Positions 1 to 64,000 of a stretch of DNA of 64,000 bases are shown piece after piece. This DNA comes from Microbacterium sp. ProA8 (GTDB taxonomy: Bacteria; Actinomycetota; Actinomycetes; Actinomycetales; Microbacteriaceae): assembly GCF_039905635.1 (NCBI RefSeq), contig NZ_CP157000.1, positions 4,154,001 through 4,218,000 of the forward strand. Direction: 5' to 3'. The notes under the pieces were generated by a model, which worked only from the letters and a program-made list of their open reading frames with translations, was not told the DNA's origin and did no database searches. The translations under genes and the position numbers were made by a program. Each line of letters opens with the position of its first letter. Positions within the stretch are counted from its first letter, which is position 1.

Positions 1-541
1 CGAACCGGCGCAGGTAGGTCCACCCGTCGCCCGCGGCGGGCCCCGCCTCGCCGGTGACGCCGAGCGCGCGCCGCTGCCACGCGTTCAGCACCCGCAGGAC
101 GAGCGTCGGGAATGGCGCCGTCGCCTCGATCCCCACGTCGACGCGGTTGTGCATCGTGTGCACCACCGGAAGCCCGTGACGCCGGGCGAAGCGATGCCCG
201 ATGTACGCGCCCCAGAAGTCCGCCTGCACGTGGACGACATCGACCCGCGGCCGGCCGGTGTCGGCGATGAGGCGCCGGAGCGCGGCATCCAGCCAGCGAT
301 CCGTGCGGCGTCCCGGCCACGTCATCGAGTACTCCCGGTCGAGCGTGATCGGGATGGAGGGAAGGTCGAGGTACGACGGATCGGCCCCCGCCGCCGCCCG
401 CGCCCGCGCGCCGTGCATCCTCGGTGCGACGATCGTGACGGTGTGTCCGGCCTTCTCGAGGAATCGCCGCTGCAGCCGCATCGAGACCTGCGCGCCGCCG
501 AGGGTCTCAGCGTGCTGGTCGCCGAACATCACGACGTGCAC
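1..541 (-). CDS. Glycosyltransferase family 4 protein, C-terminus cut by window edge
   Basis: The minus-strand frame read from a GTG at 541 begins VHVVMFGDQHAETLGGAQVS, the glycine-rich N-terminal loop typical of the GT-B Rossmann fold of GT4 enzymes. It continues through DVVHVQADFWGAYIGHRFA, the usual 'D-V-V-H' stretch before the donor domain. The gene runs off the left end of the window, so the donor-binding C-terminal domain with its EX7E motif is not visible. It starts 5 nt after the stop of the upstream glycosyltransferase (547-1758), so the two are almost certainly co-transcribed and may be translationally coupled. Glycolipid or mannan glycosylation at the cytoplasmic face of the membrane is likely by family, but the sugar and acceptor cannot be read from the sequence. 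A later ATG at 529 is an alternative start. Confidence 0.75.
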   Translation of the reverse strand, partial: MHVVMFGDQHAETLGGAQVSMRLQRRFLEKAGHTVTIVAPRMHGARARAAAGADPSYLDLPSIPITLDREYSMTWPGRRTDRWLDAALRRLIADTGRPRVDVVHVQADFWGAYIGHRFARRHGLPVVHTMHNRVDVGIEATAPFPTLVLRVLNAWQRRALGVTGEAGPAAGDGWTYLRRF

Positions 542-546
542 GGTGG

Positions 547-1758
547 CTACTCGGGCAGCGGTTCGTCGCGGTACAGCGCCTCGAACGTGTCGAGCGTGCG
601 GCGCATGTCGTGCACCTTGACGCCCTCGAGCGAGGCACGCTGCATGCGCTCGCGCTCCTCGGGCGTCTGCGTCAGCACCGTCGTCAGCTTCGCGGCGAGA
701 TCGTCGGCGTCGCCGGGGCGGAAGAGGTAGCCGTTCTCGCCGTCGTGCACGAGGTGCGGAAGCGCGACCGCGTCGGCGGCGACGATCGGCAGGCCGGACG
801 CCATCGCCTCCATCGTCGCGATCGATTGCAGCTCGGCGATCGAGGCGATCACGAACGCGCTCGCGCCGGTCAGGAACGATCGCAGCTCGTCGTCGGTGGT
901 GTGACCGTGGAAGTGGATGCGGTCGCTGATGCCGAGGTCGGAGGCCAGCTGCTCGAGGTTGCGGCGCTGGTCGCCGCTGCCGACGATGTCGAAGCGCACG
1001 TCGAGCGCGGGGTCGAGCTGCGCGATCGCGCGCAGCACGACGTCGATCTGCTTCTCGGTCGTGAGACGGCCCACGAACACGAGGCGGTGGGACTCGCGCG
1101 GCGAGAGGTCGGCCGTGTAGTTCGAGGCGTCGATGCCGCAGCTGACCGGGATGACACCCTGGACGTCGATCGTGCGCTCGAGGAACTCGGCGGCCTTGCG
1201 GGTCGGGGTGGTGACGGCGCGGGTCATCTTGAACGTGCGCTCGGCGTCCTGCCAGGCGAGCTTGACGGCGTAGCGCGTCCACGAGTCGGGGAGGATGGTG
1301 AAGTCGAGCACGTTCTCGGCCATGACGTGATTCGTGGCCACCACGGGGATGCCGCGCTTGCGCGCCTCTCGCGTGAGACCGCGCCCGATCACGATGTGGG
1401 ACTGGCTGTGCACGACGTCGGGCTTCACCTTGTCGAGCACGCGACGGGCGTAGTACTTCGAGCGGAACGGCATGACGAACGTCAGCCAGTCGTGCGGATA
1501 CCAGCGCCACGACGGCAGGCGATGCATCGTCATCGGCTGCCCCTCGATCACCTCGGTGAACGTGCCGTGCTCGCGGTGGGTCCTGCTGGGCGCCATCACG
1601 TGCACCTCGTGGCCCCGGGTCACCAGTCCGGCGGCGAGGCGCTCGGCGAAGCGGGCGGCGCCGTTCACGTGGGGAAGGAAGGTGTCGGCGCCGATGAGGA
1701 TCTTCAGCGGTCGAGCGGTCGCGGCGGGGGTGTCGTCGGGCGTCGCAGGATCGGTCAC
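547..1758 (-). CDS. Glycosyltransferase family 4 (GT-B fold)
   Basis: This 403-residue protein is full length for GT4. The N-terminal acceptor domain starts LKILIGADTFLPHVNGAARF near residue 19. The donor domain starts LVFVGRLTTEKQID near residue 226. The EX7E nucleotide-sugar motif appears as E-LQSIATM-E in the stretch IAELQSIATMEAMASGLPIV. The 'HVNGAA' loop and 'VGRLTTEKQ' resemble actinobacterial alpha-mannosyl or glucosyl transferases acting on glycolipids, but the exact acceptor is not decidable. It is the first gene of a minus-strand pair with the truncated GT4 at 1-541. The start is ATG at 1758, with a short Ala/Thr/Pro-rich leader before the fold. Confidence 0.85.
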   Translation of the reverse strand: MTDPATPDDTPAATARPLKILIGADTFLPHVNGAARFAERLAAGLVTRGHEVHVMAPSRTHREHGTFTEVIEGQPMTMHRLPSWRWYPHDWLTFVMPFRSKYYARRVLDKVKPDVVHSQSHIVIGRGLTREARKRGIPVVATNHVMAENVLDFTILPDSWTRYAVKLAWQDAERTFKMTRAVTTPTRKAAEFLERTIDVQGVIPVSCGIDASNYTADLSPRESHRLVFVGRLTTEKQIDVVLRAIAQLDPALDVRFDIVGSGDQRRNLEQLASDLGISDRIHFHGHTTDDELRSFLTGASAFVIASIAELQSIATMEAMASGLPIVAADAVALPHLVHDGENGYLFRPGDADDLAAKLTTVLTQTPEERERMQRASLEGVKVHDMRRTLDTFEALYRDEPLPE

Positions 1759-1883
1759 GGGATGGGGGCCTGTCTGTGCGGCGGGCGGGCGGCGGGGGGC
1801 GGGTCGCCGCGCGGAACCACTGTACCCGAGGCTTCCCGGGGCCTCTCCAGGAACGCGCCGCGCGGGGCACGTACCCTGGTCGC

Positions 1884-2531
1884 ATGCCCCGTCTGCAGGC
1901 CGACGCCGACCCGAACCTCTGGGTGCCCGTGACCGAGTCGCTCGGCTTCCGCGGGCGCCGTCACCGCAAGGCGGCGATACGGATGCTGCTCAGCCAGGCC
2001 GGCAGCGCCCTCCGCGGTCCCGCGGGCGATGAGTCGCCGACAGGCGCTTCGACGGGCTCGGCGACCACCGGTCCGCGCCCGGGACGCGGCGTCGCCGCCT
2101 GGGCGATGAGCCAGGCCGCACCCTTCCTCATGCGCAAGGCCGCCGGCCGCGTGCTGGTCTGGGTCTGGAAGGCCGACGCCGAGCTGGTCGTCGTCATGGC
2201 GCAGATCCAACAGGCCACGAACGATCTGCGCGCGGCGCGGGCGATGATGCCGATGGAGTACGACGACACCGAGTCGTTCCGCAACCCCTACCTCGGCGTC
2301 GGCGAGAAGCTCGAGCTTTCGCTGCCGCCGGATCCGCGCACCCCGCCGTTCGCGACCTACACCTGGGACACCGGCACGCACTTCGTGACGGTGACGGCGG
2401 TGTGCTCCGACCGGGGACGCTTCGGCACCGTGATCGGCAGCGTCGACGACCTCGCCCGCACGCTGCGGATCGTCGACGACCTGGCCGTCGGCGAGTCGCC
2501 CGAGGTGCTGCGCATCGAGCCGAAGAACTGA
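1884..2531 (+). CDS. Hypothetical actinobacterial protein
   Basis: I do not recognise this 215-residue protein. I place the start at ATG 1884, because the open frame upstream of it is low-complexity Arg/Gly and overlaps the divergent glycosyltransferase promoter region. Residues 1-40 are basic. Residues 45-70 are a low-complexity Gly/Ser/Thr/Pro linker. Residues 70-125 (AAWAMSQAAPFLMRKAAGRVLVWVWKADAELVVVMAQ) look helical and amphipathic. The C-terminal half is a beta-rich domain ending in DDLAVGESPEVLRIEPKN. There is no signal peptide and no clear membrane span. It lies 14 nt upstream of the LLM-class oxidoreductase, on the same strand, so it probably shares a transcript with it. Confidence 0.6.
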   Translation: MPRLQADADPNLWVPVTESLGFRGRRHRKAAIRMLLSQAGSALRGPAGDESPTGASTGSATTGPRPGRGVAAWAMSQAAPFLMRKAAGRVLVWVWKADAELVVVMAQIQQATNDLRAARAMMPMEYDDTESFRNPYLGVGEKLELSLPPDPRTPPFATYTWDTGTHFVTVTAVCSDRGRFGTVIGSVDDLARTLRIVDDLAVGESPEVLRIEPKN

Positions 2532-2545
2532 GGGAGTTCCGCGAC

Positions 2546-3382
2546 GTGACCGAGCTCCGGCATCCTGCCGCTCATCGACCGCTCCGGATCGGCGTGCAGC
2601 TGGCGCCGCAGCACTCCTCCTACACCTCGTACCGCGACGCGGTGCTGCGCGCGGAGGATCTCGGCGTCGACGCGGTCTTCAACTGGGACCACTTCCTCCC
2701 GCTCACCGAGCCGATGGACGCCGAGCACTTCGAGGCGTGGACGGTGCTCGCCGCCATGGCCGAGCAGACGGAGCGCGTCGAGTTCGGCCCCCTCGTCAAC
2801 TGCAGCTCGTACCGCAACCCCGACCTGCAGGCCGACATGGCCCGCACGGTGGACCACATCAGCGCCCGCGCCACCGGCACCGGCCGGCTCGTCTTCGGCA
2901 CGGGCTCGGGCTGGGCGCAGCCCGACTACGACGCGTACAGCTACGAGTTCGGCACCGTCGGCTCGCGCCTCGACGCGCTCGCCGACGATCTGCCGCGCAT
3001 CCGCTCGCGCTGGGAGCGGCTCAACCCCGCACCCACCCGGCGGATCCCGATCCTGATCGGCGGGCAGGGCGAGCGCAAGACGCTGCGGATGGTCGCGCAG
3101 CACGCCGACATCTGGCACACCTTCACGGCGCTCGACGACATGCCGCGCAAGATCGGCGTGCTCCACGAGTGGTGCGCTCGGGAGGGCCGCGACCCCGCCG
3201 AGATCGAGTTGTCGACCGGCTACACGATCCGCGGCTTCGGCCCGCTTCTCGAGACGGATGCCGCTCCCCGCCTGTACGAGCTGGGCTTCCGCCTCCTCAT
3301 CCCGGCGATCGACGGGCCCGACTACGACCTCTCGCCTCTTGTGCCCCTGCTGGAGTGGCGCGACCGGATCAACGGCGCCTGA
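2546..3382 (+). CDS. LLM-class F420-dependent oxidoreductase
   Basis: The product is 278 residues, a luciferase-like TIM-barrel protein. Visible hallmarks are RIGVQLAPQHSSYTSYRDAVLRAEDLGVDAVFNWDHFLP at the first strand and helix, the 'DHF' metal/cofactor-region triad, the mid-barrel VFGTGSGWAQPDY, and IPILIGGQGERKTLRMVAQHADIWH, the phosphate-binding strand of F420/FMN-dependent members. The GTG start at 2546 is preceded by GGGAG at 2532-2536. In this family the cofactor is usually reduced F420 in actinobacteria, but FMN cannot be excluded. The substrate is unknown. The previous hypothetical gene ends 14 nt upstream. Confidence 0.8.
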   Translation: MTELRHPAAHRPLRIGVQLAPQHSSYTSYRDAVLRAEDLGVDAVFNWDHFLPLTEPMDAEHFEAWTVLAAMAEQTERVEFGPLVNCSSYRNPDLQADMARTVDHISARATGTGRLVFGTGSGWAQPDYDAYSYEFGTVGSRLDALADDLPRIRSRWERLNPAPTRRIPILIGGQGERKTLRMVAQHADIWHTFTALDDMPRKIGVLHEWCAREGRDPAEIELSTGYTIRGFGPLLETDAAPRLYELGFRLLIPAIDGPDYDLSPLVPLLEWRDRINGA

Positions 3383-3442
3383 GCGCGGCGGGCCGGTACC
3401 GTAGCGACGTCCGCCGTCGCTCGATCCCCCAGGAGGCAGCCC

Positions 3443-4114
3443 ATGGGCGCCGTCATCGGAGACATCCTCACGCTCGCCCTCGGTGTCGCGATCAGCCCGA
3501 TCCCGATCATCGCGGCCATCCTGATGCTGCTGTCGCCCAAGGCACGGGTGACCGGAACCGGATTCCTCGTCGGCTGGGTGCTGGGAATCGTCGTCGCCGT
3601 CACGGTCTTCACGCTGCTCTCGTCGATCCTGCCGGGCGAGGAGGAGGACGCCTCGCAGCCGATCAAGGGCGTCATCCAGCTCGTGCTGGGCGCACTGCTG
3701 CTCCTGCTCGCCGTGCGCCAGTGGCGCGGCCGGCCGAAGGCGGGAGAAGAGCCGGCGATGCCCAAGTGGATGCAGGCGATCGACACCATCACCTTCCCGA
3801 AGGCCCTGGGCCTCGGCTTCCTGCTGGCGGCGGTCAACCCGAAGAACCTGCTGCTGGCGGCGAGCGCCGGCGTGACGATCGGCGCCGCCGGCCTCGACGC
3901 CGGGTCGATCGTGGTCGTGATCGCGGTGTTCACGCTGATCGCGGCATCCACCGTCCTCGTTCCCGTCGTCGGATATCTGCTCGCGGCCGACAAGCTGCGC
4001 GGTCCGCTCGACGCGCTGCGCGGCTGGCTCGCGAAGGAGAACGCGGTCATCATGGCGGTGCTGCTGCTGGTCATCGGGGTCGCGATCATCGGCAAGGGCA
4101 TCGGCAGCTTCTGA
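3443..4114 (+). CDS. GAP-family (Sap-like) integral membrane protein
   Basis: This 223-residue hydrophobic protein has about six membrane spans. The first segment is IGDILTLALGVAISPIPIIAAILMLL, where the 'SPIPIIA' motif is characteristic of the GAP/Sap family (named for a mycobacterial glycolipid-addressing protein). The repeat-like second half contains ALGLGFLLAAVNPKNLLLAASAGVTI, with the conserved NPKN. Members are thought to move lipids or small molecules, but mechanism and substrate are unknown. The start at ATG 3443 follows AGGAGGCAGCCC, a strong ribosome-binding site. The next gene (FGE) begins 47 nt downstream on the same strand. Confidence 0.8.
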   Translation: MGAVIGDILTLALGVAISPIPIIAAILMLLSPKARVTGTGFLVGWVLGIVVAVTVFTLLSSILPGEEEDASQPIKGVIQLVLGALLLLLAVRQWRGRPKAGEEPAMPKWMQAIDTITFPKALGLGFLLAAVNPKNLLLAASAGVTIGAAGLDAGSIVVVIAVFTLIAASTVLVPVVGYLLAADKLRGPLDALRGWLAKENAVIMAVLLLVIGVAIIGKGIGSF

Positions 4115-4161
4115 CCCCGCGCGCGGGCCGTCCGGCCGCGCCGGCCGGTTACGGTGGAGCG

Positions 4162-5076
4162 GTGACTGCGGCGATCCACGACCAGGTGCTCCTCGACGGC
4201 GGCGTGTTCCGCATGGGATCGGACGAGTTCTACCCCGACGAGCGCCCGGTGCACGAGCGGGAGGTCCCGCCGTTCCGCATCGACCGGCACGCGGTGACCA
4301 ACGCGCAGTACGCGGCGTTCGTCGACGACACCGGTTACGTCACCGTCGCCGAGCGCGAGCTGGACCCGGCAGCTTTTCCCGGTGCCGACCCCGCCGACCT
4401 CGTCCCCGGATCCATGGTCTTCACGCCCACGCCGGGCCCGGTCGACCTGCAGAACTGGCGCGGCTGGTGGCGCTGGCAGCCCGGTGCCTACTGGCGGCGG
4501 CCGTTCGGACCGGATTCGTCCGTCGACGAGCGGATGCGGCATCCCGTCGTCCACATCGCCTTCCAGGACGCTACGGCCTATGCCGAATGGGCGGGCCTGC
4601 GCCTGCCGACCGAGGCGGAGCACGAGTACGCCGCCCGCGGCGGGCTCGACGGCCGGCGGTTCGCGTGGGGCGACGAGGCGTACCCCGGCGGGGTGGCGCA
4701 GGCGAACTCGTGGCTCGGGCGCTTCCCCTACGACAACCAGGGCGTCGGCGATGCGGCCCCCGTCGGCTCGTACCCGGCCAACGGCTACGGCCTCTACGAC
4801 ATGACCGGCAACGTGTGGGAGTGGACCACCGACTACTACACCCCGCGACACCTCCGCCTGTCGGACAAGCCCGTCGACGCCGGCAAGCGCGCGAACCTGC
4901 TCGCCGCCGCGAGCGCGCAGGAAGGGTTCCCTGCCATCCCGCGCCGAGTGCTCAAGGGCGGCTCTCACCTGTGCTCGCCGGACTACTGCCTGCGCTTCCG
5001 CCCGGCCGCCCGGTCGCCCCAGGCCGAGGACACGGGCATGTCGCACATCGGCTTCCGCTGCGCCGCCGACGCCTGA
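4162..5076 (+). CDS. Formylglycine-generating enzyme (sulfatase activator, FGE/SUMF1 type)
   Basis: This 304-residue protein covers the whole FGE-sulfatase domain. It begins MVxxPGGxFxMGS-like (LLDGGVFRMGSDEFYPDERPVHEREV) and has RLPTEAEHEYAARGG, MTGNVWEWTTD and a C-terminal KGGSHLCSPDYCLRF...ARS...GFRCA. The two cysteines of the copper-binding active site are C271 and C276 (codons 4972 and 4987), with the same spacing as in characterised aerobic FGEs. Paralogues such as EgtB or PvdO lack this pair, so real FGE activity is well supported. It oxidises the cysteine of CxPxR motifs in sulfatases to formylglycine using O2. There is no signal peptide, so it acts in the cytosol. Two sulfatase genes follow within 3 kb and two more lie further on. 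Start is GTG 4162. Confidence 0.9.
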   Translation: MTAAIHDQVLLDGGVFRMGSDEFYPDERPVHEREVPPFRIDRHAVTNAQYAAFVDDTGYVTVAERELDPAAFPGADPADLVPGSMVFTPTPGPVDLQNWRGWWRWQPGAYWRRPFGPDSSVDERMRHPVVHIAFQDATAYAEWAGLRLPTEAEHEYAARGGLDGRRFAWGDEAYPGGVAQANSWLGRFPYDNQGVGDAAPVGSYPANGYGLYDMTGNVWEWTTDYYTPRHLRLSDKPVDAGKRANLLAAASAQEGFPAIPRRVLKGGSHLCSPDYCLRFRPAARSPQAEDTGMSHIGFRCAADA

Positions 5077-5133
5077 CCCGGAGCTACGCGCTCGCTGTCG
5101 AGGAGCGTCGGATCGTCCGCGACCGAGGATCTC

Positions 5134-5172
5134 GGTCGTTGAGCGAGCGAGGAACGAGCGAGACGAAACGCG
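5134..5172. repeat. REP-like half element (GGTCGTTGAGCGAGCGAGG...GAGACGAAACGCG)
   Basis: This single-arm copy of the repeat family also occurs at 55422-55504, 56291-56370, 57287-57367 and 60684-60805. It contains GGTCGTTGAGCGAGC at the left and GAGACGAAACGC at the right, and ends exactly at the stop codon of the minus-strand HAD gene (5173-5175). It lies in the convergent gap between the FGE gene and the HAD gene, where it may also help terminate transcription. Confidence 0.8.
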
Positions 5173-6105
5173 TCACGCGTTCGGGAAGACCTGCGACCAG
5201 TCGTCGCGGACGCTCACGACGGTGAAGTCGTGGACGGATGCCTCCGCCAGCGCCTGCTCGGCACCCTTGTCGTAGGGCGCGTCCCCTCGGCCGGTGTCGT
5301 CGTCGTGGTGGATCAGCAGGCTGAGGCTGCGCGCAGTCCCCTGCGCGAACCGCAGCATCGGGATGTCGCCGTTCGAGTTGCCGCCGGCGAGGATCGGCCG
5401 CCGGCCGACGCGCATCCAGATGCGCACCGGCTTCTCGGGACCGTCGTCGAAGAAGTCGAGCTTGGGGACGTAGCGCACCACGTTCGCGTCCGCGTCGTAG
5501 GTGAGCCCCATGCCGGTGCCGACCACGCGCTCCGCCGGGATGCCGTAGTACGCCTCGGTCATCGGACGCATGAAGTCCCGTTCGCCGCCCGAGACGATGT
5601 ACGTCGTGAAGCCGTTGGCCTCGAGCAGGCGGATGAGCTCGACCATCGGCTGATAGACCACCTGCGCGTAGGGGGCGCCGAGGGTGAGGTGACGGGCATC
5701 GCGGTAGAAGTCGCTGACGGATGCCGCGTACTCGTCGACGCTCGTGCCACCGGACGTCGCCGCGACCGCGGCGATGAGCAGCCCGAGATCCGCGTCGTCG
5801 CCGGCGTAGTGCTTGTCGATCGCCGCCCCGAGCCACGCCAGGTCGCCGGTGACCGCTGCCTGGTACGGCTGGCGCTCGGCGAGCGACGGGTCCGCTTCGG
5901 CCGCGGCCTTCCACTGCTGCAGCAGGTAGGCGAGCTGCGTGGGCATCGGCTTCTCGGTCCAGAGCGTCCCGTCGTTGTCGAACACGGCGACGCGGGCGTC
6001 CGGGGCGACGAAGTCGGGGCCGCCCTCCTCGGTGACGGCGGCGATGAACTCGAGGATCGCGGTGCGGGTGGCGGTGTCGCGCCACGACGGCAGCAGGTCG
6101 GTCAT
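5173..6105 (-). CDS. HAD-superfamily hydrolase (phosphoserine-phosphatase-like)
   Basis: This 310-residue protein carries motif I as VAVFDNDGTLW, with nucleophile D43 and acid D45. Motif II is YIVSGGERDFMRP (Ser). The C-terminal ILAGGNSNGDIPML carries the motif IV acid. The start at ATG 6105 is preferred over a longer upstream frame because the extra residues would cross the divergent promoter of the sulfatase at 6189. A central insertion of about 120 residues forms the cap. The substrate is probably a phosphomonoester, but which one is unknown. A convergent REP half element abuts its stop codon. Confidence 0.8.
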   Translation of the reverse strand: MTDLLPSWRDTATRTAILEFIAAVTEEGGPDFVAPDARVAVFDNDGTLWTEKPMPTQLAYLLQQWKAAAEADPSLAERQPYQAAVTGDLAWLGAAIDKHYAGDDADLGLLIAAVAATSGGTSVDEYAASVSDFYRDARHLTLGAPYAQVVYQPMVELIRLLEANGFTTYIVSGGERDFMRPMTEAYYGIPAERVVGTGMGLTYDADANVVRYVPKLDFFDDGPEKPVRIWMRVGRRPILAGGNSNGDIPMLRFAQGTARSLSLLIHHDDDTGRGDAPYDKGAEQALAEASVHDFTVVSVRDDWSQVFPNA

Positions 6106-6188
6106 GAACGCGACTCTAGCCGCGGGGCGCCGGCGGATGTTTGGATGCAAGAGGACATCTGGATCCCCGCCGCACGACAGGAGCACTC

Positions 6189-7691
6189 ATGCCCGGCAAG
6201 CCCAACATCCTCATCATCTGGGGCGATGACATCGGAATCTCCAATCTCAGCGCCTACTCCGACGGACTGATGGGTTACCGCACACCGAACATCGACCGGG
6301 TCGCGCACGAGGGGGTCAAATTCACCGACTACTACGGCGAGCAGAGCTGCACGGCGGGCCGCGCGGCCTTCATCACCGGCCAGAACCCGTACCGCACGGG
6401 CCTGACCAAGGTGGGGATGCCCGGAGCGACGCTCGGTCTGCAGGCGGAGGACCCGACGATCGCCGACGCCCTCAAGCACCACGGCTACGCCACCGGCCAG
6501 TTCGGCAAGAACCATCTCGGCGACCGCGACGAGCACCTTCCGACCGCGCACGGCTTCGACGAGTTCTTCGGCAACCTGTACCACCTCAACGCCGAGGAGG
6601 AGCCGGAGCACCCCGACTACCCCACCGACGAGGAGTTCCCGGGGTTCAGCGAGCGGTTCCGGCCGCGTGGCGTCATCCACTCATGGGCCGAGGCCGACGG
6701 AACCCAGCGCATCGAGGACACCGGCCCGCTGACGAAGAAGCGCATGGAGACCGTGGACGAGGAGTTCCGCGACGCCGCGTCCGACTTCATCCGCCGTCAG
6801 GCCGAGGACGACACCCCCTTCTTCGTCTGGTTCAACTCCACGCACATGCACTTCCGCACGCACACCAAGCCGGAGAGCAAGGGCCGCTCCGGGCGCTGGC
6901 AGTCGGAGTATCACGACACGATGCTCGATCACGACGAGGTCGTCGGCAGCCTCCTCGACCTGCTGGACGAGCTGGGCCTCGCCGAGGACACCATCGTCAT
7001 GTACTCCACCGACAACGGGCCCCACATGAACAGCTGGCCCGACGCCGGCATGACGCCGTTCCGCAACGAGAAGAACTCGAACTGGGAGGGTGCCTACCGC
7101 GTCCCGGCGATGGTGCGCTGGCCGGGCCGCATCCCGGCGGGGACCACCCTCAACGGCATCGTCAGCCACAACGACTGGTTCGTGACGCTGCTCGCTGCGG
7201 TCGGCGACGACGACATCGCCGAGCGACTGAAGGCGGGCACCGAGCTGCACGGCACCGAGTTCAAGGTCCACCTGGATGGGCACAACCAGCTGGACTACAT
7301 CACGGGCGAGGCCGACCACAGCCCCCGGCGGCACTTCTTCTATGTCTCCGACGACGGCGATCTCACGGCGCTGCGCTTCGAGAACTGGAAGCTCGTCTTC
7401 CTCGAGCAGCGCGCCGCGGGGACTCTGCTGGTGTGGCAGGAGCCGTACACCGAGCTGCGCTTCCCGAAGCTGTTCAACCTGCGCACCGACCCGTACGAAC
7501 GCGCCGACATCACCTCGAACACGTACTGGGACTGGGTGCTCGCACGCGTCTTCCTCATGATCCCCGCGCAGGCGTACGTCGCCCGGATGCTGCAGACGCT
7601 CGCCGAGTTCCCGCAGCGCCAGGAGTCGGCGTCGTTCACGATCGACCAGGTGCTCGAGAAGCTCGAGAACGCGACGGCGGGGGCCTCGTAG
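6189..7691 (+). CDS. Sulfatase with CTAGR active-site motif
   Basis: This 500-residue alkaline-phosphatase-fold sulfatase starts MPGKPNILIIWGDDIG, which contains the metal-binding DD. The site of formylglycine formation is C54 in SCTAGRAAFITGQ, a C-x-A-x-R version of the canonical CxPxR. Alanine in place of proline is a known tolerated variant. Other signatures are GQFGKNHLGD, VMYSTDNGPHMNSWPDAG (metal-binding DN) and FRNEKNSNWEGAYRVPAMVRWPG. There is no signal peptide. AGGAG lies six nt upstream of ATG 6189. It is divergent from the HAD gene and followed by a perfect 32-nt palindromic terminator. The substrate is not decidable; organic sulfate ester hydrolysis is inferred. Confidence 0.85.
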   Translation: MPGKPNILIIWGDDIGISNLSAYSDGLMGYRTPNIDRVAHEGVKFTDYYGEQSCTAGRAAFITGQNPYRTGLTKVGMPGATLGLQAEDPTIADALKHHGYATGQFGKNHLGDRDEHLPTAHGFDEFFGNLYHLNAEEEPEHPDYPTDEEFPGFSERFRPRGVIHSWAEADGTQRIEDTGPLTKKRMETVDEEFRDAASDFIRRQAEDDTPFFVWFNSTHMHFRTHTKPESKGRSGRWQSEYHDTMLDHDEVVGSLLDLLDELGLAEDTIVMYSTDNGPHMNSWPDAGMTPFRNEKNSNWEGAYRVPAMVRWPGRIPAGTTLNGIVSHNDWFVTLLAAVGDDDIAERLKAGTELHGTEFKVHLDGHNQLDYITGEADHSPRRHFFYVSDDGDLTALRFENWKLVFLEQRAAGTLLVWQEPYTELRFPKLFNLRTDPYERADITSNTYWDWVLARVFLMIPAQAYVARMLQTLAEFPQRQESASFTIDQVLEKLENATAGAS

Positions 7692-7710
7692 CCCAGACGC
7701 GCCGGATAGA

Positions 7711-7742
7711 CGGTGGACGGATGCCGCGGCATCCGTCCACCG
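7711..7742 (+). terminator. Palindromic terminator with GGATGCCGCGGCATCC core
   Basis: Positions 7711-7742 form a perfect 32-nt palindrome centred on GCCGCGGC, 20 nt after the sulfatase stop at 7691. There is no long T-tract, which is common in high-GC actinobacteria. The same core recurs at 24921-24952. Confidence 0.7.
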
Positions 7743-7850
7743 GTGTGCGGTGGTGGCAGCGCCGGACCTTTTCCGCAGACCGGGACGACGAATAGGGTTT
7801 GGAGCAAGGGGACCCACGGGTCCCTCGCTCATGTGACTGAAGGAGAAGCT

Positions 7851-10187
7851 GTGCCACGCGAATTCCAGGGGAAGATCGAACTCGACGTCCGCGACTCCGT
7901 TGCCGATTGGGACGCCTTCCTTACTGAAAAGGCGCCGCAGGGCGCGCCGAACGTGCTCGTCGTGCTGTACGACGACACCGGAACGGCGGCGTGGTCCCCC
8001 TACGGCGGCCGGATCAACATGCCGACCATGGAACGGCTCGCCGACAACGGCCTCACGTATTCGCAGTGGCACACCACGGCGCTCTGCTCTCCGACGCGCT
8101 CGACGTTCCTGACCGGTCGCAACCACCACCAGAACGGCTTCGCGACGATCTCGGAGTCCTCGACCGGGTTCCCGGGCTACAACTCGCACATCCCCCCGAC
8201 GAACGCGACGATGGCGAATGTGCTGCGGGATGCCGGCTGGGCCACGTTCTGGGTCGGCAAGAACCACAACGTGCCCATCGACGAGTGGACCGCGGGCGCT
8301 TCCAAGAAGAACTGGCCGCTCGCGCAAGGCTACGACCGCTTCTACGGCTTCATCGGCGGCGAGACCAACAACTGGTTCCCCTCCCTCGCCGAGGACAACC
8401 ACTACATCGACCAGCCGTACCTGCCGGAGGACGGCTACCACCTGTCGAAGGACCTCGCCGACCAGGCGCTGAAGATGATCCGCGACGTCAAGCAGACCGA
8501 GCCTGACAAGCCCTGGTACCTGTGGTTCTGCCCCGGGGCCAACCACGCACCGCACCACGCGCCGCAGGAGTACATCGACAAGTACAAGGGCAAGTTCGAC
8601 GACGGCTACGAGGCCTACCGCGAGTGGGTGCTGCCCCGCATGATCGAGCGCGGCATCCTGCCCGAGGGCACCGACCTCACCGAGATGAACCCGATGCCCG
8701 ACGGCACGTTCACCCAGACCGACCTCGTGCGGCCGTGGGCCGAGTTGAACGACGAGGAGAAGGCGATGTTCTGCCGCATGGCGGAGGTGTTCGCCGGGTT
8801 CTCGGAGTACACCGACGCCCAGGTCGGACGGATCGTCGACTATCTCGAGGAGTCCGGCCAGCTCGACAACACGCTCATCCTCTACTGCGCCGACAACGGC
8901 GCCTCGGGCGAGGGCAGCCCCAACGGCTCGGTCAACGAGGGCAAGGTCTTCGGCGGCTACCCCGACTCGCTGGAGGACAACCTGCGTCTGGTCGACAAGC
9001 TCGGCAGCCCCGACACCTACAACCACTACCCCACTGGCTGGGCGATGGCGTTCTCGACGCCCTACCGCATGTTCAAGCGGTATTCGTATCAGGGCGGCGT
9101 CTGCGATCCGCTGGTCATCCACTGGCCCGCGGGCATCGCCGCGAAGGGCGAGGTGCGCTCGCAGTACCACCACTGCACCGACATCGTCCCGACCATCCTC
9201 GAGGTCTGCGGCGTGGAGATGCCGGCCGAGTACAACGGCGTCGCGCAGACGCCGCTGCCCGGCGTCTCGATGCGCTACTCGTTCGAAGCCGACGGGCCGA
9301 CCAACAAGAAGACGCAGTACTACGAGATGCTCGGCAGCCGCGGCATCTGGCACGAGGGCTGGAAAGCCGTGGCCGAGCACGGGCCGATGGCCGGTATGGC
9401 GAGGTTCGAGGACGACGTGTGGCAGCTGTTCCACACCGACGTCGACCGCGCGGAGGCGCACGACCTCGCCGCCGAGCATCCCGAGAAGCTGGAAGAGCTC
9501 AAGGCGCTGTGGCTCGAAGAGGCGAAAGCCAACGACGTGCTGCCGCTGAACGACCTGCAGATCATCGGCAACGCGAAGGACTTCGAGACGTTCGTCGGCA
9601 TGGAGTTCCACCAGCCGGCGCCCCCGAGCGGGCAGTTCGTCTACTACCCGGGCACCTCCGAGGTGCCCGAGCGGTCCGCGGCGAACGTCCACAACGTGTC
9701 GTACAAGATCGCGGCGGCCGTCGATCTCACCCCGGACACCGAGGGTGTGATCTTCGCGCACGGTTCCCGCTTCGGCGGGCACGCGCTCTTCGTGAAGGAC
9801 GGCACGATCACCTACGCGTACAACTTCCTCGGCATCCCGCCCGAGGACCGCATCCAGGCGCCTGTCCCCACCTCGGGCAAGCACGTCATCGGGGTCGAGT
9901 TCACCAAGGAGCGGATGGGCGAGTACCGCGAGGGCATCGGGCCGCTCAAGCTGTACATCGACGACCAGCTCGTCGCCGAGCAGGAGATCCGGACGGTCCT
10001 GGGTCACTTCTCACTGTGCGGTGAGGGCCTCACGATCGGTCGCGACAGCGCCGACCCGGTGTCGTCGCTGTACGGCTACGGGTTCGACTTCACCGGCGGC
10101 GAGATCGAGAAGGTCGTCTTCGACATCGCCGACGACGCGTACATCGACCTCGAGGCGCATCTCGCCGCAGCCATGTCGCGGGACTGA
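7851..10187 (+). CDS. Arylsulfatase-type sulfatase, canonical CSPTR
   Basis: This 778-residue sulfatase has the catalytic C79 in ALCSPTRSTFLTGRNHH, the exact type I consensus recognised by FGE. Metal ligands are visible in VLVVLYDDTGTAAWSPYGGR and in LILYCADNGASGEGSPNGSVNE. A C-terminal domain of about 170 residues (from about 610) with VIFAHGSRFGGHALFVKDG and LGIPPE is a concanavalin/LamG-like beta domain. It is shared with the sulfatases at 22575 and 26439. There is no signal peptide or Tat motif, so it is predicted cytosolic. GTG 7851 is preceded by AAGGAG at 7840-7845. It is very similar throughout to the sulfatase at 22575, so the two are paralogues. A terminator follows. Confidence 0.9.
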   Translation: MPREFQGKIELDVRDSVADWDAFLTEKAPQGAPNVLVVLYDDTGTAAWSPYGGRINMPTMERLADNGLTYSQWHTTALCSPTRSTFLTGRNHHQNGFATISESSTGFPGYNSHIPPTNATMANVLRDAGWATFWVGKNHNVPIDEWTAGASKKNWPLAQGYDRFYGFIGGETNNWFPSLAEDNHYIDQPYLPEDGYHLSKDLADQALKMIRDVKQTEPDKPWYLWFCPGANHAPHHAPQEYIDKYKGKFDDGYEAYREWVLPRMIERGILPEGTDLTEMNPMPDGTFTQTDLVRPWAELNDEEKAMFCRMAEVFAGFSEYTDAQVGRIVDYLEESGQLDNTLILYCADNGASGEGSPNGSVNEGKVFGGYPDSLEDNLRLVDKLGSPDTYNHYPTGWAMAFSTPYRMFKRYSYQGGVCDPLVIHWPAGIAAKGEVRSQYHHCTDIVPTILEVCGVEMPAEYNGVAQTPLPGVSMRYSFEADGPTNKKTQYYEMLGSRGIWHEGWKAVAEHGPMAGMARFEDDVWQLFHTDVDRAEAHDLAAEHPEKLEELKALWLEEAKANDVLPLNDLQIIGNAKDFETFVGMEFHQPAPPSGQFVYYPGTSEVPERSAANVHNVSYKIAAAVDLTPDTEGVIFAHGSRFGGHALFVKDGTITYAYNFLGIPPEDRIQAPVPTSGKHVIGVEFTKERMGEYREGIGPLKLYIDDQLVAEQEIRTVLGHFSLCGEGLTIGRDSADPVSSLYGYGFDFTGGEIEKVVFDIADDAYIDLEAHLAAAMSRD

Positions 10188-10200
10188 GCAACGCCACGAC

Positions 10201-10232
10201 GGGACGGATGCCTGAGCTCAGGCATCCGTCCC
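10201..10232 (+). terminator. Palindromic terminator after sulfatase
   Basis: Positions 10201-10232 form a perfect 32-nt palindrome with arms GGGACGGATGCCTGAG and its complement, followed by GTTCTT. It lies 13 nt after the sulfatase stop. The arms share GGATGCC with the other terminators in this window. Confidence 0.75.
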
Positions 10233-10288
10233 GTTCTTCACGTGTGCTGAACTACGCGCGAGGGTCGGCGACGGTGCACACTTAGCCC

Positions 10289-11902
10289 GTGGACTCCACT
10301 TTCCTCGCCAACCTGTCCTGGACCCTCGCCGTGCTCGTGCACGCCGCGATCATCATCACTGCGCTCATCGTGATCCCACGCGGGCGCAAGCCCACGGCGG
10401 CGATGGCCTGGATCCTGCTGATCGTGATCCTCCCCGGCGTCGGTGTCGTGCTGTATCTCGTGATCGGCAGCGTGCGCCTCCCCGAGAAACGGCGGGCCGA
10501 GCAGGCCCGCATCGACGGGATCATCCGCGGCAGGGTGCAGCAGAACGCCCTCGCGATGACGGACGCCGAGTGGCCGCGGTGGTTCCAGCGGGTCGTGCAG
10601 CAGAACGAGGAGCTCACGGCGCTTCCCGCGTCGACGGGCAACGCCGCCTCGCTGTACGGGGATTACCAGGCCTCGATCGACGCGATGGCCGCCGAGGTCG
10701 ACACGGCCACGAGCTTCGTGCACGTCGAGTTCTTCGTCGTCGCGTGGGACGACACCACGCGCGGCTTCTTCGCCGCCATGGAGCGCGCGGTGGCCAGAGG
10801 CGTGTCGGTGCGCCTGCTCGCCGACTACGTCTCGACGCGCCGGCTCGGCAACAGCAAGGAGACGCTGGCCGAGCTCGACCGCATCGGCGTGACGTGGGCG
10901 TGGATGCTGCCGGTCATGCCGTTCCAGGGCAAGTACCAGCGTCCCGACCTGCGCAACCACCGCAAGATCGTCGTCGTCGACGGCCGCGTCGGCTTCATGG
11001 GCTCGCAGAACCTCATCTCACGGGACTACGACTCCGAGAAGAACATCAAGCGGGGTCTGAAGTGGCAGGAGCTCATGACGCGGCTCACCGGTCCGGTGGT
11101 CGCGTCGGTCAACGCCGTGTTCCTCTCGGACTGGCTGATCGAGACCGGTGAGGACCTCTCGGCGACCGAGCACCTGGCGCCGGCCGCGATCGAGGCGGCG
11201 AGCGCTGCGGCGTCCGTGTCGGACGGCGCTGCGGCGGCCGTGGCGGACGGCGCTGCGGCGGCCGAGGTGGCTGGCGCTGCGGCGGCCGTGTCGGGCACAG
11301 CAGCACGCTCGGCGGGTGCGGCCGACGGTGCCGGTGCGTCCGGCGCTGACGGGCTGCTGTGCCAGGTCGTGCCGAGCGGGCCCGGGTACGACACCGAGAA
11401 CAACCTGCGCCTCTTCCTGTCGCTCATCTACGGCGCGACCGAGAAGGTCATCATCACGAGCCCGTACTTCGTCCCGGACGAGGCGATGGTCTACGCCATC
11501 ACCACCGCCTGCCAGCGCGGGATCGAGGTCCAGCTGTTCGTCTCCGAGATCGGCGATCAGTTCATGGTGTGGCACGCGCAGCGCTCGTACTACACCGCGC
11601 TGCTCGAGGCCGGCGTGCGGATCTTCCTCTACCCTGCGCCGTTCATCCTGCACTCCAAGCACTTCTCGATCGACGACGACATCGCCGTCATCGGCTCCAG
11701 CAACATGGACATCCGCTCGTTCAGCCTCAACAACGAGGTCTCGCTGATGGTGCGAGGCGCGTCGTTCGTCGCCGGCATGCGCGAGGTCGAGCAGGGCTAC
11801 CGCGACGCGGGCCGCGAGCTCACGCTCGAGGAGTGGCGCCGCGAGCCCGCCAAGGCCACGTTCCTCGACGGCCTCATGCGCCTCACCTCCGCCCTCAACT
11901 GA
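10289..11902 (+). CDS. Cardiolipin synthase-like phospholipase D protein
   Basis: This 537-residue protein has two N-terminal membrane spans (about 8-30 and 38-62, the PLDc_N region). Two HKD motifs follow: H224-x-K226-x4-D231 in NHRKIVVVDG and H455-x-K457-x4-D462 in LHSKHFSIDD. Each is followed by the usual GSxN (GSQNLI, GSSNMDIRS). It would join phosphatidyl groups to make cardiolipin at the membrane. An unusual feature is an Ala-rich insertion between the two PLD domains (about 300-350), encoded by tandem 24-bp repeats at 11198-11293. The repeats keep the frame, so the protein should be intact. The start is GTG 10289. Confidence 0.88.
   Translation: MDSTFLANLSWTLAVLVHAAIIITALIVIPRGRKPTAAMAWILLIVILPGVGVVLYLVIGSVRLPEKRRAEQARIDGIIRGRVQQNALAMTDAEWPRWFQRVVQQNEELTALPASTGNAASLYGDYQASIDAMAAEVDTATSFVHVEFFVVAWDDTTRGFFAAMERAVARGVSVRLLADYVSTRRLGNSKETLAELDRIGVTWAWMLPVMPFQGKYQRPDLRNHRKIVVVDGRVGFMGSQNLISRDYDSEKNIKRGLKWQELMTRLTGPVVASVNAVFLSDWLIETGEDLSATEHLAPAAIEAASAAASVSDGAAAAVADGAAAAEVAGAAAAVSGTAARSAGAADGAGASGADGLLCQVVPSGPGYDTENNLRLFLSLIYGATEKVIITSPYFVPDEAMVYAITTACQRGIEVQLFVSEIGDQFMVWHAQRSYYTALLEAGVRIFLYPAPFILHSKHFSIDDDIAVIGSSNMDIRSFSLNNEVSLMVRGASFVAGMREVEQGYRDAGRELTLEEWRREPAKATFLDGLMRLTSALN
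11198..11293 (+). repeat. Four tandem 24-bp repeats inside the PLD gene
   Basis: Four adjacent 24-bp units (11198-11221, 11222-11245, 11246-11269, 11270-11293) each encode an eight-residue block such as DGAAAAVA. The core GGCGCTGCGGCGGCCG is identical in the last three. The array lies between the two HKD domains and is a multiple of three, so copy-number change would alter linker length without frameshift. Confidence 0.85.
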
Positions 11903-11944
11903 CCCGCCGCTCCTCGCGCTCTGGCTGTTCGACCACTAGCTCGC

Positions 11945-12032
11945 GGTTCCTCATTTGAGGAACTCAGCCGAGTTGAGGATCGCCGGGGGTAAATCGGTCC
12001 GCATTCCGGCACGCTTCCTCAAATGAGGATCG
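11945..12032 (+). repeat. 88-bp palindrome-containing repeat, copy A
   Basis: The unit has a head palindrome TTCCTCATTTGAGGAA, then a half-site AGTTGAGGA, a variable spacer, the block CCGCATTCCGGCA, and a tail palindrome TCCTCAAATGAGGA. Copies B and C keep the same order and the same spacing without gaps. Confidence 0.85.
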
Positions 12033-12069
12033 AGGACTGTGTGGGGCCGTCCGGCCGCGCCGCCGGTCC

Positions 12070-12157
12070 CGTTCCTCAACTGAGGAAACGAGCGGAGTTG
12101 AGGACCATGCAGGGCATATGGCTCCGCATCCCGGCAACGATCCTCAACTGAGGAACG
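12070..12157 (+). repeat. 88-bp palindrome-containing repeat, copy B
   Basis: This has the same layout as copy A: TTCCTCAACTGAGGAA, then GGAGTTGAGGA, then CCGCATCCCGGCA, then TCCTCAACTGAGGA. Differences from copy A fall mainly in the two spacers and in the two central bases of each palindrome, the pattern expected if the arms are under selection. Confidence 0.85.
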
Positions 12158-12311
12158 AACACCGGCGAGTGACCGGGTAGCGCACTGAGAAGGCGTTCCT
12201 CACGAACGTGGGTCAGCTCGGTCTCCTCCACAGACTCTGCTCGATGCAGACTTTCCGCAGAACCGCATCCCTCGCACCAGGCAAGCTCGCTCGCCAGGCG
12301 AGGCTCAGATC

Positions 12312-13178
12312 GTGGAGACGATGACCGAGCCGGCGTGGCTGTCCATGCTGCGAGAACAGGGCGGGATCGCTCGCCAGACTGCGCTGCTCGCGCGCCGGAC
12401 GAGTAAACGTGAGCTCAAGGATGCCGTCGAAAGCGGAGCGCTCCTGCGGATCCGGCGATCCTGGCTCGCGCTTCCCGATGCCGACCCGCTCCTGATCGCC
12501 GCCGCCCGCGCAGGAGTCACGCTCGGCTGCATCACGCGCGCGGAGCGCCTCGGGCTGTGGGTCCACGGCGTCTCGACGAAGCCTCACGTCGCAGCACCGC
12601 CATGTGCGGGCGGGGTACGAATCGAGACCGACGACAACGATGTTCCCAAGGCAACGGTTCACTGGTTCGCGCCGGTGGTCCCGCGGGTACCACACGCCCT
12701 TGAAGACGGCATCGAGAACGCGCTGGTCTCCATCGCGCTGTGTCAGCCCTTCGAGGCTGCGCTCGCCACCTGGGAGTCCGCGTTTCGGAAGGGACTTGCC
12801 GACCGAGCGGTCCTTGCGCGCCTGAAACTGCCGAGAATCGCTCGAGAACTCCTCAGCGAGTCCACACCGTACGCAGACTCCGGACTCGAGACGATCGTGC
12901 CGCGCCGCCTCCGTTGGCTGCGAGTTCGCATCGTGCCCCAGGCGTGGTTGCACGGTCATCGTGTCGACTTCCTCCTCGGGGAACGGCTCGTACTCCAGAT
13001 CGATGGCGGACACCACGTCGGGCCGCAGCGCGACTCCGACAACCGTCACGACGCAGAACTGGCACTGCGGGGATTTCACGTGATCCGGGTCGGCTTTCAC
13101 CAGATCATGAACGACTGGCCGAGCGTGCAGCACCTCATCATGACCGCCGTCGCCCAGGGTCTGCACCTCGCTCGCTGA
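12312..13178 (+). CDS. AbiEi-like N-terminal / DUF559 (Vsr-like nuclease fold) protein
   Basis: This 288-residue protein appears to have two parts. The N-terminal part (MLREQGGIARQTALLARRTSKRELKDAVESGALLRIRRSWLAL) matches the winged-helix layout of type IV toxin-antitoxin AbiEi-like antitoxin domains. The C-terminal part (about 195-288) contains SGLETIVPRRLR, VDFLLGERLVLQIDGGHHVG and LALRGFHVIRVGFHQI, the E...D...Q/ExxGxxH pattern of DUF559 proteins, a PD-(D/E)XK fold related to Vsr endonucleases. Biochemical function is unknown. No toxin partner is adjacent. The gene sits between copies B and C of the 88-bp repeat. Start is GTG 12312, with ATG 12321 as an alternative. No clear ribosome-binding site favours either. 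Confidence 0.7.
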   Translation: METMTEPAWLSMLREQGGIARQTALLARRTSKRELKDAVESGALLRIRRSWLALPDADPLLIAAARAGVTLGCITRAERLGLWVHGVSTKPHVAAPPCAGGVRIETDDNDVPKATVHWFAPVVPRVPHALEDGIENALVSIALCQPFEAALATWESAFRKGLADRAVLARLKLPRIARELLSESTPYADSGLETIVPRRLRWLRVRIVPQAWLHGHRVDFLLGERLVLQIDGGHHVGPQRDSDNRHDAELALRGFHVIRVGFHQIMNDWPSVQHLIMTAVAQGLHLAR

Positions 13179-13247
13179 GGCAAGACCGCCCTCGCGCCCT
13201 CCCCCGAGGCATCCGTCTGAGGCGCTAGCCGCAGACGTCGGCGCTCT

Positions 13248-13335
13248 TGATCCTCAGTTGAGGATCGGACCCTAGTTGAGGAAGGAACAGAGGCACATCG
13301 TCCTCATTCCGGCGCAGGTCCTCAGCTGGGGGCGG
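13248..13335 (+). repeat. 88-bp palindrome-containing repeat, copy C
   Basis: This is the most diverged copy. It keeps ATCCTCAGTTGAGGAT at the head, TAGTTGAGGA at the half-site, CATTCCGGC in the conserved block and GTCCTCAGCTGGGG at the tail, all at the same offsets as copies A and B. It lies 69 nt after the stop of the AbiEi/DUF559 gene, so the gene is bracketed by the repeats. Confidence 0.75.
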
Positions 13336-13445
13336 AAGGGCGGCTGGGGCACACTGGGAGCGAGGGTCGGGACCGGGCGCCGCGGCCTGCACACCCACGG
13401 AGTACGAGAGCCACAAAGACCCGCGCAGCCACGGGCGCGGCGGAT

Positions 13446-13519
13446 CATGCCTCCCGGAGCGGCATGCCGCGGGGCATGCGTCCCGGAGCCGCATGCCGCG
13501 TGGCATGCGTCCGCAGCGC
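13446..13519. repeat. About 2.5 tandem 29-bp repeats of GCATGCC hairpins
   Basis: Two 29-bp units (13462-13490 and 13491-13519) begin GCATGCCGCG and contain GGCATGCGTCC. A half unit precedes them at 13446-13461. Each unit folds as a GCATGCC/GGCATGC hairpin. Function unknown. Confidence 0.7.
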
Positions 13520-13550
13520 GTGCGGCCGGCGGGGCGCTGCGACCGCCGCG

Positions 13551-13586
13551 CGCCGCGCCGCCGCGGCGGGCCGCGGCGCGGCGGCG
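13551..13586 (-). terminator. GC-rich hairpin after AI-2E family exporter
   Basis: The imperfect arms at about 13551-13566 and 13571-13586 consist almost only of G and C. The hairpin is just downstream of the minus-strand stop at 13594. It is a plausible terminator, though the arms are not perfect. Confidence 0.4.
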
Positions 13587-13593
13587 CCGGGCG

Positions 13594-14721
13594 TCAGACC
13601 TTGAGGTTCTGGCGGGGGACGACGACCTCGCGGATGATCAGCAGGATCGACGCCATCACCGGCAGCGCCACCAGGACGCCGACGATGCCGGCCAGCGCTC
13701 CGCCGGCGAGCGCGCCGATCAGCACCAGGGCCGCGGGGATCGCGATCGCCTTGTTCATGACGCGGGGGCTGATGACGTACGACTCGAGCTGGATGTAGAT
13801 CAGGTAGGCGACGAAGAAGATGAGGGCCTGGGTGGGGCTCGAGAACAGCGCGACGACCGACGCGAAGATCCAGAAGATCACCGACCCGAACAGGGGGATG
13901 AGGGTGATCACGAACGCGATCACCGCCATGAGTGCGGGGAAGGGCAGGCCGATCACCACGTGCAGGATGAAGACGGCCGCGGCGTTGAGGGACGAGAGGA
14001 TCACGGAGCCGATCAGCGCACTGCCCACGGAGCCCGTGATGCGCTCGGTGAGGTCCTCCAGTCGAACGCGGCTGCGCGCCGGGGCGAGGGCGTAGAGCGC
14101 CTGCTTGGCCGCCGAGAGCGAGGCGAGGAAGTAGAGGGTCAGGGCGATCACGATGAAGCTCGCCGAGATCGCCGCCACGAAGCCGACGCCGACGGCCAGC
14201 ACGCCCCCGCCGAGCATCGCGATGGTGGACGGTGCCGAGATCCAGTCGGCGAGCTGGCCCATGCCCCCGAGCACCGCGGCCTGCCCGTCGGGGGTGAGCT
14301 GGGCGAACCAGTCCGATTCCGGAATGTCCGCGACGCCCTCCGGGATCGCCTCGACCAGCTGCACCACCTGGGCGATGACGGGAGGCAGCACGAAGACGAA
14401 GAACGCGACCGCCACGAGCGCGAAGCCGCAGAACACGATGGCGATGCCGGCGCCGCGCTTGACCCTGTGGCGCTCGAGCATCCGCACGATCGGGTCGAGG
14501 CCGAGTGCCAGGAACATCGCCAGCACGATGTAGACCAGGATCGTCGAGATCGAACCGATGGCCGAGCCGAGCACGAGTGCCCCGAGAACGCCGATCGTGG
14601 CGAGGAACCCCACCGCGAGCGGATGATCGAGTGCTGCGAGGACACGCGTGAAGCGATTCGGGCCTGCTTCCGCGACCACGGGGACCACGTCGATGTCGGA
14701 TCCCTGAGGTTCGTCGGTCAT
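13594..14721 (-). CDS. AI-2E (PerM/TqsA-like) family transporter
   Basis: This 375-residue protein has about seven to eight membrane spans. It begins with two paired spans (LAVGFLATIGVLGALVLGSAIGSISTILVYIVLAMFLALGLDPIV), followed by RHRVKRGAGIAIVFCGFALVA. A soluble central loop lies around 140-180. The C-terminal signature is PLFGSVIFWIFASVVALFSSPTQALIFFVAYLIYIQLESYVISPRVM. The family exports small molecules or acts as an antiporter; only some members move autoinducer-2. It is divergent from the SHOCT operon, with 154 nt between. A paralogue lies at 19595-20689. Confidence 0.85.
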   Translation of the reverse strand: MTDEPQGSDIDVVPVVAEAGPNRFTRVLAALDHPLAVGFLATIGVLGALVLGSAIGSISTILVYIVLAMFLALGLDPIVRMLERHRVKRGAGIAIVFCGFALVAVAFFVFVLPPVIAQVVQLVEAIPEGVADIPESDWFAQLTPDGQAAVLGGMGQLADWISAPSTIAMLGGGVLAVGVGFVAAISASFIVIALTLYFLASLSAAKQALYALAPARSRVRLEDLTERITGSVGSALIGSVILSSLNAAAVFILHVVIGLPFPALMAVIAFVITLIPLFGSVIFWIFASVVALFSSPTQALIFFVAYLIYIQLESYVISPRVMNKAIAIPAALVLIGALAGGALAGIVGVLVALPVMASILLIIREVVVPRQNLKV

Positions 14722-14875
14722 GGGGACATGATGCCGTCAACCGGTCCCGAAATCACCCCAAATGCGTCATGTGGATGCGGCGTGTTTGGCGGTAGTCTCC
14801 GAATCAGGGCACTGCGAGGGACGCGGTGCTTGCAACTGCACAACGACGGTCGACCCGTCGAGAAAGCTGGTATCC

Positions 14876-15262
14876 ATGGGCGGCTTCTGGGATTTCATCC
14901 TCTGGATGTTCTGGATCTTCGTGTTCGTCGCGTACCTGATGGTGATCTTCTCGATCATCGGCGACCTCTTCCGCGACGAGAAGCTGAACGGATGGCTGAA
15001 GGCCGTCTGGATCCTGTTCCTGATCTTCGTGCCCTTCCTGACCGCGCTGGTCTACCTCATCGCACGCGGGAACGGCATGCAGCAGCGCTCGATCGCGCAG
15101 GCGCAGGCCATGCGCTCGGCACAGGACGCGTACATCCGGCAGACCGCGGGCTCCGGAGGGAGCGCCGCAGATGACATCGCCAAGGCGAAGACGCTTCTCG
15201 ACTCGGGTGCGATCACCCAGGCCGAGTTCGACACCCTCAAGGCCAAGGCGCTCGCTGCCTAG
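14876..15262 (+). CDS. Membrane SHOCT-domain protein with PLDc_N-like region
   Basis: This 128-residue protein has two membrane spans (about 4-28 and 40-62: FWDFILWMFWIFVFVAYLMVIFSIIGDLF and WILFLIFVPFLTALVYLI). The second is followed by ARGNGMQQR, the PLDc_N pattern. The C-terminal SHOCT motif is about 97-128: DDIAKAKTLLDSGAITQAEFDTLKAKALA. SHOCT segments are short helical pairs found at protein termini and are thought to mediate oligomerisation. It is the first gene of a three-gene operon with DUF6325 (24 nt later) and a second SHOCT protein. The start is ATG 14876. Confidence 0.8.
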   Translation: MGGFWDFILWMFWIFVFVAYLMVIFSIIGDLFRDEKLNGWLKAVWILFLIFVPFLTALVYLIARGNGMQQRSIAQAQAMRSAQDAYIRQTAGSGGSAADDIAKAKTLLDSGAITQAEFDTLKAKALAA

Positions 15263-15286
15263 CGGGCACCGGAGACAGGAGAAGAC

Positions 15287-15706
15287 ATGACGACGTTCGA
15301 CTACGGCCCCATCGAGTTCTACGCGATCGCCTTCGAGGGCGACCGTCCCGGCCCGGCGGTGCTCCAGGCGATCGACGATCTCGTCGCCTCGGGCACGGTC
15401 AACGTGCTCGACCTCGTCTTCGCACGTCGGTCGCCGGAGGGGGAGCTCGAGATCCTCGAGCTCTCCGACACGATCGACGACGGCGGCGCGCCCTCGCTCG
15501 ACCTCGCCGGACTCGCGGGCCAGGACGACATCCTGTTCCTCGCGGAGAACCTCCAGCCGGGCTCGTCCGCCGCGATCCTGGTAATCGAGCTGCTGTGGGC
15601 GAAGGCGTTCGCGTCGGCGCTCTACGACGCCGGCGGTGCCGTCATCGCGCGTGAAGGCATCCCCGCACCGATCGTGAACGCGTTCCTCGCTGAGAACGCC
15701 GACTGA
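15287..15706 (+). CDS. DUF6325 family protein
   Basis: This 139-residue acidic protein has no membrane span. It resembles the DUF6325 family of actinobacteria: FDYGPIEFYAIAFEGDRPGPAVLQAIDDLVASGTVNVLDLVFARR at the N-terminus and SSAAILVIELLWAKAFASALYDAGGAVIAREGIPAPIVN at the C-terminus. That last segment resembles proteins that sense or modulate membrane partners, but no function is established. ATG 15287 is preceded by GGAGACAGGAGAAG. It lies between two SHOCT proteins, with gaps of 24 and 11 nt, so all three are probably made together. Confidence 0.75.
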   Translation: MTTFDYGPIEFYAIAFEGDRPGPAVLQAIDDLVASGTVNVLDLVFARRSPEGELEILELSDTIDDGGAPSLDLAGLAGQDDILFLAENLQPGSSAAILVIELLWAKAFASALYDAGGAVIAREGIPAPIVNAFLAENAD

Positions 15707-15717
15707 AGGAGGAAGAC

Positions 15718-16077
15718 ATGCCACTGAGAAGAATGGGCCGCCCCGGCCTGATCGGCATGGCCGCCCGCACCGCTGTCGTCGCCGGCACGGCGACGGCAGT
15801 CTCGGGCAGCGTGCAGCGCCACCAGCAGGAGAAGGCGTACGCGCAGTCCGAGCAGCAGGCGTACGAGGCCCAGCAGCAGCAGGCGGCCATGGATGCCGCC
15901 GCCGCGCAGGCCGTCGCCAACGCGCAGGCCGCAGCACCTGCTGCCGCGCCCGCCGCTCCAGCCGCGCCGGCCGGAGACGACATGATGGCCAAGATCACCC
16001 AGCTCGCGCAGCTGCACGCGCAGGGCATCCTGTCGGACGAGGAGTTCGCGGCCGCGAAGGCCAAGCTGCTCTCCTGA
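15718..16077 (+). CDS. SHOCT-domain protein with Ala/Gln-rich linker
   Basis: This 119-residue protein has a short basic/hydrophobic N-terminus (RPGLIGMAARTAVVAGTATAVSGSVQRHQ), possibly one weak membrane helix. A Gln/Ala-rich coiled segment spans 38-70 and an Ala-Pro linker 71-88. The SHOCT motif at 90-119 reads MAKITQLAQLHAQGILSDEEFAAAKAKLL. The ribosome-binding site AAGGAGG lies just upstream. It is last in the three-gene operon and is followed by a strong terminator. The role is unknown; the repeated SHOCT termini suggest it interacts with the product of 14876-15262. Confidence 0.8.
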   Translation: MPLRRMGRPGLIGMAARTAVVAGTATAVSGSVQRHQQEKAYAQSEQQAYEAQQQQAAMDAAAAQAVANAQAAAPAAAPAAPAAPAGDDMMAKITQLAQLHAQGILSDEEFAAAKAKLLS

Positions 16078-16091
16078 CAGCCGATCGCACG

Positions 16092-16125
16092 AAGAGGGCC
16101 GCGTCCGTCCGGGCGCGGCCCTCTT
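16092..16125. terminator. Terminator between SHOCT operon and K+ channel gene
   Basis: The perfect 12-bp stem AAGAGGGCCGCG/CGCGGCCCTCTT has a 10-nt loop at 16104-16113 and ends in CTCTTG. It lies between two convergent genes (stops at 16077 and 16151), so it can serve both strands. Confidence 0.8.
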
Positions 16126-16150
16126 GTCGCGTCGCTCCGGCCGTCGGCGG

Positions 16151-16987
16151 TCAGCCGCCGGGGCGCTCGTCGCCGCCGTCGCCCAGCGAGTCGTTGCCCC
16201 GCTCGCCGCCGGCATTCTCACCGCCCGAACTGCCGCGCCCACCCGCGCCACCCACGCCATCCACGCCACCCGTGCCGCCCGCGCCACCCGCGGCGTTCTG
16301 CGCGGTGAGCGCGTCGATCTTGTCCATGAGCAGCCGCACCTGTGCCCGGGTCGCCGGTTCCTGGTCGTCGTGCTCGCGCGAGGCGCGCTCGAGGACCCAC
16401 GAGGCCAGGGTCGCGGTGATCACGCCCGCCAGCGCGACCCCGCCGAGCATGAGCCCCACCGCCACCCAGCGCCCGATATCCGTCACCGGCGTGTAGTCGC
16501 CGTAGCCGGTCGTCGTGACCGTCACGCACGACCACCAGAGCGCGATGCCGAAGGTCGTGATGTCGGCGTCGGGCGCGTGACGCTCGGCTTCGAGCACCGC
16601 GAGCGACGCGATGTAGATCAGGATGACGGAGGCCCCGGCGCCGTAGACGAGGATCTGCGTGCGCAAGACCCCGCCCGCCGTCGTCTTCATGCCGGGGAGC
16701 CGGGTCAGGAAGCGCAGCAGCCGCACGAGGCGCAGGACCGGGATCAGCGCGAACGCGAGAGCCGGCAGGTGGCGGCGGAACCACAGACGGCGGTCGGTCG
16801 CGAGCGCCAGTCGCACGAGGTAGTCGGCGATGAACATGGCCCACGTCACGAGGATCACCGTCGACGCGATCACGCGGCCGGTGCCCTCGAGGTCGGCGAT
16901 CACGCGCCACGAGTACGCGACCAGGTACGCCAATGAGGCGATGATGAGCGGCAGCGCGGTGCGCTTGTGCCAGGCGGACTCCTCCAC
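16151..16987 (-). CDS. Potassium channel family protein (6TM-like, TTTGYGD filter)
   Basis: This 278-residue protein has several spans: about 12-28, 36-60, an S4-like LRLVRLLRFLTRL near 85-97, and 115-133. A pore follows at about 145-168 with selectivity filter TTTGYGD (158-164), then a last span to about 190. The RLVRLLRFL stretch suggests a voltage-sensor-like S4. After the last helix (LERASREHDDQEPATRAQVRLLMDKIDALTAQN, a coiled coil) comes a low-complexity Gly-rich tail of about 45 residues, encoded by imperfect CCACCCGCG-like repeats. It probably conducts K+ outward or sets membrane potential. It converges on the SHOCT operon. Confidence 0.85.
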   Translation of the reverse strand: MEESAWHKRTALPLIIASLAYLVAYSWRVIADLEGTGRVIASTVILVTWAMFIADYLVRLALATDRRLWFRRHLPALAFALIPVLRLVRLLRFLTRLPGMKTTAGGVLRTQILVYGAGASVILIYIASLAVLEAERHAPDADITTFGIALWWSCVTVTTTGYGDYTPVTDIGRWVAVGLMLGGVALAGVITATLASWVLERASREHDDQEPATRAQVRLLMDKIDALTAQNAAGGAGGTGGVDGVGGAGGRGSSGGENAGGERGNDSLGDGGDERPGG

Positions 16988-17101
16988 ATGCGAATTGTGC
17001 CCTGGTATTGCCGTCCGTCACCGTACCGGCGCGCCCGCGGCGACGCAGCGGTGCACACGCGCTGGTCGCCGCATCCGTCCGGCGCCCGCTATCGTGTGCC
17101 C

Positions 17102-18457
17102 ATGCCCGGCCCCACCGCCGCCTCGCCCGCACCGGCCACCGCTCAGGGTCCACAGCTCACCGTCCGCCGGCTGGTGCTGCTGTCGATTCCCGCCCTCGTC
17201 ATCGGCGTGCTGTCGGCGCTGTCCCTGTGGCTGCTCGACCTCATCGCCGAACAGCTCGACGGGGTGCTGTGGACCAGCATGCCGAAGGCGCTGGGCATCG
17301 CGCCCGACGCCCCCTGGTGGATCTTCGCCGTGCTCACGGCGACCGGGATCGCCGTCGGCCTGGTGGTGTGGCTCGTGCCGGGCCACGCCGGTCCCGACTC
17401 CGCGACCACCGAACTCGCCGAGAAGCCGCTGCAGCTGTGGGTGCTGCCGGGCCTCGCCGTCGTCGTGATCCTGGGCCTCGCGGGCGGTGTGAGCCTCGGC
17501 CCCGAGAACCCGATCATCGCGATCAACATCTCGCTCGCCGTCGCCCTGATCGCGCGTGTCACCAAGGCGGTGCCGCCGGAGCTGATCGGCGCCCTGGCCA
17601 TCTCCGCCACGATCGGCGCGCTGTTCGGCACTCCGGTCGCCGCGGCGCTCGTCTTCACGGGCATGGTGGGCGAGTTCAGGATGGGCGGGTCGCTGTGGGA
17701 CAAGCTGTTCCTCCCCCTCGTCGCGGCGGGCGCCGGGTCGGTGACGACGTTCCTCCTCGGCGGCGGGTTCGGGTCGGCGGCGACGCTCGCGCCCTACGGG
17801 TCGCCGCAGCCGTTCGATCTGCTGCTCGGCGCGATCGTCGCGTGCGCCGCGGCCGCCTTCGGTCTGGTCGGGGTCTATCTCTTCCCGCTGGTGCATCGCG
17901 CATTCCATGCGCTGCGGCATCCGCTCATCTACATCGCCCTCGGCGGCGTGGTGCTGGGCCTGCTCGGCATGATCGGCGGACCGATCACGCTGTTCAAGGG
18001 CCTCGAACAGAGCGGCGAGCTCCTCGCCGACCCCGACGCCTACTCACCCGGTGAGCTGACGGTGATCCTCCTGGTCAAGCTCGCGGCGCTCGTCGTCGCG
18101 GCATCGGCGGGCTTCCGTGGCGGCCGCATCTTCCCGGCGGTGTTCCTGGGCGTCGCATTCGGGATGCTCGGCAGCGCGCTGCTGCCCGAGCTGGCGCTGT
18201 CGCTCGCGGTCGCGTGCGGGGTGCTGGGACTCCTGCTGGCGATCGCCCGCGACGGCTGGGTGGCGCTCTTCGTGGCCGTCGCGATGGTCGGGGACGTGAC
18301 CGTGCTGCCGATGCTGTGCATCATCGTGCTGCCCGCATGGCTCGTCGTCACGTGGGCCCGCGAAATGCTCATCACGCCCGCCGACCTCGCACGCGAGCGC
18401 CCCGAGGCGCACCTCCCGTGGGCGGGAGCCCGCTCAGCCGGCAGACGCCTCGGCTGA
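17102..18457 (+). CDS. ClC-type voltage-gated chloride channel/ion channel (YfeO-like)
   Basis: This 451-residue protein has about ten membrane helices. It carries the ClC family signature in a YfeO-like form: LGLAGGVSLGPENPIIAINISLAVAL, where GVSLGPENP takes the place of the GREGP loop containing the gating glutamate. ALAISATIGALFGTPVAAALVFTGMVGEF follows. The C-terminal half has ASAGFRGGRIFPAVFLGVAFGMLGSALLPEL, corresponding to the GxFxP anion-binding loop. Whether it is a channel or a Cl-/H+ antiporter cannot be told from sequence. ATG 17102 is the start. Its last 24 nt overlap the convergent DUF998 gene. Confidence 0.8.
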   Translation: MPGPTAASPAPATAQGPQLTVRRLVLLSIPALVIGVLSALSLWLLDLIAEQLDGVLWTSMPKALGIAPDAPWWIFAVLTATGIAVGLVVWLVPGHAGPDSATTELAEKPLQLWVLPGLAVVVILGLAGGVSLGPENPIIAINISLAVALIARVTKAVPPELIGALAISATIGALFGTPVAAALVFTGMVGEFRMGGSLWDKLFLPLVAAGAGSVTTFLLGGGFGSAATLAPYGSPQPFDLLLGAIVACAAAAFGLVGVYLFPLVHRAFHALRHPLIYIALGGVVLGLLGMIGGPITLFKGLEQSGELLADPDAYSPGELTVILLVKLAALVVAASAGFRGGRIFPAVFLGVAFGMLGSALLPELALSLAVACGVLGLLLAIARDGWVALFVAVAMVGDVTVLPMLCIIVLPAWLVVTWAREMLITPADLARERPEAHLPWAGARSAGRRLG

Positions 18458-19537
18458 CGGCTCGTGGCGCGCGTCCTGCGCCAGGGCGGCCGCGTTGCGG
18501 ATGAACAGCACGATCCAGGTGAAGACCAGGATGCCGGCGACGAGCTCGACCGCCGTCAGCGTGTAGTAGCCGATGAAGAAGAACACCGCGAGCACCAGCG
18601 TGACCGCGAGGAACAGCCAGCCGAGGGCGACGAACGCCCGCGGCATCGACGGGATCCACCGCGGCAGGGCGATGACGAGCACGCCGTACGCGACCACCAT
18701 GCCCGACGCGACGCCGGTGTGGAGTGCGAAGAACTGATCCACGGGGAACACGCCGACCATGCCGAGGAAGACACCGACCACGATGAGCGTGAGGCGCACG
18801 CGGGCGATGCCCTTCGGATGGGTGGTGGGGATGCCTCGCGTGGAGTACCGCGCGAGCGTCGTCACGAGGAAGCCCGCCACGATGATCGTGATGTTGAAGG
18901 CGAACGCCGACACGTTCGACGACATGCCGAGAGCACTCAGGTTGTCTTTCCACCAGTCGGGGTCGCTGGCGGTGAGCATGCTGGCGAGCACGCCGAAGAC
19001 GAGGAACACCGCGAGGACGACGGCGAGCAGCTGCAGATCCATGTGGGTCGCGGAGTAGAACGCGAGGTAGGCCGTCATCGCCGAGGTGGCGCCGGCGAGG
19101 ATGAGCACGGCGAGCGGGAACACCTCGGCTCCGATGAAGGCGTCCTCCAGGATCACGGCCAGCAGCGTCCAGCCGAGGAGCGCGATGACGGCGTGGGCGA
19201 AGGCCAGCGCGGCGACATCGACGTAGTCCAGCGGCGTGAGGCGACGGTGCACGCCCTGCCGGTGGACGAGGATCCGGCCTCCGATCACCGCGAGGAACGC
19301 CACGACGCCGGACGCGATCGCCGCGAACTGGCCCACCGAGCCCGGACCCGAGATCGGGGTCGGCTGGAACCCGAACGCGACCATCGCGAGGATGGCGACG
19401 ATGACGAACGAGACGGCGCCCGCGCCGAGCGCGAGGGACTCGAGCGACCGCTCGCTGAACCGGTCGAGCACGCGTGGTGCGTGATGAGTCCGCGGCTGAC
19501 CCTCGGGCGAAGGCAGATCGAGCGAAGTCTGGGTCAT
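18434..19537 (-). CDS. DUF998-type integral membrane protein
   Basis: This 367-residue protein has about nine or ten predicted spans. The region from LDYVDVAALAFAHAVIALLGWTLL onward includes DPDWWKDNLSALGMSSNVSAFAFNITIIVAGFLVTTLARY and GIARVRLTLIVVGVFLGMVGVFPVDQFFALHTGVASGMVVAYG. This is the 'WWK.NLS.LG...S..FN......G' pattern of DUF998 proteins, often annotated as hypothetical membrane proteins. GGAGG lies 5 nt before ATG 19537. Its 3' end overlaps the ClC gene by 24 nt in convergent orientation. No function is established. Confidence 0.75.
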   Translation of the reverse strand: MTQTSLDLPSPEGQPRTHHAPRVLDRFSERSLESLALGAGAVSFVIVAILAMVAFGFQPTPISGPGSVGQFAAIASGVVAFLAVIGGRILVHRQGVHRRLTPLDYVDVAALAFAHAVIALLGWTLLAVILEDAFIGAEVFPLAVLILAGATSAMTAYLAFYSATHMDLQLLAVVLAVFLVFGVLASMLTASDPDWWKDNLSALGMSSNVSAFAFNITIIVAGFLVTTLARYSTRGIPTTHPKGIARVRLTLIVVGVFLGMVGVFPVDQFFALHTGVASGMVVAYGVLVIALPRWIPSMPRAFVALGWLFLAVTLVLAVFFFIGYYTLTAVELVAGILVFTWIVLFIRNAAALAQDARHEPSAEASAG

Positions 19538-19594
19538 GACTGCCTCCGTGAGGGATGCGATGGGTCGGGTCGGGCGGATCGGTCGAGCGGAAGA

Positions 19595-20689
19595 TCAGGA
19601 ACGCGGATGCGGATCACGGGCGGCCTCGGCCGGTGTGGCCGTGCGATCGCCCGAGAGCCATCGCAGCCACAACGAGCCCGGGTCGCCCTCGAGCACGAGA
19701 GCCCGCACGAACAGCGTGAGCGGGATGGACAGGATCGCGCCGAGCGGGCCGATCACGAACGTCCAGAAGATGACCGAGAAGAAGCTCAGCGTGAGGCTGA
19801 GGTCGACGGCGTCGCTGACGAACTTCGGCTGCACCAGCACCTGCAGCACGACGTTGACGACGCTGTAGATCGCGATCACGGCGAGCAGCATGGGCCAGCC
19901 GCCCACCACGAAGGCGAGCACGGCCGGCGGGATCAGCCCGAGCACGAAGCCGATGTTCGGGACGAAGTTCGTGACGAACGCGAGCACGGCCCAGACGATG
20001 GGCGCGGGCACGCCGAGCGCCCACAGCGCCAGTCCGTCGATGATCGCCACGACCGCGCCGAATGAGGCGTTCACGACGTAGTAGCGACGGATGCCGGTGT
20101 TCAGGCGCCCGATCCGGGCCAGAGCGGGCCGGCGCGCGGCCCCGAACACCCTCTCCGCGTCGCGGTACCGGGCGGCGTCGGCCGCCATGAAGATGATGTA
20201 CGACACCACGAAGAAGAGGGCGGTCGCGACGCCGATGACCGTGCCGCCCACGCCGGAGACCAGCCGGAGGATCGCCGAGGGGTCGAGGACGGAGGCCGCG
20301 GCATCCGTCGCCTCTCCGTCGAGTCCGACGGACTGCAGCCATGCCACGAAGCCGTCGACACTGCCGCGCAGCTGGTCGAGGTAGTCGGTGACCAGCCGGG
20401 CGAACTGGACGCCGGCGACCCACAGCAGCAGCCCCATGACCACGAGCACGAGATACGCGACGACGATGACCGCGGTGGTGCCCGTCCAGCGGGGCCAGCC
20501 CCGCCGCTCGAGCGGGCGCCGGACGGGTTCGCAGATGACCACGAGCACGACCGCGAGCGCGAGGGGCCCGATGAGACTCCGGGCGAAGTACATGCCGGCG
20601 AGCACCACGACGGCGCATGCCACCACGATCAGCACGCGCAGGCCCGGCGACAACACGGGTGCGGGGGGCGGAGGAACGTCGCGCTTCAC
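19595..20689 (-). CDS. AI-2E (PerM/TqsA-like) family transporter, second copy
   Basis: This 364-residue relative of the exporter at 13594-14721 begins PVLSPGLRVLIVVACAVVVLAGMYFARSLIGPLALAVVLVVICEPVRRPLERRGWPRW. It ends with the family signature FVPNIGFVLGLIPPAVLAFVVGGWPMLLAVIAIYSVVNVVLQVLVQPKFVSDAVDLS, the 'VQPK.V..A..L' C-terminal segment. About eight spans are predicted. The start is GTG 20689. The last 15 residues are hydrophilic. It lies between the DUF998 gene and the SulP gene, all on the minus strand, with gaps of 57 and 56 nt, so a shared transcript is possible. The substrate is unknown. Confidence 0.85.
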   Translation of the reverse strand: MKRDVPPPPAPVLSPGLRVLIVVACAVVVLAGMYFARSLIGPLALAVVLVVICEPVRRPLERRGWPRWTGTTAVIVVAYLVLVVMGLLLWVAGVQFARLVTDYLDQLRGSVDGFVAWLQSVGLDGEATDAAASVLDPSAILRLVSGVGGTVIGVATALFFVVSYIIFMAADAARYRDAERVFGAARRPALARIGRLNTGIRRYYVVNASFGAVVAIIDGLALWALGVPAPIVWAVLAFVTNFVPNIGFVLGLIPPAVLAFVVGGWPMLLAVIAIYSVVNVVLQVLVQPKFVSDAVDLSLTLSFFSVIFWTFVIGPLGAILSIPLTLFVRALVLEGDPGSLWLRWLSGDRTATPAEAARDPHPRS

Positions 20690-20745
20690 GAGGCCAGGCT
20701 AGGGGACGGCGGGTCTGCGGGACCGCATGCCGGACCGCATGGCGT

Positions 20746-22380
20746 TCAGTGCGGGTCGGATGCCGCGGCCAGCCCGCCCTCGATGCTCGCGTGCACGCGG
20801 CCCGCACTCGCCAGCGCGCGGTACCAGTCGACCCGGCCGGCGATCTCGGCTGCCGGCTCGGGCAGACGCGCCAGGTGCAGCTCGATGCCGTGCTGCGCGA
20901 GCTCGCGATCGAGGTCGGCGAGCGCGTCGAGCACCGTGATGGTCACGACGTCGAGGCGCTCGACATCGAGGACCACCGCCGACACGGGCTCGGCCTGAGT
21001 CGTCGAAAGCTCGACGATCGCCCGCTCGTTCGCGAGGGCGTTCGCGGTGTACAGCCCCCTGCCCAGGTGGATCGCCACCGCCGAGCCCCGTCGCTGAGTG
21101 ATGTCGACCTTCGGCGTGTTGATCTCGCGGAGCACCAGCACGAGGGTGACGACGACCCCCACCGCGACCGCGGCCAGCAGCCCCGCTGTGAGTCCGACGA
21201 TCGCGACGGCGAGGGCGATGCCGAAGTCCCGCCGGCTGATCCCGGCCCACCGTACGAGCTTCGGGATGTCGATGAGCGCGATGACCGCCACGAACACCAT
21301 CGCGGCGAGCGTCGCCTGGGGCAGCAGGCTGAGGACCGGACCGAGGAACAGTGCCACCAGCACGGCGAGCGCCACGGTGACGAGTCCCGCGACCTGGGTC
21401 TTCGCCCCCGCACCCTGGTTGACGGCGCTCTGCGAGAAGCCGCCGGCGGCGGGGAGCGTGGTGAAGAAGGAGCCGGCGAGGTTCGCCGCGCCCGTGGCGA
21501 GCAGCTCCTGGTTGCTGTCGACCTGCGGCTCGGTCATCTGACGGATGCCGCGGGCGACCGCGGCGGATTCGAGGAGCGCCATGACGGCGATGGCGAGGGC
21601 ACCCGGGATCAGCGCCACCAGATGCGTGGGATCGGGAAGACCCGGCAGCGGCAGCCCCGACGGCACCGGTGCGATCAGCTCGACACCCGACTCCTCCAGC
21701 GGCGTGAACGCGACCAGCAGGATGCCGGCGACCACGACGATCAGCGCGCCCGGCACCCGCGGGGCGAAGGCCTTGAGCACCAGGAGGATGAGGATCGACC
21801 CGGCCGACAGCACCATCGTCGCCGGATCGGCGCTGTCCAGAGCGTCGACGGCCGCGGCGATGGAGCCGAAGAACCCCTCACCCGACGCGTTGGCGGTCTC
21901 GCCCAGGAGCTTCGGCAGCTGACCGACGGCGACCGTGGCGCCCACGCCGATCTGCACCCCGAGCGCCGTGGCGTCGCTGATGTTCTCGACGAGCGACCCG
22001 AGTGAGAACACACGGGCGAGCAGGAGGATCGCCCCCACGAGGAGCGTCAGCATCATGAGAGACCCGAGCGCGTCGTCCGAGCCTGCGGCGATGCCCGCCG
22101 ACACCATCGTCGTCGCGGTCAGGGTGGCGATCGTCGACGTGGTCGAGACGCTCATCGCGCGGCTGCCGCCGAGCATCGCGTACACGAGCATCGGCACGAT
22201 GCACGTGTAGAGGCCCACCTGCACGGGAAGGTTCGCGATGGTCGCGTAGGCCATCGCCTGCGGCACGACGACCGCGCCCGCTGTCAGGCCGGCGAGGATG
22301 TCGCGGCCGAGCCACGCCGTCCGGTACCCCGAGAGCGTCGGCAGCAGCCAGGGAGGAAGGCGCGACGGCGAGGAGCTCAC
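20746..22380 (-). CDS. SulP-family inorganic anion transporter with STAS domain
   Basis: This 544-residue protein has about 12 to 14 membrane helices. The SLC26/SulP signature is near the N-terminus: LAGLTAGAVVVPQAMAYATIANLPVQVGLYTCIVPMLVYAMLGGSRAMSVSTTSTIATLTA. A cytoplasmic STAS domain runs from about 430 (DITQRRGSAVAIHLGRGLYTANALANERAIVELS...VVLDVERLDVVTITVLDAL). Members transport sulfate, bicarbonate or other anions. Its position next to a sulfatase gene, divergent with 194 nt between, favours sulfate, but this is inference. The start is GTG 22380. Confidence 0.85.
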   Translation of the reverse strand: MSSSPSRLPPWLLPTLSGYRTAWLGRDILAGLTAGAVVVPQAMAYATIANLPVQVGLYTCIVPMLVYAMLGGSRAMSVSTTSTIATLTATTMVSAGIAAGSDDALGSLMMLTLLVGAILLLARVFSLGSLVENISDATALGVQIGVGATVAVGQLPKLLGETANASGEGFFGSIAAAVDALDSADPATMVLSAGSILILLVLKAFAPRVPGALIVVVAGILLVAFTPLEESGVELIAPVPSGLPLPGLPDPTHLVALIPGALAIAVMALLESAAVARGIRQMTEPQVDSNQELLATGAANLAGSFFTTLPAAGGFSQSAVNQGAGAKTQVAGLVTVALAVLVALFLGPVLSLLPQATLAAMVFVAVIALIDIPKLVRWAGISRRDFGIALAVAIVGLTAGLLAAVAVGVVVTLVLVLREINTPKVDITQRRGSAVAIHLGRGLYTANALANERAIVELSTTQAEPVSAVVLDVERLDVVTITVLDALADLDRELAQHGIELHLARLPEPAAEIAGRVDWYRALASAGRVHASIEGGLAAASDPH

Positions 22381-22574
22381 ACGCCGAAACTACCCGGTGC
22401 GGCGGCGCCGGCGTGCCCACGCGCCTGGGGACTCGCGACGATGACCCGGGGTGTGCGGAGGAGCCGCGGCATCCGTCATGCCTCCCGGATTCTCCTTCTC
22501 CGCTCTCGCGACACCCGATAGCGTCGGAAGCGGTGCCGCTCCTCGCGCGGCGCCGCAGGCGAGAGGGAGTCATG

Positions 22575-24899
22575 ATGTCGAAGGAATTCGCGGGAACGAT
22601 CAAGGTGGACATCCGGGACTCGGTGGCCGACTGGGCACCGTACGAACTGCCCCGGGCGCCGGAGGGCGCACCCAACATCCTGGTGATCCTGTACGACGAC
22701 ACCGGATTGGCGTCGTGGTCGCCGTACGGCGGGCGGGTCGCCATGCCGACGCTCGACCGCCTGGCCGAGAACGGCCTCACCTACACGCAGTGGCACACCA
22801 CGTCGATCTGCTCGTCGACGCGGTCGACGTTCCTCACCGGACGCAACCACCACGCCAACGGCATGGGCGTCATCATGGAGGGCACCAACGGCTTCCCGGG
22901 GTACTCGGGCCGCATTCCGCAGGAGTGCGCGACCATCGGCCAGGTGCTGCAGGACAGCGGGTACTCCACCTTCTGGGTCGGCAAGAACCACAACGTGCCC
23001 GAGGAGGACATCTCGTCGGGCGGCAGCAAGTCGCAGTGGCCGCTGGCGATGGGCTTCGACCGCTTCTACGGCTACCTCGGCGGCGAGACCAACCAGTGGT
23101 ACCCCGACCTGGTCGAGGACAACCGCTTCATCGAGGCGCCGTACACGCCGGAAGAGGGCTACCACCTCTCGAAGGACCTCGCCGACCAGGCCATCCGGAT
23201 GATCCGCGACCAGAAGTCGTCGAACCCGTCGAAGCCCTGGTTCACCTGGTACAACCCGGGCGCCAACCACGCCCCGCACCAGGCGCCGCCGGAGTACATC
23301 GCCAAGTACAAGGGCCTGTTCGACGACGGCTACGACGCGTACCGCACCTGGGTGCTCGAGCGCATGATCGAGCGCGGCATCATGCCGGCAGGCACCGAGC
23401 TCACCCCCTTCGACCCGCTGCCCGACGACCAGGCGAACGCGGCCGACCACGTCAAGCCGTGGGACTCGCTCTCGGACGACGAGAAGCGCCTGTTCAGCCG
23501 CATGGCCGAGGTGTTCGCCGCGTACAGCGAGTACACCGACGTCGAGATCGGCCGCGTCATCGACTACCTCGAGGAGTCGGGCCAGCTCGAGAACACGCTG
23601 ATCTTCTACTGCGCCGACAACGGCGCCTCGGGCGAGGGAAGCCCCGACGGGTCGGTGAACGAGAACAAGTTCTTCAACGGGTTCCCCGACGACCTGCAGG
23701 AGAACCTCTCGAAGATCGACGTGCTGGGCACCGCCGCGACGTACAACCACTACCCCACGGGGTGGGCCGCGGCGTTCTCGGCCCCGTTCAAGATGTTCAA
23801 GCGCTACGCCCAGTTCTCGGGCGGGTCCTGCGATCCGCTGATCATCCACTGGCCCGCGGGGATCAAGGCCAAGGGCGAGATCCGTCACCAGTACCACCAC
23901 TCGGTCGACATCGTCTCGACGATCCTCGACGTCATCGGCATCGAGTTCCCCGATGAGTATCGCGGCGTGAAGCAGCGTCCGCTGCCGGGCGTCTCGATGA
24001 AGTACTCCTTCGACGCCGCGCCGGACGCTCCGACCGAGAAGCACGTGCAGTACTACGCCATGCTGGGCACCCGCGGCATCTGGAAGGACGGCTGGAAGGC
24101 GGCCGCGATCCACGCGCCGCTCACCGGCCACGGCCGTTTCGACGAGGACCGGTGGGAGCTCTACCACGTCGACGTCGACCGCTCGGAGTCGAAGGACCTG
24201 TCGGCGGAGCATCCCGAGAAGCTGCAGGAGCTGATCGAGACATTCGACGCCGAGGCGAAGGCGAACTTCGTCTACCCGCTCGACGACCGTCCCGCGCGAG
24301 AGCAGCTGACGATCGACCGCCCCCAGGCCGAGCCGCCGCGCGAGCGCTACATCTACTACCCCGACACGACGGCGGTGCCGGAGTCCGTCGCCGTGAACGT
24401 GCGGGGGCGCTCGTTCAAGATCATCGCCGACGTCGTGCTCGAGGCGGGCGCAGAGGGCGTGATCTTCGCCCACGGCTCGCGCTTCGGCGGGCACACGCTG
24501 TTCCTCAAGGACGGCAGGCTGAACTACGTCTACAACTTCCTCGGCATCCCGCCGGAGCAGACGTACACGTCGGGAGCCCTCACGGCCGGGCCCCACGCGG
24601 TGGGCATGGAGTTCATCCGCGAGAGCGCGGGAGAGCACGGCGAGTCGATCGGCACGTGCCGGCTCTACGTCGACGACCAGGTCGTCGCCGAGGGCCCGAT
24701 GCGCGCCCAGATCGGCAAGTTCACGCTGTGCGGCGACGGGCTGTGCGTCGGCTTCGACAGCTCCGACACGGTGAGCACGCAGTACAAGAACCCGTTCCCG
24801 TTCACGGGCGGCAAGCTCCTGGGCGTCGCGGTCGACGTCAGCAGCGAGCAGTACCTCGACCTCGAGCTGGAGGCGCTGGCCGCCCTCGCGCGCGAGTGA
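22575..24899 (+). CDS. Sulfatase with non-canonical CSSTR active-site motif
   Basis: This 774-residue paralogue of the sulfatase at 7851-10187 has the same domain order and the same C-terminal beta domain (VIFAHGSRFGGHTLFLKDG). The active-site loop reads C79-S80-S81-T82-R83 in SICSSTRSTFLTGRNHH. Proline at the +2 position of CxPxR is replaced by serine (codon TCG at 22815-22817; CCG would be proline). The cysteine, the arginine and the metal ligands (LYDDTG, YCADNGASGEGSPDGS) are all kept. There is no signal peptide. I choose ATG 22575 over ATG 22572, because GGAG at 22566-22569 gives a better spacing. It is divergent from SulP and followed by a palindromic terminator. Formylglycine conversion is uncertain. 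Confidence 0.85.
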   Translation: MSKEFAGTIKVDIRDSVADWAPYELPRAPEGAPNILVILYDDTGLASWSPYGGRVAMPTLDRLAENGLTYTQWHTTSICSSTRSTFLTGRNHHANGMGVIMEGTNGFPGYSGRIPQECATIGQVLQDSGYSTFWVGKNHNVPEEDISSGGSKSQWPLAMGFDRFYGYLGGETNQWYPDLVEDNRFIEAPYTPEEGYHLSKDLADQAIRMIRDQKSSNPSKPWFTWYNPGANHAPHQAPPEYIAKYKGLFDDGYDAYRTWVLERMIERGIMPAGTELTPFDPLPDDQANAADHVKPWDSLSDDEKRLFSRMAEVFAAYSEYTDVEIGRVIDYLEESGQLENTLIFYCADNGASGEGSPDGSVNENKFFNGFPDDLQENLSKIDVLGTAATYNHYPTGWAAAFSAPFKMFKRYAQFSGGSCDPLIIHWPAGIKAKGEIRHQYHHSVDIVSTILDVIGIEFPDEYRGVKQRPLPGVSMKYSFDAAPDAPTEKHVQYYAMLGTRGIWKDGWKAAAIHAPLTGHGRFDEDRWELYHVDVDRSESKDLSAEHPEKLQELIETFDAEAKANFVYPLDDRPAREQLTIDRPQAEPPRERYIYYPDTTAVPESVAVNVRGRSFKIIADVVLEAGAEGVIFAHGSRFGGHTLFLKDGRLNYVYNFLGIPPEQTYTSGALTAGPHAVGMEFIRESAGEHGESIGTCRLYVDDQVVAEGPMRAQIGKFTLCGDGLCVGFDSSDTVSTQYKNPFPFTGGKLLGVAVDVSSEQYLDLELEALAALARE

Positions 24900-24920
24900 C
24901 GTGACCGCCTGACCGCACGG

Positions 24921-24952
24921 AGGGGGACGGATGCCGCGGCATCCGTCCCCCT
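24921..24952 (+). terminator. Palindromic terminator with GGATGCCGCGGCATCC core
   Basis: A perfect 32-nt palindrome begins 22 nt after the sulfatase stop. Its centre is identical to the terminator at 7711-7742; only the outer four bases differ. Confidence 0.75.
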
Positions 24953-25017
24953 CCCGCGTTCCGGGGCCATCCAGATCACCTGATGCCGACGGAGCGCTGC
25001 GGTGCCACACTGAGCAC

Positions 25018-26421
25018 ATGTCAACGACCGACACTGCGCCTGCGGCGCCGACATGGCCGGCGCCGCCGGCCGTCGCCGATCAGATCGCCCTCGGGCGGGC
25101 GGAGCGGGACCGGCTCCCGCGCGAGCGCCTCGCCGGGCTCGAGACCTCGGGCCGCACGCCGATGGAGATCCTCGACGCCCAGGACGCCACGCGTGTGCCG
25201 GACCTGGTTCCCATCCGCACGGAACGCATGGCGCAGAGCGCGTTCGCGTTCTACCGGGGGACGGCCGCGATCATGGCGGCCGACCTGGGCGCATCGCTCA
25301 GCACGGATCTGCTCGTCGGGTCGTGCGGCGACGCGCACGTCTCGAACTTCGGGCTGTACGCCTCGCCGCAGCGCAGCCTCGTGTTCGACCTGAACGACTT
25401 CGACGAGGCCGCCTGGGCGCCGTGGGAGTGGGATCTCAAGCGCCTCGTGGCCAGCATCGTCATCGCCGGCCAAGCCGTCTCCCGCGACGAGTCGGTGGTG
25501 ACGGCGGCGGCGCGCGGCGCCGTGCGGACGTACGCTCGCGCGCTCGAGCACGGCGTCCGGCGCAGTCCGCTGAAGCGGTATTTCGAGCACTTCGACGCGG
25601 AGGCGGCGGCCGAGGGCGACGACCCGGAGACCCGGGCTGCCATGCGCAGCGCCGTGAAGGATGCCGAGAAGCGCACGGCCGCGCGTGCGGCGCGTCGTCT
25701 CACCGTGCGCGCCGCCGACGGGCGCACCACGTTCGTCGAGCAGCCGCCGACGATGACCCACGTCGACCCCGCGATCGCACAGCGGGTGAGTGAGGTGTTC
25801 CACGACTACGTCTTGTCGGCCAACATCGACATCCGTGTGCTCATGCAGAAGTACGGGGTGGCGGATGTCGCACGCCGCGTCGTCGGGGTCGGCAGCGTGG
25901 GCACCCGCTGCTACCTCATCGCCTTGCAGGACGGCGACGAGAACGTCCTCCTGATGCAGGCGAAGGAGGCGAACGCCAGCGTGCTGATCGAACCCGGCAA
26001 GGTCGCGCAGCCGCCCGCCGTGGCCGGCTACATCGACGAGCACGGCGACGGCAGCCGCGTGGTGGCGATGCAGCGGATCCTGCAGGCGGTGTCGGATCCG
26101 TTCCTCGGGCATGTGCGTGGGACGCCCGCCGACGGCGGTCCGGAGCGCTCCTTCTACGTGCGCCAATTCCACGACAAGAAGGGCGGCTTCGACGTCGACA
26201 CGCTCGAGGACTCGGCGTTCGGATGGTACGCCGAGGCCTGCGCGGCGACGCTGGCGCGCGCGCACGGGCAGTCCCCCACAGCCGCCACCGTCGTGGGATA
26301 CCTCGGCGGCGGCCGGGTCGCCGGCGAGGCGATCACGGAGTGGGCCTACGCGTACGCCGACGTCTCCCGCGCGGACTGGCAGCTGTTCCGCCGCCACCGC
26401 GGGCTGGACTCCGGCGACTGA
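25018..26421 (+). CDS. DUF2252 family protein
   Basis: This 467-residue soluble protein has the conserved DUF2252 features: GRTPMEILDAQDATRVPDLVPIRTERMAQSAFAFYRGTAAIMAADL, GDAHVSNFGLYASPQRSLVFDLNDFDEAAWAPWEWDLKRLVAS and VVGVGSVGTRCYLIALQDGDENVLLMQAKEAN. The GDxHxxNFG...DxNDFDE layout recalls aminoglycoside phosphotransferase-like kinases (catalytic GDxHxxN and DxxD), so a kinase-like activity is plausible but unproven. ATG 25018 is the start. It converges on the sulfatase gene at 26439, with 17 nt between the two stops. Confidence 0.85.
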   Translation: MSTTDTAPAAPTWPAPPAVADQIALGRAERDRLPRERLAGLETSGRTPMEILDAQDATRVPDLVPIRTERMAQSAFAFYRGTAAIMAADLGASLSTDLLVGSCGDAHVSNFGLYASPQRSLVFDLNDFDEAAWAPWEWDLKRLVASIVIAGQAVSRDESVVTAAARGAVRTYARALEHGVRRSPLKRYFEHFDAEAAAEGDDPETRAAMRSAVKDAEKRTAARAARRLTVRAADGRTTFVEQPPTMTHVDPAIAQRVSEVFHDYVLSANIDIRVLMQKYGVADVARRVVGVGSVGTRCYLIALQDGDENVLLMQAKEANASVLIEPGKVAQPPAVAGYIDEHGDGSRVVAMQRILQAVSDPFLGHVRGTPADGGPERSFYVRQFHDKKGGFDVDTLEDSAFGWYAEACAATLARAHGQSPTAATVVGYLGGGRVAGEAITEWAYAYADVSRADWQLFRRHRGLDSGD

Positions 26422-26438
26422 CAGCCCTCACGCGTTCC

Positions 26439-28805
26439 TCACTGGCGTGCCATGGCCACGCGAAGCCGTTCCTCGGGGTCGATGAAGTGATCGTGATCGT
26501 CGTCGCCGGTGTCGATCCGCACCCAGTGGATCTTCCCCGTGAACCGGCTGCCCTGTGGCGTGTAGTCCTCGCTCACCGGCGTGCCCGACTCGTAGCCGAC
26601 GTCGGTGGTCTCGTCCGCCGAGAACACCAGCGGCTGAGTGGCCCCCACCCGGCCGGTGCCGACGGCGACCCCGTCGCATAGCAGTGTGACGTCTCCCCCC
26701 TTGGCCAGCCCGCCGCCGTCGTAGGCGAACTCCATCCGCACCCGATGCGCGCCCTCGGTGAGCCGAGAGTCCGCCGCAGTGGCGAAGTGCTGGATGCCCA
26801 GCACGTTGTAGACGAATTTCAGGCCGCCGTCATCGACGTAGAGGCTCCAACCGCCGAAGCGGCCGCCCTGCGCGATGATGACGCCGCGAGCACCCTCGGC
26901 CGGCACCGTGACGTCGGCCGTCACCGAGAACGACTTGTTCTTGATGCTCACGACGCTGTTCTCCGACAGCCGGCCCATCCCGGGGTAGAGGAGCTGCGAT
27001 GTACCCTTCACGAGCGTGGGCCGCCCTGCGATGTCGGGATTGAGCCGATCGGCGGTGCGGTCGTCGAGCGGCAGCACGTTGTACTTCACGGCCTCGATCA
27101 GCCAGAGGCGCTGCAGCTCGTGCAGACGCTCCGGCTGCTCCGCCGCGAGATCGCGCGCTTGGCTGTAGTCGACGTTCCCGTCGTACAACTCCCACACGTC
27201 GTCGTCGAACGCCACCATCCCTCCGCCCGTCATGACCCAGGGGGTGCGGTGCTTGGTGACGGCGCTCCAGCCCCGGTGGTACACGCCGCGGTTGCCGAAC
27301 ATCTCGAAGTACTGCAGATCATGGCGCTCTGCGGCATCCGCCTCGGTGAAGGCGTAGAGCATGCTCGTGCCCTCCATCGGCGACTGCTGCACGCCGTTGA
27401 CCATCGCCGGCTCGGGAAGACCTGCGGCCTCGAGGATGGTCGGGGCGACGTCGATGCAGTGCGTGAACTGCGAGCGCAACCCGCCCTTGTCGGCGATGCC
27501 GTTCGGCCAGTGCACGATCGCGCCGTTGCGGGTGCCGCCCCAGTGCGAAGCCACCTGCTTGGTCCACTGGAACGGGGTGTCCATCGCCCAGGCCCATCCC
27601 ACCGCGTAGTGGTTGTACGAGTAGGGCGTGCCGAACTCGTCCATCTTCGAGCGCATGAACTCGGGCGTCTCGAGGGCGGCCATCCCGTTGAAGTTCGCCA
27701 TCTCGTTGAAGGCGCCGTTGATCGTGCCCTCGGCCGAGGCGCCGTTGTCTCCGATGATGTAGTAGACGATCGTGTCGTCCAGCACGCCGAGATCCTCGAT
27801 GGCATCGAGCACGCGGCCGACGTGGTGGTCGGTGTGCTCGAGGAAGCCCGCGTAGACCTCCATCTGGCGCTCGAGCACGGGCTTGAGCTCGTCGGGCATG
27901 TCGTCCCAGGCAGGGATCTCGTCGTGTCGCGGCGTGAGCCCGGCGTCCGCCGGGATGACGCCCATCTCCTTCTGCCGAGCGAACGTCTTGTCCCGCTGGG
28001 CGTCCCATCCCTCGGCGAACCTGCCCCTGTACTTGTCGGCCCACTCCTGGGGCACGTGGTGCGGCGCGTGCGTCGCACCCGGTGCGAAGTAGACGAAGAA
28101 GGGCTTGTCCGGCATGAGCGCCTTCTGCGTCCGGATCCAGCTGATCGCGCGGTCGGCGAGGTCCTCGGTCAGGTGATAGCCCTCCTCCGCCGTCGCGGGC
28201 GGCTCGACCGGAGTCGTCCCGTCGTACAGCGCCGGCTCCCACTGGTTGTTCTCGCCGCCGATGAAGCCATAGAAGGTCTCGAACCCGCCGCCCCCCGAAG
28301 GCCACGCATCGAAGGGGCCGAGAGGCGATGACTGCCACACCGGCACCTCATGGCACTTGCCGAACTGCGCCGTCGAGTACCCGTTCAGCTTCAGGGTCAT
28401 CGCCAGTGGCGCCTTGGTGTTCGGGCGCAGCGAACTGTTGCCGGGTGCGGACGTGGCGGTCTCGGTGATGCTGCCCATGCCGACCGAGTGGTGATTGCGG
28501 CCGGTGAGCATCGCCTGGCGCGTCGGGGCGCAGAGCGCCGTGGTGTGGAAGCGGTTGAACTTCAGCCCGCCGGCAGCGAGCCTCTCGGCGTTCGGGGTCG
28601 CACACGGACCGCCGAAGGCGCTCGACGCCCCGAACCCGACATCGTCGAGAAGCACGATGAGCACGTTGGGTGCGCCCTCGGGAGGAAGCAGCGGCTCGAT
28701 CGGCGGATACGAGGTAGCAGGATCCTTGGCGTCGTAGGTCGTGAGGCCCGCGGCCGGGCGGTCGGGAATGGGCAGCATGGTGCGCGCGTGGCGGTCGATG
28801 GGCAT
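26439..28805 (-). CDS. Arylsulfatase-type sulfatase, canonical CAPTR
   Basis: This 788-residue sulfatase has C92 in ALCAPTRQAMLTGRNHH, a canonical FGE substrate motif. Metal ligands are visible in VLIVLLDDVGFGASSAFGG and IVYYIIGDNGASAEGTINGAFNE. The C-terminal beta domain (GVIIAQGGRFGGWSLYVDDG) matches that of the other two large sulfatases, but the catalytic domain is more distant. The start at ATG 28805 is chosen for AAGGAG five nt upstream. A longer in-frame ATG at 28859 would enter the inverted repeat in the divergent promoter region. There is no signal peptide. The substrate is unknown; family members cleave aryl or alkyl sulfate esters. Confidence 0.88.
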   Translation of the reverse strand: MPIDRHARTMLPIPDRPAAGLTTYDAKDPATSYPPIEPLLPPEGAPNVLIVLLDDVGFGASSAFGGPCATPNAERLAAGGLKFNRFHTTALCAPTRQAMLTGRNHHSVGMGSITETATSAPGNSSLRPNTKAPLAMTLKLNGYSTAQFGKCHEVPVWQSSPLGPFDAWPSGGGGFETFYGFIGGENNQWEPALYDGTTPVEPPATAEEGYHLTEDLADRAISWIRTQKALMPDKPFFVYFAPGATHAPHHVPQEWADKYRGRFAEGWDAQRDKTFARQKEMGVIPADAGLTPRHDEIPAWDDMPDELKPVLERQMEVYAGFLEHTDHHVGRVLDAIEDLGVLDDTIVYYIIGDNGASAEGTINGAFNEMANFNGMAALETPEFMRSKMDEFGTPYSYNHYAVGWAWAMDTPFQWTKQVASHWGGTRNGAIVHWPNGIADKGGLRSQFTHCIDVAPTILEAAGLPEPAMVNGVQQSPMEGTSMLYAFTEADAAERHDLQYFEMFGNRGVYHRGWSAVTKHRTPWVMTGGGMVAFDDDVWELYDGNVDYSQARDLAAEQPERLHELQRLWLIEAVKYNVLPLDDRTADRLNPDIAGRPTLVKGTSQLLYPGMGRLSENSVVSIKNKSFSVTADVTVPAEGARGVIIAQGGRFGGWSLYVDDGGLKFVYNVLGIQHFATAADSRLTEGAHRVRMEFAYDGGGLAKGGDVTLLCDGVAVGTGRVGATQPLVFSADETTDVGYESGTPVSEDYTPQGSRFTGKIHWVRIDTGDDDHDHFIDPEERLRVAMARQ

Positions 28806-28860
28806 GGCGTCTCCTTGCGTCTGACTGTCTCCACCCAACTCCCGCCACGCGACGAACACG

Positions 28861-28877
28861 TCATGCGTACTGCATGA
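28861..28877. promoter_or_regulatory. Candidate operator TCATGC-N5-GCATGA
   Basis: A perfect 6-bp inverted repeat with 5-nt spacer lies in the 129-nt divergent gap between the sulfatase start (28805) and the AhpD-like gene start (28935). It is a plausible dimer-binding site controlling one or both. The LuxR-type regulator encoded nearby is a candidate binder, but nothing in the sequence proves it. Confidence 0.4.
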
Positions 28878-28934
28878 TGTCTCGGCGACGGTGGCGGGCT
28901 ACGGTCAGGTGATCACGAACGGATCGAGGATGCC

Positions 28935-29279
28935 GTGGCTGCGACGTATCGGGATCGGCTCAGGCAGATCGCCCTCAGCGAGGCCGGGATCCGCGTCGCC
29001 GACTTCGCGCCCGACGCGGCTCATCAGCACATGGACGTGCGACACATCGACGGGAAGGCACTGGCCCTCGCCCGGCTCGCCGCGCTCATCGCCATCGGCG
29101 GGGCCGACCCGTCGTTCGGAGAGCACGCCGACGCAGCCGTGAGTGCGGGCGCCAGCGCCGACGAGATCGTCGATGTGCTCGTCGGGGTCCGCACCATCGT
29201 GGGTGAGCCGCGCGTCGTGGCCGCCGCGCCCCAGATCGCGCTGGCACTCGGGTACGACCTCGACGGCGCGTTCGGCTGA
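28935..29279 (+). CDS. Carboxymuconolactone decarboxylase (AhpD-like) family protein
   Basis: This 114-residue protein is a single all-alpha domain. MDVRHIDGKALALARLAALIAIGGADPSFGEHADAAVSAGASADEIVDVLVGVRTIVGEPRVVAAAPQIALALG matches the AhpD/CMD helical core, in which 'AL..GAS.DEI...L......G' is conserved. The CxxC pair of peroxidase-type AhpD members is absent, since the protein has no cysteine. A redox role is therefore unlikely, and a decarboxylase-like or structural role is more probable. The GTG 28935 start is tentative. It converges on the LuxR regulator, with 7 nt between stops. Confidence 0.7.
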   Translation: MAATYRDRLRQIALSEAGIRVADFAPDAAHQHMDVRHIDGKALALARLAALIAIGGADPSFGEHADAAVSAGASADEIVDVLVGVRTIVGEPRVVAAAPQIALALGYDLDGAFG

Positions 29280-29286
29280 TCCCGGC

Positions 29287-31530
29287 TCAGCCGCCGAGCA
29301 GGCCAATCGCCGTCGCGCGTTCGACCGCCTCGGTGCGCGACGAGACTCCGAGCTTGCGGTAGATGGAGCTCACCTCCGTGCGCACCGTGTTGCGCGAGAC
29401 GAACAGCCGCTCCCCGATCTCCGGCATCGAAAGGTGCGTCTGCAGGTACGGCAGCAGTCGCAGCTCGGCCGGTGTGAGGGGCGGTCCGGCGGCGACGCCC
29501 CCGACCGCGGCATCCAGCACGGCGCGGAACCGGGAGACCTCGTGGGTGAGCGCCCCGAGCGCGGGACGCTGAGCGAGGATGTCGTCGATCTCGCGCATGA
29601 GGTGGCGGGCGGTCGGCGCGGCGCCCATGGCCACGTGCGCGATTGCCGTGTGCAGGCGCAGCCGGACGGCGAGCATCGGGTGGATGTAGGTGCAGATGGC
29701 CCGAGCTCGCATGGCTCTCGCGACTTCCCGTCGGGCCCACGTGCGGTCACCCCGATGCAGGGCGAGTCGCGCTGCGGCGGCGAATGCCAGGGACACCGCC
29801 GCGTAGTCGTGCATGCCCTGCGCATCGATCGCCGACGACGTGTGGTCGACGAGCTGGGCTGCGAGCTGCCACGAGCCATGGTCCATCGCCAGCAGCGCGC
29901 GCTCGGCATCCGCGATCGCCATGATCTCCCAGTTGCCGGCGGCGCGTGCAAGGGCGGATGCCTCGGCGAAGCGGGCGTCGGCCGCCTCGTCATCGCCGGC
30001 GAGAAGGAGCGCCTCCCCCGCGACCGCCAGCGCGAGGTCGCGCCAGGGACTCCACGACGGCTCTGCGGCGAGCGCGAACTCGGCATCGACGAGACACTGC
30101 TCCGGCCCGGCCGGACACATGAAGGACCGCATCATGGCCCGTGCCGACGCGAATGACGCCGTACCGTCGGCGGGCGTGCCCTCGAACTCCGCATTCTCGA
30201 CGATGGACGCCCATCGCTCAGCCTGGCGGACCTGTCCCGTCAGTCCCGCGGCCCACCCCGCGATCGCCGCGATCGGCGGGTAGGCGGCGATCGCCTCGTC
30301 GCCGAGGGTGTCCAGCCATCGCGTCAGCGTCGCGACCTGACCGGACTCGTACACCGGCAGGGCGAGGCGGTTCACCAGTCTCACCGTCCGGCCCCGATCG
30401 GACGTGAGCAACAGGTGCTCCACCGCGTTCGGTGCGGACGCGCTCGCCTCGTACCAGTCCGCCGCACGCGTGTGCAGCCGTTCCTCGATCTCCGGCTCCG
30501 ACCGCCGCAGCTCACCGCGCAGAAACTCCCGGAAGAGCCCGTGATACCGGTACCACCGGCGGTGCCGGTCGAGCGGGATGAGGAACGCGTGGGATGCCTC
30601 GAGTTCGCGCAGCACGCCCTGCGAGTTCGTCGTCTCGAGGAGCCTGTCGCAGAGTTCCGCCGAGAGCCGCTCCAGCACGGAGGTGCGCCGAAGGAAGCGG
30701 CGGGTGTCTTCGGGCAGGGAGGCGAGCGACTCTCGGTACAGATAGTCGGTCACGTAAGGGTCATCGCCCGAGACGACTGCCGTCGCGTCCGGCCGGTCGC
30801 GCGCCAGCAGAGCGGCCAGGTGCAGGCCCACCGGCCAACCCTCGGTGCGCTCGACCACGGCCTGTGCCAGCTCGGGCGCCAGCGGCGCCTTCGCCAGTGC
30901 GAAGACCTGCGTCGCACCGGCGGCGTCGAGGGCGAGGTCCCCGGCGCCGAGCTCCACGACGTCGTCCGACGCGCGCAGCCACGGCACGTGCGGCTGCTCG
31001 TGACGGCTGGTCGCGACGAACAGCGAGCCCTTCGGCACTCCCGAGACGAGCACGCTGAGCACGTCGTGGCACGCGGGAGCACGGAGCTCGTGCAGGTCGT
31101 CGATCATCATCGCGAACGGCATCGGGCTGTTCCGCAGCGCGGATGCGAGCTGCGGGGCCGCACGGCCGAGCATCGACGGGCCCATGCTGCTCATGTCGGT
31201 CACCAGGCGTGCGTCGCCGCCGACCGCACGGACATAGGCGGCCGCGATCAGCGGGAGCAGCGCGGCCGGATCGTCGTCGAGCCGGTCGAGGGAGATCCAG
31301 GCGACCGAGCGCGTCTCCGTCGCCGCCCATTCGGCGAGAAGGCTCGACTTGCCGTATCCGGCGGGCGCAGAGATCGCCACGACGCGTCGGCCGTCGCCGC
31401 GGGCCCGCGAGATCGGGCCCGCGCGGCTGACGAGACCTGCCCTCGGCGTGGGCGCCGTGAGTTTGGTCTCCAGCAGCAGCGCATCGAGGTCGAGCCGAGG
31501 CGGGCCCGGAGCAGGAGGGGAGTCCGCCAC
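29287..31530 (-). CDS. MalT-like LuxR-family ATP-dependent transcriptional regulator
   Basis: This 747-residue regulator has a P-loop at 54-62 (APAGYGKSS), a Walker B-like MMIDDLHEL, and the STAND arginine/'VATSRHEQP' region. A long helical-repeat (TPR-like) middle follows. The C-terminal LuxR helix-turn-helix is in about the last 65 residues: LTPAELRLLPYLQTHLSMPEIGERLFVSRNTVRTEVSSIYRKLG. Proteins of this class bind ATP and an inducer, then activate promoters. The target is not shown; the divergent sulfatase/AhpD-like region next door, with its TCATGC palindrome, is a reasonable guess. The start is GTG 31530. Confidence 0.88.
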   Translation of the reverse strand: MADSPPAPGPPRLDLDALLLETKLTAPTPRAGLVSRAGPISRARGDGRRVVAISAPAGYGKSSLLAEWAATETRSVAWISLDRLDDDPAALLPLIAAAYVRAVGGDARLVTDMSSMGPSMLGRAAPQLASALRNSPMPFAMMIDDLHELRAPACHDVLSVLVSGVPKGSLFVATSRHEQPHVPWLRASDDVVELGAGDLALDAAGATQVFALAKAPLAPELAQAVVERTEGWPVGLHLAALLARDRPDATAVVSGDDPYVTDYLYRESLASLPEDTRRFLRRTSVLERLSAELCDRLLETTNSQGVLRELEASHAFLIPLDRHRRWYRYHGLFREFLRGELRRSEPEIEERLHTRAADWYEASASAPNAVEHLLLTSDRGRTVRLVNRLALPVYESGQVATLTRWLDTLGDEAIAAYPPIAAIAGWAAGLTGQVRQAERWASIVENAEFEGTPADGTASFASARAMMRSFMCPAGPEQCLVDAEFALAAEPSWSPWRDLALAVAGEALLLAGDDEAADARFAEASALARAAGNWEIMAIADAERALLAMDHGSWQLAAQLVDHTSSAIDAQGMHDYAAVSLAFAAAARLALHRGDRTWARREVARAMRARAICTYIHPMLAVRLRLHTAIAHVAMGAAPTARHLMREIDDILAQRPALGALTHEVSRFRAVLDAAVGGVAAGPPLTPAELRLLPYLQTHLSMPEIGERLFVSRNTVRTEVSSIYRKLGVSSRTEAVERATAIGLLGG

Positions 31531-31576
31531 AGCTGGATCCTACGGGTGCGTTCGGTGGCGGCTCAAGCGATCCGCA

Positions 31577-32191
31577 TCATCCGGCCGACCGTCTCTCGAC
31601 GCGCAGCCGCAGCGAGGCGATCAGCATCTCGAGCCCGATCTCGAAGGCGGCGTCGCTGCGCTCGGCGCCCTGGGCGGCATCCGTGATCAGCCGCCCGAGC
31701 GTCGTCGTGGGTGTGTCCGGTTGCCAGACCTCGTCGGGAGAGGCGAGGTCGAGGCCGAATCCGATGGCGTAGGCGTCCACGATCGCGACGACGGCGAGCA
31801 CCTCGCCGTCGGGGACGCCGGCCTCGACGAGCGCGGCGGCCAGATGGTCGTACTGGGCGATGACGCCCGGGTCGGTGATGGTCTTGCCGACGATGAGCGG
31901 GACGATGAGCGGATGCTCGGCGTACAGGCGCCGCAGTGCCCGCACCGTGCCGGCGATCACGGCCTCCCAGTCCCCCGCCACGGGCGCCGGCAGGTACCGG
32001 CGCGAGAGGCGACCGCGCATGAGCTCGATGATGGCGTCCTTGCCGTCCACATGGTTGTAGAGGGACGAGGGCGTGACGCCCAGCCGGCGCGCGAGGGCGT
32101 TCACGCTGAACGGCTCGCCCGAGTCGGCGAGCGCGATGGCGGCGTCGGCGATCAGCTCGACCGACAGCAGGTTCACTCTGGGCCTTGGCAT
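31577..32191 (-). CDS. TetR/AcrR-family transcriptional repressor
   Basis: This 204-residue protein has an N-terminal TetR helix-turn-helix (LIADAAIALADSGEPFSVNALARRLGVTPSSLYNHVDGKDAIIELM) and a C-terminal helical ligand domain (about 80-204). The start at ATG 32191 is chosen because GGAGG lies 4 nt upstream. A longer frame would run through the operator. It is divergent from the amidohydrolase gene, and a 17-bp inverted repeat (32213-32229) lies between them. It therefore probably represses both its own gene and the amidohydrolase. The inducer is unknown. Confidence 0.88.
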   Translation of the reverse strand: MPRPRVNLLSVELIADAAIALADSGEPFSVNALARRLGVTPSSLYNHVDGKDAIIELMRGRLSRRYLPAPVAGDWEAVIAGTVRALRRLYAEHPLIVPLIVGKTITDPGVIAQYDHLAAALVEAGVPDGEVLAVVAIVDAYAIGFGLDLASPDEVWQPDTPTTTLGRLITDAAQGAERSDAAFEIGLEMLIASLRLRVERRSAG

Positions 32192-32212
32192 CCGTCCTCC
32201 ATGAGGCATAAT

Positions 32213-32229
32213 AACGAACGGTATTCGTT
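32213..32229. promoter_or_regulatory. TetR operator AACGAA-N5-TTCGTT
   Basis: The perfect 6-bp arms AACGAA and TTCGTT (outer TAACGAA/TTCGTTTA almost match) are separated by CGGTA. The site lies 22 nt upstream of the TetR start and 43 nt upstream of the amidohydrolase start, the usual position for an autoregulated TetR site. A -10-like CATAAT overlaps the left arm. Confidence 0.7.
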
Positions 32230-32271
32230 TAGTGGGCCGCGACGCGGTTCCGGGCACAGGGAGGTACCCGC

Positions 32272-33897
32272 ATGACCACGACGGTCTACACCGGAGGGCG
32301 CATCTTCACCGCGGGGGCGGAGCCGTGGGCCGAGGCGCTCGTCGTCGAGGGTGACACCGTCGTGTTCGCCGGCGACACCCCGCGCGCGACGGCCGCCGCG
32401 GGACCGGACGCCGCCACCGTCGACCTCGGCGGCCGCCTGCTGCTGCCCGGATTCACCGACGCGCACACACACCTCGTGATGATGGGCGAGGCGCTGGGTC
32501 GCGTCGGGCTCACCGACGCGCGCACACTGGACGAGATCCAGGAGCGCCTGCGCGCGGCGCGTGCGGCGCAGCCGGACGCCGTCCGGCTGCTCGGCCGCGG
32601 CTGGCTCTTCGACTCGGTGCCCGGCGGCATCCCGACGGCCGCCATGATCGACGCGGCCGTGTCGGACGTGCCGGTGTACCTCGACGCCAACGACTACCAC
32701 TCGTGCTGGCTCAACTCGGCTGCCCTCGACGAGGTCGGGATCACGCGCGACACCCCCGACCCGCTCGGCGGCCGCATCGGGCGCGACGCCGACGGCGAGC
32801 CCGACGGCATGCTGTACGAGACCGCGGCCCAGGCCCACGCCTGGGCGTTCCTGGCGGCGCAGACCGACGACGCCGACCGCGACGCGGCGGTCGAGCGCAC
32901 CCTCGCCGCCTACGCGGCGACGGGCGTGACGGGGGCGGTCGACATGGCGTTCGACGAACTCGGACTCGCCGCATTCCAGCGCGCGGCCGAGCGGCGCGGC
33001 GGGCGTCTCCCGCTCCGCGTCGCGGCGCACTGGTTCGTCGAGAACACCGGTGACGAGGCGGCGAACCTCGCGCAGGTCGCGCGCGCCGTGGCGCTCGCCG
33101 AGACCGTGCGATCGCCGTGGCTGCGGATCGTCGGCATCAAGCTCGTGGTCGACGGCGTCATCGATGCGTGCACGGCCGCGATGCGGCATCCGTATTCCGA
33201 CGAGTCCAATGCCGAGCCGATCTGGCCGCTCGCCGACATGACGCCCGTCGTCGCGGCAGCCGATGCCGCGGGCCTGCAGGTGGCCCTGCACGCGATCGGC
33301 GACCTCGCGAGCGACATCGCCCTCGACGCGCTCGAGCACGCGGCTGAGGTCAACGGCCCCCGCGCCCGCCGGCACCGCATCGAGCACCTCGAATACGCGG
33401 CTCCCGGCACGGCCGAGCGGATGGCGCGACTCGGCGTGACCGCATCGATGCAGCCGGTGCACGCCGACCCGGCGATCTTCGGCAACTGGGCCGCGATGCT
33501 CGGCGACGAGCGCGTCGACCGCGCCTTCGCGTGGCCCGAGTATGTCGGGGCCGGTGCGCTGCTCGCGTTCTCGACCGACGCGCCGACCGCGCCCCACGAG
33601 GCCCTCCCCAACGTGTACATCGCGGCGACGCGCAAGTCGGCGCTCGACGGGTCGTTCGCGCCGCGGCATCCGCAGTTCGCGCTGCCGCTCGAGCAGGTGC
33701 TCGGTCACGCGACGAGGGATGCCGCGGCCTCCGTCGGCGACGGCGCGACGCGCGGGCGGCTCGAGGCCGGCCTCGCCGCCGACTTCGCGATCGTCGACGT
33801 CGACCCGTTCACCGCGGGCGCCGAGTCGTTGCTCACCGCCCGCGTCGCGCGGACCGTCGTCGCCGGGGAGACCGTCCACGACACCGACGGGCTCTGA
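32272..33897 (+). CDS. Amidohydrolase family protein (YtcJ-like)
   Basis: This 541-residue metal-dependent hydrolase has the N-terminal beta sandwich VYTGGRIFTAGAEPWAEALVVEGDTVVFAG. The metal-binding H65-x-H67 is in LLPGFTDAHTHL. GVTGAVDMAFDE follows, then ALHAIGDLASDIALDALEHA and RHRIEHLEYA (histidine ligands of the second shell), and a late FSTDAP metal-binding Asp. The order is that of YtcJ-like amidohydrolases, which cleave amide or formamide bonds; the substrate is not decidable. GGAGG precedes ATG 32272. It is under likely control of the divergent TetR regulator. Its stop lies 2 nt before the end of the convergent MmcQ gene. Confidence 0.85.
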   Translation: MTTTVYTGGRIFTAGAEPWAEALVVEGDTVVFAGDTPRATAAAGPDAATVDLGGRLLLPGFTDAHTHLVMMGEALGRVGLTDARTLDEIQERLRAARAAQPDAVRLLGRGWLFDSVPGGIPTAAMIDAAVSDVPVYLDANDYHSCWLNSAALDEVGITRDTPDPLGGRIGRDADGEPDGMLYETAAQAHAWAFLAAQTDDADRDAAVERTLAAYAATGVTGAVDMAFDELGLAAFQRAAERRGGRLPLRVAAHWFVENTGDEAANLAQVARAVALAETVRSPWLRIVGIKLVVDGVIDACTAAMRHPYSDESNAEPIWPLADMTPVVAAADAAGLQVALHAIGDLASDIALDALEHAAEVNGPRARRHRIEHLEYAAPGTAERMARLGVTASMQPVHADPAIFGNWAAMLGDERVDRAFAWPEYVGAGALLAFSTDAPTAPHEALPNVYIAATRKSALDGSFAPRHPQFALPLEQVLGHATRDAAASVGDGATRGRLEAGLAADFAIVDVDPFTAGAESLLTARVARTVVAGETVHDTDGL

Positions 33898-33899
33898 CG

Positions 33900-34316
33900 T
33901 CATCCGGCCGGCGGGGGGTGCGCGGCGAGCCACTCGTTCGCGACGCGCTTGGTGACTTTCAGCAGCCAGGCGTCGATGACGACCTCGCGCAGCAGCGCCG
34001 GGTCGATCGCGTCGAGCCGCACGAGCACGGCCGGGTAGCCGTCGAAGTGCGGGATCGTGAAGAACGCGTCGGGGTAGGTCTCGAGCAGCGCCTGCTTCAC
34101 CTGCTGCCCGTCGGTGCGCACCCCGATGACGTGGCCCGGCGGCCAGTCGCGACTCAGAGCCGCGAGCTGTTCGAGGTCGCGGCCGCTCGGTCCGCGCTGC
34201 CACGCGAACGCCCCGGCCGGCGTGCGCCAGCTCGCCCCGCCGCGGTGCCCGTCCACCTGCTCGATCACTCCGGGGAGGCCGAGCGCGACGGCGCGGACGT
34301 CATCGAGAGTCGCCAT
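33900..34316 (-). CDS. MmcQ/YjbR family protein
   Basis: This 138-residue single-domain protein shows the MmcQ/YjbR pattern: MATLDDVRAVALGLPGVIEQVDGHRGGASWRTPAGAFAWQRG, then FFTIPHFDGYPAVLVRLDAIDPALLREVVIDAWLLKVTKRVANEWLA. The C-terminal 'DAW' and '..P..L.' motifs belong to the CyaY/YjbR-like fold. Members are called DNA-binding on weak grounds, and the function is not known. The start is ATG 34316. It is divergent from the LPXTG surface protein. Confidence 0.8.
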   Translation of the reverse strand: MATLDDVRAVALGLPGVIEQVDGHRGGASWRTPAGAFAWQRGPSGRDLEQLAALSRDWPPGHVIGVRTDGQQVKQALLETYPDAFFTIPHFDGYPAVLVRLDAIDPALLREVVIDAWLLKVTKRVANEWLAAHPPPAG

Positions 34317-34452
34317 GCCTCCATCCTGGGACGGAACGTCGTCTCAGGCGAGTCCCGCGCCCTGTCGTCCGGTTCACAGGGGACGGTAGGGTACGTGGAA
34401 CAGGTCTACCGAGACGCGTCCCCTCGCGCCTCGGACGGAGGGGACTGGCTAC

Positions 34453-37400
34453 ATGGCACGATCCGATCGCTCACGCCCACGTCTGCGCCGCTGGGTCGCC
34501 GGTCTCACCGCCACCCTGCTCGCGGCTACCGGAATGGTCGTGGCAGAAGCAGTCGATCCGCAGCCGGCGGCGGCCGCCTATCCGGAGTCGGTCAACCCCT
34601 TCGCGATCGCGGGCGGCTTCACGGTGTACGCACGGGAGGACGCGCTCCTGCAGAATCAGGAGACCGAGGGCAGCATCGCCGTCGGCGGCACCGCGACCGT
34701 CGCTCCCAGCGCGAGCCAGTACACGATCATCCACGTGTCCGCCGGCACCGGCGACTACGACCTCCCCACGGTCGACGGCGACCCGACCCGCTTCCTCGTC
34801 GGGGAGTACAGCACCGCGAGCACCGGCATCCTGGCCATCACGAGTGCCGGCACCAGTGAACCGTCGCTGCTCGGCGACCTCAAGATGGTGCAGCGCGACG
34901 GCGGATGGCAGGCGTTCGCCCGCGCCGACTGGCTCCGTCTGAACCAGAACCCGGCGAACCCGGATCAGACGCCGCTCATCGACGCGACGCATCAGCAGTA
35001 CCCGGAGGATGCCGCGCCCCCGGCCGGCGCGACCGGCAACGGCAGCATCTACACCGCGAACACCTCGGCCACCGCCGTGGCCGACTATGTCGAGGGGAAC
35101 CGCGATGCCTCGTGGGAAGAGGCCAGCAGCTGCTTCGACGACATCGCCGACCCCACCGCCGGCATCGGCTACCCGGTCGAGGTGGCCGAGGACGCGGGCA
35201 GCCGGGTCGTGCTGGCCCCCTTGAGCCCCGACCAGCCGAACATCGTCGACTACGCCGACATCGCCGGCACGGCGCTGATCCAGTTCTCGCCCGGCCCGAC
35301 GCCGGGTGTGTCGAACCCGCTCGTCATCCGGGTGCCGGCCGGCACGACCGACGTCGTGGGCGCCCGCGCCGACCCGCAGGGCGTGCACTCGCCCTATATC
35401 GTGTGGGACCTGTCGCAGCTGACCGGCGACGTCACCGTGACCGCCGCGGAGGGCCGCATCGACGGCTCGATCTACGCGCCCGACGCCTCGGTCACCGTGA
35501 ACGCCGCCCCGCTCGACGGTCAGGTGATCGGTCAGAACGTCATCCTGCAGGGCGGGGAGGTGCACTCCTTCCTCTTCTCGGGCGAGATCTCCTGCGCCGC
35601 CGACAGCGGCACGTTAGCCGTGCGCAAGGAGCTGTCGGGCATCGACGAGGCCGACCTTCCCGACGGCGCCACCTTCACCGTCAACTACCGCGCCGTCGAT
35701 CCCGACGGCAACGCCTCCGTCGGGACTCTCGAGGTGCCGGCCGACGGCACCGCTGTCGCCGTCGACGATCAGTTCCCCATCGGCACCGTCGTGACCTTCG
35801 CCGAGGTCGAGCCCGAGAGCATCCCGGGCTGGGAGTGGGGCGAGGCGACCATCACCCCGAATCCGCTGACGATCGGCACCGGCACCGCCGATGTGCTCGT
35901 GACCAACACCGCAACGCAGCTCACCGGCACGTTCAGCATCGTGAAGCTGATCGACGACCTGTCGGGAGGCGCGCCCGGCCCCCCGTCACAGGCTTCGGTC
36001 CCGGTGGTGTGGACCGCGTGGTACGGCGGCGTGGAGATCGCCGAGGGCACGCTGAATGTGCCGTTCGACGGCACCCCTGTCGACGTCGAGCAACAGTTCC
36101 CGCTCGGCACCCGCATCGTCCTGACCGAGAACCTCGACGGCATCGAGCCCCCCGAAGGCTACGAGTGGAACGACGTCGGCTGGGACCCGGGCCGCACCTT
36201 CGTGATCGAGGAGACCGGCACCGTCGCCGTCGAACTCACGAACGCGGTGACCCCCGCGGAGGCCGAACGGACGATCACGATCGTCAAGGCCGTCACCGGC
36301 GCGGGCGCCGATCCGGCCTACGGCTACGCGGTGAGCTACAACACCGACCCTCCGGGCACGCGCACCACCATGGACGTGCCCCTCGGGGAGCCGCAGCTCA
36401 TCGAGGACGTCGAGAGCGGCGCCGACACCCTCGAGCTGGCCGAACTCGTGCCGACCCTCAACGGCGACCCCACCGACCCCGCCGACTGGGTGCTCCCCGT
36501 CATCGACGTCACCGTCGACGACGTCACGACGCAGTACCTGCCGGACAACTTCGAGGGCGGCGGACCGCTCGACACGGCGATCGTCGACATCCCGCTGCCC
36601 GACACCGGAGACATCGCGATCACGGTGACGAACGCGTTGCGCGAAGGCACGTTCACGCTCTCGAAGGAGTTCGTCAACCTGCCCGCGGACGTTCCGGTCG
36701 ACGCCCTCGAGTACACGGTCGAATGGACGGCGACTCTGCCCACCGGCGAGGTGGAGCAGGGCACCGTGCGCCTTCCCGGCGACGGCACGCCGGTCAGCCC
36801 GCTGGACGACACCGGCGCACCGCTCACCTTCCCGTACGGCACCGTCGTGACCTTCTCGGAGCATCCCGCCCCGGCGCTGCGCCACGTCTCGTGGCAGGGC
36901 ACGTCGTTCGACCCGGCGCAGCTCGTGATCGGCGAAGGCGGCGAGGCCGTCGTGCACTCGACGCTCACCAACGACGCATCGCTCCTGCGGGGCACATTCC
37001 TGGTTCGCAAAGACCTCGCGGGCATCGACGCAGACCAGCTGCTCATCGACTCGTTCATGGTCGACTACGTGGCCCATCTGCCCGGCCAGATGCCGACGGC
37101 CGGACGATTCGTGCTCCCCGCCGATGGGACGCCCGCCGGCCCCGTGGACAGTGAGGGGCAGCCCATCCAGTTCCAGATCGGCACCGTGGTGACGCTGCTC
37201 GAGGAGGAGCCCGATCCCGCGGCTCTGCCGCCGGGCTACGAGTGGAGTGAGACGACGTGGAGTCCTTCGAACTTCGTGGAGATCGGCTTGGGCGAGACGC
37301 CCGTGCTGGAGGTCACGAATTCGGTCGTCGCGCTGACGCGTTTCGCCGTCACGAAGGTCGTCAACGGCGACGGCGCGTCGGCTCTGCCGGCAGGCGCCAC

Positions 37401-37791
37401 CTTCCCGCTGGACTGGTGGCGGGACGGCGAGGCGCAGCCGCGCGTCGACCTCGAGCCGAACGTTCCCGTGTACTCGGAGTACTTCCCCGTCGGCACGATT
37501 CTCGAGGCGGCGGAGGGTGAGCTCCCGGTGATCCCCGGCGTGGACTGGGGCACAGCCTCGTGGACGGTCGACGGCGAGACGCTCACCCCCGAATCGAACG
37601 GGCGCGTCCTGCTGCCCATGTCGATCTCGCGGGATCCGCAGATCGCCGAGCTGACGCTGACCAACACCGCCGGCACGCGCCCGCTTCCGGCCACCGGCGG
37701 TGGCGGCGTGTCGCCGCTGGTGCCGCTCGGCGCCGTCGTGCTCATCGCGCTCGGCGGGCTGCTCGCGGCACGGCGCCCCCGACGCGTCTGA
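34453..37791 (+). CDS. Large LPXTG surface protein with choice-of-anchor A domain and DUF5979-like repeats
   Basis: This 1112-residue secreted protein has a signal peptide (about 1-42: RRWVAGLTATLLAATGMVVAEAVDPQPAAAA, cleavage after AAA). A choice-of-anchor A domain follows at about 44-380 (NPFAIAGGFTVYAREDALLQNQETEGSIAVGG). Six related beta domains then start near residues 387, 492, 606, 732, 846 and 962. Each opens with a strand such as GTLAVRKELSG, GTFSIVKLIDD, GTFTLSKEFVN or GTFLVRKDLAG, and carries DGTPV and FPxGTxVxxxE blocks, as in DUF5979. The sorting signal LPATG is at 1078-1082, followed by a hydrophobic span and RRPRRV. Sortase would link it to the wall as a stalk-like surface protein. 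Adhesion is inferred. The ribosome-binding site GGAGGGG precedes ATG 34453. Confidence 0.85.
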   Translation: MARSDRSRPRLRRWVAGLTATLLAATGMVVAEAVDPQPAAAAYPESVNPFAIAGGFTVYAREDALLQNQETEGSIAVGGTATVAPSASQYTIIHVSAGTGDYDLPTVDGDPTRFLVGEYSTASTGILAITSAGTSEPSLLGDLKMVQRDGGWQAFARADWLRLNQNPANPDQTPLIDATHQQYPEDAAPPAGATGNGSIYTANTSATAVADYVEGNRDASWEEASSCFDDIADPTAGIGYPVEVAEDAGSRVVLAPLSPDQPNIVDYADIAGTALIQFSPGPTPGVSNPLVIRVPAGTTDVVGARADPQGVHSPYIVWDLSQLTGDVTVTAAEGRIDGSIYAPDASVTVNAAPLDGQVIGQNVILQGGEVHSFLFSGEISCAADSGTLAVRKELSGIDEADLPDGATFTVNYRAVDPDGNASVGTLEVPADGTAVAVDDQFPIGTVVTFAEVEPESIPGWEWGEATITPNPLTIGTGTADVLVTNTATQLTGTFSIVKLIDDLSGGAPGPPSQASVPVVWTAWYGGVEIAEGTLNVPFDGTPVDVEQQFPLGTRIVLTENLDGIEPPEGYEWNDVGWDPGRTFVIEETGTVAVELTNAVTPAEAERTITIVKAVTGAGADPAYGYAVSYNTDPPGTRTTMDVPLGEPQLIEDVESGADTLELAELVPTLNGDPTDPADWVLPVIDVTVDDVTTQYLPDNFEGGGPLDTAIVDIPLPDTGDIAITVTNALREGTFTLSKEFVNLPADVPVDALEYTVEWTATLPTGEVEQGTVRLPGDGTPVSPLDDTGAPLTFPYGTVVTFSEHPAPALRHVSWQGTSFDPAQLVIGEGGEAVVHSTLTNDASLLRGTFLVRKDLAGIDADQLLIDSFMVDYVAHLPGQMPTAGRFVLPADGTPAGPVDSEGQPIQFQIGTVVTLLEEEPDPAALPPGYEWSETTWSPSNFVEIGLGETPVLEVTNSVVALTRFAVTKVVNGDGASALPAGATFPLDWWRDGEAQPRVDLEPNVPVYSEYFPVGTILEAAEGELPVIPGVDWGTASWTVDGETLTPESNGRVLLPMSISRDPQIAELTLTNTAGTRPLPATGGGGVSPLVPLGAVVLIALGGLLAARRPRRV

Positions 37792-37794
37792 TTC

Positions 37795-37835
37795 CGGATG
37801 CCGCGGCCGCCGCGCGTCGCCGGCCGCGGCATCCG
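37795..37835 (+). terminator. Terminator after LPXTG protein
   Basis: The 15-bp arms CGGATGCCGCGGCCG and their complement flank an 11-nt loop, starting 4 nt after the stop at 37791. They share the GGATGCCGCGG half-core with the terminators at 7711 and 24921. Confidence 0.75.
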
Positions 37836-37862
37836 TCCCCACGCTGTGAGCCGGTCGCGTCC

Positions 37863-38708
37863 TCAGGGAGTGTCGAGGAAGACGCCGACCCGGTCGCCGT
37901 CGCGCACGAACTGCAGGGCGCTGCCTTCGGGGAACTGCGAGCGCAGCTCCTCCGGCGTATTGCTGTCGACAGGCAACTCGATCGTCGCCGGGAAGTCGCC
38001 GACGCCGCAGCCCGAGTGCACGGCTCCGCTCATCGACCAGTTGCCGGTGTCGGCGTCCGCCGCCGGCAGTTCCTCGGTGGGCACGATCACGAAGCAGTCC
38101 GAACCGCCGGACGAGGTGAAGCCGTCGGCCGTCTCGAAGAGCGTCATGCCGTAGAACTCGAACGCCATCGAACTCGGCCCGGCGCCGAACCACCCCGGGG
38201 GAAGCTCGACCATGGGCACGGGCTCGAGGGTGGCGATCTGCTCGGCGCCGCTCGAGACGGAGACCGGGGCGACCCAGGTCAGCGCATAGGTCACCGCGGC
38301 CGCCAGCGCGGCGGCCGCGACGACCGACACCGCCCACGTGAGCCGCATCATCGGCGACATTCCCGCCGCGCGTCCCTCTCGGCCCCGGCGAACAACGGCC
38401 GATTCGAGCGCACCGAAGATGTCGGTCGAGGTCGACGTCTGGACCGCATCACTCTGCGCTTCGGGCTCCCAGGCTCGTTCCGCCTGTGATGGGGACGCGG
38501 GAGGCGCGGGCTGCGGGGGCGGCTTCCCGACGTCTGCGGCAGCGGCGGGCGGTTCCGCGCCCGGGGACCCGAGCGGCTTCCGGACGGCTTCCAGTTCGTG
38601 CAGGCGTCGCACGGCTGCGGGATCCTGGTGGATGTCGGCCGAGGGGCCGTACGCGCGTGCCCGGAGTGCGCGCAGTTCGTCGAGGGTGGCGGTGTCCATC
38701 ACCTGCAT
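37863..38708 (-). CDS. Single-span membrane protein of unknown function
   Basis: I do not recognise this 281-residue protein. A short N-terminal helical segment (DTATLDELRALRARAYG...AVRRLHELEAV) is followed by a Pro/Ala-rich linker (about 45-85). One membrane span is at about 124-147 (LTWAVSVVAAAALAAAVTYALTWVA). An extracellular domain of about 130 residues contains two cysteines (SGGSDCFVIVP and VHSGCGVGDFPATIEL) that could form a disulfide. The topology is N-in/C-out. The start at ATG 38708 could instead be ATG 38699. It converges on the LPXTG protein and is separated from hspR by 66 nt. Confidence 0.65.
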   Translation of the reverse strand: MQVMDTATLDELRALRARAYGPSADIHQDPAAVRRLHELEAVRKPLGSPGAEPPAAAADVGKPPPQPAPPASPSQAERAWEPEAQSDAVQTSTSTDIFGALESAVVRRGREGRAAGMSPMMRLTWAVSVVAAAALAAAVTYALTWVAPVSVSSGAEQIATLEPVPMVELPPGWFGAGPSSMAFEFYGMTLFETADGFTSSGGSDCFVIVPTEELPAADADTGNWSMSGAVHSGCGVGDFPATIELPVDSNTPEELRSQFPEGSALQFVRDGDRVGVFLDTP

Positions 38709-38774
38709 AGTGGCATGCGCGGTACGTCACCGTCATCCGCCGAAGCGCGCGAATCGCGCAGGCGCGGAGGCGTC

Positions 38775-39257
38775 TCAGTCGTCTGCCGGCTGCTCGGGGC
38801 TCTCGGAGGCGGGCGGGAGCGGCGTCCGCGGCCGCCACACGACGATCTCGGTCGCCCGTCGCACACGCGTGCCGTGCCGAAGGGTCACGACGTTGCCGGT
38901 GGAGCCGGCGGCGAAGACGCGGGCGCCGGGACGTCGCTCGAGTTCGGCCCTCATGCGGTCCTCGAGGTCGCGCACCCGCTCGTGCAGCTGCTGCACGCGG
39001 TTCTCGAGCTCGAGGATGCGCACGATGGCGGGCAGCCCGATGCCGTCGGCGGACATGCGCGCGACTTCGCGCAGCTGCTCGACGTGCCGCAGCGAGTACC
39101 GGCGCGAACCGCCCTGGGTGCGGGCGGGCACGACCAGGCCCAGCCGGTCGTACTGACGGAGGGTCTGGGGGTGCATGCCCGACAGCTCGGCGGCGACGGC
39201 GATCGCGAAGATCGGGGCATCCGGGTCGATGTCGTGCGATTCAGCCATGTCGATCAC
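38775..39257 (-). CDS. hspR: HspR, MerR-family heat-shock repressor
   Basis: This 160-residue MerR-type regulator shows IFAIAVAAELSGMHPQTLRQYDRLGLVVPARTQGGSRRYSLRHVEQLREVARMSADGIGLPAIVRILELENRVQQL, with the 'HPQTLRQYDRLGLV.P.RT.GG.RRYS' helix-turn-helix of HspR and a coiled coil. It is the last gene of dnaK-grpE-dnaJ-hspR and would repress this operon by binding HAIR sites (42954-42974 and 43007-43031). Release on heat or misfolded protein is thought to involve DnaK. The start is ATG 39257, with ATG 39248 possible. A long hairpin lies between it and dnaJ. Confidence 0.92.
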   Translation of the reverse strand: MIDMAESHDIDPDAPIFAIAVAAELSGMHPQTLRQYDRLGLVVPARTQGGSRRYSLRHVEQLREVARMSADGIGLPAIVRILELENRVQQLHERVRDLEDRMRAELERRPGARVFAAGSTGNVVTLRHGTRVRRATEIVVWRPRTPLPPASESPEQPADD

Positions 39258-39281
39258 CTCGCTTCCGCGGGCGCCAGAACA

Positions 39282-39340
39282 GGTGATCTCGCGAAGGGAG
39301 GAGGATTCCGCTGGAATCGTCCTGCGTTCGCCAGATCACC
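39282..39340. other. Long near-perfect hairpin in the dnaJ-hspR gap
   Basis: Positions 39282-39289 (GGTGATCT) pair with 39333-39340. GCGAA (39291-39295) pairs with TTCGC (39327-39331). An inner 11-nt arm (39299-39309) pairs with 39313-39323 with one mismatch. The structure fills most of the 101-nt gap between the dnaJ stop and hspR start, on the transcribed minus strand. It could be a partial terminator, an RNA processing site or a stability element that lowers hspR relative to dnaKJ. Confidence 0.6.
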
Positions 39341-39358
39341 GGTTCTCGGCACATGACG

Positions 39359-40354
39359 TCAGCCCCGCGCCTTGGTCATGAGATCGGCGCGCGGGTTCTC
39401 CTTCGGCTCGAGGCTCTGGAAGCGCTCGAGCGCCTCGCGCGCGGCGTCGTCGAGGTGCGACGGCACAGCGACCTGCACCTCGGCGAGGAGGTCGCCGGTG
39501 CCCTTGCTCGTCTCGACCCCTCGGCCCTTGACGCGCAGCACGCGACCGGACGGCGTTCCGGGCGCGACGCGCAGCCGCACGGGGTCTCCCCCGAGCGTCG
39601 GCACCTCGATGGTCGCGCCCAGCGTGGCCTCGGTGAAGGTGACCGGCACCGTGACGCGCAGGTTGAGTCCGTCGCGGGTGAACACCGGGTGCGGACGCAC
39701 CGCGACCTGCACCACGATGTCGCCGTTCTCGCCGCCGTCGGGCGAGGGCCGCCCGCGGCCGCGGAGCCGGATCTTCTGCCCGTCCGAGACGCCGGCGGGG
39801 ATCTTCACCTTGAACGGCTTGCCGTCCTCGCCCTGCAGCGTGATGGTCTCGCCCTTGGTCGCGGTGACGAAGTCGATCGTCGTGCGGGCCGTGACATCGG
39901 CGCCCCGGGTGGGACCGCCGTAGCCGCGGAAGCCGCCCGTCGACTGCCCGAACCGGCCCGAGCCGAAGCCCGCGCCCTGCTGCTGGTTGAACATCGCGAA
40001 GATGTCTTCGAAGTCCTCGGCGTTCTGGTACCGGGCGCCGCGGCCCTGGTTGAACATCGAGAAGACGTCCTCGAATCCACCGGCGCCGCCCTGGCCGCCC
40101 GCGGTAAAGCGCGCGCCCGAGCCCATCGCGCGGATCTGGTCGTACTCCTTGCGCTGCTCCGCATCGGAGAGCACCGAGTACGCCTCGCTGACCTCCTTGA
40201 ACTTCGCCTCGGCGGCGGCGTCACCCTGATTGGAGTCCGGGTGATACTTGCGGGCGAGCTTGCGGTACGTCTTCTTGAGGTCAGCCTCGCTGACGTCCTT
40301 CGAGACGCCGAGCACCGAGTAGAAGTCTTTGTCGAACCAGTCCTGACTGGCCAT
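39359..40354 (-). CDS. dnaJ: DnaJ/CbpA-type co-chaperone without zinc-finger
   Basis: This 331-residue protein has an N-terminal J domain (about 8-75: DFYSVLGVSKDVSEADLKKTYRKLARKYHPDSNQG, HPD at 38-40). A Gly/Phe/Gln-rich linker follows, containing repeated FSMFNQGRG and FAMFNQQQG. The two C-terminal substrate-binding beta domains contain IPAGVSDGQKIRLRGRG and VAPGTPSGRVLRVKGRGV. No CxxCxGxG repeats are present, so this is the class II (CbpA-like) type used in actinobacterial dnaK operons. It stimulates DnaK ATPase and delivers clients. It begins 14 nt after grpE. Confidence 0.9.
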   Translation of the reverse strand: MASQDWFDKDFYSVLGVSKDVSEADLKKTYRKLARKYHPDSNQGDAAAEAKFKEVSEAYSVLSDAEQRKEYDQIRAMGSGARFTAGGQGGAGGFEDVFSMFNQGRGARYQNAEDFEDIFAMFNQQQGAGFGSGRFGQSTGGFRGYGGPTRGADVTARTTIDFVTATKGETITLQGEDGKPFKVKIPAGVSDGQKIRLRGRGRPSPDGGENGDIVVQVAVRPHPVFTRDGLNLRVTVPVTFTEATLGATIEVPTLGGDPVRLRVAPGTPSGRVLRVKGRGVETSKGTGDLLAEVQVAVPSHLDDAAREALERFQSLEPKENPRADLMTKARG

Positions 40355-40368
40355 GGGTGCTCCTTCGG

Positions 40369-40998
40369 CTAGTCGGCAGGAACCGCGACGACGACCTTCG
40401 CCGGACGCAGCTCCACCGAGCCGAGGCGGTAGCCGATCTCGACGACCTCGAGGATCGTCGCGTCGGTCGCGCCGGGCGTCGGCACCTGGAAGATCGCCTC
40501 GTGATGCTGCGGATCGAACGCCTCACCGGCGGCGCCGTAGGTCGACAGGCCCATGCGCTCGGCGACACCGCGAAGCTTCACGGCGATCGCGGCGAACGGG
40601 GAGCCCTCTTCGAGGTCGCCGTGCTTGTCGGCCCGGTCGAGATCGTCGAGCACGGGCAGCAGGCCCTTGGCGACCGCGCCCTGCGCGCGCTCGATCTCGA
40701 CCTCGCGCTGCTCCTCGGTGCGACGGCGATAGTTGGCGTACTCCGCCTGCAGCCGCTTGAGGTCGTTCAGCAGCGCCGACTCGAGGTCGGCCAGCACCGC
40801 GTCCTCCGCGGCGGCGTCGGCGTTCTGCGTCGAGCCGAGGATGTCGTCCACCGTCAGCTCGTCGCCCTCGTCCTGGGCCTCTCCGTCCTGCGGGACGGGG
40901 CCGGAGGCCTGCGCCTCCGACCCCTCCTCGGCAGGACGGACCTCTTCCTCGTCGCCGGCTCCCGAGCCGGCCGTGGGGTCGTGGTCCTTGTCTGCCAT
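40369..40998 (-). CDS. grpE: GrpE nucleotide-exchange factor
   Basis: This 209-residue protein has an acidic, disordered N-terminus of about 60 residues (GDEEEVRPAEEGSEAQ...). A long dimerising helix follows (DLESALLNDLKRLQAEYANYRRRTEEQREVEIERAQGAVAKGLLPVLDDLDRADKHGDLEEGSPFAAIAVKLRGVAERMGLSTYGAAGEAFDPQHHEAIFQVPT), which contains the GrpE signature. The C-terminal beta domain ends LRPAKVVVAVPAD. It releases ADP from DnaK. The start is ATG 40998, 2 nt downstream of the dnaK stop, so translation is coupled. Confidence 0.95.
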   Translation of the reverse strand: MADKDHDPTAGSGAGDEEEVRPAEEGSEAQASGPVPQDGEAQDEGDELTVDDILGSTQNADAAAEDAVLADLESALLNDLKRLQAEYANYRRRTEEQREVEIERAQGAVAKGLLPVLDDLDRADKHGDLEEGSPFAAIAVKLRGVAERMGLSTYGAAGEAFDPQHHEAIFQVPTPGATDATILEVVEIGYRLGSVELRPAKVVVAVPAD

Positions 40999-41000
40999 GG

Positions 41001-42872
<1,872 letters not shown>

Positions 42873-42953
42873 GTGTATCTCTCCTTCATATGGACGCAGA
42901 ACGGATGCCGGCGCCCGGGGTTGATGGGAAGTCTGCTCGCGGCTCCACCTGAG

Positions 42954-42974
42954 GTTGAGTCGCGATGGCTCAAC
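42954..42974 (-). promoter_or_regulatory. HAIR-type HspR operator 1 upstream of dnaK
   Basis: GTTGAGT-N7-GCTCAAC differs from the HAIR consensus CTTGAGT-N7-ACTCAAG at the outermost base of each arm and at the first base of the right arm. It is centred about 92 nt upstream of the dnaK start, on the side from which transcription comes. Confidence 0.75.
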
Positions 42975-43006
42975 CATACGCCCGGGGCGCGGCATCCGTC
43001 AAATCA

Positions 43007-43031
43007 AAGTTGATATGGTTCGACTCAACTT
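43007..43031 (-). promoter_or_regulatory. HAIR-type HspR operator 2 / dnaK promoter region
   Basis: The perfect 7-bp arms AAGTTGA and TCAACTT have an 11-nt centre. Read on the minus strand, the site contains TTGAGT, which could also act as a -35 element. It abuts the stop of the antiporter gene (43036) and is centred about 147 nt upstream of dnaK. Confidence 0.65.
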
Positions 43032-43035
43032 GACA

Positions 43036-44238
43036 TCAGGATGCCGCAGCTCCGCGTGCAGCGGCACGCCCGGCCTGCACCCTGCCCGTCCAGGCCGCGA
43101 ACCAGGCGGCTTCGGGCAGTCGCGCCAACAGGGGCCCGGCGATCATGGTGATCAGGACGTACGCGGTGGCCAGAGCCGCGAGCGATCGGTCGACCCCGGC
43201 GCCGACCGCCAGCCCTGCGATGACGATCGAGAACTCGCCCCGCGGGGTCAGGGCGAAGCCGGCACGCCACCGGCCGGCCTCGGCGATACCGGCAGACCGT
43301 GCTGCCAGGTAACCCGTGATCACCTTGGCCGCCATCGTGACGACCGCGAGGACCACGGCGGGAACGATCATCAGCACGAGGTCGGCCGGGTCGGTCGACA
43401 GCCCGAAGAAGAGGAAGAACACCGACGCGAACAGGTCGCGGAGCGGGGTGAGCAGGCGATGCGCGTGAGCGGCGACCGGTCCCGAGATCGCGATGCCCAC
43501 CATGAAGGCGCCCACCGCCGCCGAGATGCTCGCCTGCGCGGCCAGCCCCGACACCACCAGGGTGAGGCCCAGCACCGAGAGCAGCAGCACCTCGCCGTTG
43601 CGCGACCACACCAGCCTCGAGACGAGATGGCCGTGCCGCAGCGCCACGTACAGGATGAGCACGACCGCAGCCAGCGCGAGGACGACCGTCACGATCGCGG
43701 CGCCGGGATCGAGCCCGATCAGCACGGCGGTGAGGATCGGCAGGTAGAACGCCATCGCGAGATCTTCGATCACCAGGATCGACAGCACCACCGGCGTCTC
43801 GCGGTTGGCCAGGCGCCCGAGGTCCTGCAGCATCTTGGCCACGACCCCGGACGACGAGACCCAGGTGATGCCGGCGAGCGCGAGCGCGGCGACCGGGCCC
43901 CAGCCCAGGACGAGAGCGGCGAGCGCGCCCGGTGCGGCGCCCAGCACCACGTCGAGGAGGCCCGCACTCCGCGACCGGCGCAGGCTGCCGACGAGCTCGT
44001 CGGCGGTGTACTCGAGCCCGAGCATGAGCAGCAGCAGGATGACGCCGATCTCGGCGCCGACCTCGATGAACTCCTCCCCCGAACGGAACGGCAGCAGTCC
44101 GCCCTCGCCGAACGCCAGCCCCGCCAGCAGGATCAGGGGGATCGGGGTGATGCCCAGCCTTCCGGCCAGGCGCCCGATGAGGGCGATACCCAGCAGCAGC
44201 GCGCCGATCTCGATGAGAACGAGCGCGCCGTCGTCCAC
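43036..44238 (-). CDS. Cation:proton antiporter, KhtU/KefB-type membrane subunit
   Basis: This 400-residue CPA2-family protein has about 12 or 13 spans. It begins LVLIEIGALLLGIALIGRLAGRLGITPIPLILLAGLAFGEGGLLPF. It contains EVGVILLLLMLGLEYTADEL, the conserved ITWVSSSGVVAKML and ILVIEDLAMAFYLPIL (the acidic 'ED' of the ion site), and GFALTPRGEFSIVIAGLA near the C-terminus. There is no RCK domain; that function is supplied by the upstream gene. The GTG start at 44238 is 1 nt after the stop of the regulatory subunit, so translation is coupled. It probably exports K+ or other monovalent cations in exchange for H+. Confidence 0.87.
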   Translation of the reverse strand: MDDGALVLIEIGALLLGIALIGRLAGRLGITPIPLILLAGLAFGEGGLLPFRSGEEFIEVGAEIGVILLLLMLGLEYTADELVGSLRRSRSAGLLDVVLGAAPGALAALVLGWGPVAALALAGITWVSSSGVVAKMLQDLGRLANRETPVVLSILVIEDLAMAFYLPILTAVLIGLDPGAAIVTVVLALAAVVLILYVALRHGHLVSRLVWSRNGEVLLLSVLGLTLVVSGLAAQASISAAVGAFMVGIAISGPVAAHAHRLLTPLRDLFASVFFLFFGLSTDPADLVLMIVPAVVLAVVTMAAKVITGYLAARSAGIAEAGRWRAGFALTPRGEFSIVIAGLAVGAGVDRSLAALATAYVLITMIAGPLLARLPEAAWFAAWTGRVQAGRAAARGAAAS

Positions 44239-44239
44239 G

Positions 44240-44728
44240 TCAGACCCCGTCGACGATGCGCGCCAGGTGCTCGAGCCCTTCGCTCGTCCCGACCACGATG
44301 AGGGTGTCGCCCACCCTCAGCATGTCGGCCGGACCGGGTGCCGGCAGCACGCCGCCCGCACGGACGATCGCCACGATCGAGCAGCGGGTGAGCGTGCGGG
44401 CCCGCGTGTCGCCGAGCGGTCGCCCGACATACGGGCTGTCGGCGCGCAACGTGATCTTGCCGGTCGACAGGCCGTCGATCTGCTCACGGAGCCCTGCCAG
44501 CTGGGTCAGGATGACCGAGCCGCCGAGCACCTCCGACAGCGCGGTGGCCTCTTCATCGGTGAGAGCGACGGTCTGCGCGGTGCGATCCGGGTCGCCCGCG
44601 TCGGCGACCGCGAGCTCGCGACCGCCGTCGCGAAACGTGATGATCGACAGCCGCCGCCCGGCGGCGGTCTCGAGATCGTGCCGGATGCCGATCCCGGGCA
44701 GTTCCGCGCGGTCCACGTGTACGGACAT
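44240..44728 (-). CDS. Antiporter regulatory subunit with TrkA-C (RCK_C) domain, KhtT-like
   Basis: This 162-residue protein has an N-terminal half (SVHVDRAELPGIGIRHDLETAAGRRLSIITFRDGGRELAVAD...DEEATALSEVLGG) matching the KhtT-type subunit. The C-terminal TrkA-C domain (about 85-160) reads IDGLSTGKITLRADSPYVGRPLGDTRARTLTRCSIVAIVRAGGVLPAPGPADMLRVGDTLIVVGTSEGLEHL. TrkA-C domains bind small ligands and gate the antiporter, often in response to nucleotides such as c-di-AMP. It pairs directly with the antiporter subunit (43036-44238). The start is ATG 44728. Confidence 0.85.
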   Translation of the reverse strand: MSVHVDRAELPGIGIRHDLETAAGRRLSIITFRDGGRELAVADAGDPDRTAQTVALTDEEATALSEVLGGSVILTQLAGLREQIDGLSTGKITLRADSPYVGRPLGDTRARTLTRCSIVAIVRAGGVLPAPGPADMLRVGDTLIVVGTSEGLEHLARIVDGV

Positions 44729-44810
44729 GCCCCCATCTTGGCACCGCTGCCGCGCGCGGGTCAGGGCCTGTCCTGCGTACTCCTTCGCCCGACCGATCGG
44801 GCAGCGCCCG

Positions 44811-46394
44811 TCATCCGAGCATCGTCCCCTCCGCGGCCGCATTCGCCACCGGGTCGGGCAGGCGCCGCATGCGGAACGCGTTCAGTGCGCCCAGCAGCGC
44901 GGCGAGGATCGGGATCAGCAGCGCGACCTGCAGCGCGATGTGGCGGGCCTCGGTGTTGATGCGGACGACCTCGTCGGCGGTCGCCGCGGGCTCGTCCTCG
45001 AGCAGCTCCTCGAGGCCGGTGTTCGACATCAGCTGCGCGTCCTCTTCGAGAACGGTCGAGACCTGCTGCTGCTCCTCCGGCGTGAGCACGGTGCTCGCAT
45101 CGGAGAGCGCGGTGAACGACGTGGCGAGGGTGGCGAGCATGATGGCGCCGGCGAACGCGAGGCCGAACGAGAGCCCGAACGATCCTGCCGCGGAGTTGAC
45201 CCCGGCCGCCTCGCTGACCCGCTCGTCGGAGATGGGCGACAGGGTGTAGTTGTTGAGCTGCGAGACGAGCAGGCCCAGCCCCGACCCGGTGATGACGAGC
45301 GGCACCGCGAGGAACCACCCCGAGTCGGCGATCGGCACGAGCGGGACGATCGCGACGAGCCCCACGAGGGCGAGCGAGAACCCGATGAGGATCAGGTTCG
45401 CCGGGCGCCCCTTGCCGCGGCGGCCGGCCCAGATCGCCACCGCGAACATGCTCAGCGACAGCGGCGCGATCGACAGGCCCGCCTGCAGCGCGTTGTACTC
45501 GAGCACCATCTGCAAGTAGAGCGGCAGCACGATCATCGTGCCGCCGAGCGCGATCTGCTGAAGGAGCTGCCCGCTCACCCCGGTGCGGAACGGCTTCGAC
45601 GAGAAGAGCGCGGGGTCGAGCAGCACCGGCTTGCCCCGCTTCTTGCGGGCGTTGAGCCACCACGCGAGCCCCCCGAGGGCGACGATGCCGAGGCCGATGA
45701 GGAGTCCGACATAGCCGCCGCCCTCCTGCCAGACGAGGATCCCGAGCACGACGCCGCCCATGCCGACGACCGACAGTCCGGCGCCGACGAGGTCGATGGA
45801 GCGGTCTCCGTGGTACTTCACGTCTTTCACGAGACCGAGGCCGAGGAGCACGACGGCGATGATGACGGCCTCGAGCGCGAACGCGACCCGATACGACCAG
45901 AACGTCGTGATGAACCCGCCGAGCAGCGGGCCGACCGCCGCGGCGATCGCGGCGGATGCGCCCACGAGCGCGTAGACGCGCTTCTGGTGCTCCCCGACGA
46001 AGTTGCCGTGGATGAGCGACTGCATCGACGGCAGCAGGAGGGAGGCGCCGATCCCGCCGATCACCGCCCAGAAGATGATGACGCTCGTGAGGCTCTGCGC
46101 GAAGGTCATCGCCACCGCGCCGACGGCGTAGCCGAGGAGACCCAGGGTGTAGGCGAGCTTGCGTCCGATGAGGTCGCCGGTCTTGCCGCCGAGCAGGATG
46201 AAGGCGGCCGACACCAGGGCTTCGAGCGCGATCGCGCCCTGCACGCCGCTCGCGGTCGTGTCGAGCTCGGTCACCACCGCCGAGATCGAGACGTTCATGA
46301 TCGACGTGTCCACCACGAGCACGAACATCGCCATGGCGAGCAGGATGGCGAGGCGGCCGTTGAAGGCCGGCGCCGGCGTGGATTCGCGAGTCAT
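44811..46394 (-). CDS. MFS transporter, DHA2 (14-TM drug:H+ antiporter) type
   Basis: This 527-residue protein has about 14 spans. It contains LAILLAMAMFVLVVDTSIMNVSISAVVTEL, the motif D1-like sequence of DHA2 pumps, FILLGGKTGDLIGRKLAYTLGLLGYAVGAV (motif A) and ASAAIAAAVGPLLGGFITTFWSYRVAF (motif C region). A large extracellular insert near the C-terminus (SDASTVLTPEEQQQVSTVLEEDAQLMSNTGLEELLED) precedes the last span. It would export cationic drugs or metabolites using the proton gradient. The substrate is not decidable. It is divergent from the UMF1-type MFS gene. Confidence 0.87.
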   Translation of the reverse strand: MTRESTPAPAFNGRLAILLAMAMFVLVVDTSIMNVSISAVVTELDTTASGVQGAIALEALVSAAFILLGGKTGDLIGRKLAYTLGLLGYAVGAVAMTFAQSLTSVIIFWAVIGGIGASLLLPSMQSLIHGNFVGEHQKRVYALVGASAAIAAAVGPLLGGFITTFWSYRVAFALEAVIIAVVLLGLGLVKDVKYHGDRSIDLVGAGLSVVGMGGVVLGILVWQEGGGYVGLLIGLGIVALGGLAWWLNARKKRGKPVLLDPALFSSKPFRTGVSGQLLQQIALGGTMIVLPLYLQMVLEYNALQAGLSIAPLSLSMFAVAIWAGRRGKGRPANLILIGFSLALVGLVAIVPLVPIADSGWFLAVPLVITGSGLGLLVSQLNNYTLSPISDERVSEAAGVNSAAGSFGLSFGLAFAGAIMLATLATSFTALSDASTVLTPEEQQQVSTVLEEDAQLMSNTGLEELLEDEPAATADEVVRINTEARHIALQVALLIPILAALLGALNAFRMRRLPDPVANAAAEGTMLG

Positions 46395-46578
46395 GGACGA
46401 AGCAAACCATCCGGCCCCCCTCGAGCGCTACGGCGAGACGAACATACGACTGCCACCACGCCGTTACGGAACCGATGTCGGGAGCGGCGCGGCGCCGGAG
46501 TAGCCTGGCGTGGCGCCGCGATGCGGCGGCGCTGCCGGTGCCACCCGCCGTTCACCGAAGGGCCATACCTTGCCGACC

Positions 46579-48063
46579 ATGGGCAACGAGCACGAACCCC
46601 CCGCGTCCCGTCCCGGCGAGCCCCAGCAATCACCGACGCCTCCCGCTCCGCCGGCGACCGCCACCACGGGCGCCATCGCGGCGATGGGCCTCGACCTTCA
46701 GGAGGGCGCCCATATCCCGCGCAGGCGGGTGATCTCCTGGGCACTGTGGGACTGGGCCACGCAGCCGTTCAACACGGTGCTGCTGACGTTCGTGTGGGTG
46801 CCGAGCTTCCTCGTCTCGCCGTTCTTCCTCGACCCGGCGATCGCGGCGAGCGGCGTCATCGACGGCGACACGATCGACTGCGACACCGCGGCGAACACGG
46901 CTACCGAGTACTGCCGGGCGCTCGGCACGCTCGACAGCAACCTCGGCTGGGGCATCACGGCGGCAGGCGTGCTCATCGCGCTCCTCGCGCCGGTGCTCGG
47001 CCAGCGCGCCGACGCGGCCGGCCGCAAAAAGCTGATGCTCGGCATCTTCACCGCCCTGCTCATCCTGTGCCAGCTCGCGATGGCCTTCGTGGGCGGCGTG
47101 CCCACGCAGTTCTGGTTCGGCGTCGCGATGATCGCCGTCGGCAGCATCGTCGGCGAGATCGCCGGCGCGAATTACAACGCACTGCTCGTGTCGGTGTCGA
47201 CGCCCAGGACCGTCGGCAAGGTGTCAGGTCTCGGGTGGGGCTTCGGGTACCTCGGCGGCATCATCGCCCTCGCCATCGTCGTGGGGCTCATCCTCGGCGG
47301 GGTCCTCGACGGCACGCAACCGCTGACCTTCCAGCTCATCGCCGCGGGAGCGACGGTGTGGACGCTGCTCTTCGTGATCCCGATCTTCCTCAACGTGCCC
47401 GAGCCTCCCCCGGCGCCCGATGCCCGCCGCGTCGGCTTCTTCCGCGGGTACGTCGAGCTGGCGCGATCGATTGCGCGCCTGTGGCGCGATACGCGCCCCA
47501 CCTTCTGGTTCCTGCTCGCGTCGGCCGTGTACCGCGACGGGCTGGCAGCCGTCTTCACGTTCGGCTCGGTGATCGCGGGGCGGGTGTTCGGGTTCGGCTT
47601 CACGGATCTCGTCGTCTTCGGCATCGTGCTGAACCTCGTCGCCGGCGTCTCGACGATCTTCGCCGGCCGTCTCGACGACCGCTTCGGCCCGAAGCCGGTC
47701 ATCCTCGTCGCCATCGGCGTCCTGGTGCTGTGCTGCCTCACGGTGTTCTTCGGTGCGGGAGCGGGCAAGGGCCTGTTCTGGGTCGTCGGCATCGTGCTCG
47801 CCGCGTTCGTCGGCCCCGCGCAGGCCGCGTCGCGCTCGTTCCTCGCACGGGTCACGCCGGCGGGGCACGAGGGTGAGATCTTCGGCCTCTACGCGACCAC
47901 GGGGCGCGCGGCGAGCTGGATGGCGCCGCTGCTGTGGGGCGTCTTCATCGCGACCGCCGCGCACCAGACGCTGTACGGCATTCTGGGGATCGCTCTCGTC
48001 CTCGCGGTCGGCTTCGTCCTGCTGCTGTTCGTCAAGGCTCCGCGGCGCGTCGCGCAGAGCTGA
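46579..48063 (+). CDS. MFS transporter, UMF1/Atg22-like
   Basis: This 494-residue protein has a hydrophilic Pro-rich N-terminus (about 1-47), then about 12 spans. RRRVISWALWDWATQPFNTVLLTFVWVPSF contains the WALYDWA motif of UMF1/Atg22-like permeases. GQRADAAGRKKLML is motif A. A long insert between spans 1 and 2 carries two or three cysteines (DTIDCDTAANTATEYCRALG), possibly an extracytoplasmic disulfide. Later motifs are GKVSGLGWGFGYLGGIIALA and FGLYATTGRAASWMAPLLWG. Fungal relatives export amino acids from vacuoles; the bacterial substrate is unknown. The start is ATG 46579. Confidence 0.83.
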   Translation: MGNEHEPPASRPGEPQQSPTPPAPPATATTGAIAAMGLDLQEGAHIPRRRVISWALWDWATQPFNTVLLTFVWVPSFLVSPFFLDPAIAASGVIDGDTIDCDTAANTATEYCRALGTLDSNLGWGITAAGVLIALLAPVLGQRADAAGRKKLMLGIFTALLILCQLAMAFVGGVPTQFWFGVAMIAVGSIVGEIAGANYNALLVSVSTPRTVGKVSGLGWGFGYLGGIIALAIVVGLILGGVLDGTQPLTFQLIAAGATVWTLLFVIPIFLNVPEPPPAPDARRVGFFRGYVELARSIARLWRDTRPTFWFLLASAVYRDGLAAVFTFGSVIAGRVFGFGFTDLVVFGIVLNLVAGVSTIFAGRLDDRFGPKPVILVAIGVLVLCCLTVFFGAGAGKGLFWVVGIVLAAFVGPAQAASRSFLARVTPAGHEGEIFGLYATTGRAASWMAPLLWGVFIATAAHQTLYGILGIALVLAVGFVLLLFVKAPRRVAQS

Positions 48064-48194
48064 GTCGCGCAGAGCTGAGAGGCGGACCGCAGGGCCCCGC
48101 GGCATCCGATAATCTCGCATTCGGTGAGAGATCACCGGTGCGACTGGGGGGCCGTCGCGCTCCCCCGCGCCGCAGCCGAATCCCGAGAGGCACC

Positions 48195-48764
48195 GTGATC
48201 CCGCCGACCCAGCGACGACTCGCCGAGCGTCGGCGCGTGGCACGCCATCGCCGCGCCCTCGGCTATTGGGGCGTGCTGATCGCGATGTTCCTCTCACTGT
48301 GGATCGGCACCACCGTCGTTCCCCCCGCGTGGCTGCACACCCCCGCGCTCTTCGGCCACCTGGCTTCGGTGATCGCCGGCCTCGGCGCCGCTGTGCTCCT
48401 CGAGCTCAGTGGACTGCTCTGGATGCTGCGGCGCGCGGCGCTCGACGACCTCCGCCGCGTCGAGGGCCTGGTGAGCACGCTCGCGTGGCTCGGCATCGCC
48501 GGGCTGCTCGCGACGGGTGCGTTCCTGCAGCCCGACCTCGGGCAGCCGCTGACCGCGATCAAGATGGTCGCGGTGCTCATCGCCGCCATGAACGGGGTCG
48601 GGATGACGCGACTGACCGACGAGTTGGCGCGGCTTCCGGGCGGCGTGCGGTTCTCGGCCTTGCCCCGTCGATTGCAGGCATGGTGCGTCTGGAGTGCGGT
48701 CGTCTCGCAGTCGGCATGGTGGACCGCGGTGCTGATCGGGATGCTGAGCACCGCTTCACGGTGA
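48195..48764 (+). CDS. Four-span membrane protein of unknown function
   Basis: This 189-residue protein has a basic N-terminus (PPTQRRLAERRRVARHRRALG) and about four spans: about 24-42, 54-78, 91-108 and 168-185. The start at GTG 48195 is preceded by GAGAGG. I see no catalytic motif. It is separated from the upstream MFS gene by 131 nt and from the next gene by 114 nt. Small actinobacterial membrane proteins of this kind are common and uncharacterised. Confidence 0.6.
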   Translation: MIPPTQRRLAERRRVARHRRALGYWGVLIAMFLSLWIGTTVVPPAWLHTPALFGHLASVIAGLGAAVLLELSGLLWMLRRAALDDLRRVEGLVSTLAWLGIAGLLATGAFLQPDLGQPLTAIKMVAVLIAAMNGVGMTRLTDELARLPGGVRFSALPRRLQAWCVWSAVVSQSAWWTAVLIGMLSTASR

Positions 48765-48803
48765 TCTCTCGGCATCCTCGCCCTCGCCTCGCAACGTCGG
48801 TCA

Positions 48804-48823
48804 GGTTAGGCTCTAGCCTTACC
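48804..48823. promoter_or_regulatory. Possible DtxR/IdeR-type iron box
   Basis: GGTTAGGCTCTAGCCTTACC is an imperfect palindrome (16 of 20 positions symmetric) resembling actinobacterial iron-repressor sites built on TTAGGTTAGCCTAACCTAA. It lies 56 nt upstream of the solute-binding/VWA gene. The match is partial, and regulation by iron is only a suggestion. Confidence 0.35.
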
Positions 48824-48878
48824 GGACTACCCGGCCGGTGACCCCCCGCCCGGCCTCACGGCCGCATCGACCTCGAGG

Positions 48879-50939
48879 ATGCCCATGCGCGATCAGACGC
48901 GCGGCGACGAGGACGCGCCCGGACCCCGCCGCGGCCAGTCCTTTCAGCCGGAGACCGCTGCAGTGCCTGCGGCATCGCCCCCCGCTCTCTCTCCCACCCT
49001 CTCGTCCACCGCATCGTCCGCGGCGCCTGCCAAGCCGGCCGCGCCCTCGGCGATCGACGAACGCCGTGAACGCCGGCGCAAGCGCCGGCGCCGGATGGTG
49101 ATGTGGACCACCGTCGTCGGCATCGTGGTGCTGGTCGGATCGATCAGCACCGTGTCGTACGCGATCGTGTCGAATCTCGCCGAACCGGAGCCGGCCGCGG
49201 AAGAGCCGGCGGCCGCACCCCCCGCGGTCGTCGAGGCGATCGAGTTCCCGCAGGACGAACCGGCCGCTGCCGCCGGAGCCCAGCCGTGCGCGACGGTGAG
49301 CGTGCTCTCGTCGTTCGAGAACGCCGAGATGGTGGAGAGCCTCGCCGCCGCCTACAACAGCCAGCCGCGCAACGTCGCGGGCTCGTGCGTCACGGTGACG
49401 ACCGCGAAGGAGAAGTCCGGGCTCGCCGCCGCGGTGGTGGCGACAGGGTTCCCCAACCTGGGCGCCGAGCAGAAGCCGACCGTCTGGCTGCCCGACTCCT
49501 CCACCTGGGTCGACGTCGCCCAGTCCCAGGGAGCCACGAACCTGCGCGCCGACGGCACGAGCGTCGCGATCTCGGACGTCGTGATCGCAATGCCCGAGAC
49601 CCTCGCCGAGGCGATCGGATGGGATGCCGCGGCGCCCACCTGGAACGACATCTTCCAGGCGGCGGGCGACCCCGACCTCTGGAGCGGTCTCGGACACCCG
49701 GAGTGGGGCGCGTTCAAGCTCGGCAAGACCAGCCCCCTGATGGCGACCTCGGGCGAGGCCGCCATGTACGCGTCGTACGGCACCGCGGCGGGGTCGCTCG
49801 CCGACCTCACCGCGGCGCAGGTGCAGGACCCCACCGTGCAGGCCGAGGTGCACGAGAACGAGACGGCGACCAGCCACTACATGGCCACGCCCGAGCACTT
49901 CCTCTGGCACGCGCGCCAGGCCGAGGCATCCGGTTCCACCGCCGACTTCCTCTCGGCGGTCATCGTCGACGAGAAGTCGGTGTGGGATTACAACCGCGGC
50001 ATCACCAGCCGTGACGGCATCACCCGCACCCAGGGCGAACCGCCGTCGGAACAGCTCGTGCCGATCTACCCGACCGACGGGTACTACTCGGCCGACAACC
50101 CCGTGATGCGACTCACGGGCGAGTGGATCGACCCCGTCGAGGCGGAGGCCGCGGCGGACTTCATCCGCTTCACGCACACCGCGCAGGGCCAGTCGGCCGT
50201 GCGCGCCGCCGGCTACCGCGACCTCAACCGCGCCCTCGACGAGGGCGTCGCGGATGTCGGCCAGCTCGACGCCGCCCAGCAGGGCACGCTGGCGTTCCCT
50301 GCCGCCGATGTCGTGACGGCCGTGCAGGCGTCGTTCCCGGAGGTGCGCAAGCGCGCGAACGTGCTGTTCCTGCTCGACGTCTCGGGGTCGATGGACGAGC
50401 CCATTCCCGCGGGCGACACCAAGCTCACGCAGGCTCGCAAGGCGATCGAAGCGGCGCTCGGGCACTTCACCACGGGCGATGACGTCGGTCTCGCGGCCTT
50501 CGCGCAGGGTCCGGACGGCGCGATGCTGCCCGGTCTCGTGGCGCCGGTCTCCGACATCGGCGGGTCGCGCGATACGTTCCTCGGTGCACTCGGCGGGCTC
50601 ACGTCGATGGGAGACACGCCGCTGTACCAGGCGGTCGACACGTTCGCCGCGCAGCAGGCGGCGTCGTGGACGAGCGACCACATCAACGCGATCGTGCTGC
50701 TCAGCGACGGTGAGAACGACACCCCGAACGCCCCGACCATCGGCGCCGACCAGATGCTCGCGAACCTGAAGGACATGCACCACGCGACACCGGTGCTCAT
50801 CTTCACGCTCGCCTACGGGGCCGACGCCGACGTGGCGACCCTGCAGTCGATCTCGAGCGCCACGGGCGCCCACTACTACGACGCGACCGACCCGTCCAAG
50901 CTCCAGGCCGTGCTCGGCGACCTCGTGACGAGCTTCTGA
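48879..50939 (+). CDS. Membrane-anchored solute-binding / von Willebrand A (VWA) fusion protein
   Basis: This 686-residue protein has a Pro/Ala/Ser-rich basic N-terminus ending RRERRRKRRRRM, one span (about 74-96: VMWTTVVGIVVLVGSISTVSYAIV) and an Ala/Pro/Glu-rich linker. A periplasmic-binding-protein-like domain follows at about 125-470 (CATVSVLSSFENAEMVESLAAAYNSQ; PTWNDIFQAAGDPDLWSGLGHPEWGAFKLGKTSPLMATSG). The C-terminal VWA domain starts at about 494, with MIDAS D500-x-S502-x-S504 in LLDVSGSMDEP and later GDTPLYQAVD. Both domains should be outside the cell. Such fusions are widespread in actinobacteria and uncharacterised. It could bind a ligand and a partner protein. ATG 48879 or 48885 may be the start. 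Confidence 0.8.
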   Translation: MPMRDQTRGDEDAPGPRRGQSFQPETAAVPAASPPALSPTLSSTASSAAPAKPAAPSAIDERRERRRKRRRRMVMWTTVVGIVVLVGSISTVSYAIVSNLAEPEPAAEEPAAAPPAVVEAIEFPQDEPAAAAGAQPCATVSVLSSFENAEMVESLAAAYNSQPRNVAGSCVTVTTAKEKSGLAAAVVATGFPNLGAEQKPTVWLPDSSTWVDVAQSQGATNLRADGTSVAISDVVIAMPETLAEAIGWDAAAPTWNDIFQAAGDPDLWSGLGHPEWGAFKLGKTSPLMATSGEAAMYASYGTAAGSLADLTAAQVQDPTVQAEVHENETATSHYMATPEHFLWHARQAEASGSTADFLSAVIVDEKSVWDYNRGITSRDGITRTQGEPPSEQLVPIYPTDGYYSADNPVMRLTGEWIDPVEAEAAADFIRFTHTAQGQSAVRAAGYRDLNRALDEGVADVGQLDAAQQGTLAFPAADVVTAVQASFPEVRKRANVLFLLDVSGSMDEPIPAGDTKLTQARKAIEAALGHFTTGDDVGLAAFAQGPDGAMLPGLVAPVSDIGGSRDTFLGALGGLTSMGDTPLYQAVDTFAAQQAASWTSDHINAIVLLSDGENDTPNAPTIGADQMLANLKDMHHATPVLIFTLAYGADADVATLQSISSATGAHYYDATDPSKLQAVLGDLVTSF

Positions 50940-50960
50940 GCGCGGCGACCTGGTCCGCGG

Positions 50961-51659
50961 CTAGGACGCCCCGGGCCAGGAGTCGGCGAGTTTCGTCAGC
51001 AGTCGCGCAAGCTCCGCGCGCTCGTCGTCGGTGAAGGCGGCGAGCGCCGCGTCCATCGCCTCGCGCCGCTCGCCCCGGAAGCCGCGCACGAGCCGGGTTC
51101 CGGCATCCGTCAGCGCCACGCGCGTGCGGCGGGCATCGCCGGGGTCGGCCTCGCGCCGCACCAGCCCCAGCTCGACCGCCTGCTGCACGAGCCGCGACGC
51201 GCGGGGCTGATCCACGCCCACCGCGTCGGCGATCTCGCCGACCGACAGCGGATGGGATGCCGCGGCCAGCGCCTCGAGCAGTCTGAGTCGTGCCGGTCCT
51301 CCGATGCGTCCGGCGCCGCCCCACGGCGGCCCGCCGAACCCGGGAGGCCCGCCGAACCCCGGAACGGTCGCACCCCGGCCCCAGGGCCCGCCGCGGCCGC
51401 CGCGACCCGCGAAGCCGCGGATCGGCTCGTCGCCATGCGCCTGATCCGGGCCGTGGCCCGCGTGCTCGCCGTCGTCGTGCCCGCCGTCGTGGCCGTGGCC
51501 GCCGCCGTGACCGTGAGGCCCTGCGTGCCCATGGCTGTGCGGGCCTGAGCCGTGGGGCCCGGAGCCGTCCGCCCACGGCGGGCGGGGCATCCGCCGTCCG
51601 CGCAGGCGCGCGAGCGCGGCGGCGATGGCGTCGGCGGGGTCGGCGGGAGTGGACGGCAT
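50961..51659 (-). CDS. MarR-family regulator with His/Gly-rich N-terminal segment
   Basis: This 232-residue protein has a histidine-rich stretch of about 45 residues near the N-terminus (GPHSHGHAGPHGHGGGHGHDGGHDDGEHAGHG), then a Gly/Pro-rich linker. A MarR winged helix follows (ARLRLLEALAAASHPLSVGEIADAVGVDQPRASRLVQQAVELGLVRREADPGDARRTRVALTDAGTRLV). The His-rich part could bind Ni, Zn, Cu or Co, and may be a metal sensor or store. It is divergent from another His-rich MarR-type protein, sharing a 117-nt gap with several GACATGTAA-type sites. The ATG start at 51659 lies within a stretch that may also be part of the operator. Confidence 0.8.
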   Translation of the reverse strand: MPSTPADPADAIAAALARLRGRRMPRPPWADGSGPHGSGPHSHGHAGPHGHGGGHGHDGGHDDGEHAGHGPDQAHGDEPIRGFAGRGGRGGPWGRGATVPGFGGPPGFGGPPWGGAGRIGGPARLRLLEALAAASHPLSVGEIADAVGVDQPRASRLVQQAVELGLVRREADPGDARRTRVALTDAGTRLVRGFRGERREAMDAALAAFTDDERAELARLLTKLADSWPGAS

Positions 51660-51668
51660 GCGTCCAAC

Positions 51669-51735
51669 TTACATGCGACTTGACATGTATTCGAATTACA
51701 TGTCACACTGCATGCACATGCACTTCGACATGTAA
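51669..51735. promoter_or_regulatory. MarR-type multi-site operator between two divergent regulators
   Basis: A 25-nt near-palindrome at 51681-51705 has arms TGACATGTA/TACATGTCA around TTCGAAT. It is flanked by further half-sites TTACATG (51669-51675) and GACATGTAA (51727-51735). Several ACATG and CATGCACATG units lie between. This is a typical MarR-dimer array for autoregulated divergent genes. Confidence 0.7.
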
Positions 51736-51776
51736 TCCGGCGGCCCCTCGTGCGGCCCCTCCGTAAAGGACTTCCC

Positions 51777-52667
51777 ATGAACGACATCACTGACAACCCC
51801 GAGAACGACAACGAATCCGAGACTCCCCTGCCCACCGACCGGCGTCCGCTGGGCTACTGGCTGCGCGCGGTCGACGGGCTGCTGACGCGCGAGTTCGCGA
51901 CGGCGCTCGACGCCGAAGGCGTCAGCCGACGCGACTGGATGCTGCTGAACCTGGTCTCCGGCGACATCGACGCTCCGGAGCTGCGTGAGCGCCTCGCCCG
52001 CAAGGGCAAGCGCCTGCGTGGCCTCGAAGAGCGCGGCTGGGTCGAGGAGCACGGCGACGGCACGTGGAGTCTGACCGACCTCGGCCGCTCCGAGAAGGAC
52101 CGCATCGGCGTCATCGTCGACGGCATCCGCTCGCGCGTGGTCGACGCGGTCGGCGACGCCGAGGCGTACGCGGCGCTGACGAGCTCACTCGAGGCGATCG
52201 CCCGCGAATTCGGCTGGGACGAGAACACCACCGGCCGCGAGCGCGGCTTCGGCGGGTTCGGCGGATTCGGCCGGCGCGGCTTCCCGGGCTCCGGCCCGCA
52301 GTTCCGCGGCCACGGCTTCGGCCCGGGCTGGCGCCAGGGCTTCGCCGGGGGGCCGCGGCCGTTCGAGCCCGACATCCACGAGGGCTACGGCCACAACCGC
52401 CACCGCGGCTTCGCGCCCGGGCGCCCCGGCCACCCGGCCGAGCGCTTCGACGAGCCGATGCGCGGCTACGGCGATGAAGGATGCCACGGCCACCACCCGC
52501 ACGCCGGCCATGGCCACCATGACCACGAGGCCGACCACGGCTACCACGGTCACCACGGCCACCACGGCGAGCGCGGCCACGGCCGCGGTGGCCGAGGTGC
52601 GCAGCAGGCGTACGAGCGCGGCTTCGACGCCGGCTTCGCACGAGGCCGGGAGGCCGGCGCCGCCTGA
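51777..52667 (+). CDS. MarR-like regulator with His-rich C-terminal tail
   Basis: This 296-residue protein starts at ATG 51777, preceded by AAAGGA. The N-terminal 130 residues form a MarR-type helix-turn-helix (RPLGYWLRAVDGLLTREFATALDAEGVSRRDWMLLNLVSGDID...LARKGKRLRGLEERGWVEEHGDGTWSLTDLGRSEKDRI). A Gly/Phe/Arg-rich linker follows. The tail (about 225-275) is very rich in His (GYGDEGCHGHHPHAGHGHHDHEADHGYHGHHGHHGERGHG) and carries a single Cys. It is divergent from the His-rich MarR protein at 50961, and both probably bind the shared operator. Metal sensing is inferred; the DNA-binding half is well supported. Confidence 0.78.
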   Translation: MNDITDNPENDNESETPLPTDRRPLGYWLRAVDGLLTREFATALDAEGVSRRDWMLLNLVSGDIDAPELRERLARKGKRLRGLEERGWVEEHGDGTWSLTDLGRSEKDRIGVIVDGIRSRVVDAVGDAEAYAALTSSLEAIAREFGWDENTTGRERGFGGFGGFGRRGFPGSGPQFRGHGFGPGWRQGFAGGPRPFEPDIHEGYGHNRHRGFAPGRPGHPAERFDEPMRGYGDEGCHGHHPHAGHGHHDHEADHGYHGHHGHHGERGHGRGGRGAQQAYERGFDAGFARGREAGAA

Positions 52668-52689
52668 GCCCCGCCATCCTCACTCCCGG

Positions 52690-52733
52690 AAGGGTGGACT
52701 CCCGCGTCTTGCACGTGCGGGAATCCGCCCTTT
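52690..52733 (+). terminator. Terminator after the His-rich MarR gene
   Basis: The arms at 52690-52707 and 52713-52733 form a long imperfect hairpin (GGGTGGACTCCCGC against GCGGGAATCCGCCC) and end in CTTTC. It starts 22 nt after the stop at 52667. Confidence 0.6.
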
Positions 52734-52818
52734 CGCCGTTCCGGGGCACGGGGAGGGGACGGGCGGCGAGGAAGTGGCGCGATACACGCGCGTCACACCG
52801 GCGAGGCAAGATGGGCAG

Positions 52819-53526
52819 GTGACCACCGCGCCCGCGCTCCTCGCCATCTCGCACGGCACATCGTCGCCCGCGGGGCAGGCGGCGGTGGCCGCCCTCGTGG
52901 ACGCCGTCGCACGCCGCCTTCCCGCCGTCACGGTGCGCCTCGGGCATGTGGACGTGCAGCAGCCGGATGTCGCGGCATCCCTCTATGCGATCCCCGAGGG
53001 CACGCCCGTCGTCATCGTGCCGCTGCTGCTGTCGGCCGGGTACCACGTGCGCGTCGACCTGCGGCAGCAGACCGCAGGCCGCGACGGCGTGGTGATCGCA
53101 CCCGCGCTCGGCCCCGACCCTCGGCTGGTCGATGTGCTCCTGGCGCGCCTGACGCCGCTCGCCCCGGCAGCGCACGACGAGATCGTGCTCGCGGTGGCCG
53201 GATCCAGCGACGACCGCGCGAACGAGGACTGCCGCGAGATCGGACGGATGCTGGCCGCCCGGCTCGGCCGCGATGTGCGCGTCGGCTTCCTCGCCGCGGC
53301 CGACCCGCGCCTCGACGTCGCCGTGGCGGAGGCCGTCGGCTCAGCAGCAGCGCGCACGGTGGTCGCGAACTACCTCCTCGCCCCGGGCTACTTCCACGAC
53401 CTCGCCGTGCGGATGGCCGCCGGTGCCCCCGTGGGGCCGCCGCTGCTGGGTGACGACGAGCCACCGGCATCCCTGGTGGAGATCGTGGTGGACCGCTATC
53501 GGCACGCTGCGGGCTTGTCGGACTGA
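52819..53526 (+). CDS. Sirohydrochlorin chelatase (CbiX/SirB-like)
   Basis: This 235-residue protein consists of two CbiX-like halves. The N-terminal half has metal-site H12 in LLAISHGTSSPAGQAAV and H76 in VPLLLSAGYHVRVDL, the pair that holds the substrate metal. The C-terminal half (IVLAVAGSSDDRANEDCREIGRMLAARL) lacks the paired histidines. It would insert Fe2+ (or Co2+) into sirohydrochlorin to make siroheme, the cofactor of the sulfite reductase encoded immediately downstream. The start is GTG 52819. With cobA at 61668 this supports siroheme synthesis for the operon. Confidence 0.85.
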   Translation: MTTAPALLAISHGTSSPAGQAAVAALVDAVARRLPAVTVRLGHVDVQQPDVAASLYAIPEGTPVVIVPLLLSAGYHVRVDLRQQTAGRDGVVIAPALGPDPRLVDVLLARLTPLAPAAHDEIVLAVAGSSDDRANEDCREIGRMLAARLGRDVRVGFLAAADPRLDVAVAEAVGSAAARTVVANYLLAPGYFHDLAVRMAAGAPVGPPLLGDDEPPASLVEIVVDRYRHAAGLSD

Positions 53527-53682
53527 GTCCACAATCGGTCCACCCGCAACTGTGTGACGCCCCGTTACGCCGGTTAACGCCCGTTGACATTCGGATAGGC
53601 CCTCAGCCGGGTCGCTTCTAGCCTCACGGAAGGACCTCGTCAGGGTCCGCCCGGGGACGCCCGGGAACACCCGGAGGCCATC

Positions 53683-55410
53683 GTGACCATCAGCGAAACC
53701 GAAGCGCGCGCTGCGGCGGACCGCCCGCGCGCCGCCGTGCGCCCGCCGCGCGCGTCGTCGAAGCCGAACGGCCAGTGGAAGATCGACGGCACCGAGCCGC
53801 TCAACGGCAACGAGGAGTGGAAGCAGGTCGACAACGGCCTGAGCGTGCGCGAGCGCATCGAGCAGACCTACTCCAAAGGCGGGTTCGCCTCGATCGACCC
53901 GACCGACCTGCACGGCCGCTTCCGCGTGTGGGGGCTCTACACCCAGCGCAAGCCCGGCATCGACGGCGGCCGCACCGCCACTCTGACGGCCGAAGAGCTC
54001 GAGGACGAGTACTTCATGCTGCGCGTCCGCATCGACGGCGGCCAGCTCACCACCGAGCAGCTGCGCGTGATCGCCGGCATCTCCACCGAGTTCGGACGCG
54101 ACAGCGCCGACATCACCGACCGGCAGAACATCCAGCTGCATTGGATCCGCGTCGAGGACGTGCCCGAGATCTGGCGCCGCCTCGAAGCCGTCGGACTCGG
54201 CACCACAGAGGCGTGCGGCGACGTGCCGCGCGTGGTGCTCGGCTCGCCGGTCGCGGGGATCGCGGCGGACGAGCTCATCGATCCGACGGCGCAGATCGAC
54301 GAGATCACGTCGCGCTTCATCGGCGACGAGTCGCTCGCGAATCTGCCCCGCAAGTTCAAGACCGCCCTCACCGGCCACCCCAGCCAGGATGTCGTGCACG
54401 AGATCAACGACGTCGCGTTCGTCGCCCTGGAGCATCCTGACCTCGGCATCGGCTACGACCTCTGGGTCGGCGGCGGCCTGTCGACGACCCCGCGTCTCGG
54501 CGAGCGCCTGGGTGCGTTCGTGCGGCCGGATCAGGTGGCGGATGCCTGGCACGGCGTCGCACAGATCTTCCGCGACTACGGCTACCGGCGCCTGCGCAAC
54601 AAGGCGCGCCTGAAGTTCCTGCTCGCCGAGTGGGGCGCCGAGAAGTTCCGGCAGGTGCTGCAGGACGAGTACCTGGGCTATGCCCTGCCCGACGGCCCCG
54701 CCGCCCCCAAGCCGCTCACCCCCGGCGACCACGTCGGCGTGCACGAGCAGAAGGACGGCCGCTTCTACATCGGCGTCACCCCGATCGTCGGCCGCGTCTC
54801 GGGCCCGACCCTCGCGAGGCTCGCCGACGTCATCGAGGCGCACGGATCCACCCGCCTGCGCACCACGCCGCACCAGAAGCTCGTCATCCTCGACGTCCCC
54901 GCCGAGAACGTCGAGCCGCTCATCGCGGAGCTCGACGCCCTCGGGCTGCAGGCGCGTCCGAGTCTGATCCGCCGCGGCACCATCGCGTGCACGGGCATCG
55001 AGTACTGCAAGCTCGCGATCGTCGAGACGAAGGTCAACGCGACGGCGGCCGTGCTCGACCTCGAGGAGCGTCTCAACGGCTTCGAACTGCCGCATCCGAT
55101 CTCCCTCCACGTCAACGGATGCCCCAACTCGTGCGCGCGCATCCAGACGGCCGACATCGGGCTCAAGGGCCAGCTCGTCACCATCGACGGCGAGCAGGTG
55201 CCGGGCTATCAGGTGCACCTGGGCGGCGGCCTCGCCTCGCAGGACCGCGACGAGCCGGGCCTCGGCCGCACCGTGCGCGGGCTGAAGGTGGCCGCCGACG
55301 GCATCGCCGACTACGTCGAGCGCGTCGTCACGCGCTTCCTCGCCGACCGCGAGGCCGACGAGACGTTCGCCGAGTGGGCCCACCGCGCCGAAGAGGAGGC
55401 GCTCCAGTGA
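53683..55410 (+). CDS. Ferredoxin-type sulfite reductase (siroheme / 4Fe-4S)
   Basis: This 575-residue protein has the nitrite/sulfite reductase repeat twice. Cluster cysteines are C436 and C442 in IACTGIEYCKLA and C480 and C484 in HVNGCPNSCARIQ, a C-x5-C...C-x3-C pattern for siroheme-[4Fe-4S]. Conserved blocks include ADITDRQNIQLHWIRVEDVPEIWRRLE and RLRTTPHQKLVILDV. It reduces sulfite to sulfide with six electrons. Genes for a ferredoxin and an FprA-type reductase at the end of the operon, and the absence of a CysJ flavoprotein, favour ferredoxin as donor. The GTG 53683 start follows CGGAGG. A nitrite reductase is possible by family, but the cysHDN context argues for sulfite. Confidence 0.9.
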   Translation: MTISETEARAAADRPRAAVRPPRASSKPNGQWKIDGTEPLNGNEEWKQVDNGLSVRERIEQTYSKGGFASIDPTDLHGRFRVWGLYTQRKPGIDGGRTATLTAEELEDEYFMLRVRIDGGQLTTEQLRVIAGISTEFGRDSADITDRQNIQLHWIRVEDVPEIWRRLEAVGLGTTEACGDVPRVVLGSPVAGIAADELIDPTAQIDEITSRFIGDESLANLPRKFKTALTGHPSQDVVHEINDVAFVALEHPDLGIGYDLWVGGGLSTTPRLGERLGAFVRPDQVADAWHGVAQIFRDYGYRRLRNKARLKFLLAEWGAEKFRQVLQDEYLGYALPDGPAAPKPLTPGDHVGVHEQKDGRFYIGVTPIVGRVSGPTLARLADVIEAHGSTRLRTTPHQKLVILDVPAENVEPLIAELDALGLQARPSLIRRGTIACTGIEYCKLAIVETKVNATAAVLDLEERLNGFELPHPISLHVNGCPNSCARIQTADIGLKGQLVTIDGEQVPGYQVHLGGGLASQDRDEPGLGRTVRGLKVAADGIADYVERVVTRFLADREADETFAEWAHRAEEEALQ

Positions 55411-55421
55411 CCGTCTCCGCA

Positions 55422-55504
55422 ACGCGTTTCGTCTCGCTTCGCTCGCTCAACGACCGGGTTCCGGTCGTTGAGCGAGGGAGCGCCAGCGACCGAGACGAAA
55501 CGCC
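55422..55504. repeat. REP-like inverted-repeat element between sulfite reductase and cysH
   Basis: The left arm starts GCGTTTCGTCTCGCTTCGC and the right arm ends GAGACGAAACGC. The arms meet at ACCGG-GTTCC-GGTCG. This is a full two-arm copy of the family and the only one in this operon that lies in non-coding DNA. Confidence 0.85.
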
Positions 55505-55528
55505 CCGGATCAACGAGGAGGCTCAGGC

Positions 55529-56272
55529 ATGACCGTCTCGCTCGCACCCCGCGTCGCCGTCAAGCGCACGGCCGAAGAGCTGAAGGCCCTCGCCGAGCAG
55601 GGCAACCTCGAGCTCGGCAGCCTGACCGACCACGAGGCATCCGCTGCCGAGGTCGTCGCGTGGGTCGCGCGCAATTTCGGGACGGATGCCGCAGCCGTCG
55701 CCTGCTCGATGGCCGACGCCGCACTCCCCCACCTCGTGGCCGAGCAGCTGCCCGGCGTCGACGTGCTGTTCCTCGACACCGGCTACCACTTCACCGAGAC
55801 GTACGCGACGCGCGACGAGGTGCAGCGCGCGCTCGACGTGCGGATCGTCGACATCACCCCGTCTCAGACGGTGGCCGAGCAGGACGCGGAGTTCGGCGCG
55901 CAGCTCTTCGCGCGCGACCCGGGCCTTTGCTGCGCGCGCCGCAAGGTGGCGCCGCTGCAGGACGCGCTCGGCGGCTACGAGGTGTGGTTCACCGGCGTCC
56001 GCCGCGACGAGGCGCCGACGCGCACGAACACGCCCCTGGTGACGTGGGACGAGCGCAACGGGCTCGTCAAGGTGAACCCGGTCGCGGCGTGGAGCTTCGA
56101 CGACGTCCTCGCCTACGCGACGGCCCACAAGGCGCCGGTGAACCTGCTCGTCGGGTTCGGCTACCCGTCGATCGGCTGCGAGCCGTGCACGAAGCCGGTC
56201 GCCGCCGGCGAAGACCCCCGTTCCGGCCGATGGGCCGGACTCTCGAAGACCGAATGCGGGCTCCACGAATGA
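55529..56272 (+). CDS. cysH: Adenylyl-sulfate (APS) reductase, [4Fe-4S] type
   Basis: This 247-residue protein has CC at 134-135 (GLCCARRKVAPL) and C217-x-x-C220 (GCEPCTKPV), the four ligands of an APS-type [4Fe-4S] cluster. Catalytic C243 is in KTECGLHE near the C-terminus. The cluster motif marks it as an APS reductase rather than a PAPS reductase of the enteric type. The PP-loop-like N-terminal half includes VACSMADAALPHL and DVLFLDTGYHFTETYATRD. It reduces APS to sulfite plus AMP using thioredoxin. The start is ATG 55529, with AGGAGG 8 nt upstream. The cysD start codon overlaps its stop. Confidence 0.93.
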   Translation: MTVSLAPRVAVKRTAEELKALAEQGNLELGSLTDHEASAAEVVAWVARNFGTDAAAVACSMADAALPHLVAEQLPGVDVLFLDTGYHFTETYATRDEVQRALDVRIVDITPSQTVAEQDAEFGAQLFARDPGLCCARRKVAPLQDALGGYEVWFTGVRRDEAPTRTNTPLVTWDERNGLVKVNPVAAWSFDDVLAYATAHKAPVNLLVGFGYPSIGCEPCTKPVAAGEDPRSGRWAGLSKTECGLHE

Positions 56273-57267
56273 CTCTCGATACAGCTCAGGGCGTTTCGTC
56301 TCGCTTCGCTCGCTCAACGACCGAAAGCCACCGGTCGTTGAGCGAGCGAGGAACGAGCGAGACGAAACGCGCCGACGGACTCAGCACCCTCGACCTGCTC
56401 GAGGCCGAGGCGATCCACGTCATCCGCGAGGTCGTCGCCGAGTTCGAGCGGCCCGTGCTGCTCTTCTCCGGCGGCAAGGACTCGGTCGTCGTGCTGCACC
56501 TCGCCACCAAGGCCTTCGCGCCCGGCCGCGTGCCGTTCCCCGTGCTGCACGTCGACACCGGGCACAACTTCCCCGAGGTGCTGGCCTTCCGCGACGAGAC
56601 CGTGGCGCGGCTCGGCATCCGCCTGGAGGTCGCCCGCGTGCAGGACTACATCGACGACGGCCGCCTGCAGGAGCGCGCCGACGGCACCCGCAACCCGCTG
56701 CAGACGGTGCCGCTCCTCGACGCCATCGCCGCCGGCCGCCACGACGCCGTGTTCGGCGGCGCCCGCCGCGACGAGGACAAGGCCCGGGCCAAGGAGCGCA
56801 TCATCTCGCTGCGCGACGAGTTCGGTCAGTGGGATCCGCGCAATCAGCGCCCGGAGCTGTGGAGTCTTTACAACGGCCGCCACACGCCGGGCCAGCACGT
56901 GCGGGCGTTCCCGATCTCGAACTGGACCGAGCTGGACGTCTGGCGCTACATCGAGCGCGAGGGCGTCGCGCTGCCGCCGCTGTACTTCGCGCACGAGCGC
57001 GACGTCTACGCCCGCGACGGCATGTGGCGCCCCGTCGGCGAATTCTCGCCGCCGCGCGAGAACGAGACCGTCGAGCGCCGCACGGTGCGCTACCGCACCG
57101 TCGGCGACATGAGCTGCACCGGAGCGGTGGAATCGGATGCCGCGGACCTCGCCGCGATCGTCGCCGAGGTCGCCGTCTCCACCCTCACCGAGCGCGGCGC
57201 GACCCGCGCCGACGACCGCCTCAGCGAGGCGGCCATGGAGGACCGCAAGAAGGACGGGTACTTCTAA
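56269..57267 (+). CDS. cysD: Sulfate adenylyltransferase subunit 2 (CysD) with repeat-derived N-terminus
   Basis: This 332-residue protein has SGGKDS at 67-72 (PP-loop), TGHNFPEVLAFRD and GGARRDEDKARAKERI. It makes APS from sulfate and ATP with CysN. Residues 8-34 (VSSRFARSTTE... and SLSERGTSETKR) are encoded by a REP-like palindrome at 56291-56370. The CysD family normally begins at about residue 36 here (DGLSTLDLLEAEAIHVIREV). There is no other ATG or GTG between the repeat and the PP-loop region, so the repeat is translated. ATG 56269 overlaps the cysH TGA. Confidence 0.92.
   Translation: MTLDTAQGVSSRFARSTTESHRSLSERGTSETKRADGLSTLDLLEAEAIHVIREVVAEFERPVLLFSGGKDSVVVLHLATKAFAPGRVPFPVLHVDTGHNFPEVLAFRDETVARLGIRLEVARVQDYIDDGRLQERADGTRNPLQTVPLLDAIAAGRHDAVFGGARRDEDKARAKERIISLRDEFGQWDPRNQRPELWSLYNGRHTPGQHVRAFPISNWTELDVWRYIEREGVALPPLYFAHERDVYARDGMWRPVGEFSPPRENETVERRTVRYRTVGDMSCTGAVESDAADLAAIVAEVAVSTLTERGATRADDRLSEAAMEDRKKDGYF
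56291..56370. repeat. REP-like inverted repeat inside the 5' end of cysD
   Basis: The left arm starts GCGTTTCGTCTCGCTTCGC and the right arm ends GAGCGAGACGAAACGC. The element is about 80 bp and in frame with cysD, encoding residues 8-34. It is a near-identical partner of the copies at 57287 and 55422. Confidence 0.9.
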
Positions 57268-58659
57268 ATGTCTCTCGATACTCAGAGCGTTTCGTCTCGC
57301 TTCGCTCGCTCAACGACCGAAAACCCTCCGGTCGTCGAGCGAGGAGCGCAGCGACGAGACGAGACGCGCGAGCCGACGCTGTTCCGGTTCGCGACCGCGG
57401 GCTCGGTCGACGACGGCAAGTCGACGCTCGTCGGCCGGCTGCTGCACGACTCGAAGGCGATCCTCGCCGACCAGCTCGAGCAGGTCGCCCGCACCTCCGC
57501 CGACCGCGGGTTCGCGCACGGCGACTTCGACTTCGCCCTCCTGACCGACGGCCTGCGCGCCGAGCGCGAGCAGGGCATCACGATCGACGTCGCCTACCGC
57601 TACTTCTCGACCGGTACGCGGTCGTTCATCCTCGCGGACTGCCCGGGCCACGTGCAGTACACGCGCAACATGGTCACCGGCGCGACCACCGCCGACGCCG
57701 TGATCGTGCTCGTCGACGGCCGCAAGGGCGTGCTCGAGCAGACCAAGCGGCACCTCGCGGTCGTGGCGCTGCTGCGCGTGCCGCACGTGATCGTCGCGGT
57801 GAACAAGATCGACCTGACCGGCTTCTCGGCGGATGCCTTCGCCGACGTCGCCGCCCAGGCCCGTGCCGTCGCGGCCGAACTCGGCATCGACGATCTGCAC
57901 GTGCTCCCGGTGTCGGCGCTCGAGGGCGACAACATCGTGGACCGATCGGAGCGCACCCCCTGGTACGACGGCCCCGCACTGCTCGAGCTGCTCGAGACGC
58001 TTCCGGCGGCCGAAGCGCTCGAGCAGGAGCTCGAGCCGCTGCGGCTTCCCGTGCAGCTCGTGCTGCGCCCGCAGGGCGGTCTCGCGCCGGGCATCGAGGC
58101 CGACGAGGCGGAGCGGCTGCGCGACTACCGCGCGGTCGCGGGCCGCATCTCGAGCGGGGTCGTGCGCGTCGGCGACCGGGTCGAGATCTTTCCGGCCGGC
58201 CGCACGACCACGGTCACCGGCATCCGCTCGGCCGGAGCAGAGGTCGATCAGGCCACCGCCCCCCAGTCGGTGTCGCTCGAGCTCGAGGACGACATCGACA
58301 CCGCGCGCGGCGCGCTCGTCGTCGCCGCCGGCTCGCTGCCGGCGGCCCGGCGGGAGTTCGAGGCCGAGCTCTTCCAGCTCGATGCGCGGGCGCTGACCCC
58401 CGGCATCCGTGTGCTCGTCAAGCACGGCACCGCGACGGTGCAGGCCATCGTCGCGCAGATCGAGTCGCGCTACGACCTCGACGCGCTGACACACGAGCCG
58501 GCGCAGACCCTCGAGACCAACGACATCGGCCGTGTGCGGCTGCGTGTGGCGGCCGACCTGCCACTCGAGCCGTACCGCACCAGCCGCCACGGGGGCTCGT
58601 TCCTCGTGATCCATCCGTCCGACGGCGCGACACTCGCCGCCGGCATCGTGCGCGACTGA
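57268..58659 (+). CDS. cysN: Sulfate adenylyltransferase subunit 1 (CysN, GTPase) with repeat-derived N-terminus
   Basis: This 463-residue EF-Tu-like GTPase has G1 GSVDDGKST at 45-53, G3 DCPGH and G4 NKID. It couples GTP hydrolysis to APS synthesis by CysD. No APS kinase (CysC) domain follows, in keeping with an APS-type CysH. Residues 7-33 (SVSSRFARSTTEN, VVERGAQRRDET) come from a REP-like palindrome at 57287-57367. The family sequence begins at about residue 37 (TLFRFATAGSVDDGKST). ATG 57268 directly follows the cysD stop TAA. Confidence 0.93.
   Translation: MSLDTQSVSSRFARSTTENPPVVERGAQRRDETREPTLFRFATAGSVDDGKSTLVGRLLHDSKAILADQLEQVARTSADRGFAHGDFDFALLTDGLRAEREQGITIDVAYRYFSTGTRSFILADCPGHVQYTRNMVTGATTADAVIVLVDGRKGVLEQTKRHLAVVALLRVPHVIVAVNKIDLTGFSADAFADVAAQARAVAAELGIDDLHVLPVSALEGDNIVDRSERTPWYDGPALLELLETLPAAEALEQELEPLRLPVQLVLRPQGGLAPGIEADEAERLRDYRAVAGRISSGVVRVGDRVEIFPAGRTTTVTGIRSAGAEVDQATAPQSVSLELEDDIDTARGALVVAAGSLPAARREFEAELFQLDARALTPGIRVLVKHGTATVQAIVAQIESRYDLDALTHEPAQTLETNDIGRVRLRVAADLPLEPYRTSRHGGSFLVIHPSDGATLAAGIVRD
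57287..57367. repeat. REP-like inverted repeat inside the 5' end of cysN
   Basis: The left arm (GCGTTTCGTCTCGCTTCGC...) is the same as in cysD. The right arm is a diverged version (GGTCGTCGAGCGAGGAGCGC...GAGACGAGACGC). It encodes residues 7-33 of CysN in frame. Confidence 0.88.
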
Positions 58660-58729
58660 GCCTGTCGAAGTCTGAACGCCGCGCACACCACCCCGACTGA
58701 GTACCACCCGAACTGAAGGAGGCGACACC

Positions 58730-59800
58730 GTGAACACAATCCGCACCGCGACCACACTCACAACCCTGGGACTCGTGGCAGTCATGATGGCCGGCTGCGC
58801 CTCCGCCGCGGCGGACTCCGGCAGCGGCGAATCCGCCGCACCGGTCGACGAGCTGCGCCTGGGCTACTTCGCCAACGTCACCCACGCGCCCGCGCTCGTC
58901 GGGCTGGAAGAGGGGCTCTTCGAGGACGCCCTCGGCGACGTCGACGTGACCACCCAGGTGTTCAACGCCGGTCCCGCCGCGATCGAGGCGCTCTCGGCCG
59001 GCGCCATCGACGCGACCTACATCGGACCGAACCCGTCGATCAACACGTTCATCCAGTCGGGTGGCGAATCCGCGCGCATCGTCGCGGGAGCCGCCACCGG
59101 CGGCGCGGCGCTCGTCGTGCGGGAGGGCATCGATTCGCCGGACGACCTCGCGGGCACCACGCTCGCGTCGCCGCAGCTGGGCAACACGCAGGACGTCGCG
59201 CTGCGGAAGTGGCTGGCCGACGAGGGCTTCGAGACCGACACCTCCGGCGGCGGCGACGTGCAGGTCACCCCGACCGAGAACGCGCAGACCCTCACGCTCT
59301 TCCAGCAGGGCGAGCTCGACGGCGCCTGGCTGCCCGAGCCGTGGGTCTCGCGCCTGATCCTGGATGCCGGCGCGCACGTTCTGCAGGACGAGGCCGACCT
59401 CTGGGAGGACGGCGAGTTCCCGACGACCGTGCTGCTGGTGCGCAAGGAGTTCCTCGAGCAGCACCCCGACGTGGTCGCCGACCTGCTGAAGGGCCACGCC
59501 GCCGCCGTGCAGTGGATCGCCGACAATGCCGACGAGGCATCGGGCGTCATCAACGGCGCGATCGAGGCGGAGACGGGCAAGCCGCTCGACGACGCCGTGA
59601 TCGAGCGGGCGCTCGAGCACGTCGTCTTCTCGGTCGACCCGCACGCCGACACGTTCCAGACGCTCGTCGAGAACGGCATCGAGGCGGGCACCCAGAAGGA
59701 GGGCTCGATCGAGGGGCTCTTCGATCTGCGCCTGCTCAACAAGCAGCTCGAGGCCGACGGTGCAGACCCCGTGTCGGCGTCAGGGCTGGGCGAGGACTGA
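58730..59800 (+). CDS. ABC transporter substrate-binding lipoprotein (SsuA/NrtA-like)
   Basis: This 356-residue lipoprotein has a signal peptide with lipobox MAGC (C23). A type 2 binding-protein domain follows: LRLGYFANVTHAPALVGLEEGLFEDALGDVDVTTQVFNAGPAAIEALSAGAIDATYIGPNP, ANTFIQSGG-like and LPEPWVSRLI motifs. These belong to the nitrate/sulfonate/taurine family. Its place in a sulfate-assimilation operon points to a sulfur anion (sulfate or sulfonate), which is inference. No monooxygenase (SsuD, TauD) is present nearby. The start is GTG 58730, with AAGGAGG 7 nt upstream. Confidence 0.87.
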   Translation: MNTIRTATTLTTLGLVAVMMAGCASAAADSGSGESAAPVDELRLGYFANVTHAPALVGLEEGLFEDALGDVDVTTQVFNAGPAAIEALSAGAIDATYIGPNPSINTFIQSGGESARIVAGAATGGAALVVREGIDSPDDLAGTTLASPQLGNTQDVALRKWLADEGFETDTSGGGDVQVTPTENAQTLTLFQQGELDGAWLPEPWVSRLILDAGAHVLQDEADLWEDGEFPTTVLLVRKEFLEQHPDVVADLLKGHAAAVQWIADNADEASGVINGAIEAETGKPLDDAVIERALEHVVFSVDPHADTFQTLVENGIEAGTQKEGSIEGLFDLRLLNKQLEADGADPVSASGLGED

Positions 59801-59801
59801 C

Positions 59802-60677
59802 ATGAGCACCGCTCCCGCATCCGCCTCCGGGGCCGCGCAGGCGACCCCGGAGGCGGGCGCGCCCGCGCAGGCCGCGTCCCGCAGCCCGCTCGGCCCCAGC
59901 TTCGACAGCGTCACCCCGGTGCCGGTCGCGGCACCGCCGCCCGCACCCGCGGTGCGGATCGAGGGCGTCTCCAAGCGCTTCGGCGCCGGACCCGTCGTGC
60001 TCGACGACGTGTCGCTCGACATCGCCCCGGGCGAGTTCGTGTGCCTCCTCGGCGCGTCGGGCTGCGGCAAGTCGACGCTCCTCAACCTCATCGCCGACCT
60101 CGACAAGCCCACCGCCGGGCGCATCGAGACCCCGGCCGAGGGCGCAGCCGTCATGTTCCAGGAGTCGGCGCTCATGCCGTGGCTCACGGCGCGGCGCAAC
60201 GTCGAGCTGGCCCTGCGCCTGCGCGGCGTACCCCGCGGCGAGCGCCGTGAGAAGGCGCTGACGCTGCTGGATGCCGTGAACCTCGCGGATGCCGCCGAGA
60301 AGCGCCCGCACGAGCTCTCGGGCGGCATGCGCCAGCGCGTGGCGCTCGCGCGCGCCCTGGCCCAGGACCGCCCCGTGCTCCTGATGGACGAGCCCTTCGC
60401 CGCGCTCGACGCCATCACGCGGGACCTGCTGCACGAAGAGCTCGAGCGCGTGTGGCGCGCGACCGGCCGCACGATCGTCTTCGTCACGCACAACGTGCGC
60501 GAGGCGGCGCGGCTCGGCCAGCGCGTCGTGCTCATGGGAAGCCGCCCCGGCCGCATCGTGCAGGAGTGGACCATCGCGAAGACCACGGGACGCCGCATCG
60601 AGTCGCCCGAGGTCGCCGCTCTGTCGGTGGAGATCACCGACCAGCTGCGGAAGGAGATCCGCCGCAATGCCGCGTGA
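59802..60677 (+). CDS. ABC transporter ATP-binding protein (SsuB/TauB-like)
   Basis: This 291-residue ATPase has Walker A at 84-92 (GASGCGKST), signature LSGGMRQRVALARAL, Walker B VLLMDEPFAALDA and switch FVTHNVREA. An Ala/Pro-rich extension of about 50 residues precedes the fold. It energises the importer made with the lipoprotein (58730) and the permease (60667). The start is ATG 59802, one nucleotide after the stop of the binding-protein gene. Confidence 0.9.
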   Translation: MSTAPASASGAAQATPEAGAPAQAASRSPLGPSFDSVTPVPVAAPPPAPAVRIEGVSKRFGAGPVVLDDVSLDIAPGEFVCLLGASGCGKSTLLNLIADLDKPTAGRIETPAEGAAVMFQESALMPWLTARRNVELALRLRGVPRGERREKALTLLDAVNLADAAEKRPHELSGGMRQRVALARALAQDRPVLLMDEPFAALDAITRDLLHEELERVWRATGRTIVFVTHNVREAARLGQRVVLMGSRPGRIVQEWTIAKTTGRRIESPEVAALSVEITDQLRKEIRRNAA

Positions 60678-61671
60678 CACTGTCCGGTCGTTGAGCGAGC
60701 GCCCTTCGACAGGCTCAGGGACCTCGAGCGGGACGAAACGCCCCCAGTCGACGAACGACGTTTCGCCGGCGCGTTTCGACTCGCAAGCTCGCTCGACGAC
60801 CGAAGCGAACGACCTGCGCAGCCTGGCCGCCGGGCTCGACAACCTCCAGACCGACGCCGATCGCGGCCCCAGCCCATGGCGCCGTTTCGCGACGAGCGTC
60901 GTGCCGCCCATCCTCTTCGTCATCATCCTGCTCGTCGCGTGGCAGCTGTACGTGGTCATCGCGCAGCCCCGGCCCGACATCATGCCGGGCCCCGTCGACG
61001 TGTGGAACGCGCTCGGTGCGGCCTGGGAGTCGGGTCGCCTCCAGGAGGCCGTCTCGACGAGCCTCGAGCGCGGCATCGTCGGCTTCCTCATCGCGATCGT
61101 CGTCGGCACGCCCATCGGCCTGCTGCTCGCCGAGGTCCGGCCCATCCGCCGTGCCGTGGGCCCCATCATCTCGGGCCTGCAGGTGCTGCCCTCGGTCGCA
61201 TGGGTGCCCGCCGCCATCATCTGGTTCGGCCTGTCGGATGCCACGGTCTACTTCGTCATCCTCATGGGCGCGATCCCCTCGATCGTCAACGGCCTGATCG
61301 CCGGCATCGAGCAGGTGCCGCCGCAGCTGCGCCGGGTGGGCACCGTGCTGGGCGCCTCACGGTGGCAGCTGGCGACCGCCGTCATCCTTCCCGCCGCGCT
61401 CCCGGGGTACCTCGCCGGGCTCAAGCAGGGCTGGGCCTTCTCCTGGCGCTCGCTCATGGCGGCGGAGATCATCGCGACCGGCGGCACCATCGGCTTCGGG
61501 CTGGGCTCGATGCTCGACCAGAGCCGGGAGCTCGCCGACCTCGCCGGCGTGCTCGGCACCATCATCGTCATCCTCGCGATCGGCATCCTCATCGAGCTCG
61601 TCTTCTTCGGGCCTCTCGAGCGACGGATGCTGAAGCGCCGGGGCCTGCTCCTCACGGGAGGCGGGCGATGA
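60667..61671 (+). CDS. ABC transporter permease (SsuC/TauC-like) with repeat-derived N-terminus
   Basis: This 334-residue protein has about six spans from residue 80 and the EAA-like motif LRRVGTVLGASRWQLATAVILPAALPGYLAGLKQGWAFSWRSLMAAEII. It forms the membrane channel of the importer. The hydrophilic N-terminus (residues 7-47: RSLSERPSTGSGTSSGTKR...FDSQARSTTE) is encoded by a third REP-like element. Between that element and the first span there is no other ATG, and the first in-frame GTG is at the start of the span itself. The ATG 60667 overlaps the ATPase gene by 11 nt. Confidence 0.88.
   Translation: MPRDTVRSLSERPSTGSGTSSGTKRPQSTNDVSPARFDSQARSTTEANDLRSLAAGLDNLQTDADRGPSPWRRFATSVVPPILFVIILLVAWQLYVVIAQPRPDIMPGPVDVWNALGAAWESGRLQEAVSTSLERGIVGFLIAIVVGTPIGLLLAEVRPIRRAVGPIISGLQVLPSVAWVPAAIIWFGLSDATVYFVILMGAIPSIVNGLIAGIEQVPPQLRRVGTVLGASRWQLATAVILPAALPGYLAGLKQGWAFSWRSLMAAEIIATGGTIGFGLGSMLDQSRELADLAGVLGTIIVILAIGILIELVFFGPLERRMLKRRGLLLTGGGR
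60684..60805. repeat. REP-like element inside the 5' end of the ABC permease gene
   Basis: The element starts CCGGTCGTTGAGCGAGC and ends in a second, inverted arm (GCGTTTCGACTCGCAAGCTC...GACGACCGAAG). A different short repeat (CCCTTCGACAGGCTCAGGG) has entered the first arm. Half of that sequence also lies near 58657-58671. The element is in frame, encoding residues 7-47. Confidence 0.82.
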
Positions 61672-62495
61672 CACTTCGACACGCACAGGACGCCGTGGGC
61701 AAGGTCTGGCTCGTCGGCGCCGGTCCGGGTGACGCCGGGCTCCTCACCATCAGGGGCCTGCGCGCCCTCGAGGCGGCCGACGTCATCGTCGCCGACCGGC
61801 TGGGCGCGCGCGCCGTGCTCGACGGACTCGCCGCCGACGGCGTGACGCTTCGCGCCGAGGTCGTGGACGTCGGCAAGCTGCCGGGGCACCACGCCGTGCC
61901 GCAGGATGCGATCAACGCCCTGCTCGTGCAGCTCGCCCACGACGGCAAGACGGTCGTCCGGCTCAAGGGCGGCGACCCCTACGTCTTCGGCCGCGGCGGG
62001 GAAGAGCTCCACGCGTGCCAGGAGGCGGGCGTGGTCGTCGAGGTCGTGCCGGGGATCACCAGCGCCATCTCGGTGCCGGCGATCGCCGGCATCCCGCTCA
62101 CCCACCGCGGTGTCGCCACCGCCTTCACTGTCGCCACCGCGCACGACCAGATCGCGTCCCTCAGCGGCGGCCGCGACCACACCGTCGTGCTGCTCATGGG
62201 GATCGCCACGCTCGCGAACTCCGCGATCATCCTCGCCCGCGGCGAGCGCGGGGCGGACTGCCCGGTCGCCGTCGTGGAGGACGGCTTCGGGCCGCGCCAG
62301 CGGGTGACGGTGGGGACGCTCTCGACCATCGCGCATCAGGCCGCGGCCCGCGGCATCCGCTCGCCCGCCGTCGTGGTCGTCGGCGACGTCGTGCGGCTGA
62401 GCCCGTACGCCCCCGCCGAGCTCGCGACCCTCGAACTCACCCACTACGACCCCCTCGCCGTCCCCGGCGCCTCCCGAAAGGCCCCCACCCAGTGA
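61668..62495 (+). CDS. cobA: Uroporphyrinogen-III C-methyltransferase (SUMT, CobA)
   Basis: This 275-residue protein has the SUMT pattern: VGKVWLVGAGPGDAGLLTIRGLRALEAADVIVADRLGA, VDVGKLPGHHAVPQDAINALLVQLAHDGKTVVRLKGGDPYVFGRGGEEL and VEVVPGITSAISVPAIAGIPLTHRGVA. It methylates uroporphyrinogen III twice to precorrin-2, on the way to siroheme for the sulfite reductase. There is no fused precorrin-2 dehydrogenase or chelatase domain, so that step must be encoded elsewhere. ATG 61668 overlaps the permease stop. Confidence 0.93.
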   Translation: MTLRHAQDAVGKVWLVGAGPGDAGLLTIRGLRALEAADVIVADRLGARAVLDGLAADGVTLRAEVVDVGKLPGHHAVPQDAINALLVQLAHDGKTVVRLKGGDPYVFGRGGEELHACQEAGVVVEVVPGITSAISVPAIAGIPLTHRGVATAFTVATAHDQIASLSGGRDHTVVLLMGIATLANSAIILARGERGADCPVAVVEDGFGPRQRVTVGTLSTIAHQAAARGIRSPAVVVVGDVVRLSPYAPAELATLELTHYDPLAVPGASRKAPTQ

Positions 62496-63904
62496 CCGCT
62501 TCGAGCACTGTGCCCACCTCTGATCTTGGGAACCTCCGCGTCGCGATCGTCGGCGCCGGTCCCGCCGGCATCTACGCCGGCAACATCCTCACCAACTCGG
62601 TCGCCGAGGCCGGCGGATCCGTGTCGATCGACCTGTTCGAGTCGCTTCCCGCGCCGTACGGACTGATCCGCTACGGCGTCGCGCCCGACCACCCCCGCAT
62701 CAAGGGCATCGTCAATTCGCTGCACGAGATGCTGGATGCCGGCACCACGCGGTTCATCGGCAACGTCGAGGTCGGACGCGACATCGCGCTCGACGAGCTG
62801 CAGGAGCGCTACGACGCCGTGATCATCGCGACCGGCGCCATCCGCGACGCCGCGCTCGACATCCCGGGCATCGACCTGCCGGGCTCGTACGGCGCCGCCG
62901 ACTTCGTGGCGTGGTTCGACGGGCACCCGGACGTGCCCACCGAGTGGACGCTCGACCAGCCCGAGGTCGCCGTCATCGGCAACGGCAACGTCGCCCTCGA
63001 CGTCGCGCGCGTGCTCGCGAAGCACGCGGTCGACCTGCGCTCCACCGAGATCGCCGACAACGTGCTGGCCGGTCTCGAGGCATCCGCCGTCACCGATGTG
63101 CACGTCTTCGGCCGTCGCGGCCCCGCCGACATCAAGTTCACGCCCATCGAGCTGCGTGAGCTCGGCGAGGTGCCGAACGTCGACATCGTCGTGCACGACG
63201 AGGACTTCGTCGACGCCGACCCGGCGAACGCGGCGAACAATCAGCTCAAGGTCATGCTGCGCGTCCTGAACAGCTGGCGCACGCGCGAGGCGACCGGCGC
63301 CGGCCGCCGCCTGCACCTGCACTTCTACCACTCGCCCGTCGAGGTGCTCGGCGACGGCAAGGTCGAGGGCATCCGCTTCGAGCGCACCGAGCCGATCGGC
63401 GACGGCCGGGTGCGCGGCACCGGCGAGTTCCGCGAGATCGCGGTGCAGCAGGTCTACCGCGCCGTCGGCTACTACGGCACGCCGGTGGTCGGCGCCCCGT
63501 TCGACGAGCGGGCCGGCGTGGTCTCGAACGTCGAGGGCCGGGTGAAGGACGCCGCGCGCACGGACGACGCTGAAGCCCCGGCGATCCCGGGCCTGTACGC
63601 CACCGGCTGGATCAAGCGCGGCCCTGTCGGCCTCATCGGCCACACCAAGTCCGACGCGATGGAGACCATCGCGCACCTCGTGGCGGACGTCGAGGCCGGG
63701 CGCCTCTCGGCCCCCGCCGTCGACGGCGACGTGCTCGACGTGCTCGACGAGCGCGAGGTCGCGTACACGACCTGGGACGGCTGGCTGGCCCTCGACGCGC
63801 ACGAGCGCGACCTCGGCGCCAACCACCTCCACACGCGCGAGCGCGTCAAGGTCGTCCCGCGCGACGAGCAGGTCGGGATCTCCCGGGGAGCGCTCGTCCG
63901 GTGA
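62492..63904 (+). CDS. Ferredoxin/adrenodoxin-type NADPH reductase (FprA-like)
   Basis: This 470-residue flavoprotein starts at GTG 62492, overlapping the cobA stop. FAD-binding GAGPAGIYAG is near residue 20. VAVIGNGNVALDVARVLAKHAVDL contains the NADP-site GxGxxALD, and VDVHVFGRRGPADIKF lies after it. The C-terminal signature is LYATGWIKRGPVGLIGHTKSDAMETIAHLVAD, found in FprA and adrenodoxin reductase. It would pass electrons from NADPH to the ferredoxin encoded next, and on to the sulfite reductase. Confidence 0.9.
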   Translation: MTASSTVPTSDLGNLRVAIVGAGPAGIYAGNILTNSVAEAGGSVSIDLFESLPAPYGLIRYGVAPDHPRIKGIVNSLHEMLDAGTTRFIGNVEVGRDIALDELQERYDAVIIATGAIRDAALDIPGIDLPGSYGAADFVAWFDGHPDVPTEWTLDQPEVAVIGNGNVALDVARVLAKHAVDLRSTEIADNVLAGLEASAVTDVHVFGRRGPADIKFTPIELRELGEVPNVDIVVHDEDFVDADPANAANNQLKVMLRVLNSWRTREATGAGRRLHLHFYHSPVEVLGDGKVEGIRFERTEPIGDGRVRGTGEFREIAVQQVYRAVGYYGTPVVGAPFDERAGVVSNVEGRVKDAARTDDAEAPAIPGLYATGWIKRGPVGLIGHTKSDAMETIAHLVADVEAGRLSAPAVDGDVLDVLDEREVAYTTWDGWLALDAHERDLGANHLHTRERVKVVPRDEQVGISRGALVR

Positions 63905-64000
63905 CGTATGTGATCGCCCTGCCGTGCGTCGATGTGAAGGACCGCGCCTGCATCGACGAGTGCCCGGTGGACTGCATCTACGAGGGCGACCGATCGCTGT
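63901..64000 (+). CDS. 7Fe ferredoxin (FdxA-like), C-terminus cut by window edge
   Basis: The partial protein starts at GTG 63901, overlapping the fprA stop by 4 nt. It reads VTYVIALPCVDVKDRACIDE and then CPVDCIYEGDRSL. The Cys spacing (C9, C17, C21, C25) matches the first cluster of FdxA-type 3Fe-4S/4Fe-4S ferredoxins. It is the likely electron donor to the sulfite reductase at the head of the operon. Confidence 0.85.
   Translation, partial: MTYVIALPCVDVKDRACIDECPVDCIYEGDRSL

Follow-up and report, generated by a model that had tools for sequence, protein, structure and literature searches.

How does a palindromic DNA repeat that elsewhere lies outside genes come to sit in frame at the start of several genes of one operon? 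In the window (the whole 64,000-nt stretch of Microbacterium sp. ProA8 DNA analysed here), cysD, cysN and an ABC permease gene each open with an in-frame copy of the same palindrome, which we denote family A. A preliminary description had placed these copies, and their coordinates and frames were confirmed, as were the peptides SSRFARSTTE, common to CysD and CysN, and SLSER...TKR, common to CysD and the permease. The operon genes are:

53683..55410, + strand: nitrite/sulfite reductase-type gene (NIR_SIR), first operon gene shown
55529..56272, + strand: cysH, PAPS reductase family (Pfam PF01507)
56269..57267, + strand: cysD, 332 aa, repeat-derived N-terminus MTLDTAQ[GVSSRFARSTTESHRSLSERGTSETKR]ADGLSTLDLL
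57268..58659, + strand: cysN, 463 aa, repeat-derived N-terminus MSLDTQ[SVSSRFARSTTENPPVVERGAQRRDETR]EPTLFRF
58730..59800, + strand: ABC transporter substrate-binding protein, NMT1-like
59802..60677, + strand: ABC ATPase, its stop ending 11 nt into the permease gene
60667..61671, + strand: ABC permease, 334 aa, repeat-derived N-terminus MPRDT[VRSLSERPSTGSGTSSGTKRPQSTNDVSPARFDSQARSTTEAN]DLRSL

The cysH TGA overlaps the cysD ATG (ATGA), and the cysD TAA is directly abutted by the cysN ATG. The non-coding family-A copies described earlier were also found, and a second repeat family, B, is present:

5132..5171, no strand: family-A half-element, non-coding
55422..55504, no strand: non-coding family-A palindrome that separates cysH from the reductase gene (predicted RNA fold, -58.5 kcal/mol, z -7.2)
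56291..56370, no strand: family-A palindrome in cysD, in frame, 80 nt (hairpin -64.8 kcal/mol, z -9.7)
57287..57367, no strand: family-A palindrome in cysN, in frame, 81 nt (-48.7 kcal/mol, z -4.9)
58657..58670, + strand: family-B repeat word TGAGCCTGTCGAAG, which opens with the cysN stop codon
60684..60806, no strand: compound element in the permease gene, in frame (-63.2 kcal/mol, z -4.0)
60702..60723, no strand: family-B repeat CCCTTCGACAGGCTCAGGGACC, lying within the permease element and interrupting the family-A copy

The compound element has an inverted order, with the right half-element first and the left half-element second.

Probable reading of the repeats as protein

The preliminary description held that the repeats must be translated. 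For ATG and GTG starts this stands: no in-frame ATG or GTG separates the repeat from the conserved core in CysD (the next is GTG 56455, codon 63) or in CysN (none within the first 85 codons), and the next in the permease is GTG 60901, so any ATG or GTG start for the three genes necessarily translates the repeats. The argument had omitted in-frame TTGs, one of which lies within the repeat in CysD (56338) and one in the permease (60691); a start at either would leave half of the repeat in the protein. Family models and a solved homologue match CysD and CysN only from about the end of the repeat, with TIGR02039 starting at CysD residue 41, TIGR02034 at CysN residue 40, and 1zun at CysD residue 33 and CysN residue 37.

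It is very improbable that the repeats go untranslated, initiation lying downstream and the open frame upstream being accidental. PMC3733652 cautions that many REPs at N-termini may lie outside genes, and the two TTGs are possible later starts; however, neither spares the whole repeat from translation, and CysN has no ATG, GTG or TTG from its ATG to the core. In relatives without the repeat, moreover, this stop-start junction has an ATG as well, and copies within MetH and a CcdA-like protein have conserved sequence on both flanks. Judged from the sequence, translation of the family-A repeats at the start of CysD, CysN and the permease is probable.

Abundance and in-frame copies in the genome

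Family A is far more abundant than chance would give. The pattern TCGCTCGCTCAACGACCGG, allowing up to 3 mismatches, has at least 198/193 copies on the two strands of the genome, against 3/2 for the reversed pattern, and scanning 1.264 Mb for elements gave 98 clusters, compared with 2 in reversed sequence. The genome-wide total is estimated at ~200 clusters. A whole element spans ~64-82 nt. The left arm is open in 3/3 frames and the right arm in 2/3, so an in-frame copy would be read through; among in-frame copies the left arm favours one frame (7/8). Most clusters lie outside called genes, with 16/106 inside a gene core and 26/106 in convergent gaps; these 106 include L208:17553-17571 (...QRSIYDRF...) and L213:19197-19215, both discounted as inserts and taken for chance matches to ordinary coding sequence. 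L269:4004-4092 was excluded as ambiguous, an ATG lying downstream.

An apparent copy-free void at 1.67-3.05 Mb proved an artefact: 20 stretches sampled there contain exact copies, and the density is lower, yet non-zero. A strand bias among exact matches was ascribed to how palindromes are listed, and a single Rfam match, to a microRNA, fell below threshold (26.1 bits, cut-off 90) and was taken as a chance match to a palindrome.

The genome search found in-frame copies in more proteins than had been reported. Further hosts of family A are KdpB, SURF1-like, PaaA, MetH, DsbD/CcdA-like, MntH, HsdM and GH95 proteins, and the copies also occupy internal loops, an interdomain linker and C-termini. 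In MetH the insert separates S-methyl_trans (74-365) from Pterin_bind (431-666). The CcdA-like protein, which in ProA8 has no Pfam match, is so named because insert-poor relatives match DsbD_TM.

Position relative to stop and start codons

The preliminary description offered two readings of the N-terminal copies, a preferred target at start-codon junctions of translationally coupled genes, or tolerance only there. The first is not supported by the distribution: elements occur at 5/227 coupled junctions against 32/542 other co-directional junctions (Fisher p 0.027; the genes come from a caller of our own, which makes their starts and their assignment to the 'coupled' class approximate), most clusters lie outside genes, and in-frame copies are also found in loops, a linker and C-termini. 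Tolerance is the better fit, if one adds that the location of a repeat tracks the stop codon upstream of it. In the 33 co-directional junctions with an element, the median distance from upstream stop to element is 18 nt, and that from element to called downstream start is 56 nt. The repeats thus sit shortly past stop codons, as REPs do.

If insertion were aimed at the places where coupled genes meet, stop to start, as has been suggested for mycobacterial MIRUs, the N-terminal fusions would be its direct product. The N-terminal cases do all lie at coupled or abutting junctions (22/22, in a hand-chosen list), and the cys operon is heavily loaded in both Microbacterium and Agromyces, by different repeat families. 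The element between the reductase gene and cysH, moreover, is flanked on either side by a copy of a ~25 nt stretch covering the overlap:

55393..55417, + strand: left copy, at the reductase gene end, with a ribosome-binding-like GAGGAGG plus TGACCGTCTC
55515..55539, + strand: right copy, holding the cysH start codon

Three relatives (L069, L070, L071), whose site is empty, have this stretch as a single copy. The duplication is not general, however: over 70 elements, 6 have a flank score >=12, where shuffled flank pairs would give 1.04, and 3 of the 6 are tandem arrays, so we rejected target-site duplication as a general rule. With elements rarer at coupled than at other co-directional junctions, many of them in convergent gaps and several in-frame copies internal, targeted insertion is an unlikely account.

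As to how the repeat spreads, a Y1 (RAYT) transposase (PF01797) was found in 0/24 genomes, including that of ProA8, whereas 5/14 control genomes match, and RAYT-driven spread was rejected on this ground. Carriage by phage or plasmid was also set aside, the 152-nt cysD junction having no match in phage and plasmid collections.

The same sites in relatives

At the same sites, some relatives carry family A and others unrelated repeats, and some have shorter N-termini without repeat words, so it does not hold that all share one length and lack the repeat. M. ureisolvens has no repeat words in CysD (MTVTAAPTALSTLDLL), CysN (MTATLTATPTLFRF) or the permease, and M. hibisci has none in CysN. Repeat words were counted in parsed rows as follows:

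CysD: 5/28 (own and 4 relatives), with 7/35 loci left out as unparsed; the 28 include misparsed A. luteolus and L076 (one residue each), and family C in A. luteolus is uncounted
CysN: 5/35 (own and 4 relatives)
Permease: 5/12, all relatives, with 10/22 left out as unparsed, including the own row
KdpB: 3/20 (own and 2 relatives); the 20 include misparsed L303, L305, L306 and L308, and a partial family-A-like word in L308 is uncounted
CcdA-like loop: 3/19 (own and 2 relatives), with 1/20 left out as unparsed
MetH linker: 2/18 rows from 13 genomes (own and 1 relative), with 1/19 left out as unparsed

A control stretch of the same length in every row had 0 repeat words for all six proteins. Long N-termini without a recognised repeat word occur in G017 (CysD, 50 aa), L085 (62 aa) and M. 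hibisci (48 aa), so length alone is no sign of a repeat. Among public CysD proteins, 28/119 parsed N-termini match repeat peptides, or 27 once the false match P0057 is removed; the core control gave no match.

Other families differ in how clearly they are repeated. In the two Agromyces species with family-C inserts, GGTGGTCGAGTAGC occurs 84/72 and 67/68 times against 9/6 and 11/12 for controls, and in two species without inserts 3/2 and 5/3 times, all by a looser pattern; a strict exact pattern gives only 5/0 and 1/2. For family B, whose words are short, the strict exact pattern gives 20/16 in G077 and at most 5 per strand elsewhere; its abundance is clear only in G077, moderate in ProA8, and not seen in G019, G003, G005 or G076. 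In other species (L231-L237) the inserts in the CcdA-like loop look palindromic by eye, and the multiplicity of the L231 insert is weak (13/6 in G012 against 0/0; 0-5 forward and 2-9 reverse in nine other genomes).

mRNA hairpins and translation

The preliminary description suggested that the hairpins could tune translation of the coupled genes, which is possible from their predicted folds. As a full account, in which the repeats are kept for tuning or insulating coupled-gene translation and the peptide is a by-product, this is unlikely. The predicted hairpins are strong in cysD, cysN and the permease gene alike (free energies and z-scores above), and the same operon junctions hold different palindrome families in Microbacterium and Agromyces. 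However, M. ureisolvens has no such repeats at the three junctions, so they are not needed; the same repeats are also found in internal protein loops, far from any question of initiation; and in the chosen N-terminal cases the elements begin 15-39 nt after the start codon, a position that we take to be at or beyond the edge of an initiating ribosome.

A bolder proposal, to which we give little credence, is that sulfate-assimilation junctions in Micrococcales are a recurrent landing zone where lineages independently take their own palindrome in frame, N-terminal extension and hairpin together insulating or tuning coupled translation. Were it true, unrelated DNA repeats would have converged on one function.

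Comparison with known repeats

By analogy, the family-A repeat may work like Rickettsia palindromic elements (RPEs), which passages of PMC10969869 portray as palindromes in frame in many unrelated genes, with peptide inserts thought compatible with the host protein; the likeness is one of insertion pattern. Family A differs in coming from another phylum, in being a shorter element, and in being mostly intergenic and stop-codon-proximal, and in other genera the equivalent protein positions carry different repeat families. Family A also recalls the MITEs of that source's relevant passages in being short, multi-copy and built of inverted repeats, but has no unique core between its arms, no general target duplication and no identified transposase.

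The GTAG and CGTC REPs, as presented in parts of PMC3733652, are likewise mostly intergenic palindromes near gene 3' ends, few in divergent gaps and sometimes intragenic, and the recB genes of two Xanthomonas species carry different REPs at about the same site; the main text of that paper does not contain the word Actinobacteria. Family A resembles REP/RAYT repeats in being a short multi-copy palindrome, mostly extragenic and near gene 3' ends. The cysD copy (56291-56370) differs in having no GTAG; its CGTC is predicted to pair within the stem and not to stand as an unpaired end tag. MIRUs, first treated in work of 1997 and taken up in a passage of PMC12548453, lie at start codons of coupled genes, as do the N-terminal family-A copies chosen here; there the repeat's own ORF is coupled to the gene, whereas family A is palindromic, fused in frame in CysD, CysN and the permease, and without preference for coupled junctions.

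Discussion

We consider it likely that family A is a REP-like, stop-proximal palindrome that gene overlap places in the first codons of the next gene, where it is kept if tolerated. Its usual place would be a short distance past a gene's stop codon. Where operons are tightly packed, that stop codon frequently overlaps or adjoins the start of the following gene, and the repeat would then come to lie within the first codons of that gene. A copy in frame would lengthen the protein by up to ~27-44 residues, placed before its conserved fold. Only copies that the protein tolerates would be kept, in N-terminal extensions, loops, an interdomain linker and tails, and other lineages at times have a different repeat family at these permissive places. 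Selection by tolerance and a near-neutral effect of the inserts are what we infer; tolerance alone does not explain the frame bias of the left arm or the density in the cys operon.

Rickettsia and the occasional intragenic REP already provide examples of in-frame palindromes; here they appear in free-living Actinomycetota. The same protein position empty, with family A, or with an unrelated family in three species provides natural controls, with which one can test if the inserts are useful or tolerated junk. A stop-codon-proximal place combined with gene overlap would provide a simple rule by which non-coding repeats become protein.

In-frame repeats near the starts of three cys operon genes

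The 4.37-Mb genome of Microbacterium sp. ProA8 carries, in the window (4154001–4218000), an operon with the order nitrite/sulfite reductase-type gene, cysH, cysD, cysN, ABC binding protein, ATPase and permease; the closest named CysD loci come from Microbacterium species. Near its start, each of cysD, cysN and the permease gene has an in-frame palindromic repeat of family A (arms GCGTTTCGTCTCGC...CGCTCAACGACCGG and their complement), and the operon holds four of the five family-A clusters in the window. All coordinates of the preliminary description were confirmed on re-examination of the sequence, and its statement that no alternative ATG or GTG separates repeat and conserved core in CysD and CysN was borne out by a scan for in-frame start codons. 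The only in-frame ATG, GTG or TTG codons upstream of the conserved core are:

cysD: ATG 56269, TTG 56338
cysN: ATG 57268
permease gene: ATG 60667, TTG 60691

Both TTG codons lie inside repeats, so half of the repeat would be translated even from those starts. The solved 1zun alignment starts at CysD residue 33, taking in the last two repeat residues, and at CysN residue 37; matches to TIGR02039 and TIGR02034 start at CysD residue 41 and CysN residue 40, respectively. Reading the frames, we infer that the repeats are translated.

In M. ureisolvens, the repeat is absent from all three proteins (CysD MTVTAAPTALSTLDLL, CysN MTATLTATPTLFRF, permease MPHDTLTAAKTDAAASAHSDDLRSL), and M. hibisci CysN (MTATLTAQPTLFRF; 93% identical to the window over the matched part) also lacks it. 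M. hibisci CysD, however, is not short: 48 residues precede its conserved core and include a palindrome-like insert of different sequence. In both species, the matched part of CysD shares 98% identity with that of the window. The inverted-order pair of half-elements in the window permease also occurs in that of M. hibisci, and this copy was therefore probably inherited.

Abundance of family A

The family-A word TCGCTCGCTCAACGACCGG, at up to three mismatches, has 198 forward and 193 reverse matches in the genome (reversed pattern, 3 and 2), and an element scan of the window plus 60 stretches (1.264 Mb) gave 98 clusters versus 2 in reversed sequence. At least one match with two mismatches or fewer occurs in 42 of 59 genomes of the genus, only some of which are rich (forward matches: own genome 176, G043 137, G066 132, G008 84). 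Clusters are about four times rarer between roughly 1.7 and 3.03 Mb, possibly the terminus half (8 in 480 kb; stretches L188–L191 plus L209–L228), than over the initial 1.7 Mb (50 in 780 kb; stretches L149–L187). Elements also form tandem arrays with locus-specific spacers and periods of about 100–127 nt (L173:2845–3272, L194:2991–3362, L200:334–727 and L275:1627–2918), as if the palindromes provoked local duplication.

Further in-frame copies came from sampling 1.664 Mb in 81 sources, with 106 clusters, and from a targeted extra set of 20 further stretches (marked below as targeted).

Proteins with in-frame family A
KdpB: N-terminus
MetH: between the S-methyl_trans and Pterin_bind domains
DsbD/CcdA-like membrane protein: loop
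MntH: Nramp match split in two
HsdM
Heparinase II/III-like protein
PaaA: tail
Thioredoxin-like lipoprotein beside the CcdA-like gene (named by eye): degenerate remnant in the first codons
SURF1: N-terminus (targeted)
GH95 glycosidase (targeted)
One low-complexity region: three copies (targeted)

In L280:1–1398, a low-complexity N-terminal region, three PVVERARNERDETP-type copies stand with AESVEAPVADGPSTSSGTG units resembling the other repeat type. In five stretches (L162, L166, L227, L284 and L286), the upstream gene ends on a stop codon that the element provides (PGR* or AGR*); the like is reported for GTAG REPs in PMC3733652.

The same sites in related bacteria

Family A recurs in the same frame in CysD and KdpB of the related genome G022, in CysN of G014 and in KdpB of G005. 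Family B (GAGCCTGTCGA-type words) occupies the same sites in G019 (CysD and CcdA-like loop), G003 (MetH) and G005 (CcdA-like loop), as well as in the Arthrobacter liuii permease, Arthrobacter wenxiniae CysD and CysN of a Pseudarthrobacter. In Agromyces luteolus and A. bracchium, family C (GGTGGTCGAGTAGC-type repeats) lies in CysD, CysN, the permease and the next gene, judged by eye to encode a methyltransferase. Own row included, repeat words appear in 5/28 CysD, 5/35 CysN, 3/20 KdpB, 3/19 CcdA-like loop and 2/18 MetH linker rows (the last from 13 genomes), and in 5/12 permease rows, where the own row was not parsed; same-length control stretches of these rows contain none. Family B is short and clearly abundant only in G077 (20/16 versus 0/1); in the own genome, 1.6 Mb contained 21 near-copies. 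One family-B word in the window lies at the end of cysN:

58657–58670: starts exactly at, and provides, the cysN stop codon

Among the best 120 public CysD matches listed, whose order by similarity to the query favours family A and whose starts were annotated by others, repeat peptides occur in 28 of 119 parsed N-termini (one, P0057, false) and in none of the core controls. Several genomes of the genus carry, in the CcdA-like loop, palindrome-like inserts of other sequence that differ from one another (L229–L237).

In 13-kb Agromyces cys loci, chosen by CysD similarity and not by repeats, the family-C word has 14 matches in five clusters in A. luteolus (0.52 expected) and seven in four clusters in A. 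bracchium (0.42 expected), two species that have some copies in common and do not count as independent. The A. bracchium cluster at 7830 is inside cysN by position, off any junction.

Hairpins and reading frame

The RNA folds reach −64.8 (z = −9.7), −48.7 (−4.9) and −63.2 (−4.0) kcal/mol for cysD, cysN and the permease gene. Judged by ribosome footprints, the hairpins begin at the limit of the region covered by the initiating ribosome or past it, and an influence on initiation is therefore not evident; they may affect elongation, mRNA stability or coupling. All three frames of the left arm are open, and VSSR[FS]ARSTT or a near form is used in seven of eight own-genome cases judged clear (CysD, CysN, permease, KdpB, MetH, CcdA-like and PaaA; GH95 is the exception, and the degenerate L195:17970 was excluded). 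Under equal frame use, at least seven of eight in any one frame has p ~0.008. With this frame, the right arm escapes TGA only when a loop displaces it. The bias can be read as selection on the peptide or as a fixed insertion phase.

Relation to known systems

Family A works like the Rickettsia palindromic elements (PMC10969869) and intragenic REPs (PMC3733652). The Y1 transposase was found in none of 24 genomes (5 of 14 control genomes were positive) and GTAG is absent from the cysD copy; we therefore do not class family A as a REP/RAYT member. Among the papers listed for Actinobacteria or Microbacterium, which include the first 25 of 131 for one query and few subscription journals, no title or abstract opening described such in-frame palindromes. 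Mycobacterial MIRUs (PMC12548453) lie at start junctions, as family A does in the chosen N-terminal cases, but couple a separate ORF.

Position relative to stop and start codons

The preliminary description had proposed, as one of two options, the start junctions of coupled genes as a preferred target. This was not supported: elements occur in 5 of 227 coupled junctions, defined by any in-frame ATG or GTG located at the stop of the upstream gene, versus 32 of 542 other co-directional ones (Fisher p = 0.027). Where a co-directional junction holds an element (33 cases), the upstream stop is a median of 18 nt away and the roughly placed downstream start 56 nt. Element-subtracted spacing is 80 nt or less in 13 of these 33, versus 8% expected if insertion tracked intergenic length, and in 12 of 18 convergent junctions, versus 6%. 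Divergent gaps are poor in clusters (9 in 53.4 kb, versus 26 in 53.9 kb convergent and 47 in 129 kb co-directional).

For 22 chosen N-terminal cases, with the upstream stop taken from the longest upstream open frame, the start codon lies between 1 nt after and 11 nt before the end of that stop; in the 21 with the element seed located, the element begins 8–39 nt after the upstream stop and, counted from the first base of the start codon, 15–39 nt downstream. At the reductase–cysH junction, a stretch of about 25 nt covering the ribosome-binding site and start flanks the element (55393–55417 and 55515–55539) and is single in three relatives; this doubling of the overlap leaves both genes whole. 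Given the stop distances and the low rate at coupled junctions, the upstream stop is the best descriptor of where the element lies, and gene overlap would make this stop-proximal place into coding sequence.
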